Positions 1 through 46,813 of a stretch of DNA of 46,813 nt are shown piece by piece (within the stretch, counting starts at the first letter, position 1; each line of letters opens with the position of its first letter). The stretch comes from Thermoplasmata archaeon (GTDB lineage Archaea > Thermoplasmatota > Thermoplasmata > Lutacidiplasmatales > UBA184), in the NCBI GenBank assembly GCA_027365105.1, contig DAHXNZ010000012.1, forward strand, positions 1-46,813, in the 5' to 3' direction. The position numbers were made by a program, and so were the translations under genes. Under the pieces are notes generated by a model. It was given only the letters and a program-made list of their open reading frames with translations, searched no databases and was not told the origin of the DNA.

Positions 1-453
1 ATGGCCGCGGTGACGCAGGAGAACGGCGATGGTCAACACCTTCTCCCGATGATCGAGGAGCTGGAGCGGGTGCTCCCCGAGCTCCCGCGCAAGATCCTCG
101 TGGACGCCGGATACTTCAGCGAGGCCCAGATCCGTGCAGTGGAAGCGAAGGGGGTCGAGGTGTACTGCCCACCCGAGCCGTGGAGAGTAGCGGAGACAGC
201 CCCGTGTCCGAGAGGTCGCCCACCTCTCGATGAACGGTTCACCGGGTTCATGCGACGGAAGCTTCGGAGTGTTCGAGGTCGAGCGGAGTATCGGTGGCGG
301 AAGGTCAGCGTGGAGCCGGTGTTCGGTCAGATCAAACAGGGCCGAGGCCTACGCCAGTTCCTCTTGCGGGGGCGTCAGAAGGTCGGGGCGGAGTGGAAGT
401 TGTGGTGTCTCACCCACAACTTACGGAAGCTCCACACCGCTGGGTGGGGCTGA
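1..453 (+). mobile_element. IS1182-like transposase, C-terminal part (cut by window edge)
   Basis: This is the C-terminal half of a DDE transposase of the IS1182/DDE_Tnp_1 type; the reading frame is open at base 1, so the true start lies outside the window. LVDAGYFSE (near residue 34) looks like the block holding the second catalytic aspartate, and VEPVFGQIK (near residue 106) is the block with the catalytic glutamate. It is followed by the conserved LRQFLLRG and THNLRKL segments typical of the family end. The gene stops 95 nt before the end of kae1, which runs toward it. No terminal inverted repeat can be defined because the left end is missing. Family assignment is confident; whether the copy is intact is unknown. 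Confidence 0.85.
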
Positions 454-548
454 GGAGCGAGAGAGCGGGCGGACCTCCGGGGTAGAACCACCCCACAGAA
501 CCGCTCCGTCGTGTGCCCGCGCTCAAATTGGAGTAGGACTACGGGCTC

Positions 549-1544
549 CTAGCCGGAGGATGGGCCCCGCCAAGGGGACGCGACCAGATCGGTCCGCTGC
601 CGAGGCTGCACCGTCGACGCCTCGATCGGGGTCGCCCCCCCGTGCGGAAGGGCGAGGAGTCCGGTCCAGGCAATCATCGCGCCGTTGTCGACGCACAGCC
701 GCCGGGGCGGAGCATACATGGTCCCCCCCCGGGCCTCCACCATCGTCCGGACCATCCCTTGGAGACGCTGGTTGCAGGCCACACCTCCGCCAAGAACGAC
801 GGCACTTCGTTTGTGGTGGGCCAGCGCCCGCTCGGTCACTTCGGTCAGCATCGAGTAGGCGGTCGTCTCGACCGAGTAGGCGAGATCCTCGGTCGAGACC
901 CCTTGGCTGTGGAGCGCCAGACTCGCGGTCAGCAGGCCGGAGAACGCGACATCCATGCCGTGGACCGAATACGGCAAGGGGTGGATCCGACTCCCGTTTC
1001 GGGCGGCCGCCTCGAGGGCTGGACCCCCGGGGAAAGTACCTCCGAGGCCGATCCAGAGCTTGTCCAGAAAGTTCCCGATGCCGATGTCGATCGTCTCCCC
1101 GAGAACTCGGTACCGGCCCCGGGCGTAGGCGATCACCTGGGTGTTGCCCCCGCTCGCGTAGAGCAGCAGCGGATCGTCGAGCCCGCTCAGGACCCGGGCG
1201 ATCTCGATGTGCGAGACGCAGTGGTTGACCGGCACCAGCGGACGGTCCCACGCGAGGCTCAGCGCCCGGGCGACCGTGGCGCCCGCTCGCAGACAGGGTC
1301 CGAGACCGGGGCCCTGGGCAAAGGCGACCGCCCCGATCTCGCCCGGTGCGGCCCGGGCCTCCCTGAGGGCCCGATCGACCAATTCGGGGAGCCGTTCGAC
1401 ATGGTGGTTGGCCGCCTCCCGGGGGTGGATTCCCCCCGACGGCGGCTTGTACATGTCGGAGGCGAGTGCCCGGACGGCCGCCGTTTCGTCGACGATCCCG
1501 ATCGACGCCGTGTGCGCGGTCGACTCGATGCCCAAGACCAGCAT
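549..1544 (-). CDS. kae1: Kae1/TsaD, tRNA threonylcarbamoyladenosine (t6A) transferase subunit of KEOPS
   Basis: Kae1 transfers the threonylcarbamoyl group to A37 of ANN-decoding tRNAs inside the KEOPS complex. The 331-residue protein has the ASKHA-fold start MLVLGIESTAHT, the HPREAANHH block (His40, His47, His48), the metal-binding NHCVSH pair (His108, His112), the ASGGNTQV nucleotide loop near residue 130 and a late VDNGAMIAWTG block with the metal-binding Asp. It ends at the usual Kae1 C-terminus (RTDLVASPW). Many euryarchaea, including Thermoplasma, fuse Bud32 kinase here; this one does not, and no Bud32 gene is visible in the window. It lies 24 nt downstream of a small gene and may also have its own TATA-like GGATAAGAG near 1566-1574. 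Confidence 0.96.
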   Translation of the reverse strand: MLVLGIESTAHTASIGIVDETAAVRALASDMYKPPSGGIHPREAANHHVERLPELVDRALREARAAPGEIGAVAFAQGPGLGPCLRAGATVARALSLAWDRPLVPVNHCVSHIEIARVLSGLDDPLLLYASGGNTQVIAYARGRYRVLGETIDIGIGNFLDKLWIGLGGTFPGGPALEAAARNGSRIHPLPYSVHGMDVAFSGLLTASLALHSQGVSTEDLAYSVETTAYSMLTEVTERALAHHKRSAVVLGGGVACNQRLQGMVRTMVEARGGTMYAPPRRLCVDNGAMIAWTGLLALPHGGATPIEASTVQPRQRTDLVASPWRGPSSG

Positions 1545-1568
1545 TACCTGGGATACGGGGGCGGTCTC

Positions 1569-1823
1569 TTATCCGTGACGGGGAGGGCCCCCGGCCGGCA
1601 GATCGAAGGTCTCCAACCGGAAGTGGACGGCGAGCCCCTTGAGCGCTCCGTGGACCTGGTCGGCGAGGTTCACGGCGTCACGCACTGATCCCGGAGCGGG
1701 CCAGGCGTACTCGAAATCGTAGCCTTCGGACGAGGGTCTGAATCCGATCGCCTCGAGAGGTTCGGCGACCTCGGTGTACGACGAACCCTCGCTGTCGAGG
1801 TAAAGGAGGAGGCCCGTGCGCAT
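1569..1823 (-). CDS. Small conserved-looking protein upstream of kae1
   Basis: An 84-residue protein of unknown function, MRTGLLLYLDSEGSS at its start, mixed alpha/beta in character with no membrane segment or obvious motif. It is judged real because it has GC-rich third positions like its neighbours, a TATA-like element 27-33 nt before the ATG, and close spacing (24 nt) to kae1 on the same strand. The context suggests a role linked to tRNA modification or simply co-expression, but nothing in the sequence proves that. The KEOPS subunits Pcc1 and Cgi121 are of similar small size, but I do not recognise either family here. Confidence 0.7.
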   Translation of the reverse strand: MRTGLLLYLDSEGSSYTEVAEPLEAIGFRPSSEGYDFEYAWPAPGSVRDAVNLADQVHGALKGLAVHFRLETFDLPAGGPPRHG

Positions 1824-1849
1824 GGGACGGATTAAGATCGGGGCGGCTC

Positions 1850-1857
1850 ATATAACC
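1850..1857 (-). promoter_or_regulatory. TATA-like element of the kae1 transcription unit
   Basis: On the minus strand the sequence reads GTTATATGAG, an AT-rich island in very GC-rich DNA, 27-33 nt before the ATG at 1823. This spacing predicts a transcript starting at or next to the start codon (leaderless). Confidence 0.6.
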
Positions 1858-1859
1858 CT

Positions 1860-2430
1860 GCCGGCGACGCGAACTGTGCTGTGTTCTGAGCCCCGGTCAT
1901 CCCGTGAGGGTGAGCTGAGCCTCAGGATTTCTTGGCTGGTCGCTGGCTCCCCCGACAGCCCGTCGGCTGAGCGTCGGGGGCCGCACTTCGAGCCTCGTTT
2001 CCACCGGCCCGATATCGGCGTCAACCACCTCCGACGCTGAGCGTTCCGAACTCGGATGTACCCGCGGATCCTTCCGCAGGGTCAGCCCATCGCCCTGGCC
2101 GTTGAGCGCTTCGGGATGGGTGAGTTTCCATGATCGCCGCGTGGAGCTCTCCTTCCTTCGGCCCTGTCTTCTCCCTCACGGACCCGGAGTTTGGAGGGCG
2201 CGCCGGGTTGACCGTGGCCCCAGTATGGTAGCGTTCCGCGCCGTGGCCCACCGGAAGATCAGCGGAGGTCGGAGGGCCGCACAAGGGGCAGGGATCCTCG
2301 AGCAGCGGTTGACGAGGGAGCGAACATGCACGGAGCGAGGGCGAAGGTTCTGGGAGGTGACGGCGAGCCGCTTCGGCGCTCTCCCTCAGGCCGGGGCAGG
2401 GCCCCCGTCAGCCGGGTCGGCGCGCAGAGT
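1860..2430. other. Non-coding stretch with several strong hairpins; candidate structured RNA
   Basis: About 600 nt without a convincing gene on either strand. Strong inverted repeats are visible: 1945-1982 (GGCTCCCCCGAC pairing with GTCGGGGGCC around an inner AGCC/GGCT stem), 2061-2081 (CCCGCGGA, loop TCCT, TCCGCAGGG), and 2086-2091 with 2115-2120 (CCCATC/GATGGG). AGCGTCGG at 1970-1977 is also perfectly complementary to CCGACGCT at 2031-2038. I could not match it to RNase P, SRP, 5S or tRNA by eye. It may be an unrecognised ncRNA or decayed DNA. Confidence 0.35.
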
Positions 2431-2432
2431 CC

Positions 2433-2684
2433 TTAGCCGAGATCGACCATCAGGTTCGCACCGTCAACCCCGGTCAGGTATCCCTCCTCGGCGCTCCCGA
2501 TGAGAGCCGGCGCCCCCGCCGAGGCATTGTAGCTGGTGTTCCGGCCCAGGAAGATCGCCTGGCCGAGAGGAGAGTCGAGGAACTGCTCCCTCGGGATCAG
2601 GAAGTCGTTGAGCCCGGGCGCGAGGGTGATGGTGCCTCCTCGAATCCGAATCGGAGTCTCAGTCTCGGGTGGGTCGGGAATCAC
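2433..2684 (-). CDS. Orphan hypothetical frame, possibly a gene remnant
   Basis: An 83-residue frame with a GTG start at 2684, no recognised family. The translation looks protein-like (IRIRGGTITLAPGLNDFLIP near the start, then a Gly/Ala-rich part ending in NLMVDLG). The open frame continues upstream for 21 more codons with equally protein-like residues but no ATG, GTG or TTG, which suggests either an unusual start or a 5'-truncated remnant. It follows another orphan frame (2770-3282) on the same strand. Base composition is somewhat less GC-rich than the flanking housekeeping genes. Could be a decayed gene cargo next to the IS element; confidence in expression is low. Confidence 0.35.
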   Translation of the reverse strand: MIPDPPETETPIRIRGGTITLAPGLNDFLIPREQFLDSPLGQAIFLGRNTSYNASAGAPALIGSAEEGYLTGVDGANLMVDLG

Positions 2685-2769
2685 GATAGTACTTCCGAGG
2701 CACCGGCCCTGCCGGACGTCAACGAGACCATCGCTATAAGGTTCATGTTAGCCTATCCCCAGAAAAGCG

Positions 2770-3282
2770 CTACGAACCGAGCTCAATCTCGCCCAGACCC
2801 GCTGCGAGTCCGATCGCACCGAGACCAGAGCCGATGAGCTGCTGATTCAGTTGGAGAGCCTCCTTGAGGTCCTCCCAATAGCGGAGGGTGACCGAGAGTG
2901 AGAACAATGCCCCTCCTCCCGAAATGGTCTCGCTCAGTGTGCCCAAGAACCTATCTTCCAGCCCGCCGACGATGTGGCCTACAATGTCGAGAGCGATCGA
3001 AAGGAGACCTGTGACAGCTGCAATGATAGGTTCAATCACGATCAAAGTGTAAGGCGCAACGCCTTGCGCCAGTGCTTCGAGCGTCTCGATTGCTTCCGGA
3101 ACATCGGACATGAGCTGGAAAGCACCGATCCCGTCCCCAACGATGGCGAGTAGAGGACCGAAGAAGCGTGAACTTGCCTTCGCTGTGTGCCGTTGCAGCT
3201 GGCCCACCCTGCCCTGACCAGCCCAGTGTTGAAGTAAGAAAGACGCGGGAACAAGCGTGGCACTGACGGCGTAGCCTGCCAA
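2770..3282 (-). CDS. Hypothetical membrane-associated protein, possibly 5'-truncated
   Basis: A 170-residue frame starting with TTG at 3282. It contains hydrophobic stretches near residues 75-105 (YTLIVIEPIIAAVTGLLSIA) and near the end (LIGSGLGAIGLAAGLG), so it may sit at a membrane. No family is recognised. The frame stays open about 20 codons further upstream, to a stop near 3344, with protein-like residues but no ATG or GTG; this overlaps the promoter of the divergent rhodanese gene. Lower GC and poor start signals, shared with the next frame at 2433-2684, suggest acquired or decaying DNA. It could be a real short gene of unknown function. Confidence 0.4.
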   Translation of the reverse strand: MAGYAVSATLVPASFLLQHWAGQGRVGQLQRHTAKASSRFFGPLLAIVGDGIGAFQLMSDVPEAIETLEALAQGVAPYTLIVIEPIIAAVTGLLSIALDIVGHIVGGLEDRFLGTLSETISGGGALFSLSVTLRYWEDLKEALQLNQQLIGSGLGAIGLAAGLGEIELGS

Positions 3283-3342
3283 TTCCGAAGGCGGAGGGAT
3301 CGAGTCGTAGGCTGATTCAGCCCAGCTGCCCGGCCCGCCACC

Positions 3343-3350
3343 GATTTATG
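3343..3350 (+). promoter_or_regulatory. TATA-like element of the rhodanese-UDG-tgtA unit
   Basis: CGATTTATGG lies about 26 nt before the ATG at 3372, so that ATG fits a leaderless transcript. This is why 3372 is preferred over the ATG at 3348, which lies inside the element. Confidence 0.55.
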
Positions 3351-3371
3351 GCGGCGGCTCCATCAAAGGAC

Positions 3372-3698
3372 ATGCCCCGCCAGGTGTCGGTCCACGAAGT
3401 GGCCGAGCGGCACTCGAACGATCCGGACTGCCTCGTGCTCCTCGATGTCCGAGAGCACGACGAGCGGGCCTTCAACCGGATCGAGCCGTCCCTGCATATC
3501 CCGATGAACGACATCCCGCGACGGCTGAGCGAGATCCCGAAGGATCGGGAAGTGATCGTCTACTGCCATCATGGCTCCCGCTCGGCGCTGGTCGCTGCCT
3601 ACTTGACTCAAGCCGGATTCGAGAGGGTAGCCAACCTGGAGGGAGGAATCGACGCGTGGTCCCGCCACGTCGACCCGAAGATTCCCCGGTACGGCTGA
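3372..3698 (+). CDS. Rhodanese-domain protein (single-domain sulfurtransferase)
   Basis: A 108-residue single rhodanese domain that would move sulfane sulfur via a cysteine persulfide. The active-site loop reads CHHGSRS, with the catalytic Cys starting the loop and the Arg/Ser typical of this family, preceded by EVIVYC. LLDVREHDE marks the start of the fold and NLEGGIDAWS the conserved C-terminal helix. Acceptors are unknown. It is the first gene of a plus-strand unit: the DNA glycosylase begins 7 nt after its stop and overlaps tgtA. A sulfur role in the Fe-S cluster of the glycosylase or in tRNA modification is conceivable but unproven. A longer version starting at 3348 is possible; the promoter position argues for 3372. 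Confidence 0.92.
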   Translation: MPRQVSVHEVAERHSNDPDCLVLLDVREHDERAFNRIEPSLHIPMNDIPRRLSEIPKDREVIVYCHHGSRSALVAAYLTQAGFERVANLEGGIDAWSRHVDPKIPRYG

Positions 3699-3705
3699 CC
3701 GGCCG

Positions 3706-4509
3706 GTGCGGACCGACCCGACGCCCCGGGACCGACCCTTGACCGACTCGTGGGCAGCGCTGCGGGCGGAGGTTCTCGCGTGCCGTGCGTGCCCGCGCCT
3801 GGTCGCATACCGGGAGCAGATCGCACGGACCCGAAAGCGGGAATTCCGGCACGAGGAGTACTGGGGCCGGCCGGTCTTCGGCTTTGGAGATCCTCGCGCC
3901 CGGCTGGTCCTGGTAGGACTCGCCCCCGCGGCCCACGGGTCGAACCGGACCGGCCGAATGTTCACCGGGGACCGGTCCGCGGCGTTCCTGGTGGATGTGC
4001 TGTACGCGACCGGCTTCGCGAGCCAGCCCACCTCCCGCCACCGGCAGGACGGGCTCCGCTACACCGACCTCTACATGACCGCGGCTGTACGGTGCGTCCC
4101 TCCCGACAACCGTCCGACCGCAGAGGAACGGTCTCGCTGCCTTCCCTTCTTGGTCCGGGAGCTCCGCGCCCTCCCGGAGACTCGGGCCGTACTGGCCCTG
4201 GGGAGGGTCGCTTGGGAAGCCCTCCTCGCCTCGGCCCGGGCCGTCTATGGGGTCGAGCCGCGATCGGAGCCCTTCCGGCACGGGGCGTGCGTCGCCCTGG
4301 GGCCGGGCCGTCCGCTCCTCTGGGCGGGCTACCATCCGAGTCCCCAGAACACCAACACCGGGAAGCTCTCCCGCGCCGAGATGATCGCCCTGATCCAGCG
4401 GATCCGGGAAGGGTTTCGGGAGCGGACGGATTCTGCGGGCCGACCGGTCGCCTCCGGAAGGGGTGGGGGCAGGGTTATTCCCTCGACCTCATCCCGCCCG
4501 CAGGCATGA
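3706..4509 (+). CDS. udgB: Family 5 (UDGb-type) uracil-DNA glycosylase with [4Fe-4S] cluster
   Basis: Removes uracil (and in this family also other deaminated bases) from DNA to start base excision repair. The 267-residue protein has the family-5 signature GLAPAAHGSNRTGRMFTGD at residues 71-89; this loop lacks the Asp/Asn water-activating residue of family 1-2 enzymes, as expected for UDGb. HPSPQNTNTG starting at His210 is the second active-site loop. Four cysteines (26, 29, 130, 145) match the Fe-S ligands. The start is GTG at 3706; a TTG at 3738 is an alternative. The stop overlaps the tgtA start as ATGA, so the two are translationally coupled. The last about 25 residues are low-complexity. 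Confidence 0.93.
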   Translation: MRTDPTPRDRPLTDSWAALRAEVLACRACPRLVAYREQIARTRKREFRHEEYWGRPVFGFGDPRARLVLVGLAPAAHGSNRTGRMFTGDRSAAFLVDVLYATGFASQPTSRHRQDGLRYTDLYMTAAVRCVPPDNRPTAEERSRCLPFLVRELRALPETRAVLALGRVAWEALLASARAVYGVEPRSEPFRHGACVALGPGRPLLWAGYHPSPQNTNTGKLSRAEMIALIQRIREGFRERTDSAGRPVASGRGGGRVIPSTSSRPQA

Positions 4510-6452
4510 CCGACTTCGAACTCCTCGAACGCGACGGTCTCGCCCGCCGGGGGCGGCTCTCCACCCCTCACGGACCGATCGAGACTCCCGCGCTCCTTCC
4601 CGTCGTCCATCCGGATCCGGCCCGGCAGGCGGCTTCCCCCCGGTGGATGCGGGAGACCCTCGGCCTCGGGGCGGTCATCACGTCGGCCTACATCACCTGG
4701 CGCAGCCCTCCGCTCTCCGCGGTAGCGCGAGAGCGGGGGATCCACGGGCTCCTCGACTTCGACGGCCCGATCATGACCGATTCGGGTGCGTTCCAGCAGC
4801 ACGCCTACGGCTCGGTGGAGATCACCCCCGAAGAGAGCCTCGGGTTCCAGGAGGCGATCGGGAGCGATATCGCGACCGTGCTCGATGTCTTTACCGAACC
4901 GGAGGCGCCCCGGGACCACGCGGCCGAGGGGCTGGAGATCACTCTGGAGCGCGCACGCCGGGCCCGGGCCGGCCGGTCGGGACTGCTCGCGGTCCCCGTG
5001 CAGGGCGGGGCCTACCCCGACCTGCGGGCCCGGTCGGCCGAGGCCGCGAGCCAGATCGGGGACGTGCTCGCGGTGGGGGGGGTGGTCCCTCTGCTCGAGC
5101 AGTACCGGTTTGTCGAGCTGGTCCGGGCGGTCGCGGCCGCCCGGCCGCATCTGGCCCCCGACCGCGCGGTCCACCTCTTCGGTGCCGGCCACCCGATGAC
5201 GTTTGCCCTGGGGGCCCTCCTAGGCGTCGATCTGTTCGATTCCTCGGCCTACATCAAGTTCGCCCGCCGCGGCGCGCTGCTGGTCCCGGACGGGACCGTG
5301 CCGGTCCGCGGCCTTCGCGAACGGATCTGTGAGTGCGCCCTCTGCCGGGAGCGGCCGCTCACCGAACTCGGGGAGCTCTCCGCCGGAGATCGAGAGGTCC
5401 ACCTGGCCCGGCACAACCTGCTCGCCTCCGCCGAGGAGATGGCGCGGGTTCGTCAGGCCATCCGGGAAGGGACCCTCTGGGAGTTGGTGGAGCGCCGAAC
5501 CACGGCCCACCCGGCGCTGCGGGCGGCGCTCCGGAGCCTGACCTCCCAGCCGGAGCTCTTCCTCCCGACCGAACCCGACCGCCGCCGGGCGTTCCGGGAG
5601 GTCACCGCGGAGAGCCGACGCCGGCCGTCGGTCGTCGCGTTCCAGCGCAGGGTCGAAGCCTACCGGGCCCGCCGGGTCGCCCCACGACGACTTCCGGCGG
5701 TACCGCTGCGCCCCGAGTACCTGAGATGGATCCCGCGCGAGGACCGGGACGGGCAGCCGCTCGAGTGGGTCTCCGCCACCCCGCTGGGCGATGTCCCCCT
5801 CGAACTCCTCGAAACCTACCCGGTCGGCCCGTTCCTGGGCCTGGCCGAGTTCGAGTCACCCCGTCGGCCCTGCCCGGTCGCCGCCCTACGCTCCCTGCTG
5901 GACGCGGACCCGACCCTCGGCACCGATCGGGGCGATCGATGGCAGCCCGACTGGGACCGGGTCCAGATCCAGGCGCTCCTCGAATGGCGGTATGGACCCG
6001 AGATCGTCCGACGGTTGGAGATCGCCCGGCTGAAGGTCGGCCGGTCCCGACGCACCCTGAGGGTGCGCTGGATCGAGGCCGACGGACGGCCGCTCTGGGT
6101 GGTGGGCAACGACGGTCAGGCCCATCCGACCTTCGAGGGCGCCGTGCAGCTCCTCTCCTCCGCTCCCGGCCTCGTACCCCGAGTGACGGTGCACCCGGAG
6201 GCCGCCGAGTTCGTCGCCGCCGGGCGGAGCCTGTTCTCCAAGTTCGTCGTGCGGGCGGATCCGGCCCTCCGGGTCGAGATGACGGCCCCGCTCGTCGACC
6301 CCTCCGACCGGCTGCTCGCGGTGGGACGCCTGCTCCTGGCGCCGACGGAGATGGGGCGGATGTCCCGCGGCGTGGCGGTCCGGGTCACCGGCCACGCACG
6401 GTCGCCCCCCGAGCTGGAGCCCGAACCGGAGCCTGTGGCTCTGGACGGATAG
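4506..6452 (+). CDS. tgtA: Archaeosine tRNA-guanine transglycosylase (arcTGT)
   Basis: Exchanges guanine-15 in the tRNA D-loop for preQ0, the first tRNA-bound step of archaeosine formation. The 648-residue protein has the TIM-barrel catalytic domain (about residues 1-330) with TDSGAFQ at residues 91-97 (Asp92) and the second catalytic aspartate in DLFDSSAY (Asp245). The zinc site is CECALC (Cys275, 277, 280) with His303. A central C1/C2 region follows and a PUA RNA-binding domain fills roughly the last 75 residues. The length matches long archaeal TGTs that keep the PUA domain. The ATG at 4506 overlaps the glycosylase stop (ATGA). It forms a unit with the rhodanese and glycosylase genes. Confidence 0.96.
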   Translation: MTDFELLERDGLARRGRLSTPHGPIETPALLPVVHPDPARQAASPRWMRETLGLGAVITSAYITWRSPPLSAVARERGIHGLLDFDGPIMTDSGAFQQHAYGSVEITPEESLGFQEAIGSDIATVLDVFTEPEAPRDHAAEGLEITLERARRARAGRSGLLAVPVQGGAYPDLRARSAEAASQIGDVLAVGGVVPLLEQYRFVELVRAVAAARPHLAPDRAVHLFGAGHPMTFALGALLGVDLFDSSAYIKFARRGALLVPDGTVPVRGLRERICECALCRERPLTELGELSAGDREVHLARHNLLASAEEMARVRQAIREGTLWELVERRTTAHPALRAALRSLTSQPELFLPTEPDRRRAFREVTAESRRRPSVVAFQRRVEAYRARRVAPRRLPAVPLRPEYLRWIPREDRDGQPLEWVSATPLGDVPLELLETYPVGPFLGLAEFESPRRPCPVAALRSLLDADPTLGTDRGDRWQPDWDRVQIQALLEWRYGPEIVRRLEIARLKVGRSRRTLRVRWIEADGRPLWVVGNDGQAHPTFEGAVQLLSSAPGLVPRVTVHPEAAEFVAAGRSLFSKFVVRADPALRVEMTAPLVDPSDRLLAVGRLLLAPTEMGRMSRGVAVRVTGHARSPPELEPEPEPVALDG

Positions 6453-6559
6453 GTCGCCCGACCAGCGCCGGCGGGTCCCCCGATGCCCCCCGCCGGCCGT
6501 CCGATCGATCCGGGGCCGGGCGACCTACGGGTGGGCGAGCGGGCCTCGCTGCCCGTCGG

Positions 6560-6568
6560 CGTTAAGAG
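6560..6568 (+). promoter_or_regulatory. Weak TATA-like element before sucC
   Basis: CGTTAAGAG lies about 30 nt before the sucC ATG in otherwise GC-rich DNA. A GGAGG at 6582-6586 could also serve as a ribosome binding site. Confidence 0.4.
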
Positions 6569-6596
6569 TCGAGACGACTCGCGGAGGCGGTGGCGT

Positions 6597-7733
6597 ATGG
6601 TCAAGCTGGCGGAGTGGCGTGGAAAGGAAGTTTTTCGTAAGTACGGAATCGCCCTGCCGAAGGGGACGGTGGTACGATCCTCCGCAGAGGCCGAGGCCGC
6701 GACGCGGACCGGGACGGTTCCGCTCCCGTGCGTCCTCAAGGCCCAGGTCCTCGCCGGGGGTCGCGGAAAGGGCGGAGCCGTCCGGTTCGCCGCCACTCCG
6801 GCGGAGGCCCGCGAGGCGGCCGAGGCGATCCTCGGGATGGAGTTCAAGGGCGAGAAGGTGCGCGAACTGCTCCTGGAAGAGAAGCTCGCCATCGGTCGGG
6901 AGCTGTACGTCTCACTCACCCTGGACCGCAGCCTGAGGCTCCCGGTCCTCATGGTGAGCCCTCACGGTGGGGTGGAGATCGAGTCGGTCGACCCGACGTC
7001 GATCGACCGACAGCCGATCCACCCGTTCGTGGGCCTGGCCGCGTACGAGCGCCGTCGGGCGGCCGAATTCCTCGGGTTGACCGGGCCGCTCGCCAAGTCG
7101 CTCGATCCGATCCTGGCGTCCCTCTGGGAGATCTTCCAGAAGGAGGACGCCGAGCTGGTCGAAATCAACCCCCTCGCGGTGGTCGGCGACCGGGTAGTCG
7201 CCCTGGATGCCAAGGTCATCATCGAGGACGATGCGGCGTTCCGGCACAGCGAGTACGCCGAGATCCGGGACGATCGAACCCCCCTCGAGGAGATCGCCCG
7301 GGAGAAGGAGATCGCCTTTGTCCAGCTGGACGGCAACATCGGGGTCATCGCCAACGGCGCCGGCCTCACGATGGCCACGCTCGACGTGCTCCAGGAGTAC
7401 GGAGGGCGTCCGGGCGTCTTCCTGGACCTGGGGGGGACCGACGACCCCAAAAAGGTCGCCGAGGCGTTCCTGCTCATGGCCCGGGCCGCGCCCAGGGCCG
7501 TCTTCCTCAACGTCTTCGGGGGTGTGACGCGCTGCGATACGGTCGCGACCGGTCTGGTCGAAGCGATGCGGCAGGTCCCGGCTTCGGAGCGGTTCCCGCT
7601 GGTCGCCCGGATCCGCGGCAACAACGAAGCCGAGGGAGTGGCCATCCTGCGGTCCGCCGGGATCACCTCCCTGCCCGATCTGCGCGAGGCCGGCCGCGCG
7701 GTGGTCCAGGCCGCCCAGGGAGGCCGCCCATGA
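6597..7733 (+). CDS. sucC: Succinyl-CoA synthetase (ADP-forming) beta subunit
   Basis: Forms the nucleotide-binding half of the enzyme that interconverts succinyl-CoA and succinate with ATP formation in the citric acid cycle. The 378-residue length is standard. The N-terminal ATP-grasp domain starts VKLAEWRGKEVFRKYGI and contains KAQVLAGGRGKGGAV; VEINPLAVV carries metal ligands; the C-terminal flavodoxin-like domain contains GNIGVIANGAGLTMATLD and FLNVFGGVTRCD. The ATG at 6597 is chosen because it precedes the conserved N-terminus directly; the frame is open further upstream but without family similarity. The stop overlaps the sucD start (ATGA). Confidence 0.97.
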   Translation: MVKLAEWRGKEVFRKYGIALPKGTVVRSSAEAEAATRTGTVPLPCVLKAQVLAGGRGKGGAVRFAATPAEAREAAEAILGMEFKGEKVRELLLEEKLAIGRELYVSLTLDRSLRLPVLMVSPHGGVEIESVDPTSIDRQPIHPFVGLAAYERRRAAEFLGLTGPLAKSLDPILASLWEIFQKEDAELVEINPLAVVGDRVVALDAKVIIEDDAAFRHSEYAEIRDDRTPLEEIAREKEIAFVQLDGNIGVIANGAGLTMATLDVLQEYGGRPGVFLDLGGTDDPKKVAEAFLLMARAAPRAVFLNVFGGVTRCDTVATGLVEAMRQVPASERFPLVARIRGNNEAEGVAILRSAGITSLPDLREAGRAVVQAAQGGRP

Positions 7734-8611
7734 GCGTCCTCGTCGACGGCCGGACCCGGGTCGTGGTCCAGGGGATCACCGGTCACCAGGGCACCGTCCA
7801 TACCCGCCAGATGCGGCTGTTCGGGACCCAGGTCGTCGCCGGAGTGACCCCGGGAAAGGAAGGAAGTTCGGTGGAAGGGGTCCCGGTCTACAACAGCATG
7901 GCCCGGGCCATGGCCGCGACCTCGGCCAACGCCTCGTGCATCTTCGTTCCCGCGCCGTTCGCCCGGGACGCCCTGATTGAGGCGGTCGACGCCGGCATCG
8001 AGCTCGTGGTCATCGTGACCGAGCACATCCCGTTCCACGACATGCTGACCATGTACCACTACGCCCGGATACGGGGGACCCGGATCATCGGCCCGAACTG
8101 CCCCGGGATCGCCTCGCCGGGCCTCTCGAAGGTCGGGATCATCCCGAACGTGGTGTTCCGGCCCGGGCCGGTCGGGGTCATCTCCCGGAGCGGGACCCTG
8201 ACCTATGAGATCGTCAACGGCATCTCCGAGCACGGCCTCGGGGAGACCACCTGCATCGGCCTGGGCGGAGATCCGGTCAACGGAACCTCGTTTGTCGATG
8301 CACTCCCGCTCCTGGAGGCCGACCCCGAGACCCGCCTCATCGTCATGGTCGGCGAGATCGGCGGCGCCGCCGAGGAGGACGCGGCCGACTACATCCGGCA
8401 GCATGTCTCGAAGCCGGTCATCGGCTACATCGCCGGCCGGTCGGCCCCCCCCGGCAAGCGGATGGGCCACGCGGGCGCGATCGTCCTGCGGGGCAAGGGT
8501 ACGGCGGAAAGCAAGCAGGCGGCGCTCGAGTCGGCCGGAGTCCAGGTGGCCCGGTTCCCGTACGAGATCCCGGACCTCGTGGCCGCGCGCCTCTCCCGCG
8601 CGCCCCCATGA
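7730..8611 (+). CDS. sucD: Succinyl-CoA synthetase alpha subunit
   Basis: Carries the phosphohistidine intermediate and binds CoA in the succinyl-CoA synthetase complex. The 293-residue protein shows the CoA-binding Rossmann start ([11 protein letters not shown]), the CPGI segment ([11 protein letters not shown]) and the phosphohistidine loop [15 protein letters not shown] with His247. It is translationally coupled to sucC at its start and to a small Cys/His protein at its end (both ATGA overlaps), so the three are made from one transcript. No unusual residue changes were seen. Confidence 0.97.
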
Positions 8612-8838
8612 GCGCGGCCCGGATCTCCCCCCGCCGGCGGGGCGAGGAGAGCCCCGAACCCTGCCTGGTCGCGGGCTGCGGAGCCCTCTCCATTCGCCAC
8701 CTCGCCCTGGCGGAGGCCCAGAAAGGGCTCCCGGGGCTCCCCAAGAAGGGCCACCGGGCTCCGGTCTGCCGGGACCATTATCGGGAGTGGAAGAAGGCCA
8801 CCCGGCCGGCCCGCGTCCTGGACCGGTTGGGTTGGTAG
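8608..8838 (+). CDS. Small Cys/His protein coupled to sucD
   Basis: A 76-residue basic protein starting in an ATGA overlap with the sucD stop. It contains CLVAGC near residue 19 and CRDHYREWKK near residue 54, so a C-x4-C plus C-x2-H arrangement could hold one zinc ion; the rest is rich in Lys, Arg and Pro. No family is recognised. The overlap and GC-rich codon positions support a real gene. A nucleic-acid-binding role would fit the charge, but there is no direct evidence; association with the synthetase is only by position. Confidence 0.65.
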   Translation: MSAARISPRRRGEESPEPCLVAGCGALSIRHLALAEAQKGLPGLPKKGHRAPVCRDHYREWKKATRPARVLDRLGW

Positions 8839-8906
8839 GGGCGCGAAGGGAACCGGGGAAGGGGTTGAAAATGTGAGGGCCGGCGTCCCGACTTCGGGAG
8901 CCGACC

Positions 8907-8975
8907 CTACTGCTTTCGCATCTTCTGGGCTCGCATGCGTCGGCGCATCCTCTTTTTGCGCCACTTCCACCGCAT
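8907..8975 (-). CDS. rpl41e: Ribosomal protein eL41 (22 residues)
   Basis: A 22-residue, extremely basic peptide: MRWKWRKKRMRRRMRAQK followed by MRKQ and a TAG stop. It matches the tiny ribosomal protein eL41, whose family pattern is MRxKWRKKRMRRLKR and a length near 22-25. eL41 is a single helix that sits at the interface of the two ribosomal subunits. The gene lies alone on the minus strand between the sucCD unit and a divergent plus-strand gene; AATAAAC-type TATA about 80 nt upstream gives a short leader. It is easily missed because of its size. The match in length, charge pattern and the WRKKRMRR core makes the call strong. Confidence 0.9.
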   Translation of the reverse strand: MRWKWRKKRMRRRMRAQKMRKQ

Positions 8976-9052
8976 GTGGCCGCGCTTCTTCCAAACGCGT
9001 GAGCTTCGTTTCATTCAGTTCGCGTCCGAGACGGGCGCGGGTAGTTTCCCCC

Positions 9053-9060
9053 GTTTATTA
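9053..9060 (-). promoter_or_regulatory. TATA-like element upstream of eL41
   Basis: On the minus strand CCTAATAAACGG is the only AT-rich island upstream of the eL41 ATG, 78-85 nt away, predicting a transcript with a leader of roughly 50-55 nt. Confidence 0.45.
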
Positions 9061-9207
9061 GGGTTGCCGCTCCCCCGCCGCCGCTTGGACCGAGCTTTGG
9101 GCGGCCACGGGGCGCATCGCCTCCCGTTTCCGGCGGCGCCGGGGGGCACCTCAGCGTTCGCCCCGGGACGCGGGCCGGCCCCCACGGGCCACCGGACGGC
9201 ACCCGAG

Positions 9208-9215
9208 GTTATGTA
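9208..9215 (+). promoter_or_regulatory. TATA-like element of the 9238 gene
   Basis: GGTTATGTAG lies about 26 nt before the ATG at 9238, consistent with a leaderless transcript. It is divergent from the eL41 promoter. Confidence 0.45.
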
Positions 9216-9237
9216 GCCCCTCCCGCTCGCCCGCGCG

Positions 9238-9666
9238 ATGGACGTCGCCGACCTAGAACTCAACCTGCTCGAGTTCCGCCAGAAGTCGTTCCAGTTCGCC
9301 CGTCTCGCCACGGTCGGAGGGACGGAGTTCGCGATCTTTTCCCGGACCGAGACCGAGAGCGAGCGGCAGTTCCGGCCCCGGCTGGTCCACCTCCACCTGG
9401 CCGTTCCCCGGGAGTGGATCCGGCTCGATCCGGAGGGCGAGATGCTTCGGCTCCAACCGGCCGGCGCGGCCGCGGCGGCGCCGTCGACCCGCGATGCCGA
9501 AGAGGTCGGGACCGAACGCTCGGCCTTCACCGAGGCCGGTGAGGCCTGGCGGCGCGAGACCGGGGCCGAGGGATTCCACCTCTACGTGCCGGAGCGCCTC
9601 GCTGGGATCCTGCTGACGCCCGAGGGCCACCGGGCCCTCGGGTTCGCCGGACCCTCGGACGGCTAG
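9238..9666 (+). CDS. Conserved-looking protein of unknown function, convergent with top6A
   Basis: A 142-residue soluble protein starting MDVADLELNLLEFRQKSF. It alternates beta-strand-like segments (FAIFSRTETESERQFRPRLVHLHLAV) with a short Ala/Pro linker near residue 82-88 and an acidic/aromatic C-terminal part (GFHLYVPERLAGILLTPEGH). No family is recognised and no catalytic motif is evident. The gene is supported by a TATA element at leaderless spacing, GC-rich third positions and a 4-nt overlap of its stop with the convergent top6A stop (TAGA shared at 9663-9666). Function cannot be inferred from context. Confidence 0.65.
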   Translation: MDVADLELNLLEFRQKSFQFARLATVGGTEFAIFSRTETESERQFRPRLVHLHLAVPREWIRLDPEGEMLRLQPAGAAAAAPSTRDAEEVGTERSAFTEAGEAWRRETGAEGFHLYVPERLAGILLTPEGHRALGFAGPSDG

Positions 9667-10802
9667 AGCACCCCCATCTCGGACAGCTTCTCGGGAAGGT
9701 AGCGGTCCGTCACGTAGTTCAGCCCGTACTTCGCGAGCGACTGCTGCTCGGCCTTCCGACCGTTCTTGAGCATGAGTTCGATCTCGGAGCGCCAGTCCGC
9801 GGTCGCGAACCGGGGATCGGTCAGCTCCGCCTGGAGCGCCCGGACATCCTGGTCGGAAAGCTTGTCGGACGGCAGATCGTAGTTCTCGATGTCCGAAGCG
9901 GTCACCCCGAGGAACTCGGCGCTCGGCGTCGCCAGATACTGGGAGATGTGGGCGGTCTTGATCGCCCCGAACGCCACGCTGGCAAAGATCCGGAACGACC
10001 AGGGATCCCCATCCGTGAAGACGACGACCGGAAGGTGGAGCTCTTCGTGGATCCGCCGGAGGAAGCGGCGGGTCGACCGGGCCGGTTGGCCCTTGAGGTG
10101 GAGGAGAATCGCCTTCTGCCGTTCGTCGAATCCGTTCTCGGCCAGCCGGTCGACCATGCCGCCGCACTCGATCGCGATCACGAACTTGGCCCCGGTCGAG
10201 ACGAACTCGATCTTCTCCTTCTCGACGTTGAACGGGATCGAGTAGCCGCCGTCGCCGACGTCGTCCCGGCAGTTGATCTTCTTCACGATCCCCTTGCGGT
10301 TCCGCTCCTTGATCGTGAGGTCGCCGATCACCGAGGCGCCGTTCTCCTCCGGGTGAAGCCGAAAGTCCTCCCGGAGCCGCTCGCACATGACCTCGAGGTC
10401 CTCGACCAGGAGGTTCGACTCGTCTTCGCTGTGGAACTTGGCGTCCTGCCAGCCTTCGCTGATGTAGTAGAGCTCCCGGAGGGTCGAGGTCTTCCGGTCG
10501 TGCGCCATCTCGTTGATGAAGTCGACCAGGTAGAACGTCCGCAGGAGCATCAGTGCCCCGTCCAGCTTGCGGGCGCTCCGGGTGCCCATCGCACGGCCGA
10601 GCCGGAAAACGCCGTCGCGCGACTGGAACGAGATGTTCTGCTTGGTGCGGAGCGGAAGCCGCATCCGGGGAATCTCCCCCCGCACCAGCTGCTGGTAGAT
10701 CTCCCCGGCGAGGTCCATCGTCGGGGCCAGCGCGTCGGCCCGGACCGGCGCCTCCTCGGGATCACTCGTCGTCGGCGACTCGAGCGGACGTCTCTTCGGC
10801 AT
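9663..10802 (-). CDS. top6A: DNA topoisomerase VI subunit A (Spo11-like)
   Basis: Makes the double-strand break in the type IIB topoisomerase that removes supercoils and decatenates DNA. The 379-residue protein has the winged-helix domain with the catalytic tyrosine in TLRELYYIS (Tyr112/Tyr113) and the Toprim domain with Glu212 ([10 protein letters not shown]) and the metal pair Asp264/Asp266 (FTDGDPW). Start choice: ATG at 10802 has a strong Shine-Dalgarno, GAGGAGGTG, 7 nt before it; the gene therefore begins 41 nt inside the end of top6B. A downstream ATG at 10718 is less likely. Coupled expression with top6B is clear. Confidence 0.97.
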
Positions 10803-12777
10803 CGTAATCCACCTCCTCTTCGGACTCCTTCGTCCCTCCCGCCGCCTCGGCGGCCTCGGCCGCCTCGACGATCGCCCGCGGCAGCCGCACCTCCCAGTCA
10901 CCGGGGAGCGCGTCGGCGCCGAGCAGATGCCCCTCGTCGATGCCGGCGACGTACAGGTCTAGGTCGTTCGCGTCGACCTCGACCCCCGCGGGGAACCGCA
11001 CGGAGAGGCGGGTCCGTCCGCTCGGCGTCAGCTTAGGGAGGGTCCACCAGTACCGGCCGAGGTCCGCATCCGATCCCTCGGGCGCCGGCTCGAACTGGGC
11101 GGTCCGGAGCTCCTCGGGGGGGCCCTCGACGAACAGCTCGAGCGCGCGGGGCCTCGGGGTGTAGTTGGTGACTTCGAGGGTTGCGGTCGTCCCGGTCTTC
11201 TCGGTCCCGAGGGTCGGCTCGACGGTGACCACATCCATGATCCGGGTGATGACGGGGGTCAGGTCCGGCACCGGTCGGCCCACGAGGCCGCTCGTCTTCT
11301 CGGCCAGCTTGGGCAGGATCCTCTGGATGATCGCGAACTTCTCGCTCGCGAAGGCGCGTCGGCTCTTCCGGGAGAGGTGCGCCTTGAGGTGCCGCGCGGC
11401 CCCCTGGAGCGCCAGGGTGACTTCCCGGTCGATGTCCGGGTCCTCCGCGATCGCCTCCTTGGCCTCGCTGGTGAACGGGATCTTCGTGGACGCGACATGG
11501 ACCAGGATGAGCGCCGGACCGGTGGGAAGCCCGCTCCCCCCTTTCTGGTCGAGGCCGTAGCGGCGCCAGTCCATCGAGGCGATCGCATTCGTGATCGCAC
11601 AGGCCCCCTGCTGGAAGAGGAGCGGGACCCGGTTGGCGAACCGGAGCACCTGGACGGCCTGGTCGACCGGGAGCCCGCCCCCGTAGACCAGGCCGACCTC
11701 GACCAGGAACGGGAACCCCCCGCGGACCTTCGCCGGGCGGCTCACCGGCGGCGCGAAGAACTCCGGACGGACCTCGCCCAGCACGTTGCGCAGTCCGCGC
11801 TTGATCAGGAGGGGCCCGATGGGCGAGAGACAGTCGGAGGAGGGAGCGAGCAGGGTCGCCGACTGGAGCGCCGAGAGCAACCGCTCCTGCGCCGGGCCGT
11901 CGAGCGAGGAGGGGGCGGCCGAGGGGGTCAGCTGCGCGGCCGCCAGGACCTCCCGGGCGACCCGGGGGCTCACGCCGCCCAGATCCTTGGTCAACAATTC
12001 GATCAGGGAGGGGCGGCGGGAACCGCGGACCAGGCTCCCGAGCTCCCCGAGCTCGAGGCCGTAGGGGTGGGGCAACGTCTCGCGGGGGAGGGGAGGGAGG
12101 ATGTCCGTCGCCCGCTCGAAGGTGATCCGGGTCCCGTCCGGTTCGGTGAGGCTGATCCGGGCATGGGGGTTGACGATCGCGGTCCCCCGAAGGTACTCGA
12201 GCGGGGACTGCCGGCCCCGGATGTACCGGGCCTTCAGGATGAGCTCGATCCGGGTGCCGTGGGGCCGGTCCCAGAGGGCGACGTCTTCGGTGACGATCCG
12301 CGGCGCGTTCTTCTGGATGTCGATCGCGAGCTCGAGGAGATGCGCCCCCTCCTCCTCCGCGATCTTGGAGGTGATCTTCGCCGGTCGCGCCGCGGTGAGG
12401 CCCGCGTAGAGCACCGCCGCCGAGATGCCGATCCCTTGTTGCCCCCGGGCCTGGCGGTGGGCGTGGAACCGGGACCCGTAGAGGAGCCGGGCGAAGACGT
12501 TCGGGATCTCGCGCCGGAGGATCCCGGGGCCGTTGTCGGTGACCGCGACCTTGAGCCGGTCGGGGCCGTCCTTCGCAATCTCCACCTCGATCTCGGGCAG
12601 GAGGCCGGCCTCCTCCGTCGCATCGAGGCTGTTGTCGACGGCCTCCTTGACGGTCGTGAGGAGCGCCCGCTGGGGGTTGTCGAACCCGAGGATCTGCCGG
12701 TTCCGCTCGAAGAATTCGGCGACCGAGATCTCCCGCTGCTTGGAGGCCAGTTGCTGAGCGATGGTCGGGGTCGTCAC
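10762..12777 (-). CDS. top6B: DNA topoisomerase VI subunit B (GHKL ATPase)
   Basis: ATP-binding subunit that forms the gate dimer of topoisomerase VI. The 671-residue protein carries the GHKL motifs: EAVDNSLDA (Glu45, Asn49), DNGPGI at 81-86 and the ATP-lid GQQGIGIS at 112-119. An H2TH region and transducer domain follow. There is an extra C-terminal beta-sandwich-like part from about residue 530 and an Ala/Glu-rich acidic tail, which makes it longer than the 530-residue Sulfolobus type. It has its own leaderless promoter (TATA at 12801-12808) and is followed by top6A in an overlapping arrangement. Confidence 0.97.
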
Positions 12778-12800
12778 CGGCCCTCCGCGTCGTCCGGCGA

Positions 12801-12808
12801 CCTATAAG
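12801..12808 (-). promoter_or_regulatory. TATA-like element of top6BA
   Basis: Minus-strand CCCTTATAGG centred about 28 nt before the top6B ATG at 12777 predicts a leaderless transcript. Confidence 0.6.
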
Positions 12809-12831
12809 GGCACGGGTCCAGCCGCACGAGT

Positions 12832-13293
12832 TCAGATGAAGTATCGGCGGGCCAGCAGGAGGTAGAGCCCCAGGACGAGGAGGAGCAGGAAGAGGAGGGT
12901 GACCGAGCCGACGAAGAGGAGGTAGATCATCCCGCCGAAGGCGAGCCCGGCCAGGGTGTAGAGCGCCCACTCCTCCTGACGCCAGAGACCGGTGGCGACG
13001 ACGATCAGCGCCGCCCCGACTCCCGCCAGAATCCCGTTCACGAACCCGTCGGTGCTGCCGACGATCGAGAGACTCGCGGGGACGAGCGGTCCCCCGTAGG
13101 CGACCAGGTTGGCCAGGATCCCGGACAGCACGAGGAGGGTCCCGAAGAACCCCACGACGACACTGATGACTCCCACGCCGAGCGGCCGGTGAGGCCGGTA
13201 GCCGGGGGGGAACAACAGCGGGGGAAGGTGGTCAAATTCGAAGGCCTCCCGGTACGGAGTGACCGAGGCCGCAGTCGAGTTCGGAAGCCCCAT
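12832..13293 (-). CDS. Four-helix integral membrane protein of unknown function
   Basis: A 153-residue protein with a soluble N-terminal about 40 residues (containing LPPLLFPPGYRPHRP) and then four hydrophobic segments: near residues 40-65, 75-100, 103-125 and 128-148; the last runs straight into a short basic C-terminus (LLLARRYFI). No family is recognised. ATG at 13293 is preferred because a TATA-like AAAACTACATAC at 13320-13331 lies about 30 nt before it; a GTG at 13305 would add four residues. It is transcribed toward top6B with 54 nt between them and may read through into it, though top6B has its own promoter. Confidence 0.7.
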   Translation of the reverse strand: MGLPNSTAASVTPYREAFEFDHLPPLLFPPGYRPHRPLGVGVISVVVGFFGTLLVLSGILANLVAYGGPLVPASLSIVGSTDGFVNGILAGVGAALIVVATGLWRQEEWALYTLAGLAFGGMIYLLFVGSVTLLFLLLLVLGLYLLLARRYFI

Positions 13294-13492
13294 GGTACCC
13301 CCCACGTCGCCCGGACCGAGGTATGTAGTTTTCCCTTCAGGGGAAGCGGCCGGAGTGGGGCGGTCGGCCCCTACGGACGGGCCGGTAGGACGCGCACCCT
13401 AGGGACGGCGAGGCGTAAAGATCCCCGGGGGGAGGGCAGCCCTCACCCCGTCAGGGGGCTGGGTCGTTCCCGAGGCCGGGCCCGGAGGCCCG

Positions 13493-14557
13493 TCAGTATG
13501 GGCGGTCGGCCGCGCCTCGGGCGAGCCACTCGAGGAAGGTCCGGTACATCCCTCCCGGGAATCGGCCGAGGGAGTCGATCGCCCGGTCGCTCCAGCGTCG
13601 GGCTTCCGCAGCGACCTCGGCCGCCGCGTCGGTCGAGTCGATGAGTTCCTTGAGCCTCAAGAGGTGCCGGGTCCGCTTGCGGCGCATCTGGAAGAGCCGC
13701 TCGAACTCGGCCTGGTGCCGGCCGCCCAGATGGCGGTAGGCCTCGAGGGTCAGCAAGGTCGGGTTGCCTTCCCGGAGGTCCGAGTAGAGGGGCTTTCCGA
13801 GGAGGTCGGGGTCCCCGTGGATGTCCAACAGATCGTCCCGGATCTGGAAGGCGATGCCGAGCGACCGACCGTAGGCGATCGCGTCCTCGATGATCGCGGG
13901 GGTCGCCCCGGCGATCTCCGCGACGCTCCCGAGCGCCGAAGCGATCAGGGCGGCCGTCTTGCGCTCGATGACCCGGAAGTAGTGTTCCCGCCCCCGGGAA
14001 AGGTCGAACTGGGCCGTGTCCTGGAGGACCTCGCCCTCGACCAAGTCGGCGCAGGCCTCGGCGCTCCGCAGGATGACGCTGCGGGAGTACTCGGCGGCCA
14101 GCTGGAACGCCCGGACGAAGAGGTAGTCTCCCGTCACGATGGAGAGCGGCATCCCGAAGGCCCGCGGCATCGACGGCTGCCCCCGGCGGGTCCCCGCATG
14201 GTCGATGACATCGTCGTGGACGAGCGTTGCCGTGTGGATGAGCTGCGAGGCCGCGCAGAGCGAGCGGATCGGGGCGGTCGACTCCTGGCCGAGGGCCCGG
14301 AACGTCGCGGCCATGAGGAGGGGACGGATCCGCTTGCCGCCGGTGGAGCAGGCGTAGCGGGCCGCCTCGGTCAGCTGGGAGTACTTCGACCCCAGCACCT
14401 CCTGGAGCCGCCAGTCGATATCGGTCAGGTCCTGGACCAGGACCGGCAGGAGGCTCGAAAGCTCCCGGGCCCCCTCCCGGTCGATCGTCCGGCCGACGAT
14501 CGCCTCCAGCGGGTGTTCGGTGGGCGCCGAGGGCGGGGCGGGGGCCGGCCCGGTCAC
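13493..14557 (-). CDS. Trans-polyprenyl diphosphate synthase, long-chain type by motif
   Basis: Adds isopentenyl units to allylic diphosphates. The 354-residue protein has both aspartate-rich motifs: DDVID (Asp115, 116, 119) and DDLLD (Asp241, 242, 245). The residues before the first motif, IHTATLVHDD, place Ala110 at position -5, as in bacterial octaprenyl/heptaprenyl synthases (IspB type), whereas archaeal C20 synthases usually carry a bulky aromatic there that stops elongation. This favours a quinone side-chain synthase over a lipid geranylgeranyl synthase, but product length is inferred. Start is GTG at 14557, overlapping the reductase stop (GTGA). It is the last gene of the nuo transcription unit. 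Confidence 0.88.
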   Translation of the reverse strand: MTGPAPAPPSAPTEHPLEAIVGRTIDREGARELSSLLPVLVQDLTDIDWRLQEVLGSKYSQLTEAARYACSTGGKRIRPLLMAATFRALGQESTAPIRSLCAASQLIHTATLVHDDVIDHAGTRRGQPSMPRAFGMPLSIVTGDYLFVRAFQLAAEYSRSVILRSAEACADLVEGEVLQDTAQFDLSRGREHYFRVIERKTAALIASALGSVAEIAGATPAIIEDAIAYGRSLGIAFQIRDDLLDIHGDPDLLGKPLYSDLREGNPTLLTLEAYRHLGGRHQAEFERLFQMRRKRTRHLLRLKELIDSTDAAAEVAAEARRWSDRAIDSLGRFPGGMYRTFLEWLARGAADRPY

Positions 14558-15654
14558 GAGCTCCTCCCCCGACGGATCGGCCAGCGCATCCGCATCATGG
14601 CATCGAGACCCCGCGCGCCGATATAGCGCATCCCGAGGGCCAGGAGGGGGTCGTGGGCCGCCCACCGGTCTCCGAACCGCTTGACGTCGTAGCCCCGGGA
14701 GAGGACCGGAGCCAGGACCGGTTGCCACGCCCGGTCGTAGTCGGCGAGCGGGGCCCCCTGCCGAAGGTGGGCGACCGCGGCCTGCCCGGCCAGCCAGCCG
14801 CTCAACATCGCCGTCGGGATCCCGCCCCCGTTGGTCGCCATCACCAGGTTCGCCGCATCCCCGGCGAGGAGTGTCGATCCCGAGACGAGGCTCTCCGGTG
14901 GGGGTCCGATCGGCACCCACCAGTGGGTCCGATCGTGCGCCGGGGGCAGCTCCTGACCGGCGACGAACCGGTCGAGCAGCCGGTCCAGCCCGACCCCCGG
15001 GGGAAGGTGGGTGACCCCAATCCCGACGTTGGCGTCGTTCAGCCGGGGAAACGCCCAGGCGTACCCCCCGGGGGCGACCCGGCCGAAATAGAGGGCGATC
15101 TCGTCGTCCCAGGCACGGTCGACGGTCGCCGTCACCATCCGGTACATCTCCCGCTCGACCCTCAGGCCGGCCGACCGGGCCACCACCGAGACCGGACCGT
15201 CGGCGCCGATGACCACGCGTGCCTCCACCGGCTCGCCCCGGGCGAAGCGGGCGGTCCCCCCCGTCACCGAGATCACTCCGGCGGGGTAGCGGAGTTCGGC
15301 GCCCTGGCCCTCCGCCTCCAGCGCGAGCGCCTTGTCGAAGGCCCGTCGGGAGAGGGTGCAGCCGGCGAGCGGAAACCGGTATCGGCGGCCGAACGGGGAG
15401 ACGCAGACCATCGATCGGGTGGTCCGAAGGGCGGTCGCCTCCGGGATCGTGTAGGCCGCCCGGATCAGATCGGGGGCCGGAAAGAGGGTGGCGAGCTCCT
15501 CCGGGGTCGGGACGAACTCCCCGCACTGCACCGGATGGCCCAGCTCCTCGCGACGGTCGACCAGCAGCGTGCGGAGCCCGCCCTGCGCCGCGGCGCTGGC
15601 GGCCCGGGCGCCGGCCGGACCGGCGCCGACCACCAGGACGTCCACCCGCTCCAT
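14554..15654 (-). CDS. Geranylgeranyl reductase family flavoprotein
   Basis: An FAD-dependent reductase of the GGR family, which saturates isoprenoid double bonds in archaeal lipids or menaquinone tails. The 366-residue protein begins with the Rossmann FAD loop VVGAGPAGARAA (Gly10, 12, 15), has PVQCGEF near residue 43 matching the family's Cys-containing motif, the GADGP segment mid-protein and the second FAD motif LLAGDAANL followed by NGGGIPTAM. It starts 5 nt after the nuoN stop and its own stop overlaps the polyprenyl synthase start. Its place behind complex I and beside a long-chain synthase suggests quinone tail reduction, though a membrane-lipid role is possible. Confidence 0.9.
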   Translation of the reverse strand: MERVDVLVVGAGPAGARAASAAAQGGLRTLLVDRREELGHPVQCGEFVPTPEELATLFPAPDLIRAAYTIPEATALRTTRSMVCVSPFGRRYRFPLAGCTLSRRAFDKALALEAEGQGAELRYPAGVISVTGGTARFARGEPVEARVVIGADGPVSVVARSAGLRVEREMYRMVTATVDRAWDDEIALYFGRVAPGGYAWAFPRLNDANVGIGVTHLPPGVGLDRLLDRFVAGQELPPAHDRTHWWVPIGPPPESLVSGSTLLAGDAANLVMATNGGGIPTAMLSGWLAGQAAVAHLRQGAPLADYDRAWQPVLAPVLSRGYDVKRFGDRWAAHDPLLALGMRYIGARGLDAMMRMRWPIRRGRSS

Positions 15655-15659
15655 CGGCC

Positions 15660-17243
15660 TCACGGGCCAACGAGCACGAAGTGCTGGGCCGCGCTCTGGA
15701 CGAGGCCCAGCATCGGCTGGGGATCGATACCGAAGAAGACGACCAGCACGGCCACGAGCCCGATCGCCGCCGCCCGTCCGTACCCCATCCCCTGGAAGGC
15801 CAGGCCGGGAGCCTCCGGCCGGGGGGCCGGGGCCGTCGGGTCCGGAGTGTCCAGGAACATTACCTTGATCACCCGGGCGTAGTAGAAGACCGAGGCCGCG
15901 CTGTTCAACACCCCGGCGATGGCGAGCCAGACGAAGTACCCCTCGGCCTGGATCGCGGACCCGAAGAGCACGAACTTGGAGACAAATCCGACCGTGAGCG
16001 GGATGCCCGCGAGCCCGAGCAGCATGAACGAAAAGGCGACCCCGAGGTACGGCCTCCGCACGCCGAGTCCCCGCCAGTCGTCGATCCGCGCCCCGATGCC
16101 GAGCGCCGCGACGGCGGCGACGACCAGGAACGCCCCGGTCGTCAGGATCACGTGCGCGAAGATCTGGAGCGTCGCGCCCGCGATCGCCGGAGCCGTGGCG
16201 ACCGTAATCCCGATCAGCATGTACCCGGCTTGGCTGATGGAGGAGTACGCGAGCATCCGCTTGATCTCCTTCTGCTGGAGGGCCAGCAGGTTCCCGACCG
16301 TCATCGTCACGACGGCCAGAACGGCCAGCAGCACCTGGAGAAGCGGCCCGATCGGGACCCCCGGCCCCCCCAGGGGATTGAACGAGGCTCCCCAGCGCGC
16401 GAGCAGGATCGGGCCGATGAAGACCAGGAAGAACGCAAACAGGCCGATCTTCTTCGTCCCGCCCGCCAGGAACGCCGAGACGTCGTGCGGGGCGCCGTCG
16501 TACACATCGACCGCCCAGGCGTGGAACGGGACCAACGTCACCTTGAAGGCGAGGCCGGCCACCAGGAGCCCGTAGCCGAGCAGGACCAGGGTCGGGGCCC
16601 CGACCGCCGATCCTTCGATGGCGTAGAGGTTGGTGGTGCCGAATGCCCCGAAGAGGAGCGCGACTCCGAAGAGGGAGAGGACCGTGGAGAGCGCCCCGAT
16701 GATGTAGAACTTCATCGCCGCCTCGACCGACCGGGAGTCGCGGCGGGTGTAGGCCACCAGCAGGTAGGTCGAGATGCTGACCACCTCGATCGCCAGGACC
16801 AGGAACAGGAGGTCGGAGGCGACGCCCACCAGCATCATGCCGAGCGTGGCGAGCAGCACCAGGCCGAAGAAGACCGCACCCCCCCGCTCCTTCGAGGGCC
16901 GGCTCATCGAGCCGAGGCTCACGAGCAGCGCCGAGATGAGGAAGAACAGCTGGAAGACCAACCCCAGGGAAGTGAACGCGTAGAGGGGGGCCGAACTGGG
17001 GGTGACCACCGCGTCGATCTGGCCGGCCGGAATCAGTGCGAGTCCCGCCCACGGCGCGACCCCGAGATCCGCCAGGACCAGGAGCAGGCCGACCGCGGTG
17101 ACCGCCACGGCGATCCCGCCGTTGAGCTCCACCCGGCGGACCTCCAGCACATCGAGCAGGAAGACCACCAGCGCGCCCGCCAGGAGAAGGAGCTCCGGTA
17201 GAAAGGGGCCGACGAACGCGGTGAATGCGCCGAGGTCGGACAC
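15660..17243 (-). CDS. nuoN: Complex I subunit N (antiporter-like membrane subunit)
   Basis: One of three Mrp-antiporter-like proton channels of complex I. The 527-residue protein is almost wholly hydrophobic with about 14 predicted helices; it contains the family core KMLAYSSISQAGYMLIG, whose first Lys belongs to the proton path, and SKFVLFGSAI in the later helices. The last helix ends near the C-terminus (VLVVFFGIDPQPMLGLVQ). It starts 1 nt after the nuoM stop region and is followed after 5 nt by the reductase gene, so all are in one transcript. Confidence 0.96.
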   Translation of the reverse strand: MSDLGAFTAFVGPFLPELLLLAGALVVFLLDVLEVRRVELNGGIAVAVTAVGLLLVLADLGVAPWAGLALIPAGQIDAVVTPSSAPLYAFTSLGLVFQLFFLISALLVSLGSMSRPSKERGGAVFFGLVLLATLGMMLVGVASDLLFLVLAIEVVSISTYLLVAYTRRDSRSVEAAMKFYIIGALSTVLSLFGVALLFGAFGTTNLYAIEGSAVGAPTLVLLGYGLLVAGLAFKVTLVPFHAWAVDVYDGAPHDVSAFLAGGTKKIGLFAFFLVFIGPILLARWGASFNPLGGPGVPIGPLLQVLLAVLAVVTMTVGNLLALQQKEIKRMLAYSSISQAGYMLIGITVATAPAIAGATLQIFAHVILTTGAFLVVAAVAALGIGARIDDWRGLGVRRPYLGVAFSFMLLGLAGIPLTVGFVSKFVLFGSAIQAEGYFVWLAIAGVLNSAASVFYYARVIKVMFLDTPDPTAPAPRPEAPGLAFQGMGYGRAAAIGLVAVLVVFFGIDPQPMLGLVQSAAQHFVLVGP

Positions 17244-17244
17244 G

Positions 17245-18711
17245 CTAGAACCCCCGGATCGGCGACTGCAGGATCAGGTTCACGAGCAGGGCGGGGAGCA
17301 CGCCGAACAGCACGATTGCGGCGACCAGGATCCCCATCCCGATCCGCTCGGGGATCGGCAGGTCGTGGACCTTGAGCGGGATCCCCTTTTGGGGACCGAA
17401 GACCAGCCGCTGCATCATCCAGAGGTAGAACGCCGCCGTGACGACCAGGATCCCCAGCGGAATGAGCACCCAGTAGCCGATGGCGACCCACGTTGCCAGG
17501 AACGCGGAGAACTCGGCCGGAAAGCCGATGAGCGCCGGGAGCCCGAGCGAGGCGAGCGAACCGATCATGATCATCGTCGCGAGGACCGGGGTGACCGCCG
17601 CGATCCCGCCAATCCCCGCGATGTCCCGGGTCCCGTAGGTGTGGTGGACGCTCCCCGAGACCATGAAGAGGAGACCGCTCACCACGCCGTGGGCGAACAT
17701 GAGGAAGACCGCCGCCATCAGGCCGAGCGAAGAGTCGACGGCGATCGCCAGCAGGACGATCCCCATGTGGTTGATCGACGAGTAGGCGACCATCCGTTTC
17801 AGGTCGCGCTGGCTCAACGCCACGACGGATCCCCACGCGATCGAGGCGAAGGCGATGAAGTAGACCAGCGGATCCATGTGAAGGAAGCCCGACGGCAGGA
17901 CCAGCACCGCCCAGCGGATCAGCCCGTAGCCGCCGAGCTTGAGGAGCAGGCCGGCGAGGAGCACCGACCCCCCCGTCGGGGCCTCGACATGCGCGTCCGG
18001 TAGCCAGGTATGGAAGGGGACGATCGGGAACTTGACCCCGAACCCGAAGAGCAGCGCGACGAAGACCAGCGACTGCTGCACGACCGACAGATCGGGCGCC
18101 GCGGCGTAGATCGCCCCGTAGTCGAAGGAGCCGGCCCCGGAGTAGAAGGCCATCACGAGCAGGCCGACCAGGACGACGACCGAGCCGACGTGGGTGTAGA
18201 TGAAGAACTTGATGGCGGCATAGCGCCGGCGGGGTCCGCCCCAGTAGCCGATGATGAAGAACATCGGCACGAGGACCGCCTCCCAGAAGAGGAAGAAGAG
18301 CAGGATGTCCATCGAGGCAAAGACCCCGACCGAACCGAGCCCGGTCAGCAGGATGAGGCCGAACCAGGGACCGGGGCGCTTCGACTCGGTCCAGCTGTAG
18401 ACGACCGTGGCGAGCTGGAGCACTCCGGTCAGCAGGATGAGGGCCAGCGAGAGGCCGTCGACCGCCACCGAGTAATTGATGTGGAGCCAGGAGAGCGAGA
18501 TCCACGCGTAGGTCTCCGCGTCGCCGGACGGCACTCCGCCGATCAGGGGGCCGGGCGCCGCGAAGAACAGCGCCATCATGACGCCGATCTCGAGCAGGAA
18601 GACCAGGGTCGTGGCCAGCGCCGCCCACCGGGCGTAGCGGCCGGCGACAAACGTGACCACGGTCCCGACCGCGAGGGACGCGAGGGTGACGGAGATGATC
18701 GGGAACGTCAT
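17245..18711 (-). CDS. nuoM: Complex I subunit M (antiporter-like membrane subunit)
   Basis: Antiporter-like proton-channel subunit. The 488-residue protein has about 14 transmembrane segments, the conserved glutamate helix LLFFLFWEAVLVPMFFIIG near residue 130-150, the HTWLPDAHVEAPTGGSVLL signature and DLKRMVAYSSINHMG, all characteristic of NuoM/FpoM. It lies with 1-nt gaps between nuoL and nuoN. No missing proton-path residue was noticed. Confidence 0.96.
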   Translation of the reverse strand: MTFPIISVTLASLAVGTVVTFVAGRYARWAALATTLVFLLEIGVMMALFFAAPGPLIGGVPSGDAETYAWISLSWLHINYSVAVDGLSLALILLTGVLQLATVVYSWTESKRPGPWFGLILLTGLGSVGVFASMDILLFFLFWEAVLVPMFFIIGYWGGPRRRYAAIKFFIYTHVGSVVVLVGLLVMAFYSGAGSFDYGAIYAAAPDLSVVQQSLVFVALLFGFGVKFPIVPFHTWLPDAHVEAPTGGSVLLAGLLLKLGGYGLIRWAVLVLPSGFLHMDPLVYFIAFASIAWGSVVALSQRDLKRMVAYSSINHMGIVLLAIAVDSSLGLMAAVFLMFAHGVVSGLLFMVSGSVHHTYGTRDIAGIGGIAAVTPVLATMIMIGSLASLGLPALIGFPAEFSAFLATWVAIGYWVLIPLGILVVTAAFYLWMMQRLVFGPQKGIPLKVHDLPIPERIGMGILVAAIVLFGVLPALLVNLILQSPIRGF

Positions 18712-18712
18712 C

Positions 18713-20719
18713 TTATCCGCCTCCGACCCAATTCACCAGGTACGGCCCAACCAGCAGGAGCAGGACGAAGACGGCCAGGAGCCCCGCGACGACGTACGCC
18801 GCATAGTCGGAGACGACACCCGACTGGATCCGGCGCATCCGGTCGGAGATCCGCGAAAAGAGCTGCTCGATCCCCCGGACCGTGCCGTCGATGACGAACT
18901 GATCGAAGAAGTCGGCCGCGCGCGCCACGCTGTAGACCGCCTTCGCCCCCACCGCGTCGTAGGCGACCTTGAAGTAGTAGCGGTTGAGGAGCACTTTGCG
19001 GCCCGAGCTCCAGAGGGAACCTTCGGGAAGTTCCACCATGCGGCCGTTGCCCCACAGGGCCCACGCGGTCAGGATCCCCCCACCCCCCAGGGCGACTCCC
19101 AGCACGGAGAGCAGGAGGTCGGTCGTGCCGTACGTCGGCGGGATCCCGAGGGCCGCGACCCCGCCCGGCAGGAGGAAGAGGTTCGCGAACCCGGGAAGGA
19201 AGATGAGGAGCCCGGCCCCGACGGCGAATCCGGAGAGGACGATGAGCGGGACCTGCATGACCCACGGGCCCTCGTGGGGCGTCGGAAGGGTCGGGTCGCG
19301 GATCCGGTCCCCCGAGAAGGTGAGGAACCAGACCCGGAAGATGTAGTAGCCCGTCAGGAAGACCGCGGCCATCGCCATGATGAGGAACGGCCAGTAGTCC
19401 GGATGGCTCCCGGCCACCGAATAGACCGAGGAGAGGATGTCGTCCTTGCTCCAGAAGCCCGCGAAGGGTGGGATCCCCGCCAGTGCAAGGCCGCCGATCG
19501 CAAAGGCCGCCCCGGTGACCCGGAGGTGCCGTTTGAGCCCCCCCATCTTGAACAGGTCCTGGGTCCCGATCGCGTGGATCACCGAGCCGGCGGCCAGGAA
19601 GAGCAGCGCCTTGAAGAAGGCGTGCGTGAACAGGTGGTAGAGCCCGACCATCGCGAAGCCGGCGCCGACGGCGAGGACCATGTAGCCCAGCTGGCTGATG
19701 GTCGAGTAGGCGATCACCCGTTTGATGTCGGTATGGACCACCGCCATCGTGGCGGCGAAGAGCGTCGTGAACCCTCCGATCGCCACGATCGCCAGCTGGT
19801 CGGTCGGTGTGAAGCCCAGGAAAATGCTGGTCATCGCCAGGAGATAGACTCCCGCCGCGACCATCGTAGCCGCATGGATGAGCGCCGAGACCGTGGTCGG
19901 GCCTTCCATCGCATCGGGGAGCCAGACATGCAGGGGGAACTGGGCGCTCTTTCCGGCCGCTCCCGCGAGGATGCAGAGCCCGGCGATGGTGAGCAGGGGG
20001 GTGTTCGCGCCCAGGCTGCCCGCGAGGAACGGGAGGTTCCCGTAGGCGAAGAGGAACCCCGAGGAGGCCCAGTGGAGCCCGGCCGGACCGGCCGAGGCGT
20101 AGACGTAGAAGAAGATGAAGATCCCGAGGAGGAACAGCACGTCCCCGATCCGGGTGATGAGGAAGGCCTCCTTCGCCGCGCTGGCGGCGCTCGGTTTCTC
20201 GTAGAAAAAGCCGATGAGGAAGTACGAACAGACCCCGACCAGCTCCCAGAAGAGGAAGAACTCGAGCAGGTTGTTCGAGAGGACCAGGCCGATCATGGCG
20301 GTCAGGAAGAGCGACAGCTCCGCGTAGTACCGGGCGAGCCCGTGCTCGTGGTGCATGTACCCGATCGAGTAGAGGAGGACCAGGAAGCCGACGACCGTGA
20401 CGACGATCAGCATGAGGGAGGAGATCGGATCGACGAGGGTCCCGATCACCAGCGAAAATCCATAGGGGAAGGTCGGGTTCGCGGGCAGGGAGAACCAGGT
20501 GTAGGAGAGGCTCGTGTAGGTGTCCGGCGACGCCATCTCTCCCAGCGCGATCAGGAGCGCGAGGACCATCGAGACGGCCGCCGCCCCGACCGCGATCCAC
20601 CCGCCGTACTCCAGCCGACGCAGCCGGGTCCCGAAGAGACCGATCACGATGAAGGCGAGCGCGGGGAGCAGCGGAACCAGGAAGGCCCATCCGAAGAGCG
20701 ATGCGAGTCCACCGGTCAC
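18713..20719 (-). CDS. nuoL: Complex I subunit L (antiporter-like subunit with long C-terminal helix)
   Basis: Distal proton-pumping subunit of complex I. The 668-residue protein contains FFLFWELVGVCSYFLIGF (channel glutamate), the core FPLHVWLPDAMEGPTTVSAL signature and IKRVIAYSTISQLGYM, and ends with extra helices corresponding to the lateral helix and its anchor. Start is GTG at 20719, preceded by AGGAGGAAC, a clear ribosome binding site, 13 nt after the nuoK stop. Length is typical for NuoL. Confidence 0.96.
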   Translation of the reverse strand: MTGGLASLFGWAFLVPLLPALAFIVIGLFGTRLRRLEYGGWIAVGAAAVSMVLALLIALGEMASPDTYTSLSYTWFSLPANPTFPYGFSLVIGTLVDPISSLMLIVVTVVGFLVLLYSIGYMHHEHGLARYYAELSLFLTAMIGLVLSNNLLEFFLFWELVGVCSYFLIGFFYEKPSAASAAKEAFLITRIGDVLFLLGIFIFFYVYASAGPAGLHWASSGFLFAYGNLPFLAGSLGANTPLLTIAGLCILAGAAGKSAQFPLHVWLPDAMEGPTTVSALIHAATMVAAGVYLLAMTSIFLGFTPTDQLAIVAIGGFTTLFAATMAVVHTDIKRVIAYSTISQLGYMVLAVGAGFAMVGLYHLFTHAFFKALLFLAAGSVIHAIGTQDLFKMGGLKRHLRVTGAAFAIGGLALAGIPPFAGFWSKDDILSSVYSVAGSHPDYWPFLIMAMAAVFLTGYYIFRVWFLTFSGDRIRDPTLPTPHEGPWVMQVPLIVLSGFAVGAGLLIFLPGFANLFLLPGGVAALGIPPTYGTTDLLLSVLGVALGGGGILTAWALWGNGRMVELPEGSLWSSGRKVLLNRYYFKVAYDAVGAKAVYSVARAADFFDQFVIDGTVRGIEQLFSRISDRMRRIQSGVVSDYAAYVVAGLLAVFVLLLLVGPYLVNWVGGG

Positions 20720-20731
20720 GAGTTGTTCCTC

Positions 20732-21064
20732 CTAGAGTTTCAGGGAATCGGCTTCGGCGACGTTCGTCGTGCCCCGGATGCGGTGGAGCGCCAGGACGAT
20801 GGCGAGTCCGACCGCCACCTCGGTGGCGGCGAGCCCGATCACGACCACGGCGATCGCCTGGCCGGTGAGCGGATGGCAGGTCGCGGCGGTCACGCACTGG
20901 GGAAACGCCGCGAAGTAGACGAACGAGAGGATCGCCGCGTTCATCCCGATCTCGAGCGCGATGAGCAGCAGGATGAAGTTGCGGCGGGTCAGGATCCCGA
21001 AGATCGAGATCGCCACGAGGCCGGAGGCGAGGGCGAGGAAGTCCCCCACGGGCAGGGTCGTCAT
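20732..21064 (-). CDS. nuoK: Complex I subunit K
   Basis: Small MrpC-like membrane subunit with three helices. The 110-residue protein has the conserved membrane glutamates in LLIALEIGMNAAIL (helix 2) and GLAATEVAVGLAI (helix 3), both needed for proton movement in characterised homologs. ATG at 21064 overlaps the nuoJ stop (ATGA), which defines the start; the frame is open far upstream only as an out-of-frame shadow of nuoI/nuoJ. Confidence 0.96.
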   Translation of the reverse strand: MTTLPVGDFLALASGLVAISIFGILTRRNFILLLIALEIGMNAAILSFVYFAAFPQCVTAATCHPLTGQAIAVVVIGLAATEVAVGLAIVLALHRIRGTTNVAEADSLKL

Positions 21065-21549
21065 TCGCGCCCCTCCCGCACCAGGTAGATGGCCCCCGCG
21101 AGCGCCGCGAGCATGACGAGCCCGAGGAGCAGGAGGTACGGCGCCTCGGTGTTGAAGAGCAGCGTCGAGAGGGAGGCGACCGAGTAGCTGGCCGCCGGAA
21201 CCGCCGAGCCGGGCAGCTGGCCGAGGGCGCCGATGAGGAAGATGAAGGTCACGACGGCGAGCGCGATCGGGAGCGCGCCGACCCCGGTCGCGGCGTCCCG
21301 GGAGAAGATCCGCTTCCGCGTGACCATGATCCCGAAGAGGAGCAGGATGGTCACGGCGCCCGCGTAGACCCCGAGCTGGAGGACCCCCAGGAAGGGCGCC
21401 TCGAGGAGGAAGTAGATCGCCGCCAGGTCGACAAAGAAGATGCCGATCCAGAGGATCGTATGGACCAGCTCTCGGACGAGGAGGGCCAGAAGCCCGGTCG
21501 CGATCGCGACGATCGCCAGGGCGAAGAACGCCAGTTCGGTCAGACTCAC
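21061..21549 (-). CDS. nuoJ: Complex I subunit J
   Basis: Membrane subunit with five predicted helices; it holds the pi-bulge helix that couples quinone chemistry to pumping. The 162-residue protein includes AIYFLLEAPFLGVLQLGVYAGAV-like conserved segment (residues about 50-72) with the glutamate and Tyr of the family. Unlike methanogen Fpo, where J is split in two, it is one gene. Start is GTG at 21549, overlapping the nuoI stop (GTGA). Confidence 0.94.
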   Translation of the reverse strand: MSLTELAFFALAIVAIATGLLALLVRELVHTILWIGIFFVDLAAIYFLLEAPFLGVLQLGVYAGAVTILLLFGIMVTRKRIFSRDAATGVGALPIALAVVTFIFLIGALGQLPGSAVPAASYSVASLSTLLFNTEAPYLLLLGLVMLAALAGAIYLVREGRE

Positions 21550-22328
21550 GCCCGAGTCCCCCAGAACAGGCACTCTTTCGGACACACGCTGATGCAGGTG
21601 CCGCACCGGACGCAGTCGGAGTCGTTGACGACCGGCTCCTTCCAGATCCGTCGAGGCGCCTTCGCTCCCGGAGGCGTCTCGGGCTTGGGGATATCCACCA
21701 TGGTGATGCACTGGGTCGGGCAGTCCCGGGCGCAGGCATTGCATCCGATGCACAGGGGGGCATCGAGGAGGATCGCGTCCTCGTTGGCGGGCCGCTCGAG
21801 CCGGATCGGGTTCATCGGCAGCTTCCGCTCGAAGACCTCAAACAGCTTCTCGGGCGAGTAGACCATCTCCGAACGCTTCGTGACCGAGAGCTCGTAGCGG
21901 GTGGTCATCGACAGGCACCCCTCCGGGCAGGCGTCGGAGCAGAAGCCGCAGTAGCTGCACTTCCCGTAGTCGATCTGCGGACACTTCTTCGGGTGCTTCG
22001 GGTTGCCCCCGGGCACCGTTACCATCTCGATGCAGAGGTCCGGACAGGAGAACGAACAGAGGTTGCAACTGATGCAGGTCGCGATGTTGAGCGCGTGGAC
22101 CCCCCGGTAGTTGTCCCAGACCGCGCCGACACCGATCGGCTTGCCCGCCGCGACCGCCACCTCCTCCCGGAACTTCGGGTCCTCGAGCCGCTCGAACGGG
22201 TAGATGATCGTGGAGGGACGGACGAGGCTCTTCAGGAACTGGCGGGCCGCCGTCGCCATCGGGCGGACGACCCAGAGCACCGGGTTGTCTTGGCCCGACG
22301 TCTGCGGAGTCAACGCTTCTTCGGTCAT
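21546..22328 (-). CDS. nuoI: Complex I subunit I with four [4Fe-4S] motifs
   Basis: NuoI normally carries two [4Fe-4S] clusters (N6a, N6b) that pass electrons to NuoB. This 260-residue version has the canonical pair at Cys85/88/91/95 and Cys124/127/130/134, then a second ferredoxin-like pair at Cys193/196/199/203 and Cys239/242/245/249, each in the C-x2-C-x2-C-x3-C-P pattern. It is roughly 90-100 residues longer than usual. With no nuoE, nuoF or nuoG in the operon, the extra pair could be the entry point for electrons from ferredoxin; that is inference. It lies between nuoH (13 nt) and nuoJ (overlap), so the extension is part of an intact operon, not a chance fusion. Confidence 0.95.
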   Translation of the reverse strand: MTEEALTPQTSGQDNPVLWVVRPMATAARQFLKSLVRPSTIIYPFERLEDPKFREEVAVAAGKPIGVGAVWDNYRGVHALNIATCISCNLCSFSCPDLCIEMVTVPGGNPKHPKKCPQIDYGKCSYCGFCSDACPEGCLSMTTRYELSVTKRSEMVYSPEKLFEVFERKLPMNPIRLERPANEDAILLDAPLCIGCNACARDCPTQCITMVDIPKPETPPGAKAPRRIWKEPVVNDSDCVRCGTCISVCPKECLFWGTRA

Positions 22329-22341
22329 CGCCCTTCGTCCC

Positions 22342-23469
22342 CTAGATCCCCAGGTTCGGGAGGCACCCGAAGATCGGCAAGCACTTCACCATGACCACCC
22401 CGGCGGCGAGGACCACCGAGAGGAGGGCGAGCGGGATCATCCGGTTCCAGCCCACCCTAAGCAACTGATCGGTCCGTACCCGCGGGAGGGACGCGCGGAT
22501 CCAGACGAACACGGCGAAGACGACATAGACCTTGACCATGAACCAGACAATCCCCGCGAGCGGGAACGACGTCGCCGCCGAGGGAACCCAGCTCGGCATC
22601 GTCCACCCTCCGAGGAAGAGCAGGACCACCAGGAAGCTGCCGACGAGGGCCCTCACATAGTCGGAGAGCATGAAGAAGGCGAACAGCATCCCGCCGTACT
22701 CCGTGTTCCAGCCCTCGACGAGTTCCGCCTCGGCCTCGGGCAGGTCGAAGGGAATCCGTTCCATCTCCGCGAGCATCGCCGCCACGAAGACGAGCAGGGC
22801 CAGGAAGAGCGGGCCCCAGTACCAGTAGTTCTGCTGCTGGGCGACGATCGTGTTGAGGTCGAAGCTCCCCGAGACGACGACGACCGCCACGACCGAGAGC
22901 AGGAGCGGGACCTCGTAGGCGATCATCTGGGCCGCCGAGCGCATCCCGCCCATCAGGGAGTACTTGTTGTTGCTCGACCAGGCGCTGATGAAAATGAAGA
23001 GCGGGGCGAACGAAAAGACGACCAGGGCGAGGAGGAGACTCAACGGCAGGACGCCGCTGTTCCAGCCGGTCGAGACCGGCAGGATCCCAAAGAGGATCAG
23101 TGAGGTGACCATGTAGGCGGTCGGCCCGAGATAGAATCCCAGCCCGTCGGCCTCGTCGGGGCGGAAGGTGTTCTTGCGCATCAGCTTGAGCCCGTCGGCG
23201 AAGTTCTGGAGCAGGCCCGCAAATCCGACGTGCATCGCGCCCCGCCGGTCCATGAACCGGCCGAGCAGCTTGCGTTCGAACCAGATGAGCACGATCGTGT
23301 TGAGCATGCTCGCGATGAGCAGGATCGCGGCGAAGACGATCACCCCGAGCGCCGTGATGAGGCCGGCATTGGTGATGCCCTGCCGGAGCGGAGATGGCAG
23401 GACCGATCCGATCGCGGTGAGAACGATCGCGACCAGGCTGTGGGCCACCGAGTAGAGACTGGCCGACAT
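22342..23469 (-). CDS. nuoH: Complex I subunit H (quinone-site membrane subunit)
   Basis: Membrane subunit that forms the quinone chamber with NuoB and NuoD. The 375-residue protein has eight or nine helices and the conserved segments IWFERKLLGRFMDRRG (near residue 63), the loop with LMRKNTFRPDEAD, EMERIPFDLPEAEAELVEG and EYGGMLFAFF, in family order. It is in the central part of the operon, between nuoD (9 nt) and nuoI (13 nt). A C-terminal extra helix ends in two cysteines (VKCLPIFGCLPN). Confidence 0.96.
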   Translation of the reverse strand: MSASLYSVAHSLVAIVLTAIGSVLPSPLRQGITNAGLITALGVIVFAAILLIASMLNTIVLIWFERKLLGRFMDRRGAMHVGFAGLLQNFADGLKLMRKNTFRPDEADGLGFYLGPTAYMVTSLILFGILPVSTGWNSGVLPLSLLLALVVFSFAPLFIFISAWSSNNKYSLMGGMRSAAQMIAYEVPLLLSVVAVVVVSGSFDLNTIVAQQQNYWYWGPLFLALLVFVAAMLAEMERIPFDLPEAEAELVEGWNTEYGGMLFAFFMLSDYVRALVGSFLVVLLFLGGWTMPSWVPSAATSFPLAGIVWFMVKVYVVFAVFVWIRASLPRVRTDQLLRVGWNRMIPLALLSVVLAAGVVMVKCLPIFGCLPNLGI

Positions 23470-23478
23470 CGCCCCTCC

Positions 23479-24624
23479 CTACCGGTCGGACTCCCCGACG
23501 CAGACGTCGACGCTCCCCATGATCGGGGGGATGTCGGCCACATGGTAGCCCACGAGGTACTTCCGCGCGGCACTCAGGTTGACGTAGACCGGGGACCGGA
23601 ACTTGACCCGATAGGGGTGTTCCCCTCCCTGGTTGACGACGTACACCGCCGCTTCGCCGTGGGGCTCCTCGATCGCGGCGAATCCCACGCCTTTCGGGTA
23701 CTCCCGCTTGAGGAGGTAGCCTTCCCGCCCGATGGGGGCATACGGCGCGCCCAACCAGCGGGGGAGATTCTCGGCCATCACCGGGCCGGGGTGGTGGTCG
23801 AGCCAGTCGAGCACCTGGCGGAGGATGCGGACCGACTGGCGCATCTCCTCCATCCGGACGAGGTAGCGGCCCGTGACGTCGGCGGTCGTCGCCCGGGCGA
23901 CGTCGAAGTCGACCCGGTCGTACGCGGAGTACGGCCGGTCCTTGCGGAGATCGCGTGCGACCCCGGCCGACCGGAGCATCGGGCCGGTGACCCCGTAGTC
24001 GATGCAGTCCCGGGCCGAAAGGACCCCGAGGCCATCGCACCGACGTCGGAAGATGTCGGAGCCCATGCAGAGCTGGTCGTATTCCTGGAACCGCTCGATC
24101 AGCCAGTCGAGCACCTTGCGGGCACGGTCGGTGAATCCGTGCGGGAGATCGTTCCGGACCCCGCCGACCCGCATGTATTCATACGTCATCCGGGCCCCGG
24201 TGTAGCTCTGGAAGAGATCGAGGAGGAGATCGCGGTCCCGCATCCCGTAGAGGAACGGGCTCATCAGTCCCAGGTCCTGGACGAACGCCGCATACCACAT
24301 GATGTGGGAGGCGATCCGCTGGAACTCCTCCGACATCGTCCGGATGTACTCCGCCCGCTCGGGCGGCTGGAGGTGAAGGGCCTGCTCGGCGCCGAGGATG
24401 TAGAGGTGCTCCCAGGCCATCCCGGCCACATAGCAGGTCCGGTCCATCAGGGTCACGACCTCATTGTAGTGCCGGTCCTCACTGATCTTCTCGATCCCCC
24501 GGTGGAGGTAGCCCATCTCGGGATCGACGTCGAGGATCAGCTCCCCGTCGATCTGGACCCGGAGGTTCCAGAGCCCATGGGTCATGGGGTGCTGCGGCCC
24601 CATGTTGATCCACATCTCAGACAT
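23479..24624 (-). CDS. nuoD: Complex I subunit D (49-kDa homolog)
   Basis: Peripheral-arm subunit related to NiFe-hydrogenase large subunits; lines the quinone site. The 381-residue protein opens with the conserved INMGPQHPMTHG loop, followed by DPEMGYLHRGIEK and, near residue 150, GARMTYEYMRVGGVRNDLP. The nickel-binding cysteines of hydrogenases are absent, as expected for a quinone-reducing complex. It is a separate gene from nuoC, whose stop it overlaps by 8 nt. Confidence 0.96.
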   Translation of the reverse strand: MSEMWINMGPQHPMTHGLWNLRVQIDGELILDVDPEMGYLHRGIEKISEDRHYNEVVTLMDRTCYVAGMAWEHLYILGAEQALHLQPPERAEYIRTMSEEFQRIASHIMWYAAFVQDLGLMSPFLYGMRDRDLLLDLFQSYTGARMTYEYMRVGGVRNDLPHGFTDRARKVLDWLIERFQEYDQLCMGSDIFRRRCDGLGVLSARDCIDYGVTGPMLRSAGVARDLRKDRPYSAYDRVDFDVARATTADVTGRYLVRMEEMRQSVRILRQVLDWLDHHPGPVMAENLPRWLGAPYAPIGREGYLLKREYPKGVGFAAIEEPHGEAAVYVVNQGGEHPYRVKFRSPVYVNLSAARKYLVGYHVADIPPIMGSVDVCVGESDR

Positions 24625-25093
24625 GGCGCACCTTGACCTCGAGATCCTCCGGCTCGTGGAGCTTGAAGGAACGGAGCAGAGGGTGGAACTCGTAGCCGTC
24701 CGGCATCAACAGGTGCCGGAGATCCGGGTGGCCCTCGAACTGGATGTCGACCATCTCCCACGCCTCCCGCTCGTGCCAGTTGGCGCTCGGCCAGACCCGC
24801 GTTGCGGTGGCCACCGTCGGGTGGTCGGCCGGAAGGTCGGTGGAGAGGAAGAGGTACGTCTTCCCGGCATCGGACCAGAGCGTGTAGATGACCTCGCGAT
24901 GGTCGACCCAGTCGATCCCGCCGATCATCGTCAGGTGGTGGAAGCCGGCATCGTGGACGGCCCGGAAGACCCGCTCCGCGTCGGCCGAGCGGAACCGGAT
25001 CCGACCGGAGGTGCCTTCCATCGGCTCCAGGGCGACCAGGGCCTCCCCGAGGAGCTCCGGCCACGGCACAGGTGGCGCGGGCAGGGCGGTCAT
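24617..25093 (-). CDS. nuoC: Complex I subunit C (30-kDa homolog)
   Basis: Peripheral-arm structural subunit packing against NuoD. The 158-residue protein contains the family signature ANWHEREAWEMVDIQFEGHP and ends with the DGYEFHPLLRSF segment. ATG at 25093 is preceded by AAGGAGTGA, a plausible ribosome binding site, and lies 8 nt after the nuoB stop. Shorter than fused CD proteins; consistent with a separate NuoC. Confidence 0.94.
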   Translation of the reverse strand: MTALPAPPVPWPELLGEALVALEPMEGTSGRIRFRSADAERVFRAVHDAGFHHLTMIGGIDWVDHREVIYTLWSDAGKTYLFLSTDLPADHPTVATATRVWPSANWHEREAWEMVDIQFEGHPDLRHLLMPDGYEFHPLLRSFKLHEPEDLEVKVRHV

Positions 25094-25101
25094 CGGGGGG
25101 T

Positions 25102-25689
25102 TCACTCCTTCCTGAGCCGGATCAGATCTTCCAGCCGCAGGATCCCTTCGAGCATCGCCTCGGGTCGCGGCGGGCAGCCGGCGATGTAGACGTCGACCGG
25201 GACCAGCTTGTCGACGCCCGGAACGACCGAATAGGCGGTGCGGAACGGCCCGCCACCGGTCGCGCAGTTGCCCATGGCGATCACCCACTTCGGCTCCGGC
25301 ATCTGCTCGTAGAGCGTGATGAGCTTGTGGGCCACCTTCCAGGTCACGGTCCCGTTGACGATCATGAGGTCGCACTGCCGCGGGGAGGACCGGGGAACGA
25401 CGCCGAACCGTTCCGCGTCCCACCTCGCCCCGAACGCCGCGGCAAACTCGATGGCGCAGCAGGCCAGGCCCCAGTGGAGCGGGAAGAGCGAGTTGCGGCC
25501 GGCCCAGTTGAAGACCGGGCGAATGAGCTTCGATTGGCCCTGCTCGGCGATCAGCGAGGTCAGGGCCTCCTTCGCCGCGGGAATGAACTCTCGGGACCGG
25601 AGCGCTTCGATTTCGACGAACGGGACGGCGGCTTCGCCGGCCCCAGGGAGCTCCCCACGGACCCCCTTCGTTTCCGGTGCGGCGCTCAT
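25102..25689 (-). CDS. nuoB: Complex I subunit B (N2 cluster)
   Basis: Carries the terminal [4Fe-4S] cluster N2 that reduces quinone. The 195-residue protein shows the cluster ligands Cys77-Cys78 (GLACCAIE), Cys142 (GNCATGG) and Cys172 (GCPPRPE). An N-terminal extension of about 45 residues precedes the conserved fold. ATG at 25689 overlaps the nuoA stop (ATGA). Confidence 0.97.
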
Positions 25690-26051
25690 ACGACCCAGCG
25701 CTTCTCCCCGCTCAACGCGTAGTAGATCCCGGCCAGCGCGAGGGCCGTGAAGGCGAAGGCGATGAACGCCGGATACCAGGCCGAATTCGGCCCCCGGAAA
25801 TTGAGCCCCCAGAGGGCGAGGAGAAAGCCCAGGACATCGACGGCGACGAAGACAATCGCAAAGGTGTAGTGCTGGGTGGGAAAATCGATCTGGGCCTCAC
25901 CTTCCGCTTCCTCCCCGCACTCGTAGGTCGTCCGTTGGAGGTAACTTTTGCGCCGGGGCGCGCCGAGAGTACGGTTCGCGACGATCGAGCCGCCTCCGAA
26001 GGCGGCGGCAATCGCGGCGAAGACCAAAAACGTCTCGATTCCTGCGCCCAT
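25686..26051 (-). CDS. nuoA: Complex I subunit A
   Basis: Small membrane subunit with three helices beside the quinone site. The 121-residue protein has the conserved [11 protein letters not shown] loop (residues about 43-53, with the family cysteine) and the charged helix [19 protein letters not shown]. It is the first gene of the nuo operon; its ATG at 26051 sits about 40-50 nt after a strong TATA element, implying a leader of roughly 15-20 nt. Confidence 0.96.
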
Positions 26052-26090
26052 GACCTCAGGATTCCTACGCCGGGGGCGCGAGCAAAAGTG

Positions 26091-26100
26091 CTTATTTAAC
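26091..26100 (-). promoter_or_regulatory. TATA element of the nuo operon
   Basis: Minus-strand GTTAAATAAG is the clearest AT-rich element near nuoA and would start transcription near 26070, just before the ATG at 26051. It likely drives nuoA through the polyprenyl synthase gene, about 12.5 kb. Confidence 0.65.
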
Positions 26101-26221
26101 GCCTAAGGCAACGAAGAGGCCGACCGCCTGTGGAGTGTCGTGGTCCGACACGCCCGGCCTTCCGCGGTACGGCGATCGATCGGGAGAACGCGCCGAGTGC
26201 GGGGGCGGCGGGATCCGGATC

Positions 26222-27034
26222 TCACGGCGCGGGAAACCGGGGCGTCCGCTTCTCGACGAACGCGCGGATTCCCTCGGGAAGTTCGGGCCCCCGGGCCGCC
26301 TCGACCGCGGACCTCCGCTCCAGGACCATCTGGGCGTCGAGGCCTTCCGAAAAGGCCGAAAGCATCAGCAGCTTCATCGTGCCGTACTCTCGGGTCGGCC
26401 CTTGGGAGAGTTGCCGTGCCCATTCGGAGGCCCGCTCCGAGAGTTCGGCCGGGGCACAGACCTCATGGACCAAGCCGAGGCTGCGGGCCGAGGCGGCGGT
26501 GAGCCGGGCATTCTGGAACAGGAGCTCCTGGGCCCCCCCGATGCCGAGGTAATGCGGCAGAAGATAGGTGAGGCCGCCATCGGGTACCGCCCCGAGCTGG
26601 GGGAACGCCGGCACCAGAAGGGCCCCTTCGCTTGCGATCCGCCAATCGCAAGCCAAGGCCAAGGATAGACCACCCCCCGCGGCCACCCCGGGCAGGGCCG
26701 CCACGACCGGCTTCGGCATATTCATGATGGTGCGCACGGAAAGCTCCTGCTCCCCCGTGAGCTCGTGGAACAACCGGTCGAGGGTCCCCGCCTTCCGGTG
26801 CTCTTCCATCACGGCGACGTCCCCCCCGGCACAGAACGCCGATCCCGCCCCGGTCAGCAGGACGCACCGTACCGAACGGTCCAGCGCCGCGGCTTCCAGC
26901 TCGTGCCGCAGCCATCGGAACGACGGGACGTCCAACGCGTTGAGTCGTTCGGGGCGATCGATCGTCACGATCGATACCGATCCGTCGCGCTCGACGCGGA
27001 CGGGAAATCGGGGGGGCTCGGGGGCCGCGGTCAA
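26222..27034 (-). CDS. Enoyl-CoA hydratase/isomerase (crotonase) family protein
   Basis: A 270-residue crotonase-fold protein acting on CoA thioesters. It has the N-terminal VTIDRPERLNALD segment, the oxyanion-hole blocks GAGSAFCAGGDV and GVAAGGGLSLALACD, and a C-terminal trimerisation helix region. The first catalytic glutamate of classical hydratases is replaced in AAGGGLSL, and the second block reads LGAVPDGGLTYLLP with an Asp as in PaaG-type isomerases. So an isomerase-like activity is more likely than hydration; substrate unknown. Start is TTG at 27034, 12 nt after the SPFH gene stop, so it is probably co-transcribed with the nfeD-SPFH pair. Confidence 0.9.
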   Translation of the reverse strand: MTAAPEPPRFPVRVERDGSVSIVTIDRPERLNALDVPSFRWLRHELEAAALDRSVRCVLLTGAGSAFCAGGDVAVMEEHRKAGTLDRLFHELTGEQELSVRTIMNMPKPVVAALPGVAAGGGLSLALACDWRIASEGALLVPAFPQLGAVPDGGLTYLLPHYLGIGGAQELLFQNARLTAASARSLGLVHEVCAPAELSERASEWARQLSQGPTREYGTMKLLMLSAFSEGLDAQMVLERRSAVEAARGPELPEGIRAFVEKRTPRFPAP

Positions 27035-27046
27035 GGGCGCCCCGGG

Positions 27047-28315
27047 TCAGGCAGAAGGGGAAGGGGTCGATTTCCGGTTCTGGGTTGGCGCAGGCGCGGG
27101 GGGCGGAGGAGGCGGAGGAGGCGGAGAGAGTGATGCCGCGGCGGGAGGGGCGCCCTTCGGCCCAGGAGGCGGGGATGGGGGGGGTGCCAGTTCGTCCGCG
27201 GGAGGGAGCTCCGGACCGGCCGCCGCTTTGGACAGTCGGTCCGAGTAGGGCTGGACCATGGACGTCGACTCGTCGGACTCGGCCTTGATCTCGTCCTCGA
27301 TGGATTTGATCTCCGTCAGCAACTCCTCTTGCTTGGGGATCGGACCCAGGATATTGTCGATGCTGCCGATCTGCTTTTCGAGGTCGTCCAACGAGTTGAG
27401 CGTCCGGTCGGGCACCTGGCGCGAAGTGCCGAGGTACTCCGAAGCGCCCTCCATCAAGCGGGAGAATTCGAAGGGGAACAGAATCTTGGTCGCCTGTCCG
27501 TCTCCGACCTTCGCCACAGTATCCAGGGAAAGGACGGTGAGCGCCTTGGCATCGAGTGTGCCCGCGCCGAGGGCCAGAATCCGCAGCCGCTGCGCCTCTC
27601 CCTGCGCCTCGAGGATGGTGGCCATCCGGGACCCTTCAGCCTCGAGGATCTTCGACTGGCGAACCCCTTCCGCCTGTAGGATGCGCGACCGCTTCTGGCC
27701 CTCCGAGACCAGGATCGCGCTCCGCTTCTCCCCGTCCGCCCGGAGCACCGCAGCCCGCCGCTGCCGTTCGGCGGAGGTCTGCTCCTCCATCGCGGCCTTG
27801 ACCGGCCCGACCGGATCGACCTCCTTGATTTCGACGGCCTCGACCCGGACTCCCCATCGATCGGTTGCCTCGTCGAGGATGTCCCGCAGCCGGGTGTTGA
27901 TGCGCTCCCGGTTGTACAGGACCTCGTCCAGCTCCATGTCGCCGATGACCGACCGCAGGGTCGTCTGGGCCAGCGCGACCGTCGCGACATGGTAGTCCTG
28001 GACCTTGAAGATCGCATTGGTGGCATCGACCACCTTGATGTAGATGATCGCGTCGACGTTCGTTGGGGAGTTGTCCTTGGTAATGACCTCCTGCCGGGGG
28101 ACCTCCAACACCTGAGTCCGGATGTCCAGCTTCCTCACTTGGGCAATGGGGCTGACCCAGTGGAAGCCCGGGTTGATCACATACTTGAAGGATCCCAGAA
28201 TCGTGACGATTCCCTGCTGGTAGGGCTGGATGGTGTACGACATCCGGATCAGAATGATCAGTAGGACAAAAATCACAAGGACAACGAGGGCCGCCACGAC
28301 TCCAGAATCGACCAT
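27047..28315 (-). CDS. SPFH/stomatin-family membrane protein with proline-rich tail
   Basis: A 422-residue stomatin/prohibitin-type protein that would form a membrane-attached oligomeric ring. An N-terminal hydrophobic segment (residues about 5-25) anchors it, then the SPFH domain (IQPYQQGIVTILGSF, FHWVSPI, AIIYIKV) and a heptad-like Ala/Glu/Gln/Arg-rich helix (about 170-245). The C-terminus is unusual: an acidic region then a Pro/Ala/Ser-rich tail with runs of up to nine prolines. ATG at 28315 is chosen because it starts directly at the membrane segment and avoids overlap with nfeD, which ends 43 nt upstream. The nfeD neighbour is the classical partner gene. Confidence 0.92.
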   Translation of the reverse strand: MVDSGVVAALVVLVIFVLLIILIRMSYTIQPYQQGIVTILGSFKYVINPGFHWVSPIAQVRKLDIRTQVLEVPRQEVITKDNSPTNVDAIIYIKVVDATNAIFKVQDYHVATVALAQTTLRSVIGDMELDEVLYNRERINTRLRDILDEATDRWGVRVEAVEIKEVDPVGPVKAAMEEQTSAERQRRAAVLRADGEKRSAILVSEGQKRSRILQAEGVRQSKILEAEGSRMATILEAQGEAQRLRILALGAGTLDAKALTVLSLDTVAKVGDGQATKILFPFEFSRLMEGASEYLGTSRQVPDRTLNSLDDLEKQIGSIDNILGPIPKQEELLTEIKSIEDEIKAESDESTSMVQPYSDRLSKAAAGPELPPADELAPPPSPPPGPKGAPPAAASLSPPPPPPPPPAPAPTQNRKSTPSPSA

Positions 28316-28358
28316 CGGGTATCGGCCCCCGAACTCGAGGAGGACCTTAAAGGTCTCG

Positions 28359-28835
28359 CTAGGGAGTCGCGACCGGCTGATTGGGGGGATCCAGGGCGAC
28401 CTCGACCGATACCCCGCCCGCATTCACCACCCGGATGCGGGCCCCGACCGGGATCTCACGGTCGGCCCTTGCCGACCAGATCTCGGAATCAATCCGCACC
28501 TTGCCCCGGAGGGAGTCGGGAACGACCGTCGTCGTCACCACGCCCACCTTCCCGATGAGTCCGGCCGCGGTGGCAGCGATCGGAGGATGCTCGGGGGCGA
28601 TATGACGGTAGTACGGGATCTCGGCCAGCGCGGCCAGCAGAGCCACGACCACGATGGCGATCGGGCCGTAATCGCTGTCCAGGAGTCCGCTGGGATAGAT
28701 CAGGTAGAATAGCCCGACCACGACCAGGATCGATCCCGGTATCAGCAGGATCGCCCCGGGGTGGAAGAACTCGAAGACGATGAGGGCGATCCCGACGATC
28801 ACGATGATGACGCCCAGCGCCTCGTTGATGGCCAT
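28359..28835 (-). CDS. nfeD: NfeD-like membrane protein (short form)
   Basis: A 158-residue NfeD of the short type, lacking the N-terminal ClpP-like protease domain of the long form. Three hydrophobic segments occupy residues about 8-75 (ALGVIIVIVGIALIVFEFF; AILLIPGSILVVVGLFYLI; a third near 55-75) and a C-terminal OB-fold follows (LIGKVGVVTTTV, PVGARIRVVN). NfeD-stomatin pairs are a conserved unit thought to work in membrane quality control or microdomains. ATG at 28835 is selected by the TATA element 23-31 nt upstream and by the membrane segment directly behind it. Confidence 0.9.
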   Translation of the reverse strand: MAINEALGVIIVIVGIALIVFEFFHPGAILLIPGSILVVVGLFYLIYPSGLLDSDYGPIAIVVVALLAALAEIPYYRHIAPEHPPIAATAAGLIGKVGVVTTTVVPDSLRGKVRIDSEIWSARADREIPVGARIRVVNAGGVSVEVALDPPNQPVATP

Positions 28836-28856
28836 GGAGGGGTGTACAGCCGGGCC

Positions 28857-28866
28857 CCCTATAGAT
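28857..28866 (-). promoter_or_regulatory. TATA-like element of nfeD-SPFH
   Basis: Minus-strand AATCTATAGG about 23-31 nt before the nfeD ATG at 28835, consistent with a leaderless transcript. Confidence 0.55.
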
Positions 28867-28948
28867 TCGCCGTCCGGCGCGTTCCCGACCCGACCGGGAG
28901 AGGTGGGCCGCCTCTCGGGCGGCTCCCGGGTCCCGCCGGGGCGATTCC

Positions 28949-29509
28949 TCAACGGATGTAGCGGTCTGTGGCGGCCCGGTCAAAATCCCGGACGGGTCGG
29001 ATCCGACGTCCGTCGCCGGGCGTGATGGTCGCGAACTCCGGGTACATGCTCCAGAGGTCCCCCTCGGCCATCCGCGTCGCGAGGTGGGCCGGCCCGAAAC
29101 TCGCCCGGGCGACCCGGGCGGTCCACCGGCGCGCCGACGCCTCGTCCAGAAAACCCAGGGTATGCAGGTACTCGTGGGTCAGGACGACAAAGACGAAGGC
29201 ATTGAACTCCCGGGGGGAACCGCGCCGGCGCATCAGGTCGACCATCCCCTGGTTCATGACGATGAAGTTGCCGGCCACCTGCCAGTACGCCCCGAGGCCG
29301 GGCGGGAGATCGGCCAGGGCGAGGCTGAGTCCGTAGCGCTCGCGGCCCAGGACCGCCTCGGCCGCCCGTCGGACGACGCGGAAGATCTGGTCCCATCCCA
29401 TCGGGACATCCAGGGCGTCCGAGAGGCCAGTGACGGTGGGGCCATCCGGGGAGGTCGGCCCGGGTTCTCCCCGGGCCGGCCCGGAGGCGAAGTCGGCGGG
29501 ACCCATCAT
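28949..29509 (-). CDS. Small protein with metzincin-type zinc protease motif
   Basis: A 186-residue protein of unrecognised family with THEYLHTLGFLDE: His112, Glu113, His116, Gly119 and Asp122 give HExxHxxGxxD, the zinc-binding pattern of metzincins with Asp as third ligand (as in snapalysins). SMYPEF near residue 154 could supply the Met-turn. No signal peptide is evident, so it may be cytoplasmic, unlike most secreted metzincins. Residues 38-110 are predicted helical/beta, with GNFIVMNQGMVDLM before the motif. ATG at 29509 has a TATA-like CCTAAGAAG 22-30 nt upstream. Substrate unknown; the activity is inferred from the motif only. Confidence 0.75.
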   Translation of the reverse strand: MMGPADFASGPARGEPGPTSPDGPTVTGLSDALDVPMGWDQIFRVVRRAAEAVLGRERYGLSLALADLPPGLGAYWQVAGNFIVMNQGMVDLMRRRGSPREFNAFVFVVLTHEYLHTLGFLDEASARRWTARVARASFGPAHLATRMAEGDLWSMYPEFATITPGDGRRIRPVRDFDRAATDRYIR

Positions 29510-29604
29510 GGCCGGAGAGGGGCCCCGGCTTCTTAGGTGCGCCGTTACCCGAGATTCATCGGGTTCCTCCGGGAACCCGACGGGGCTCCCGGCCGCTCCG
29601 GCAA

Positions 29605-29613
29605 CGCTTAGAG
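29605..29613 (+). promoter_or_regulatory. TATA-like element of rio1-KH-priS
   Basis: CGCTTAGAG lies 24-32 nt before the ATG at 29637, supporting a leaderless start. It faces away from the metalloprotease promoter at about 29531-29539. Confidence 0.45.
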
Positions 29614-29636
29614 GGCGCCCGGGCCTTCCGGGGCAG

Positions 29637-30428
29637 ATGCCCCGAGTCGAGGAGATGGTGTACCCGCGCCGGCGGGAGCGGTTCGAAGACCGTCGGAAGG
29701 AGCGCGCGGACCGTAAACTCCTCGACGACTTCTTCGACCACCCGACGCTGCTGACTATCTCGGGCCTCATCAGCTCCGGGGCGTTCCAGCAGCTCGACTT
29801 TCCGGTGGCGACGGGCAAGGAGGGAGGGGTCTTCCGCGCGAGTTCCGAGGACGGGTTCCGGGCGGTCAAGGTCTATCGGATCGGCAACAGCTCCTACCGG
29901 CGTCTGCCGGCCTATGCGCTCGACGAACTTCGACGGGAGACCAGCCTGCACAACTTCACGAGCCTCATCGTGGCCTGGACCCGCCGGGAACATACCTTGC
30001 TCGGTCGGCTCGTCGAAGCCGGGGTCCGGGTCCCCCGTCCCTATGCCCACCGCCGCAACGTGCTCGTCATGGAGTACCTCGGAGACCACGACGGACCGGC
30101 GCCGCGGCTCCTCGACGCCCCCCTGGACGACCCGGCCGGCGCCTGGGCCTCGGTCCGGGCCCAGATCCGTAAGCTGACCCTCACCGCCCGCCTGGTCCAC
30201 GGCGACCTTTCCCCCTACAACACCCTCTGGTTCGACGGGGGGCCGGTCCTGATTGACGTCGCCCAGGCGGTCGCGATCGACCACCCGGCCGCCTACCCGC
30301 TCCTCGAGCGGGATCTGGAGAACTTCGCGGCCTTCTTCCGCCGGCGGGGCGTGGAGGCCGAAGTGGACGACCTCCTCCGCGAAGCGGCGGCCCTGATCCC
30401 CGATCCCGCCCCCCGGGGGCTCCGATGA
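29637..30428 (+). CDS. rio1: RIO1-type serine/threonine kinase
   Basis: An atypical kinase needed for late maturation of the small ribosomal subunit. The 263-residue protein has the RIO1 nucleotide loop VATGKEGGVF (in place of STGKEA), the ATP-binding lysine in RAVKVYRI (Lys78), the catalytic loop LVHGDLSPYNTL and the metal-binding IDVAQAV. The N-terminal part lacks the winged helix of RIO2, supporting RIO1. It is preceded by a leaderless-type promoter; the stop overlaps the KH gene start (ATGA). A second ATG at 29655 is an alternative start. Confidence 0.95.
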   Translation: MPRVEEMVYPRRRERFEDRRKERADRKLLDDFFDHPTLLTISGLISSGAFQQLDFPVATGKEGGVFRASSEDGFRAVKVYRIGNSSYRRLPAYALDELRRETSLHNFTSLIVAWTRREHTLLGRLVEAGVRVPRPYAHRRNVLVMEYLGDHDGPAPRLLDAPLDDPAGAWASVRAQIRKLTLTARLVHGDLSPYNTLWFDGGPVLIDVAQAVAIDHPAAYPLLERDLENFAAFFRRRGVEAEVDDLLREAAALIPDPAPRGLR

Positions 30429-31000
30429 CGGAGGCCTACGCCCGCGTCCCCGACGACCGGATCGCGGTCGTCATCGGGCGGGAGGGCCGGACCTGCTCGG
30501 AGATCGCCCGGCGGACCGGCACCCGGCTGCGGATCGACGCCGAGGAAGGCGAGGTCGAGATCGTCGGACCGGAGACCGACCCCATCGCCGTCCTCAAGGC
30601 GCGGGACATCGTCCTCGCGATCGGTCGGGGCTTCTCGCCCGAGCGGGCGTTCCGTCTGCTCGCGGACGACTGCTTCTTCGGCGTGGTCGAGATCAAGTCG
30701 ATCTCCCGGCAGCACGACAAGGCCGGGCTCCGACGGGTGCGCTCCCGCCTGATCGGGACCGACGGCAAGGCCCGTCGACGGGTCGAGGAACTCTCGGGGG
30801 CCTCGGTGAGCGTCTACGGTTCGACGGTGGGCTTGATCGGCAACGAGCGGCAGCTCGAGCACGCGACCCGGGCCGTCGAACTGCTCCTGCGGGGCAGCGA
30901 ACACTCGACCGTCTTCCACATGCTGAGCCGGCTGCGCCGGGAGGAGGCACTGGAAGAGGCCCTCGCCCCGCCGCCGGTCCCGGACGACGGTCCGGACTGA
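30425..31000 (+). CDS. KH-domain RNA-binding protein, Pno1/Dim2 type
   Basis: A 191-residue protein with two KH domains. The first has IGREGRTCSEIARRTGT near residue 18; the second has IGTDGKARRRVEELSG near residue 108 with the GxxG loop GTDG. Archaeal homologs of Pno1/Dim2 bind the 3' end of 16S rRNA during small-subunit assembly and work with RIO1, which fits the ATGA overlap with rio1. The downstream primase gene starts 3 nt after the stop. Confidence 0.93.
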   Translation: MTEAYARVPDDRIAVVIGREGRTCSEIARRTGTRLRIDAEEGEVEIVGPETDPIAVLKARDIVLAIGRGFSPERAFRLLADDCFFGVVEIKSISRQHDKAGLRRVRSRLIGTDGKARRRVEELSGASVSVYGSTVGLIGNERQLEHATRAVELLLRGSEHSTVFHMLSRLRREEALEEALAPPPVPDDGPD

Positions 31001-31003
31001 CCC

Positions 31004-32230
31004 ATGTCCAAAGATGCTCCCCTGGACGCGGCGACCCTGGCCTGGGCCCGGGAGCGGTTTGCCCGCTACTACCGCGACCATCGAATCCCCCCGCCGCCCC
31101 GGTTTGCGCGCCGGGAGTTCGCCTGGTTCCCGTTTGCCTCCGAGACCTCGATGCGCCGGCACATCGCCTGGGGGTCGGCCGACGAGTTCCAGCAGTTCGT
31201 TCCGCGCGAGGTCCCCCGGCACCTCTACTATTCGACGGCGTACTACCGGGTACCGGCCCATCCCAAGATGGCCGAGAAGGAGTGGCAGGGCGCCGACCTG
31301 ATCTTCGATCTCGACGCGGACCACCTCCGGGGGGCGTCGGACCAGACCTACGCGGAGCAGCTGGTCCATGTGAAGGCCGGGCTCGTCCGGCTCCTCGACG
31401 ACTTCCTCTTCGGGGACTTCGGGATCGACCCCGGCCAGACGGAGATCACCTTCTCGGGGGGCCGGGGCTACCACGTCAAGGTCCGGTCGGAGGGGTGGCT
31501 GTCGCTCACCAGCCCCGAGCGGCGCGATCTCGTCGACTACATCCTCGGCACCGGCTTCGACCCCCTGGAGGTCATCGAACCGCCCGAGCGCCCGGCCGGA
31601 CCCCGACGCGCGCCGGGGGGTCGTCGGATCCGTCCCCCCTGGCCCGATCCCGAGGCGCCCGGGTGGGCCGGGCGGACCACCCGGGCCATCCTCGCCGTGC
31701 TCGCCCGATGGGAAGGCGAAGGGACCGAAGCGGTCGCCGGGGAGCTCCGGACCATGGGGCTCCCGGCCGCCCCGGCGGCCCGGTGGGCAGAGCGGCTGGT
31801 CGAACGGGGCGGCATCGAACGGATCCGCCAGAGCCGACGGTTTGACGTCTTCAAGGAGGATTTCCCTCCGCAGGCCATCCGGGCGATGGTGGGCCAGGCG
31901 GCCATCGAAGTCCAGGGCGAAACCGACGCCCCGGTCACGACCGACATCCACCGGCTGATCCGGCTCCCCTCGTCGCTCCACGGGGGGACCGGATTTCGGG
32001 TCGTGCCCCTCGACCGGGACCGACTCGCCGACTTCGATCCCCTGACCGACGCCCGCGCGCCGTTCGGGGACGAGCCGATCGAGCGGGTGGAGTTCCAACG
32101 CACTGTGCGCTATCCCTTCCGGGACCCGCCGGTCCGGGGATCGGCCGGATCGACCGACGAACTGCCTACGGCGATCGCGCTGTTCCTGGTCCTTCGGGGG
32201 GAGGCGGTGCCTCGGCCGCGACCGGGATGA
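31004..32230 (+). CDS. priS: DNA primase small catalytic subunit
   Basis: Catalytic subunit of the archaeo-eukaryotic primase. The 408-residue protein has the catalytic triad block LIFDLDADHL, the SGGRGYHVKV motif and IHRLIRLPSSLHGGTGF near residue 315, all in family order. ATG at 31004 follows the KH gene by 3 nt. The C-terminal last 22 codons overlap the end of the convergent FAH-family gene by 65 nt, an unusually long convergent overlap. The large subunit PriL is not in the window. Confidence 0.96.
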   Translation: MSKDAPLDAATLAWARERFARYYRDHRIPPPPRFARREFAWFPFASETSMRRHIAWGSADEFQQFVPREVPRHLYYSTAYYRVPAHPKMAEKEWQGADLIFDLDADHLRGASDQTYAEQLVHVKAGLVRLLDDFLFGDFGIDPGQTEITFSGGRGYHVKVRSEGWLSLTSPERRDLVDYILGTGFDPLEVIEPPERPAGPRRAPGGRRIRPPWPDPEAPGWAGRTTRAILAVLARWEGEGTEAVAGELRTMGLPAAPAARWAERLVERGGIERIRQSRRFDVFKEDFPPQAIRAMVGQAAIEVQGETDAPVTTDIHRLIRLPSSLHGGTGFRVVPLDRDRLADFDPLTDARAPFGDEPIERVEFQRTVRYPFRDPPVRGSAGSTDELPTAIALFLVLRGEAVPRPRPG

Positions 32231-33170
32231 CCAGCCGTCCGATCCGGTCGATCGTTGCCTCGATCCGGTCCCCGGGCTTGAGCCGACGCGACTCGTTGCC
32301 GAACTCGAAGCCCGGAGCCCCGGCGATCGTGCCGAGGGAAACCAGATCGCCCGGCTCGAAGGTGATCCCCTGGGAGAGGTGGGCGAGCACCTCGGGGATC
32401 CGGAAGAGGTAGTCGTCGGTCGTGCCGACCTGGCGGGTCGTGCCGCCGACCTTGAGTTCCATCGCGAGCGGGTAGGGTTCGCCCACCTCCTCCTTGGGGA
32501 CGATCCACGGACCGACGGCCATCGACGCGTCGAACCCCTTGCCCATCACCCAGTCGACCGGCCCTTCGGCCGGATACTGAAGGTCCCGGTACCCCATGTC
32601 CAGGCCGATGGTGTACCCCGCGACGTACTCCATCGCGCGCGCGGCGGGGATGTGTTTGCCCCTCCGGCCCAGCACGATGGCGAGTTCGACCTCGACGTCC
32701 GGGAACCGGCCGGCCCCGTGGGCCACGAGCGGCTCGCTCGGTCCGACGAGGCTGTTGGAGAACCGGGTGAACGCGTACGGCTGCTTCGGGGGGGCCTTCT
32801 GTTGCTCGGCCACGTGGCCGCGGCTGTTCGACGCGAGGCAGTAGATCTTCGCTCCCGCGGTGACCGGGGCCAGCAGTTGGACCCCCTCCTCCGGCTTGAA
32901 GAGATAGCGGGCTCCGGTGGCGGCCCGGGGCGTCCATCCCATCTTGCGTCTCCGGTCGATGTACTCGATGATCTTGCGGGTCAGCTCCACCGAATCGGCC
33001 CCCCCGGCGAAGAACGCCCGCATGTCCCTGAACCGGCTCGGGTCGGCCCCCTTGACGGGGTTGACGCCCAGGTAGTCCCGGCAGGCGGTGTCCAGGTCGA
33101 TGTACTCGTTCGAGTCGGTCAGCATTCCGAAGTGGAACTGGTCGGCCAGCTGAAAGTGGACAAGCTTCAT
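32166..33170 (-). CDS. Fumarylacetoacetate hydrolase (FAH) family protein
   Basis: A 334-residue member of the FAH superfamily, which hydrolyses or decarboxylates beta-diketo acids with a divalent metal. The C-terminal FAH domain contains DVEVELAIVLGRRGKHI with acidic metal ligands, VAGYTIGLDMGYRDLQ and GDLVSLGTIAGAPGFEFG. The N-terminal about 100 residues form the usual cap region. Exact substrate cannot be told from sequence. Its 3' end overlaps priS by 65 nt. A TATA-like CGCTTATCAA at 33207-33216 lies before the ATG at 33170 with a short leader. Confidence 0.9.
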   Translation of the reverse strand: MKLVHFQLADQFHFGMLTDSNEYIDLDTACRDYLGVNPVKGADPSRFRDMRAFFAGGADSVELTRKIIEYIDRRRKMGWTPRAATGARYLFKPEEGVQLLAPVTAGAKIYCLASNSRGHVAEQQKAPPKQPYAFTRFSNSLVGPSEPLVAHGAGRFPDVEVELAIVLGRRGKHIPAARAMEYVAGYTIGLDMGYRDLQYPAEGPVDWVMGKGFDASMAVGPWIVPKEEVGEPYPLAMELKVGGTTRQVGTTDDYLFRIPEVLAHLSQGITFEPGDLVSLGTIAGAPGFEFGNESRRLKPGDRIEATIDRIGRLVIPVAAEAPPPPEGPGTARSP

Positions 33171-33240
33171 GGGATTCCGCCCTGCGGGCTCCCGGAACCG
33201 TTCCCGTTGATAAGCGGTGCGGCCGCGGCCCGGACCGGAG

Positions 33241-33912
33241 TCAACCGGTGGAGGCCGGCTCCCAGGTAAGGAGGAGACCGTCGGCCAATCGCTCGGCCTC
33301 CCGCAACCGGAGCGGAACCGCGGGGGCCCCGGGGGGTCGATCGTTCCCCCCGACGACCGTGGGGGCGCTCCGGCCGCCGATCACGCACGGGGCCACGTAG
33401 ACGGTCCACCGGTCGAACAGACCCGCCTCGAGAAGGCTCGCGATGATTTCGCCGCCGCCTTCGACCAGGACCCGTTCCATTCCGCGGGCCCGGAGCGCGC
33501 GAAAGGCGGCGGCAAGGTCGACCCGGCCGTCGCCGGCCACCACCGTTTCGACCCCGGGGGGAGCGGCGGCCGCCCCGACCCGGGTCGTCAACAGCAGCGT
33601 GGGGGCCGTTCCGCCCAGCACCCGGCAAGACGCCGGGATTCGTCCTCGGCTGTCGACCACCAGCCGGACGGGGCCGGGGCGTTTCGGCTCGCCGATCCGA
33701 TCCCAGTCGACCCCCAGGGAGGGATCGTCCGCCAGGACCGTTCGGATCCCGACCAGGATCCCGTCGCTGTGGGCCCGGAGCCGGTGGACCCGATCGAGAT
33801 CCTCCGGGCTGGAGAGCCGGGCACGGCGCCCCTCCGCGTGGGCGAGCCGCCCGTCAGCGGAGACCGCGCAGTTGATCCAGATCAGCGGCCGGTCGTCCGG
33901 GGTCCGAGGCAT
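33241..33912 (-). CDS. arfC: RibD C-terminal-type reductase (archaeal riboflavin/F420 pathway, ArfC)
   Basis: Reduces 2,5-diamino-6-ribosylamino-4(3H)-pyrimidinone 5'-phosphate in archaeal flavin and deazaflavin synthesis. The 223-residue protein starts at the conserved INCAVSADGRLA segment, has HRLRAHSDGILVGIRTVLADDP around residues 43-64, RLVVDSRGRIP and LVEGGGEIIASLL, all typical. No deaminase domain is fused. It lies 15 nt downstream of ftcD on the same strand, so it belongs to the fen1-ftcD-arfC group. Confidence 0.93.
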   Translation of the reverse strand: MPRTPDDRPLIWINCAVSADGRLAHAEGRRARLSSPEDLDRVHRLRAHSDGILVGIRTVLADDPSLGVDWDRIGEPKRPGPVRLVVDSRGRIPASCRVLGGTAPTLLLTTRVGAAAAPPGVETVVAGDGRVDLAAAFRALRARGMERVLVEGGGEIIASLLEAGLFDRWTVYVAPCVIGGRSAPTVVGGNDRPPGAPAVPLRLREAERLADGLLLTWEPASTG

Positions 33913-33927
33913 CGGGAGCCCTCCGGC

Positions 33928-35403
33928 TCAGGGCGCCCGCTCCAGGGCGGAGATCTGGGCATCGATCTCCTCGGTCGGCTCGCCCGTCGCCCGGAGGTCG
34001 TCCCGGTTCACCCGGGCATTGGCGAGCGCTCCGGCCCGGGCCGCCTCGAGCAGGGCCCGGGCGGTGGTCAGGTCGCTCCCGAGCGCCGGCTTGGTCGACG
34101 GCCCCCGTTCGCCCAGGAGCTCCAGCACCCGGGCCGCCCGACGGGCCGTCTCCAGGGGGACGAGGGTCGCGTGCCGCAGCGCGGCCCGCTCCCCCGCCCG
34201 GAGGGCGGGATCGTCCGGAGCCCCCTTGCGGGCCCGGCGGGCTCCACGGACCGCCTCGTACGACGCGCCGTCCTCCTCCGACAGTTCCAGGAACCGCTGC
34301 CGCTGGCCGGTGAGTTCGGCGACAGCGGCCGTCCAATCGGGAGGAGCGGCGCCCGCGGGATGGGTGTAGACGAAGACCATCTCCCCCAGGGCAGTGCCGA
34401 GCGCCCCTGCGATCGCCGCAGCGCTTCCCCCTCCAGGGGTCGGCGTCCGCGCCGCCAGACGGGCGGTGAAGTCGGCGATCGGCTCGCGGCCGGGTCGGCC
34501 CGCATCGACCGCCGCCACCTTCCGCTCCAGGAGGGTCGCCCGGTCGAACCGATGGAGCTGGAGGTAGTACTCGGCCGCGTCCAGAAGGGCGTCCTCGGGG
34601 ACCACGCCGACGATCTCCGACTCCTCGATCCCGACCCCGTAGCGGGCCGCCTCGCGACGGACCGCCTCCAGGGCCCGGGGAATCGGCGTCCGCCGGTAGT
34701 CGGTCAGGTTCATCGAGACCTGGGCCCGCTGCCGCTCCCGGATCTCGAACCCCAGCGCCTTGACCTCCGCGAGACCGCCGTCCCGGGCCCGCACCGCGTG
34801 GGCGACCCGCTTCGCCACACTCACGTCGTCCGTGGTCAGGTAGGCGTTGTAGGCGATCAGGATGGGGCGCGCGCCGATGGCGACCGCCCCGGCGGTGGGG
34901 TGGAGACGGGTCGGCCCGAAATCCGGGGCCCGGGACGGGTCTGTCCCGATCGCCTCCCGGAGGCCTTCGAACTGGCCCTCCCTTACCCGGGCCAGGTCGG
35001 TGCGCTCGGGTCGGCGGGCGGCCCGACCGTAGAGGTAGACCGGGATGCCGAGCTCCCGGGCAACCCGTTCGCCGAGCCGGCCCGCCCACTCCACGGCCTC
35101 CTCCATCCGCGCCGGTCCCAAGGGGATGAACGGGACGACGTCGGTCGCTCCGATCCGGGGGTGCTCCCCCCGATGGTGGGTCAGGTCGATGAGCTCGGTC
35201 GCGACCCGCATGGCCGCGAGAACCCCCTCGACCAGCGCGGGCCCCTCCCCGACCAGCGTGACCACCATCCGATGGTGGTCGGCATTCCGCTCGACGTCGA
35301 GGAGGCTGACACCGGGGACCGCCCCGGCCGCCCGGGCGATCCGTTCGATCGTGGCCTCGTTCCGGCCTTCCGAAAAGTTGGGGACGCATTCGAAGCGGCT
35401 CAT
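33928..35403 (-). CDS. ftcD: Bifunctional glutamate formiminotransferase / formiminotetrahydrofolate cyclodeaminase
   Basis: Transfers the formimino group from formiminoglutamate to tetrahydrofolate and then deaminates it, linking histidine breakdown to the folate pool. The 491-residue protein has the formiminotransferase N- and C-subdomains (ECVPNFSEGRN at the start, GEHPRIGATDVVPF near 83, RPILIAYNAYL near 180) to about residue 300 and the cyclodeaminase domain after it (TPTPGGGSAAAIAGALG near residue 322). Histidine-degradation genes are not nearby. ATG at 35403 overlaps the fen1 stop (ATGA). Confidence 0.94.
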   Translation of the reverse strand: MSRFECVPNFSEGRNEATIERIARAAGAVPGVSLLDVERNADHHRMVVTLVGEGPALVEGVLAAMRVATELIDLTHHRGEHPRIGATDVVPFIPLGPARMEEAVEWAGRLGERVARELGIPVYLYGRAARRPERTDLARVREGQFEGLREAIGTDPSRAPDFGPTRLHPTAGAVAIGARPILIAYNAYLTTDDVSVAKRVAHAVRARDGGLAEVKALGFEIRERQRAQVSMNLTDYRRTPIPRALEAVRREAARYGVGIEESEIVGVVPEDALLDAAEYYLQLHRFDRATLLERKVAAVDAGRPGREPIADFTARLAARTPTPGGGSAAAIAGALGTALGEMVFVYTHPAGAAPPDWTAAVAELTGQRQRFLELSEEDGASYEAVRGARRARKGAPDDPALRAGERAALRHATLVPLETARRAARVLELLGERGPSTKPALGSDLTTARALLEAARAGALANARVNRDDLRATGEPTEEIDAQISALERAP

Positions 35404-36440
35404 GGGGCCTCCCCATCAAACGAGTCCAATAGGCGTTGACGCCCCGTCGGAAGGGCGGGTCGGCGCGCGGCCGGCGTTCCCACCGAGGGGAGGCGGCGGA
35501 GCGCCGCCTCGACCCGGTCGAGGGAGAATCCGTGCCGGTCGACCAGGATCGACCGGACCACTTCGTCACGGCGGGGGGGCGGGGCCGGCGCCGGATCGGT
35601 CCCGACCGTCGGGTGCCGGAAGATCTCGAGGACCGAACGGCCCTCCTCGAGGGAAAGGCCGGCCGCCCGGAGCGTGGCCTCGAGGCCCAGGTGCTGACGC
35701 ACGAGCTTGAGGGCCCGCTTGGGGCCGATGCCGGCGGCGCCCTCGTTGAAGTCGGTGCCGACAAGGATCCCGATGAGAATCAGTTCCTCCGCGGAGATGC
35801 CGAGGGAGCCCAGCAGTTCGGCACGGTCGATCATGTGGGCCGCAGCGAGCTCCCGGGAGGGCCCGCGCCGGGCCGCGAGCCCGCGGACCAGGCGCGGAGC
35901 GCCGAAGAGCAGCGTGTCGTAGTCCTCCGACGCGGTGCCCCAGACGCCGCCCTCCGCGGCGAGGCGCGCCGCCTCGGCCTCGCCTTCGCCCGGGGCCCGG
36001 ACGGTGGCGAGCCCGAGGGCCCCCAGCAGCTCGATGGCCTCTTCGACCATCGGCCGGGTCAGTCGGGAGGTCTGGGCCGCCTTGCTCCGGGCGGTCTCGA
36101 GGTCGCCGGCCGCCCGGGCTTCGTCCCAGGCGGCCTGTGCCCGCTCCTTCGCGCGGATCCGGGCGCGGATCGTCCCGGCTTTGAGCTCGGGGGGAGTTCC
36201 GTCGAAGACCCAGACGGTCCGGACCCCTTCGTGGAGCAGCGCGACGGTGCGGTAGAAGATCCCGATGAGATGGCTGGTGACCGCGCCGTTCGCGTCAGAA
36301 AAGGGGGTGCCGTCCGCCTGACGGATCGTGGCCAGAAACTGGTAGACGACATTGTAGCCGTCCACCGCGAGGGACTTCCCGGAGAGTTCGGCCCAGCCGA
36401 CTTCGCGGGGCGAGACCAGGTCGCGGAGCGGAAGGCCCAC
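35400..36440 (-). CDS. fen1: Flap endonuclease 1
   Basis: Removes 5' flaps in Okazaki-fragment processing and long-patch repair. The 346-residue protein has GTG as start (VGLPLRDLV, matching the usual MGVxLRDL), DGYNVVYQFL, VWVFDGTPPELKAG, the acidic cluster APGEGEAEAA and ASEDYDTLLFG, then the H2TH segment GTDFNEGAAGIGPKRAL. The C-terminal RQRLLDSFD resembles a PCNA-interacting (PIP) box, though the second aromatic of the usual FF is Asp. It shares a divergent promoter region with the PAC2 gene. Confidence 0.95.
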   Translation of the reverse strand: MGLPLRDLVSPREVGWAELSGKSLAVDGYNVVYQFLATIRQADGTPFSDANGAVTSHLIGIFYRTVALLHEGVRTVWVFDGTPPELKAGTIRARIRAKERAQAAWDEARAAGDLETARSKAAQTSRLTRPMVEEAIELLGALGLATVRAPGEGEAEAARLAAEGGVWGTASEDYDTLLFGAPRLVRGLAARRGPSRELAAAHMIDRAELLGSLGISAEELILIGILVGTDFNEGAAGIGPKRALKLVRQHLGLEATLRAAGLSLEEGRSVLEIFRHPTVGTDPAPAPPPRRDEVVRSILVDRHGFSLDRVEAALRRLPSVGTPAARRPALPTGRQRLLDSFDGEAP

Positions 36441-36484
36441 GGCCGGTTCACGGGAGGGGGAGTACTTGGCCTTGGCGAGCCGCG

Positions 36485-36492
36485 ACCATAAA
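36485..36492. promoter_or_regulatory. Shared divergent TATA region between fen1 and PAC2 gene
   Basis: CCATAAAGGG on plus lies 25-32 nt before the PAC2 ATG at 36517; its complement CCCTTTATGG lies about 48 nt before the fen1 GTG at 36440. One element could serve either or both directions. Confidence 0.5.
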
Positions 36493-36516
36493 GGGGGGCG
36501 AGGGTTGCCCCTCCCC

Positions 36517-37293
36517 ATGCCGTACGAATGGGTGGACTCCAAGAGTGCCCCCGCGCCGCAGCCCGGTGCGATCGTGGTCACGTCGTTCCCGAGCGCGGGC
36601 CTCGCCACGACGGTGGCCGGCCATTTCATGGTCCGCGCCCTCAAACTCGCCCGCAGCGGGCTCTTTGAAGGGCCCGAAATGGCGCCCGTGGCGGTGATCC
36701 AGGGTGGCGAGGTCCACCCGGCCATCCGGTCCTACGGAAGCGCGGCGTTGTCGCTGGTCCTCTCGGAGTTTCCGCCCCCCGCCAGCCAGGCGACCGCGAT
36801 CGCCCGGTCGATCCTCGATGGCGCCCGGCAGCGCAAGGCGGGGATGATCGTTTGCCTCGAGGGCGTGGTCCCGCACCCCAATGCTCCCGAAGGCGATGCG
36901 CCGCCGTCCGACGAGGAGGAGGCCTCCTGGGTGGTCCTCTCGCATCGGACCGCCGACCTCGACCACCGGTTTCTGAAACCCCCCTCCAAGCTCCTTTCGG
37001 ACGGGGTCATCGGAGGGATCACCGGCGCCCTCCTCGTCCTCGCCCTGGACGGAGGGATCCCGGTCGTGGCGCTCCTCGTGAGCGCCCGCGCGACGGAAGG
37101 CTACCCCGATGACCGGGCCGGAGCCCGCCTGATCGAGACCTTCACGGGGGCGTTTCCAGAGTTCAAGATCGATACCGGCCCGCTGCGGGCCCAGGCCGAG
37201 GAGATCGAAAAAATGCTCCGGGCTTCGATGCAACGGGCCAACCCCCCGCCCAGCGACAGCGGAGGCGCGCCGGCCAGCGACATGTACCGATAG
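36517..37293 (+). CDS. PAC2-family protein (proteasome assembly chaperone-like)
   Basis: A 258-residue PAC2/DUF75-type protein. PAC2 proteins are archaeal homologs of eukaryotic proteasome assembly chaperones. The N-terminal part has GAIVVTSFPSAGLATTVAGHF near residue 20, matching the family's opening strand-helix; LLSDGVIGGITGALLVLA and PVVALLVSAR mark the core, and the last 50 residues form an acidic helix and a disordered tail. ATG at 36517 fits the TATA spacing (leaderless). Function as proteasome chaperone is family knowledge; not shown here. Confidence 0.85.
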   Translation: MPYEWVDSKSAPAPQPGAIVVTSFPSAGLATTVAGHFMVRALKLARSGLFEGPEMAPVAVIQGGEVHPAIRSYGSAALSLVLSEFPPPASQATAIARSILDGARQRKAGMIVCLEGVVPHPNAPEGDAPPSDEEEASWVVLSHRTADLDHRFLKPPSKLLSDGVIGGITGALLVLALDGGIPVVALLVSARATEGYPDDRAGARLIETFTGAFPEFKIDTGPLRAQAEEIEKMLRASMQRANPPPSDSGGAPASDMYR

Positions 37294-37328
37294 GGAACGG
37301 ACCGGGTCCGAGGTCGGCCGTCGATCGG

Positions 37329-37511
37329 TCAGACCGCTTCGGCGTCGGTGTAGGTCAGCAGATACATTCCTCCACCGACCATCCAGCCCATGCAGCCCAG
37401 GACCGAGAGCGGATTCATCGAGAAGTAGACCACGGTGACCCCCAGCAGGGCCGCCGGGACGAGGAGCCCGACGATCCCGACCCAGATCTTGCCGCCCCCG
37501 GGAAGCCGCAT
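37329..37511 (-). CDS. Small two-helix membrane protein
   Basis: A 60-residue protein with two hydrophobic segments (residues about 8-30 and 34-53) and no recognised family. GC-rich third positions and a TATA-like GGTTAAGAAG at 37536-37545, 25-34 nt before the ATG, support a real, separately transcribed, leaderless gene. It is convergent with the PAC2 gene and lies downstream of the FtsZ-like gene. Confidence 0.6.
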   Translation of the reverse strand: MRLPGGGKIWVGIVGLLVPAALLGVTVVYFSMNPLSVLGCMGWMVGGGMYLLTYTDAEAV

Positions 37512-37535
37512 CGGAGAGAACCAGATTCGGACCCC

Positions 37536-37545
37536 TTCTTAACCT
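37536..37545 (-). promoter_or_regulatory. TATA-like element of the 60-residue membrane protein gene
   Basis: Minus-strand AGGTTAAGAA at leaderless distance from the ATG at 37511. Confidence 0.5.
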
Positions 37546-37569
37546 TCGCCACCCCCGGGGGGCCCCGGC

Positions 37570-38409
37570 CTATGAGGCCGGGGACGGCTTCGGGGTCGTC
37601 TCGACCTCCAAGGTGAGCTCGACCGAAGGCCCCGGGGAGGCCATCGGCGCGAGGGGAGGGAGATCGAGACTCCCGGGGTTGAACGGAGCCTCCGGTACCG
37701 TCAGAGCCACCAGGGGCGTCGGGGCCGAGGAGCTCACGAAGGAGCTTTCCATGGATTGGAGGAAGCCATCCTGGATGTAGGCACTGACGAGTCCCGCCCA
37801 GTGGCGGGTGACCCCGGTCATGGTGAGCTGCCCGGCCCGAGATCGCAGGGACTCGTTGTCGAGAGCCCAGAGCCGGGCCTGACCCCGCCCCTGCCGGTCC
37901 GTGAACGACTCGATGAAGGAAAGGCGGGCCATGACCCGGTCGGCCAGCGACCGGCGTTCGCCCTCGCAGGCGAACGGCTTGACGACGAAGGTCGTGACCA
38001 GCTCCGAGCGCCGGCACGCCGCATCGATGACGCAGGGGAGCACGCCGGTGCCGGTCCCTCCGCCGAGGCTGCCGAGGATGAAGACGACCGTGTTCCGGTC
38101 GAAAATCCGCTCGAGCGCCGGCAGGGCGGCCCGGGCGAGGGTGCCGGCGACGACCGGCGACCCGCCGGTACCGGCCCCCGAACTCGCTTCGGGACCCAGG
38201 AAGATGCGGCGATCGAACTCGTCCAGCGACTGGACCCGAGCGTCGCAGTTGACCGCGACCAGTTCAAGGTGCCGGAGGTGGAGCCGACCGATCTCTTGGG
38301 CGATTCGCACCGCTCCCCCCCCGACCGCGACCAGCAGGATCCGGACCTGCTCGCCCAGCCGGACCGGCTCGCCCCGGCCCTTCGGCTCATTCGTCGTGGA
38401 GGCTCCCAT
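37570..38409 (-). CDS. Degenerate FtsZ/tubulin-superfamily protein
   Basis: A 279-residue protein with the tubulin-type nucleotide-binding fold: VAVGGGAVRI (residues 28-36) as loop T1, VAVNCDARVQ (51-60) like the FtsZ NTDAQ strand, the tubulin signature GGGTGTG at 116-122 and ALDNESL (182-188) like the FtsZ NDxL. The T7 catalytic loop (NxDxxD) that triggers GTP hydrolysis in the next subunit is missing; the corresponding region reads DGFLQSMESS. The usual C-terminal domain is also absent, replaced by a Pro/Ser-rich tail. This resembles the FtsZ-like families found outside cell division. ATG at 38409 is chosen for the GGAGG 7 nt before it; a GTG at 38454 is possible. Confidence 0.8.
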   Translation of the reverse strand: MGASTTNEPKGRGEPVRLGEQVRILLVAVGGGAVRIAQEIGRLHLRHLELVAVNCDARVQSLDEFDRRIFLGPEASSGAGTGGSPVVAGTLARAALPALERIFDRNTVVFILGSLGGGTGTGVLPCVIDAACRRSELVTTFVVKPFACEGERRSLADRVMARLSFIESFTDRQGRGQARLWALDNESLRSRAGQLTMTGVTRHWAGLVSAYIQDGFLQSMESSFVSSSAPTPLVALTVPEAPFNPGSLDLPPLAPMASPGPSVELTLEVETTPKPSPAS

Positions 38410-38489
38410 GTGGAATCCTCCGTCTTCGCTCTCTTCCCCCTCGTACGCGGACACTATCCCTTCCCGTCGCGCGACTCAACCCGTCCGGC

Positions 38490-39014
38490 CTAGCGGCCGA
38501 CGACCCCCCGACGCTCCAGATCGGAGGCACTCTCCTGGAGAGCGCCGACCCGGGCGCGGTTTTCCACCGCCTCCTGGACCGTCGTTCGCGCCCGGGCGGC
38601 AAGCTCATGCACCTTGAGCTCGATTTCGCCTCGGCGGAGCACTTCGGCCAGGACATCCTCGACCGGCCGACCGTTGCAGACCGTCCGGGCATACGCCACG
38701 AAGGTGGCATACTCGTCCGGCCGGAGGCGAACGTTCGTCGGCACGAGGCCGTCGGTGTCGACCCGCGGTGTCGGGGTGGTCGACTGGGCCCGGGAGCGGA
38801 TGAAGGCATACAGCGCCGCCCGCATGAGTTCTGAACGGCTGGAAAATTCGCCGCTGGCGACGAACGAATCCACCAAGTCCAACTCGCGTCGGTCACAGCG
38901 CAACGCAATGCGCGCATCCTCACTTCCCTGGGCTCGGTCTGGACCGTCGTCCCTTCCACGACGGGCCGTTCCGGAGCGGGCTTTGTCGAACACAACAACC
39001 GAGCCTATGCCCAT
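38490..39014 (-). CDS. Ribbon-helix-helix DNA-binding protein
   Basis: A 174-residue regulator with an RHH fold in the first half: the strand ARIALRC then DLVDSFVASG and SSRSELMRAALYAFI (residues about 35-72). A second, similar segment follows (TNVRLRPDEYATFVAYA, VEDVLAEVLRRG), so it may hold two RHH units and dimerise by itself; a coiled-coil-like end follows. It is upstream of the FtsZ-like gene with an 80-nt gap and probably controls it. ATG at 39014 is listed, but a TATA-like ACTTTATGTA at 39021-39030 is too close; a GTG at 38993 could be the true leaderless start. Confidence 0.8.
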   Translation of the reverse strand: MGIGSVVVFDKARSGTARRGRDDGPDRAQGSEDARIALRCDRRELDLVDSFVASGEFSSRSELMRAALYAFIRSRAQSTTPTPRVDTDGLVPTNVRLRPDEYATFVAYARTVCNGRPVEDVLAEVLRRGEIELKVHELAARARTTVQEAVENRARVGALQESASDLERRGVVGR

Positions 39015-39776
39015 TAGACCTACATAAAGTCGCCCTCAGAAAAGAGAGGCGGGACCGGTTCGCGCATGCAGTCGCACCGGCTGACGTGTCGAACAGGCAG
39101 TGTCGGGTGTCGAACAGCCCTAAAGTAGGAGGGGTTGTTTGTATAACCACCCAACGCGGAACGGGTAGGCGGGCCGTTGCGGCCCGCTCCGACCCTTTCG
39201 GCCGGCCTACCGAGCCCAACGATGGCCCCTGCCTCCGGCCGCCCAAGTCGGGGGAAGGACGGCCGAGCGGACCGGTCATCCACCCGGCCGACGGTGCGGC
39301 TTCGCTCGCGAGGATCGTGGGTTCGCGAGGCTCATGGGTCTCTTTTCAATCGAACCAGAAGCTCGGGGTCCGGACGGCCAATGGGAGCCGCCTTGAGCCT
39401 GAGGAGCTCATGAAAACGCACCCCATCGAACCGGAAGCCGTGGCTCGTTTCTCGGCCAAGCCTCGCGGGGGATCTCAGCCGCAGGGGCGATGTACGGAGC
39501 CGGCTCAGATCGAGGATTGAGCCGCACGGCCGATGGCGGGGCGACCCCGCCATGGAGGCCCGCTCGGCGGGGTTCCGCCCCGCCTTGGCCTACACCGCCC
39601 GGAGTTCGGGAACCCGGCTTCGGCCGGACGGGCCTTCATGGGAGCCGCTTCGCGCTCGGGCGGGCCCTCCCGAAGAGCCAGCGGAAACCCCGGCCCTTTC
39701 TCGCCCCCTTCGGAGGAGCGCACCAATCTCGCCCGTCCGCGACGGGCGGCCATCGGGCGCGGGGGGATTTGACTAA
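39015..39776. other. Non-coding region at the left flank of the mobile element
   Basis: About 760 nt without a convincing gene; frames here are short, overlapping and unlike proteins. It holds the 11-nt direct repeat GTGTCGAACAG (39086-39096 and 39107-39117), two GC hairpins (39535-39551 and 39566-39584), partly repeated phrases (ATCGAACCAGAAG near 39349 and ATCGAACCGGAAG near 39425; ATGGGAGCCGC twice) and AT-rich islands near 39121 and 39141. The left border of the element is expected here but no attachment core can be fixed. Confidence 0.5.
39086..39117. repeat. Direct repeat GTGTCGAACAG, 21-bp period
   Basis: Two perfect copies of an 11-mer whose starts are 21 bp apart, i.e. two helical turns, upstream of the RHH gene. 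This is the geometry expected of an operator bound by RHH dimers on one DNA face. Confidence 0.7.
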
Positions 39777-40646
39777 CTACTTGTTCGAATACTTAGCGAA
39801 CAACTCCTCTCCCTCCCGCAACCGGGCGCTCCCGGGAAGCGTTCCCTTGGGGAGCGGCCAAGGCGTCCCTACGAACCCTTCGGCAATCCGAAACCAGAGA
39901 TAGGCAAGGTCCATCCCGGTTCGAGGTTCATCCGAGCGGCTCTCTCGGGCGACGGACGAGTCGCGGGCCTTGCGGAGCCGTCCAATCTCCTCCACCGTGG
40001 GGAGCTTCATCCTCGTTGTCGGATCACTCCGCGACCGGAAGTCCGAATCGCTCTCGAGGGCGCCGGCCGCCTTGTATTCCGGAATCAGATAGCCCGTCAC
40101 GAGGGATTGGGCCAACTGCGCGGCGAAGACCGCAGTGTCGCGGCTTTCGAGTTCGACCCCTAAACGCTGCGCCTTCTCCCGCAGGGTGTCATCAATGGCC
40201 CGCAGCCACGCCCCCATCGTAGCGAGGAGTCCTTGGCCGAAGCCGGGAATCGCCTTGCGGACGTAGTCCATCCCCTTAGGGTTCAACCCGGCGTGAAGGC
40301 TCAGCAACTTCGCGGCGAACTTCAGATCCTCGTCGAGATCGATCTTGATTCCTTGAAGTGCGTAGAACGGCGACTCCAAGTCCCGGTACCCCTTCGAGGT
40401 CCGCTCCAGCAGGCCCCGCTTCCGAGCGCGCTCCAAGGCTCGCCAGGCCGATGTTCGCTGCCAGAGTACCGGGTTCTTCGACCCGGCCGGCGGCTTGAGT
40501 TCGGGATAGACTTGCGAGAAGCGCACGGCCTCCTTTTCGAGTCCGCCGATTCGTCGCACGATTTCGACGACCTCGGAGACCCGCTTCTCCGCAGCCGATA
40601 GTTCTGCTCCCCCCGGCCTCCGGCCGGGTTTCGGACTGGGTGGCAT
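39777..40646 (-). CDS. Element protein with winged-helix-like N-terminus, unknown function
   Basis: A 289-residue protein without recognised family. Residues about 15-80 look like a winged helix (SEVVEIVRRIGGLEKEAV, then ALERARKRGLLERTSKGYRD), a pattern of archaeal element regulators. The middle is helical (LLSLHAGLNPKGMDYVRKAI) and the C-terminus basic/acidic mixed. ATG at 40646 is chosen because TATATCAAAT at 40671-40680 lies about 25-34 nt upstream (leaderless); ATG 40664 and GTG 40685 extend it. It diverges from the AbrB-type gene and shares its promoter region. Lower GC than the chromosome part suggests transfer. Confidence 0.65.
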   Translation of the reverse strand: MPPSPKPGRRPGGAELSAAEKRVSEVVEIVRRIGGLEKEAVRFSQVYPELKPPAGSKNPVLWQRTSAWRALERARKRGLLERTSKGYRDLESPFYALQGIKIDLDEDLKFAAKLLSLHAGLNPKGMDYVRKAIPGFGQGLLATMGAWLRAIDDTLREKAQRLGVELESRDTAVFAAQLAQSLVTGYLIPEYKAAGALESDSDFRSRSDPTTRMKLPTVEEIGRLRKARDSSVARESRSDEPRTGMDLAYLWFRIAEGFVGTPWPLPKGTLPGSARLREGEELFAKYSNK

Positions 40647-40670
40647 ACTCGTATACGTAGACATTTCACG

Positions 40671-40680
40671 TATATCAAAT
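40671..40680. promoter_or_regulatory. Shared divergent TATA element of the element's two operons
   Basis: TATATCAAAT reads as a TATA box in both directions; it is about 30 nt from ATG 40646 on the minus strand and about 35-40 nt from ATG 40714 on the plus strand, so the two transcription units probably share it. GTATACGTAGACATTTCACG next to it contains a GTATAC palindrome. Confidence 0.5.
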
Positions 40681-40713
40681 ACCACGTCCCCCCATCACGT
40701 TCCGGGTCACGTC

Positions 40714-40926
40714 ATGCTGGTACGCGAACACCGGTCCGTGAACGAGACCGGGGGTCTGGGCTCGATCGTAATCCGACCGCCAAAGAAGTGGGCTCGTCTC
40801 GCCGGCGTTCGGCCGGGAGATGAGGTGGTGGTGGCCTTCGGAGTGGGCTCACTCCTCATTGTAGCTCCCTCGGGCAAAGAGCGCGAAATTGATCGGCTGA
40901 TCGAGTCCGCGCGAAGGAGTCGATGA
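40714..40926 (+). CDS. AbrB/SpoVT-type small DNA-binding protein
   Basis: A 70-residue swapped-hairpin AbrB-like protein: GSIVIRPPKKWARLAGVRPG followed by DEVVVAFGVGSLLIVAP, the usual strand-helix-strand order with the GxxI/V RPPKKxxRL motif. Such proteins act as antitoxins or autoregulators. A toxin-like neighbour was not recognised. It starts the plus-strand operon of the element and overlaps the next gene (ATGA), so it may control this operon from the shared promoter. Confidence 0.85.
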   Translation: MLVREHRSVNETGGLGSIVIRPPKKWARLAGVRPGDEVVVAFGVGSLLIVAPSGKEREIDRLIESARRSR

Positions 40927-41147
40927 TGCCGTCCGTGGGTCTCCGGCGAGCGGTGGAGCGCATCCCGCGCGACGATCCCGCCCGTGCATTGGTCGAACTC
41001 GTACTCGAGGACGATGACCCGGCGCTCACGTCCGCCGTCGTGCGCCGTTTGCTCGCAGAAATCCGTTCCGAGAAAGGAGGCCCGCGTGCCGAGTCGACCG
41101 CGGACCGGGGGACAGCCCGTGTCGCAACAGCCGACCTCAGAGAGTAG
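40923..41147 (+). CDS. Small acidic protein of unknown function
   Basis: A 74-residue protein whose ATG overlaps the AbrB gene stop (ATGA). It is helix-rich with an acidic patch (LVELVLEDDDPALTSAVVRR) and a disordered basic end. The next gene starts within its 3' end. Unknown family; toxin-like function for the AbrB partner cannot be shown. Confidence 0.6.
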   Translation: MMPSVGLRRAVERIPRDDPARALVELVLEDDDPALTSAVVRRLLAEIRSEKGGPRAESTADRGTARVATADLRE

Positions 41148-41337
41148 GCCTCCTCCGCCACCCCCGCGGCCGGGGGCGCGGTGCGGCCACTGTCAGCGGT
41201 GGCTCTCTCCCGATCACTCTTGCTACCGAGATACCCGGCTCGGCGTAGAACTCTGCGTTCGCTGCGTGGGTCGGATTGTCGAGGAAAAGCTGGGCCTCGT
41301 CTACGTCCGGAAGCTGTACCGGGGGGCGCAGCCTTGA
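41086..41337 (+). CDS. Small zinc-binding protein
   Basis: An 83-residue protein starting at GTG 41086, which has AAAGGAGG, a near-perfect ribosome binding site, 5 nt before it. A Pro-rich part (residues 20-30, including six consecutive prolines) leads to a zinc module: CGHC (Cys33, 36), Cys46 and CVRC (Cys57, 60). Its stop overlaps a TTG start of the primase gene (TTGA), so it is translationally coupled. It might act as a partner of the replication protein; no family is recognised. Confidence 0.7.
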   Translation: MPSRPRTGGQPVSQQPTSESRPPPPPPRPGARCGHCQRWLSPDHSCYRDTRLGVELCVRCVGRIVEEKLGLVYVRKLYRGAQP

Positions 41338-44039
41338 CCGACGGCCCGCTCAAGGAGCTGCCGGTCGCGTTGTTCGACTGCGCGACGGACAACAAGCCTC
41401 GACTGACGAGACTGCCCCGGGAGCAGCTCGTCGAGCTCCTTTCTCATCACGACCTACGTCCCGAGAAGGACGGCCCTCTGTTCAGCCCGACAATCTATGC
41501 CGCGGGGAAGACCCGCCGAAACGAGAACGTCCTCGCGCTGACGCTCGCGGTCGGGGACTTCGACGACGGAACCTCACCCGAACTTGTGCGGGACCACCTC
41601 ACGCGGCTGAGGGTCTGGTTCGTTATCTACTCGACCCACTCGTCTACGCCAGAGCACCCCAAGTTCCGGGCAGTGGTTTGGCTTCTCGAGCCGGTCCCCG
41701 CTGATCGCTGGGGCTCCATTTGGCCCGCCCTTGTCCGTGAACTCTTTCTCGGGAAGGTCGACCTGGGCACGCGCGACGCCTCGCGGATCTTCTACCTGCC
41801 CTCGGCGCCACCGGGGACGACCCCGTTCGTCTACCGGGGCGAAGGCGCTCCGTTCGACGTGTCGAAGCTCCTCCTCGAGCCCGAGCACCGACGACGCCCG
41901 CTGACTCTCCCCGGCGAGGCGGCCCCCATCACGAAAGGCGAGCGCCACCCGAAGCTCATGTCCATCGCCGGCCGCTTGCGGAACGCGGGCGCAGGCTATG
42001 ACGCGATTCTCGCCGAGCTGCGCGAGGTCAACGAAAAGAGGGTCGTTGAGAAACTGACGGAGGGGGACCTCGAGCACATCGCGGCTTCCGCCCGCCGGTA
42101 CGAGCCGGGGCGGTCGAGACTTTCGACGGCCGACGCGACCGCGGGCCCAACTCCGCCGCTCGAGGAGTTCGACTCGGAGATCGGGGAGGTCTTCGCCACG
42201 ACGGACCCGAACGGGAGGCCCGTCCTCGGAATCGCGTGGGTTTCAGAGGGGCGGATTCTCCGAACGACGCTTCCTGCCGAGCTCGATAGAATTCAAAACG
42301 AGTATCGCAGCGCGACCGAAGGGAAGTCGAGAGCTTCCGAACAGGCAGGCGACGACCTCGACCGCAAGTTGAAGCGGCTCCTAAAGTCCCTACCTTTCAC
42401 GCGGCCTCAGGACGCGCTCTACCCGCTTTCCGACGATCCGACGCTTGAGTCGGTCGAGGAGTGGGAGGCCCGGAACGGTACGCTTCACTCCAACCTCGAG
42501 AGGTACTATTCCGAGCGAGTTGTCACCAACGACCCCGACGGCCACACCCTGACGGCGTCGTGGACGATGGGCGCTTCGGCCCGCTCACCGGAGATCGACT
42601 TCGCGCCCCGCCTGATGCTCGAGGCGCCGTTCGGCTGGGGGAAGTCGACCGCGGCCGAGGCCGTGCAGCTCGTCGTGCCCCGAGCGGTCTACGGCGCGGC
42701 CCTCACACCCGCCGCCGTCCACCGCATGATGAACGAGTGGCACCCGGTTCTCCTCGTGGACGAGTCGGCCGTCGTCGACAATCCCGATCTCCTGCGGGTG
42801 CTCCGGGCGGGATTCAAGCGCGGCGCGAAGATCATCCGCGCGACCCAGAACCAAGACCGCGGCGTGGTCCTCATGGACCCGTTTGGGTGGGTGATACTCA
42901 CCACTCAGGTCGATACACGGGAAGACCTCGTGAGCCGGTGCTACGTCCTTCACCTCTCACCGGGTGAGCCGCCGAAGCGAGTCACGATCCGTGACCCGGA
43001 AGCAAGAGTTCTTCGCACTGTACTCGTCCGGCTTCGGTTGGACATTCTCGCCGGAGCGGCCTATCGCGATATCGGGAGAGTGGCCGAGTCTGCGCGGGCG
43101 AAGGACGGCCTCGAGCCGCGGTCCCGGGACAAGCTGACCGCCCTCTGGCCGTTCGCAGTTCACTACGGTGTGGAGGACCGCCTCGTCGCTGCGGCCGGGA
43201 GACTCGAGGAGGACTCTACCGAGCAGCTCGCCGCGAGTGACAAGGGTCTGGTCGTCGCTGCAATCGGGGACGTACTGGACGGGGCCGGGGGCCTGGGAAA
43301 GCTCCAAGCACAGGACCTCTCGTTCGTCAACCTCCACAAGCACGTCGAGCGACGGCTCATCGAGCAAGGAGAGGGGACGGAGGTCCCCGTGGGGGGCGGC
43401 GAGACGATTACTCGCCTGGATCAGCGGCGGTACGGTCCGCGCGACTTCACCGGGAGAATCGTACGCGACCTCGGGTTCAAGGTCAAGACCGTTGAAGGGC
43501 GCGCGAGGCTCGACCTCAAGCCGTTCATCCAACTCTGGCCGAAGGTCCGGTCGCGGTACGGCGGAACGTCGACACTTGACGAAATCGGCGAACGTGAGGG
43601 TCGGAAGACCCCACCACCCCACCGCATTAACGAGAGCTCGTCACCGGTGGATAGCCTCAAGACGCACCCCACCGCAACCCCACCGACATCCCACCTATAC
43701 CCCACCGTTTTCGGCGGTGGCGTAGGGATACAGCCACCGGACCTGGCAGCCTCGCCGGGTCCGGTAAACCACAGCGAGTCAACAACTGTCGATCCGAACG
43801 GTTCCAAACCGCGCGATCAGTTAGTCGCCCCGGAACGTGTTTCGGGCGCCCTCGATTCGCTGCGTGCGTTCTTGAGCGAACACTCGAGCGGAGTGGGCGG
43901 TCAGGCGATCCTGGACCACCTCTCTTCCCTCGGATACTCACCGATCGAGTCGAACTCGGCGCTTGGACGAATCTCAGGAGACGGAACGGTCGCGCAGCGC
44001 GGCGATCTGTTCATCCTCAAGCGGGAGGGCGGCACATGA
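41334..44039 (+). CDS. Primase-helicase replication protein of an integrated element
   Basis: A 901-residue protein with an archaeo-eukaryotic primase-like N-terminus: VGDFDDG (Asp75, Asp77), STHSS (Ser100, His102) and DASRIFYLPS (Asp148, Arg151), motifs I-III of AEP. A PriCT-like segment lies near 200-260, and the middle has an ATPase: APFGWGKST (431-439) as Walker A with Ala for the first Gly, and VLLVDES (Asp476, Glu477) as Walker B. A Pro/Thr/His-rich linker (about 755-800) leads to a C-terminal winged-helix-like region. Such proteins start replication of archaeal plasmids and viruses. Start is TTG at 41334 in an overlap with the zinc protein; the linker DNA holds repeated CCCCACC. Confidence 0.85.
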   Translation: MTDGPLKELPVALFDCATDNKPRLTRLPREQLVELLSHHDLRPEKDGPLFSPTIYAAGKTRRNENVLALTLAVGDFDDGTSPELVRDHLTRLRVWFVIYSTHSSTPEHPKFRAVVWLLEPVPADRWGSIWPALVRELFLGKVDLGTRDASRIFYLPSAPPGTTPFVYRGEGAPFDVSKLLLEPEHRRRPLTLPGEAAPITKGERHPKLMSIAGRLRNAGAGYDAILAELREVNEKRVVEKLTEGDLEHIAASARRYEPGRSRLSTADATAGPTPPLEEFDSEIGEVFATTDPNGRPVLGIAWVSEGRILRTTLPAELDRIQNEYRSATEGKSRASEQAGDDLDRKLKRLLKSLPFTRPQDALYPLSDDPTLESVEEWEARNGTLHSNLERYYSERVVTNDPDGHTLTASWTMGASARSPEIDFAPRLMLEAPFGWGKSTAAEAVQLVVPRAVYGAALTPAAVHRMMNEWHPVLLVDESAVVDNPDLLRVLRAGFKRGAKIIRATQNQDRGVVLMDPFGWVILTTQVDTREDLVSRCYVLHLSPGEPPKRVTIRDPEARVLRTVLVRLRLDILAGAAYRDIGRVAESARAKDGLEPRSRDKLTALWPFAVHYGVEDRLVAAAGRLEEDSTEQLAASDKGLVVAAIGDVLDGAGGLGKLQAQDLSFVNLHKHVERRLIEQGEGTEVPVGGGETITRLDQRRYGPRDFTGRIVRDLGFKVKTVEGRARLDLKPFIQLWPKVRSRYGGTSTLDEIGEREGRKTPPPHRINESSSPVDSLKTHPTATPPTSHLYPTVFGGGVGIQPPDLAASPGPVNHSESTTVDPNGSKPRDQLVAPERVSGALDSLRAFLSEHSSGVGGQAILDHLSSLGYSPIESNSALGRISGDGTVAQRGDLFILKREGGT
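43609..43707 (+). repeat. Five CCCCACC copies inside the primase gene
   Basis: CCCCACC occurs at 43609, 43617, 43667, 43678 and 43700, four times followed by G, within 99 nt coding for the Pro/Thr-rich linker. A further related TCCCACC lies at 43690. They could be iterons for the element's initiator or simply the result of the linker's repetitive codons. Confidence 0.6.
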
Positions 44040-44503
44040 TTGCGGCCTCGCGCTACCGCTGCCCGCCCGAAAGCCCCAAGGCCCGCCCGAGGTCCAGGAC
44101 GACCCGTGAGATACCGGCAGCGTCAGCGGCCAGGGTCACCGGCTTCGCTGCGATCTCGCGCTTCGAGTTCGTGGACCACCACGGATCGGGTTGTTCCGAC
44201 GGTAGCGGGGGGTGGTTCTTCTCCTGCCGTAGCCAGTCCTGGGATGAGGCGTATCTCGTTCGGCAAGCGGAACCCGAGTTCGATGTGTACATCGCCTTCG
44301 AGAACCCACGATACCGCCCGGGACCGTCCATGACCGAAGAGGCGAAGGCACGGTTGGGGACACGCCGACGCGGCGTGCGGAATCGCGCCAGAACCGCCTG
44401 CCTGTCAGCGCTCCGGGACAACGGAAACACCAAGTCCCGTCTTTCCCCGTCCGTGCGGTCTGAGACCGTGGAAACGGGGCAGTCCGGGGGTGAGACCGAA
44501 TGA
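44036..44503 (+). CDS. Arg/Ser-rich protein of unknown function
   Basis: A 155-residue protein coupled at both ends: its ATG overlaps the primase stop and its stop overlaps the recombinase start (both ATGA). It is Arg/Ser-rich, with an ordered middle (SRFEFVDHHGSG, then WDEAYLVRQAEPEFDVYIAF) that may form a beta-rich fold, flanked by disordered basic parts. No family is recognised. The two overlaps are the main argument that it is real; nucleic-acid binding is possible from composition. Confidence 0.6.
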   Translation: MIAASRYRCPPESPKARPRSRTTREIPAASAARVTGFAAISRFEFVDHHGSGCSDGSGGWFFSCRSQSWDEAYLVRQAEPEFDVYIAFENPRYRPGPSMTEEAKARLGTRRRGVRNRARTACLSALRDNGNTKSRLSPSVRSETVETGQSGGETE

Positions 44504-45129
44504 ACGGCTCCACCCTCACTCGGGCCGCGGTGTATTGCAGGATCTCCCGGCCGGACGAGCGCCCGATCTTGGAGAACCAGCTCGAGAACGCGCGGCGTCA
44601 CTGCCGGGAACGAGGCATGGTCCTCGCGGAAGAGAACGTCCTCACCGAGCTCGCCACCGGCACCGCGGACCACCAGGTCCGCTTGAACGAGCTCCTCGAA
44701 CGCGCCTCCCGGCCCGGTCGGACCTTCGACCTGGTCGTGTTCACGTCCCTGTCGCGGATGACCAGGGGAGGGGTCGAGGCCGCGCTCTACACGTTGCACC
44801 GGCTCGAGTCCGCGGGCGTCGGGTGGCACTTCGTCGAGCAGCCGATCCTCGACTTCGACTCGACCACCCCGAAGCTCGCCCAGGACATCGTCCTCGCAGT
44901 CCTGGCCGCTATCGACGAGGACTACCGGCGCCGGATCTCCGCGGCAACGAAGGCCGCGTTCGCACGACGGAAGAACCTCGAGGCGGGCGCGAACCTCCCT
45001 CGGTGGGGCCGACACCCGAAGGCGTGCGGGTGTCCGAAGCACTTCGGAAAAAGGGGACCCCCTCTTGCCCACGAAGAGACCCGCGTCCCGGGCAAACGCC
45101 CCGATTACCCCTCTCGAGGTGAGCCATGA
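44500..45129 (+). CDS. Serine recombinase (resolvase/invertase family) lacking a visible own HTH
   Basis: A 209-residue serine recombinase. AAVYCRISRPDERPILENQL holds the catalytic serine (Ser16) and the family QLENAR helix; FTSLSRMTRGGVEA (about 81-94) contains the conserved arginines, and AIDEDYRRRISAATKAAF is the start of the dimer helix. After residue 165 no resolvase-type helix-turn-helix is evident; instead there is a basic tail with RWGRHPKACGCPKHF, perhaps a small metal site. It is coupled to the downstream gene (ATGA), whose product has a C-terminal HTH-like segment. It may act as the element's integrase or as a resolvase. Confidence 0.85.
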   Translation: MNGSTLTRAAVYCRISRPDERPILENQLENARRHCRERGMVLAEENVLTELATGTADHQVRLNELLERASRPGRTFDLVVFTSLSRMTRGGVEAALYTLHRLESAGVGWHFVEQPILDFDSTTPKLAQDIVLAVLAAIDEDYRRRISAATKAAFARRKNLEAGANLPRWGRHPKACGCPKHFGKRGPPLAHEETRVPGKRPDYPSRGEP

Positions 45130-46049
45130 CCGAGCCTGCCGCGTGCGACCGTGATCATTCCCGCCTTCCATACATCGGCGGCATCGTGATCGGCTGCACC
45201 ACCTGCCGGGACGCAGGCCTCGGCCCAGCGGACTACTCCGTCCACGGACGAGGCTGGCGGTGCAGGTCCTGCGGCTGGACGATGATCGCGCCCGAGACAT
45301 GGGGCCGCCACGTGCGCTCCTCCAGTCATCAGGAATCAGCGCACGCGCTCGACCGGCGCGCTTCGCTTCGGGCGGAGCTCTCCTCCCTCATGCGCGATGT
45401 CGAGAACGCGCGTATGGAACGCCGGCAGGTCCGGGCGCTGACTTGCGAGGAACTGGACCGTCGCGAAGCGGAGGCCAACGATCAGATCGTGACTCGAACC
45501 CAGAAGGCTCGGGCGGAACTCGCCGAAGCGCAAGCGGCGCTCTTCCACGCACGCGCGGACCTCGCACAGGAGCGCGCCAAACTGAACGAGATTCGCGCGA
45601 GGGCGAAGGAGGTCTCGGGATTCGTCGACGCGGAGGCAAAGGCCCGCGCCGCCACCGAAGCAGAGAAGCGAAAGGCCGAAGACGCCGAACGCGCGAAGCG
45701 AGAAGCCGAGGAGCGACGTACCGCGGAGGTCGACCGACGGCTCCTCTCCGGCGAGGACCCCAAGGGAATCGCCTATTCCGTAGGATTCACCTCCGAGGCC
45801 AAGGTCCACGCCCGCCAGATCGCTCTCGCCAAGATGAACGACCATCGGGGCAAGCCGTGGGCTGAAGCCGCACTCGACCGGGAGATCGCGCGGATGGCCG
45901 GGGAAGGGGTCCAACGCGATGAGATCAAGCGGCTTCTCGGAGTCGGCGCGGGGCGGATTCGGCGTGTCCGGAGGGGTCTCGGCCTCGGTACCGAGCGGGT
46001 CGGAAGCGGGACCGGGCCGGGTCCGGAGCGGGACCAAGGCTTCGCGTAG
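45126..46049 (+). CDS. Zinc-finger, coiled-coil and HTH-like protein coupled to the recombinase
   Basis: A 307-residue protein. The N-terminal module has CTTC (Cys24, 27) and CRSC (Cys46, 49) with His62 and His68, giving both a zinc-ribbon pair and a C2H2-like spacing (C-x2-C-x12-H-x5-H). A long charged helix, likely coiled coil, spans about residues 80-215 (Ala/Glu/Arg/Lys rich). The end has LLSGEDPKGIAYSVGF and MAGEGVQRDEIKRLLGVGAG, the latter resembling the HTH of resolvases. ATG at 45126 overlaps the recombinase stop. It could supply DNA binding for the recombinase; this is inference. Confidence 0.7.
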   Translation: MTEPAACDRDHSRLPYIGGIVIGCTTCRDAGLGPADYSVHGRGWRCRSCGWTMIAPETWGRHVRSSSHQESAHALDRRASLRAELSSLMRDVENARMERRQVRALTCEELDRREAEANDQIVTRTQKARAELAEAQAALFHARADLAQERAKLNEIRARAKEVSGFVDAEAKARAATEAEKRKAEDAERAKREAEERRTAEVDRRLLSGEDPKGIAYSVGFTSEAKVHARQIALAKMNDHRGKPWAEAALDREIARMAGEGVQRDEIKRLLGVGAGRIRRVRRGLGLGTERVGSGTGPGPERDQGFA

Positions 46050-46140
46050 CGGGACCGGAACGGGACCGAAGCGGGTCCGACACAGGACCCGACGGGACCG
46101 GGCGGGGACCGAGCGGGTCGGGGCCGGTCCCGCTCCCCGA
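46000..46140. repeat. Degenerate tandem GCGGGACCG repeats
   Basis: Starting in the last codons of the 45126 gene and running past its stop, GCGGGACCG-like units recur about every 10-12 nt in perfect and imperfect form, with both GGGACCG and GGGTCCG. It is low-complexity GC-rich DNA and may have grown by slippage. Confidence 0.6.
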
Positions 46141-46484
46141 ACGCGCGCGCGCGTACGCGCATCACGCGCGCGTGTGGCTCGCGCGCGGAGCATGGAACTC
46201 GGAACCGGAGGCGCAGCAGGAACCGGATTCCCGCTCGCGCGCGCGTGAGATATATATCGTCCGCGGCACCGCCGGAACCCGGGCACCCGACGGGTGGCGT
46301 AGCGGGAAGGAACTCCTCCCGACGCGGAATCAGCCTACACGGTTGGCCGGTCGATCCCGAGTCGATCGAGAATGAGCTGAGCTGAAGCGCTAGCGGCTGG
46401 CGCCGGCGCCACTACTGACGGTGGGGACTGGCCCCCGGGAGCCACCGAGGCCACTTCTGACGGCGGGGACCGGCTCCCCCCGCT

Positions 46485-46531
46485 CCCGGCTACTGACGCG
46501 CGAGTTCTACGCGCGCGTGAGAGTACGTACG
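46485..46531. repeat. 47-bp direct repeat, copy 1
   Basis: Matches copy 2 at 46628-46674 with a single T/C difference. It contains CTACTGACGCGCGAG, a CGCGCG-spacer-CGCGCG dyad and the palindrome GTACGTAC at the end. Copies start 143 nt apart. Confidence 0.85.
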
Positions 46532-46627
46532 TCATCAGGTTGGGTCCTGGGAACTGGGAACCACCCCGCCTTTGATCCAGACGACGTGTCGGTCGCTCCC
46601 CAGTGATTGTCAAACCCGCTCCCTGCG

Positions 46628-46674
46628 CCCGGCTACTGACGCGCGAGCTCTACGCGCGCGTGAGAGTACGTACG
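46628..46674. repeat. 47-bp direct repeat, copy 2
   Basis: Second copy of the 46485 repeat (AGCTC in place of AGTTC). The change makes a perfect GAGCTC in the dyad centre. Possible initiator- or recombinase-binding site. Confidence 0.85.
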
Positions 46675-46795
46675 CGATCATGGCCTGTAAGGGAGTGTAA
46701 ATAGATAACATGATACATTCACCCGTCACGGACTGGGCCGGATCGTGTAGTTCCACTGGGGGTGTGTCCGGTGGGGTTCCAAGGGAACCTTCTCC

Positions 46796-46813
46796 ATGAG
46801 TTCGTTCGAGATC
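46796..46813 (+). CDS. Possible gene start at the window edge
   Basis: ATG followed by five sense codons (MSSFEI) up to the last base. A perfect 6-bp inverted repeat, GGTTCC/GGAACC with a 3-nt loop, sits 6 nt upstream and could be an operator or leader hairpin. Too short to judge; listed only because the window ends here. Confidence 0.15.

Follow-up and report, generated by a model that had tools for sequence, protein, structure and literature searches.

The window, a stretch of 46,813 nucleotides from a Thermoplasmata archaeon, encodes an 11-subunit complex I whose NuoI carries an extra C-terminal pair of [4Fe-4S] cluster motifs. The complex is predicted to reduce quinone, and the 2[4Fe-4S] module fused to NuoI would serve as a built-in input wire for ferredoxin; a probability of roughly 0.6 is given to this reading, with donor, docking site, electron path and quinone predicted from sequence. 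Novelty lies in the putative input arm, which is covalently attached, modular and equipped with clusters; the rest is an ordinary 11-subunit complex I.

Complex I without NuoEFG has already been published for the Thermoplasmatales (PMC3750248, PMC5155288), where the entry of electrons was called unknown and yet unknown mechanisms of electron flow were suggested (Golyshina 2016, PMC5155288). The re-oxidation of ferredoxin in aerobic archaea has been stated to be unresolved (Iwasaki 2010, PMC2946596; Pfeiffer 2021, PMC8305020). For this question, a conserved cluster-bearing extension on the electron-entry subunit is a concrete and testable candidate, and it is a plausible answer to ferredoxin disposal in these oxygen-breathing archaea. 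A full-text literature search retrieved no description of a four-cluster NuoI, although older or closed papers may mention one.

The nuo operon and the extra module of NuoI

The operon comprises the full set nuoABCDHIJKLMN, and the products of nuoA, B, C, D, H, J, K, L, M and N each matched their Pfam family (Table 1). All four ligand cysteines of cluster N2 are present in the NuoB sequence and NuoD is devoid of the two [NiFe] cysteine pairs, indicating that the complex reduces quinone and is no hydrogenase. The operon is flanked downstream by genes for a geranylgeranyl-reductase-like protein and a polyprenyl synthase, and upstream by those for an enoyl-CoA hydratase, an SPFH protein and an NfeD protein.

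Table 1. Features of the nuo operon and of its conserved neighbours in the window.
Feature	Position	Strand	Remarks
polyprenyl diphosphate synthase	13493..14557	-	PF00348; conserved neighbour
geranylgeranyl-reductase-family flavoprotein	14554..15654	-	TIGR02032 over cut-off; conserved neighbour
nuoN	15660..17243	-	PF00361
nuoM	17245..18711	-	PF00361
nuoL	18713..20719	-	PF00361 and PF00662
nuoK	20732..21064	-	PF00420
nuoJ	21061..21549	-	PF00499; GTG start overlaps nuoI stop (GTGA)
nuoI	21546..22328	-	260 aa; four [4Fe-4S] motifs
extra C-terminal dicluster ferredoxin module, residues 185-260	21549..21776	-	Pfam Fer4_7 193-252
motif 4, Cys239-242-245-249	21582..21614	-	translation and alignments
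motif 3, Cys193-196-199-203	21720..21752	-	translation and alignments
motif 2, Cys124-127-130-134	21927..21959	-	ordinary NuoI pair, N6a/N6b
motif 1, Cys85-88-91-95	22044..22076	-	ordinary NuoI pair, N6a/N6b; TIGR01971 residues 71-162
nuoH	22342..23469	-	PF00146
nuoD	23479..24624	-	PF00346; NF004739 over cut-off; without two [NiFe] cysteine pairs
nuoC	24617..25093	-	PF00329
nuoB	25102..25689	-	PF01058; N2 ligand cysteines CC, GNC, GCP in sequence
nuoA	25686..26051	-	PF00507

Translation of the NuoI reading frame yielded four complete CxxCxxCxxxC motifs, with first cysteines at 85, 124, 193 and 239; the second pair, which the earlier note had placed at Cys193-203 and Cys239-249, was recovered at the same residues from the minus strand. 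NuoI matched NCBIfam TIGR01971 with 119.4 bits (cut-off 113.05) over residues 71-162, that is, over the N-terminal motif pair, while its score against the FpoI model (81.5) was below the cut-off of 180. Four stretches were matched by Pfam Fer4. The second pair belongs to an additional ferredoxin domain of the dicluster type (Fer4_7, residues 193-252), and one match of the FwdF model runs across all four motifs. The nearest solved relatives of the extra module are the polyferredoxins MvhB and FwdF. These proteins, with their tandem dicluster modules, are the best sequence match of the extension, but they are parts of the heterodisulfide reductase-hydrogenase and formylmethanofuran dehydrogenase complexes, whereas the module of the window belongs to a complex I.

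The two genes that follow nuoN (window 13493-15654) occupy the same place in three other families (f3, f6 and f8), which suggests a link to the synthesis or saturation of the quinone tail; the geranylgeranyl-reductase-family protein probably has a role in the saturation of quinone or lipid side chains. The genome of the window also contains a second complex-I-related set (L002, G000:C179:5788-8904), made up of a NuoC/NuoD-like protein and a second protein in which a NuoB domain is fused to a two-cluster ferredoxin domain; the set resembles an energy-converting hydrogenase-related complex.

Occurrence and evolution of the extension

The survey covered 293 genomes of the phylum, which were searched with a profile built from diverse four-cluster NuoIs. 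Families are coded, f1 being that of the window genome; f3 appears Thermoplasmataceae-like, f5 Methanomassiliicoccales-like and f25 and f33 Marine-Group-II-like, as judged partly from gene content and literature. The nearest public relatives are Thermoplasmata metagenome-assembled genomes, including Candidatus Lutacidiplasma silvani (L084, 80% identity). Members of the Lutacidiplasmatales are common in acidic soils and mostly aerobic (PMC9287336).

Matches reached profile position 243 or beyond in 60 of the 293 genomes, from nine families, and the next best match ended at position 152; the extension is thus not a quirk of one genome. These four-cluster genomes include all 13 of f1, 26 of f3, eight of f6, six of f14, three of f8 and one each of f9, f10, f11 and f30. 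Within f1, every intact copy of NuoI has the four motifs, with spacing that varies by at most one residue, and a contig end truncates one copy. In the operons fetched (one to three per family), the four-cluster gene lies between nuoH and nuoJ wherever the contig extends that far, and nuoE, nuoF and nuoG were not seen in them. A two-cluster NuoI is encoded in operons of f4, f5, f7, f12, f13, f15, f19, f23, f25, f29, f31, f33, f37, f38 and f40. One genome of the same genus as that of the window, G278, carries the four-cluster NuoI and NuoD in two copies each (G278:C2 and G278:C24). Matches on marine IMG/VR contigs (L210-L289) were uninformative as four-cluster relatives, since the eight read out of 80 code for NdhI-like proteins that have two clusters and resemble cyanobacterial NdhI.

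None of the 16 cysteines varies among 49 family members or across 13 NuoIs of eight families, between which identity is about 33%. Both halves of NuoI are under purifying selection (dN about 0.01-0.22, dS about 0.4-1.2), and dN/dS of the extension is about as low as that of the core. Chance, an artefactual gene fusion or faulty assembly might be suspected behind the extra motifs, given the fragmented window assembly (201 contigs); the same architecture is nevertheless found in dozens of independent genomes, some of them apparently complete in a single contig, and together with the selection on the extension these results refute such an origin.

A longer form was found in one related order (G248 and relatives; matches in 20 of 21 genomes), whose NuoI is about 300 aa long, has six positions for a motif and is encoded beside nuoD, nuoH and nuoJ. 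Under the strict CxxCxxCxxxC pattern, six motifs are present in seven of the 20 copies and five in 12, one cysteine of a middle motif having been lost; the remaining copy is truncated at the end of its contig. The middle motif that is short of one cysteine in most copies (L133, L190-L209) is perhaps a [3Fe-4S] site or a lost site. Every complete copy retains both the NuoI pair and the terminal pair, with the added module placed between the core of NuoI and the terminal module. The extension therefore looks modular, growing between the core and a conserved terminal module. The terminal loop of this form is strongly lysine-rich, which, together with the intact end pairs, would fit docking of the donor on the end module. 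As a natural experiment, NuoIs with two, four and five to six motifs would show how far the electron chain of complex I can be lengthened.

It is very unlikely that the extra clusters lie off the main path, as an electron buffer or as a structural cap protecting the exposed N6a face from oxygen. Such a cap would not need the invariance of all eight extra cysteines, nor does it agree with the preservation of both ends in the five- and six-motif forms; in its favour, four-cluster forms occur in lineages thought to be aerobic and two-cluster forms in a presumed methanogen family, lifestyles taken partly from literature.

The tree of concatenated NuoB, D, H, L and M separated a two-cluster clade (f5, f7, f12, f23, f29, f31, f37 and f38) from a second clade (SH-aLRT 96) that unites every four- and six-cluster form with the two-cluster families f15, f25 and f33. 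Three changes are enough to explain the distribution of motif number, and a single clade of all forms with at least four clusters was not rejected (p-AU 0.168). The simplest reading is one gain of the extension followed by one or two losses, with the details of the tree remaining soft owing to many missing columns in f15, f30 and the outgroup.

Missing input module and putative electron donors

The earlier note had described the operon as devoid of an NADH- or F420-oxidising subunit, and indeed no NuoE, NuoF or NuoG is encoded within the nuo operon. In the whole 1.83-Mb genome (97.5% complete), neither the NuoF domain PF01512 nor the FrhB/FpoF domain PF04432 was detected, while control genomes were positive; PF04432 was also absent from all 13 family genomes sampled. 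The complex of the window lacks both the NuoEFG by which the 14-subunit bacterial complex I is recognized and the FrhB-like FpoF that characterizes F420H2 dehydrogenase (Fpo/Fqo). Both domains are absent from 52 of the 60 genomes with a four-cluster NuoI match. The sole PF01512 match in f1 (G101) adjoins a molybdopterin formate dehydrogenase, to which it belongs, and was rejected as a NuoF feeding the complex. In a four-cluster genome of the survey, G176, nuoEFG genes (L174, G176:C62) are located with a nuoD fragment on a 4.6-kb contig that is probably a stray bacterial contig.

The lack of NuoEFG is, however, insufficient to explain the extension, since two-cluster complexes of the FpoI type are also without input modules. 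A two-cluster NuoI complex in a genome without PF01512 or PF04432 is present in the same phylum, for example in G099 (f5), and Fpo-like complexes lacking FpoF have been proposed to accept electrons directly from ferredoxin (PMC4153887). An additional wire is thus not strictly needed, and the extension, instead of being an indispensable replacement of NuoEFG, would represent a lineage-specific improvement or a change of partner.

According to the proposed mechanism, 2-oxoacid:ferredoxin oxidoreductases would reduce ferredoxin, which would dock on the terminal module of NuoI; electrons would then pass through clusters 4 and 3 to N6a, N6b, N2 and menaquinone, and this transfer would drive proton pumping. 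In aerobic archaea, ferredoxin is reduced by oxidative decarboxylations (PMC2946596, PMC8305020). The genome of the window encodes two 2-oxoacid:ferredoxin oxidoreductases and at least two acidic dicluster ferredoxins, with a core pI of 4.5-5.0 versus 7.7 for the NuoI extension. In the alignment of 13 NuoIs, the net charge of the extension is just slightly positive in most families, and charge was thus discarded as proof of docking. A further point against the proposed mechanism is that no electron-donor gene is linked to the nuo operon. AlphaFold models of NuoI reached a mean pLDDT of 39 with 49 close relatives and of 41.5 after the addition of distant NdhI rows, values too low for cluster distances and most likely due to a small alignment depth. 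The built-in wire suggested in the earlier note is partly supported, namely by the conserved module, by its resemblance to the wire polyferredoxins FwdF and MvhB and by the ferredoxin-reducing enzymes and acidic ferredoxins of the genome; the missing input module, taken by itself, did not suffice to account for the extension.

A wire whose donor is a soluble enzyme that docks transiently (a flavoprotein or a dehydrogenase, linked for instance to NAD(P)H, ETF or formate) instead of free ferredoxin is considered rather unlikely. Fused dicluster modules often touch partner enzymes, as in MvhB and FwdF, donors may be encoded outside the operon, and one family member has a formate dehydrogenase with a NuoF-like subunit. 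On the other hand, the operon neighbours include no redox flavoprotein besides the geranylgeranyl-reductase-like protein, and the absence of PF01512 and PF04432 from the genome also argues against such a donor.

Use of the extension as a low-potential output wire, with the pH gradient of an acidophile pushing electrons from menaquinol up to ferredoxin, is improbable. Cluster motifs of the clostridial type, which suggest a low potential, agree with it, and in Acidiplasma grown on pyrite the transcripts of subunits A, B, C, D and I increased more than two-fold (PMC12524180); however, the genome encodes its own ferredoxin-reducing 2-oxoacid oxidoreductases, and direction is not readable from sequence.

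With ferredoxin as donor, it is tentatively proposed, at somewhat less than even odds, that a covalent polyferredoxin arm of two, four or five to six motifs on the NuoI of Thermoplasmatota replaces NuoEFG, yielding a ferredoxin:menaquinone proton pump that might be reversible, so that the pH gradient of an acidophile could generate reduced ferredoxin.

Comparison with known complexes

The 11-subunit complex I without an NADH module has the same 11 genes in the same order, and ferredoxin input has been proposed for it (PMC5155288, PMC8305020, PMC11238625). Its NuoI binds two clusters, whereas that of the window has motifs for four and that of the sister order five or six motifs. The methanogen Fpo and Fpo-like complexes are archaeal relatives of complex I in which FpoF is sometimes missing; the NuoIs of the FpoI type that were read have two clusters, unlike the four of the window, and lie elsewhere in the tree.

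Photosynthetic NDH-1 is, like the complex of the window, without NuoEFG, and in it ferredoxin docks on NdhI, the homologue of NuoI, and feeds N6a (PMC7021789). NdhI has two clusters and docking is aided by the small subunits NdhS, NdhV and NdhO, whereas the module of the window is covalent and bears its own clusters.

In the two-cluster NuoI of the Marine-Group-II-like families, the two motifs are separated by an insertion of about 85 aa (L142:4722-5753, L156:4230-5228, L157:5056-6048). This insertion has no Pfam match but reads SH3/Tudor-like (..VRWMDGSGIETLDSSDLKP..); the NDH-1 subunit NdhS, whose place is on NdhI, is likewise SH3-like.
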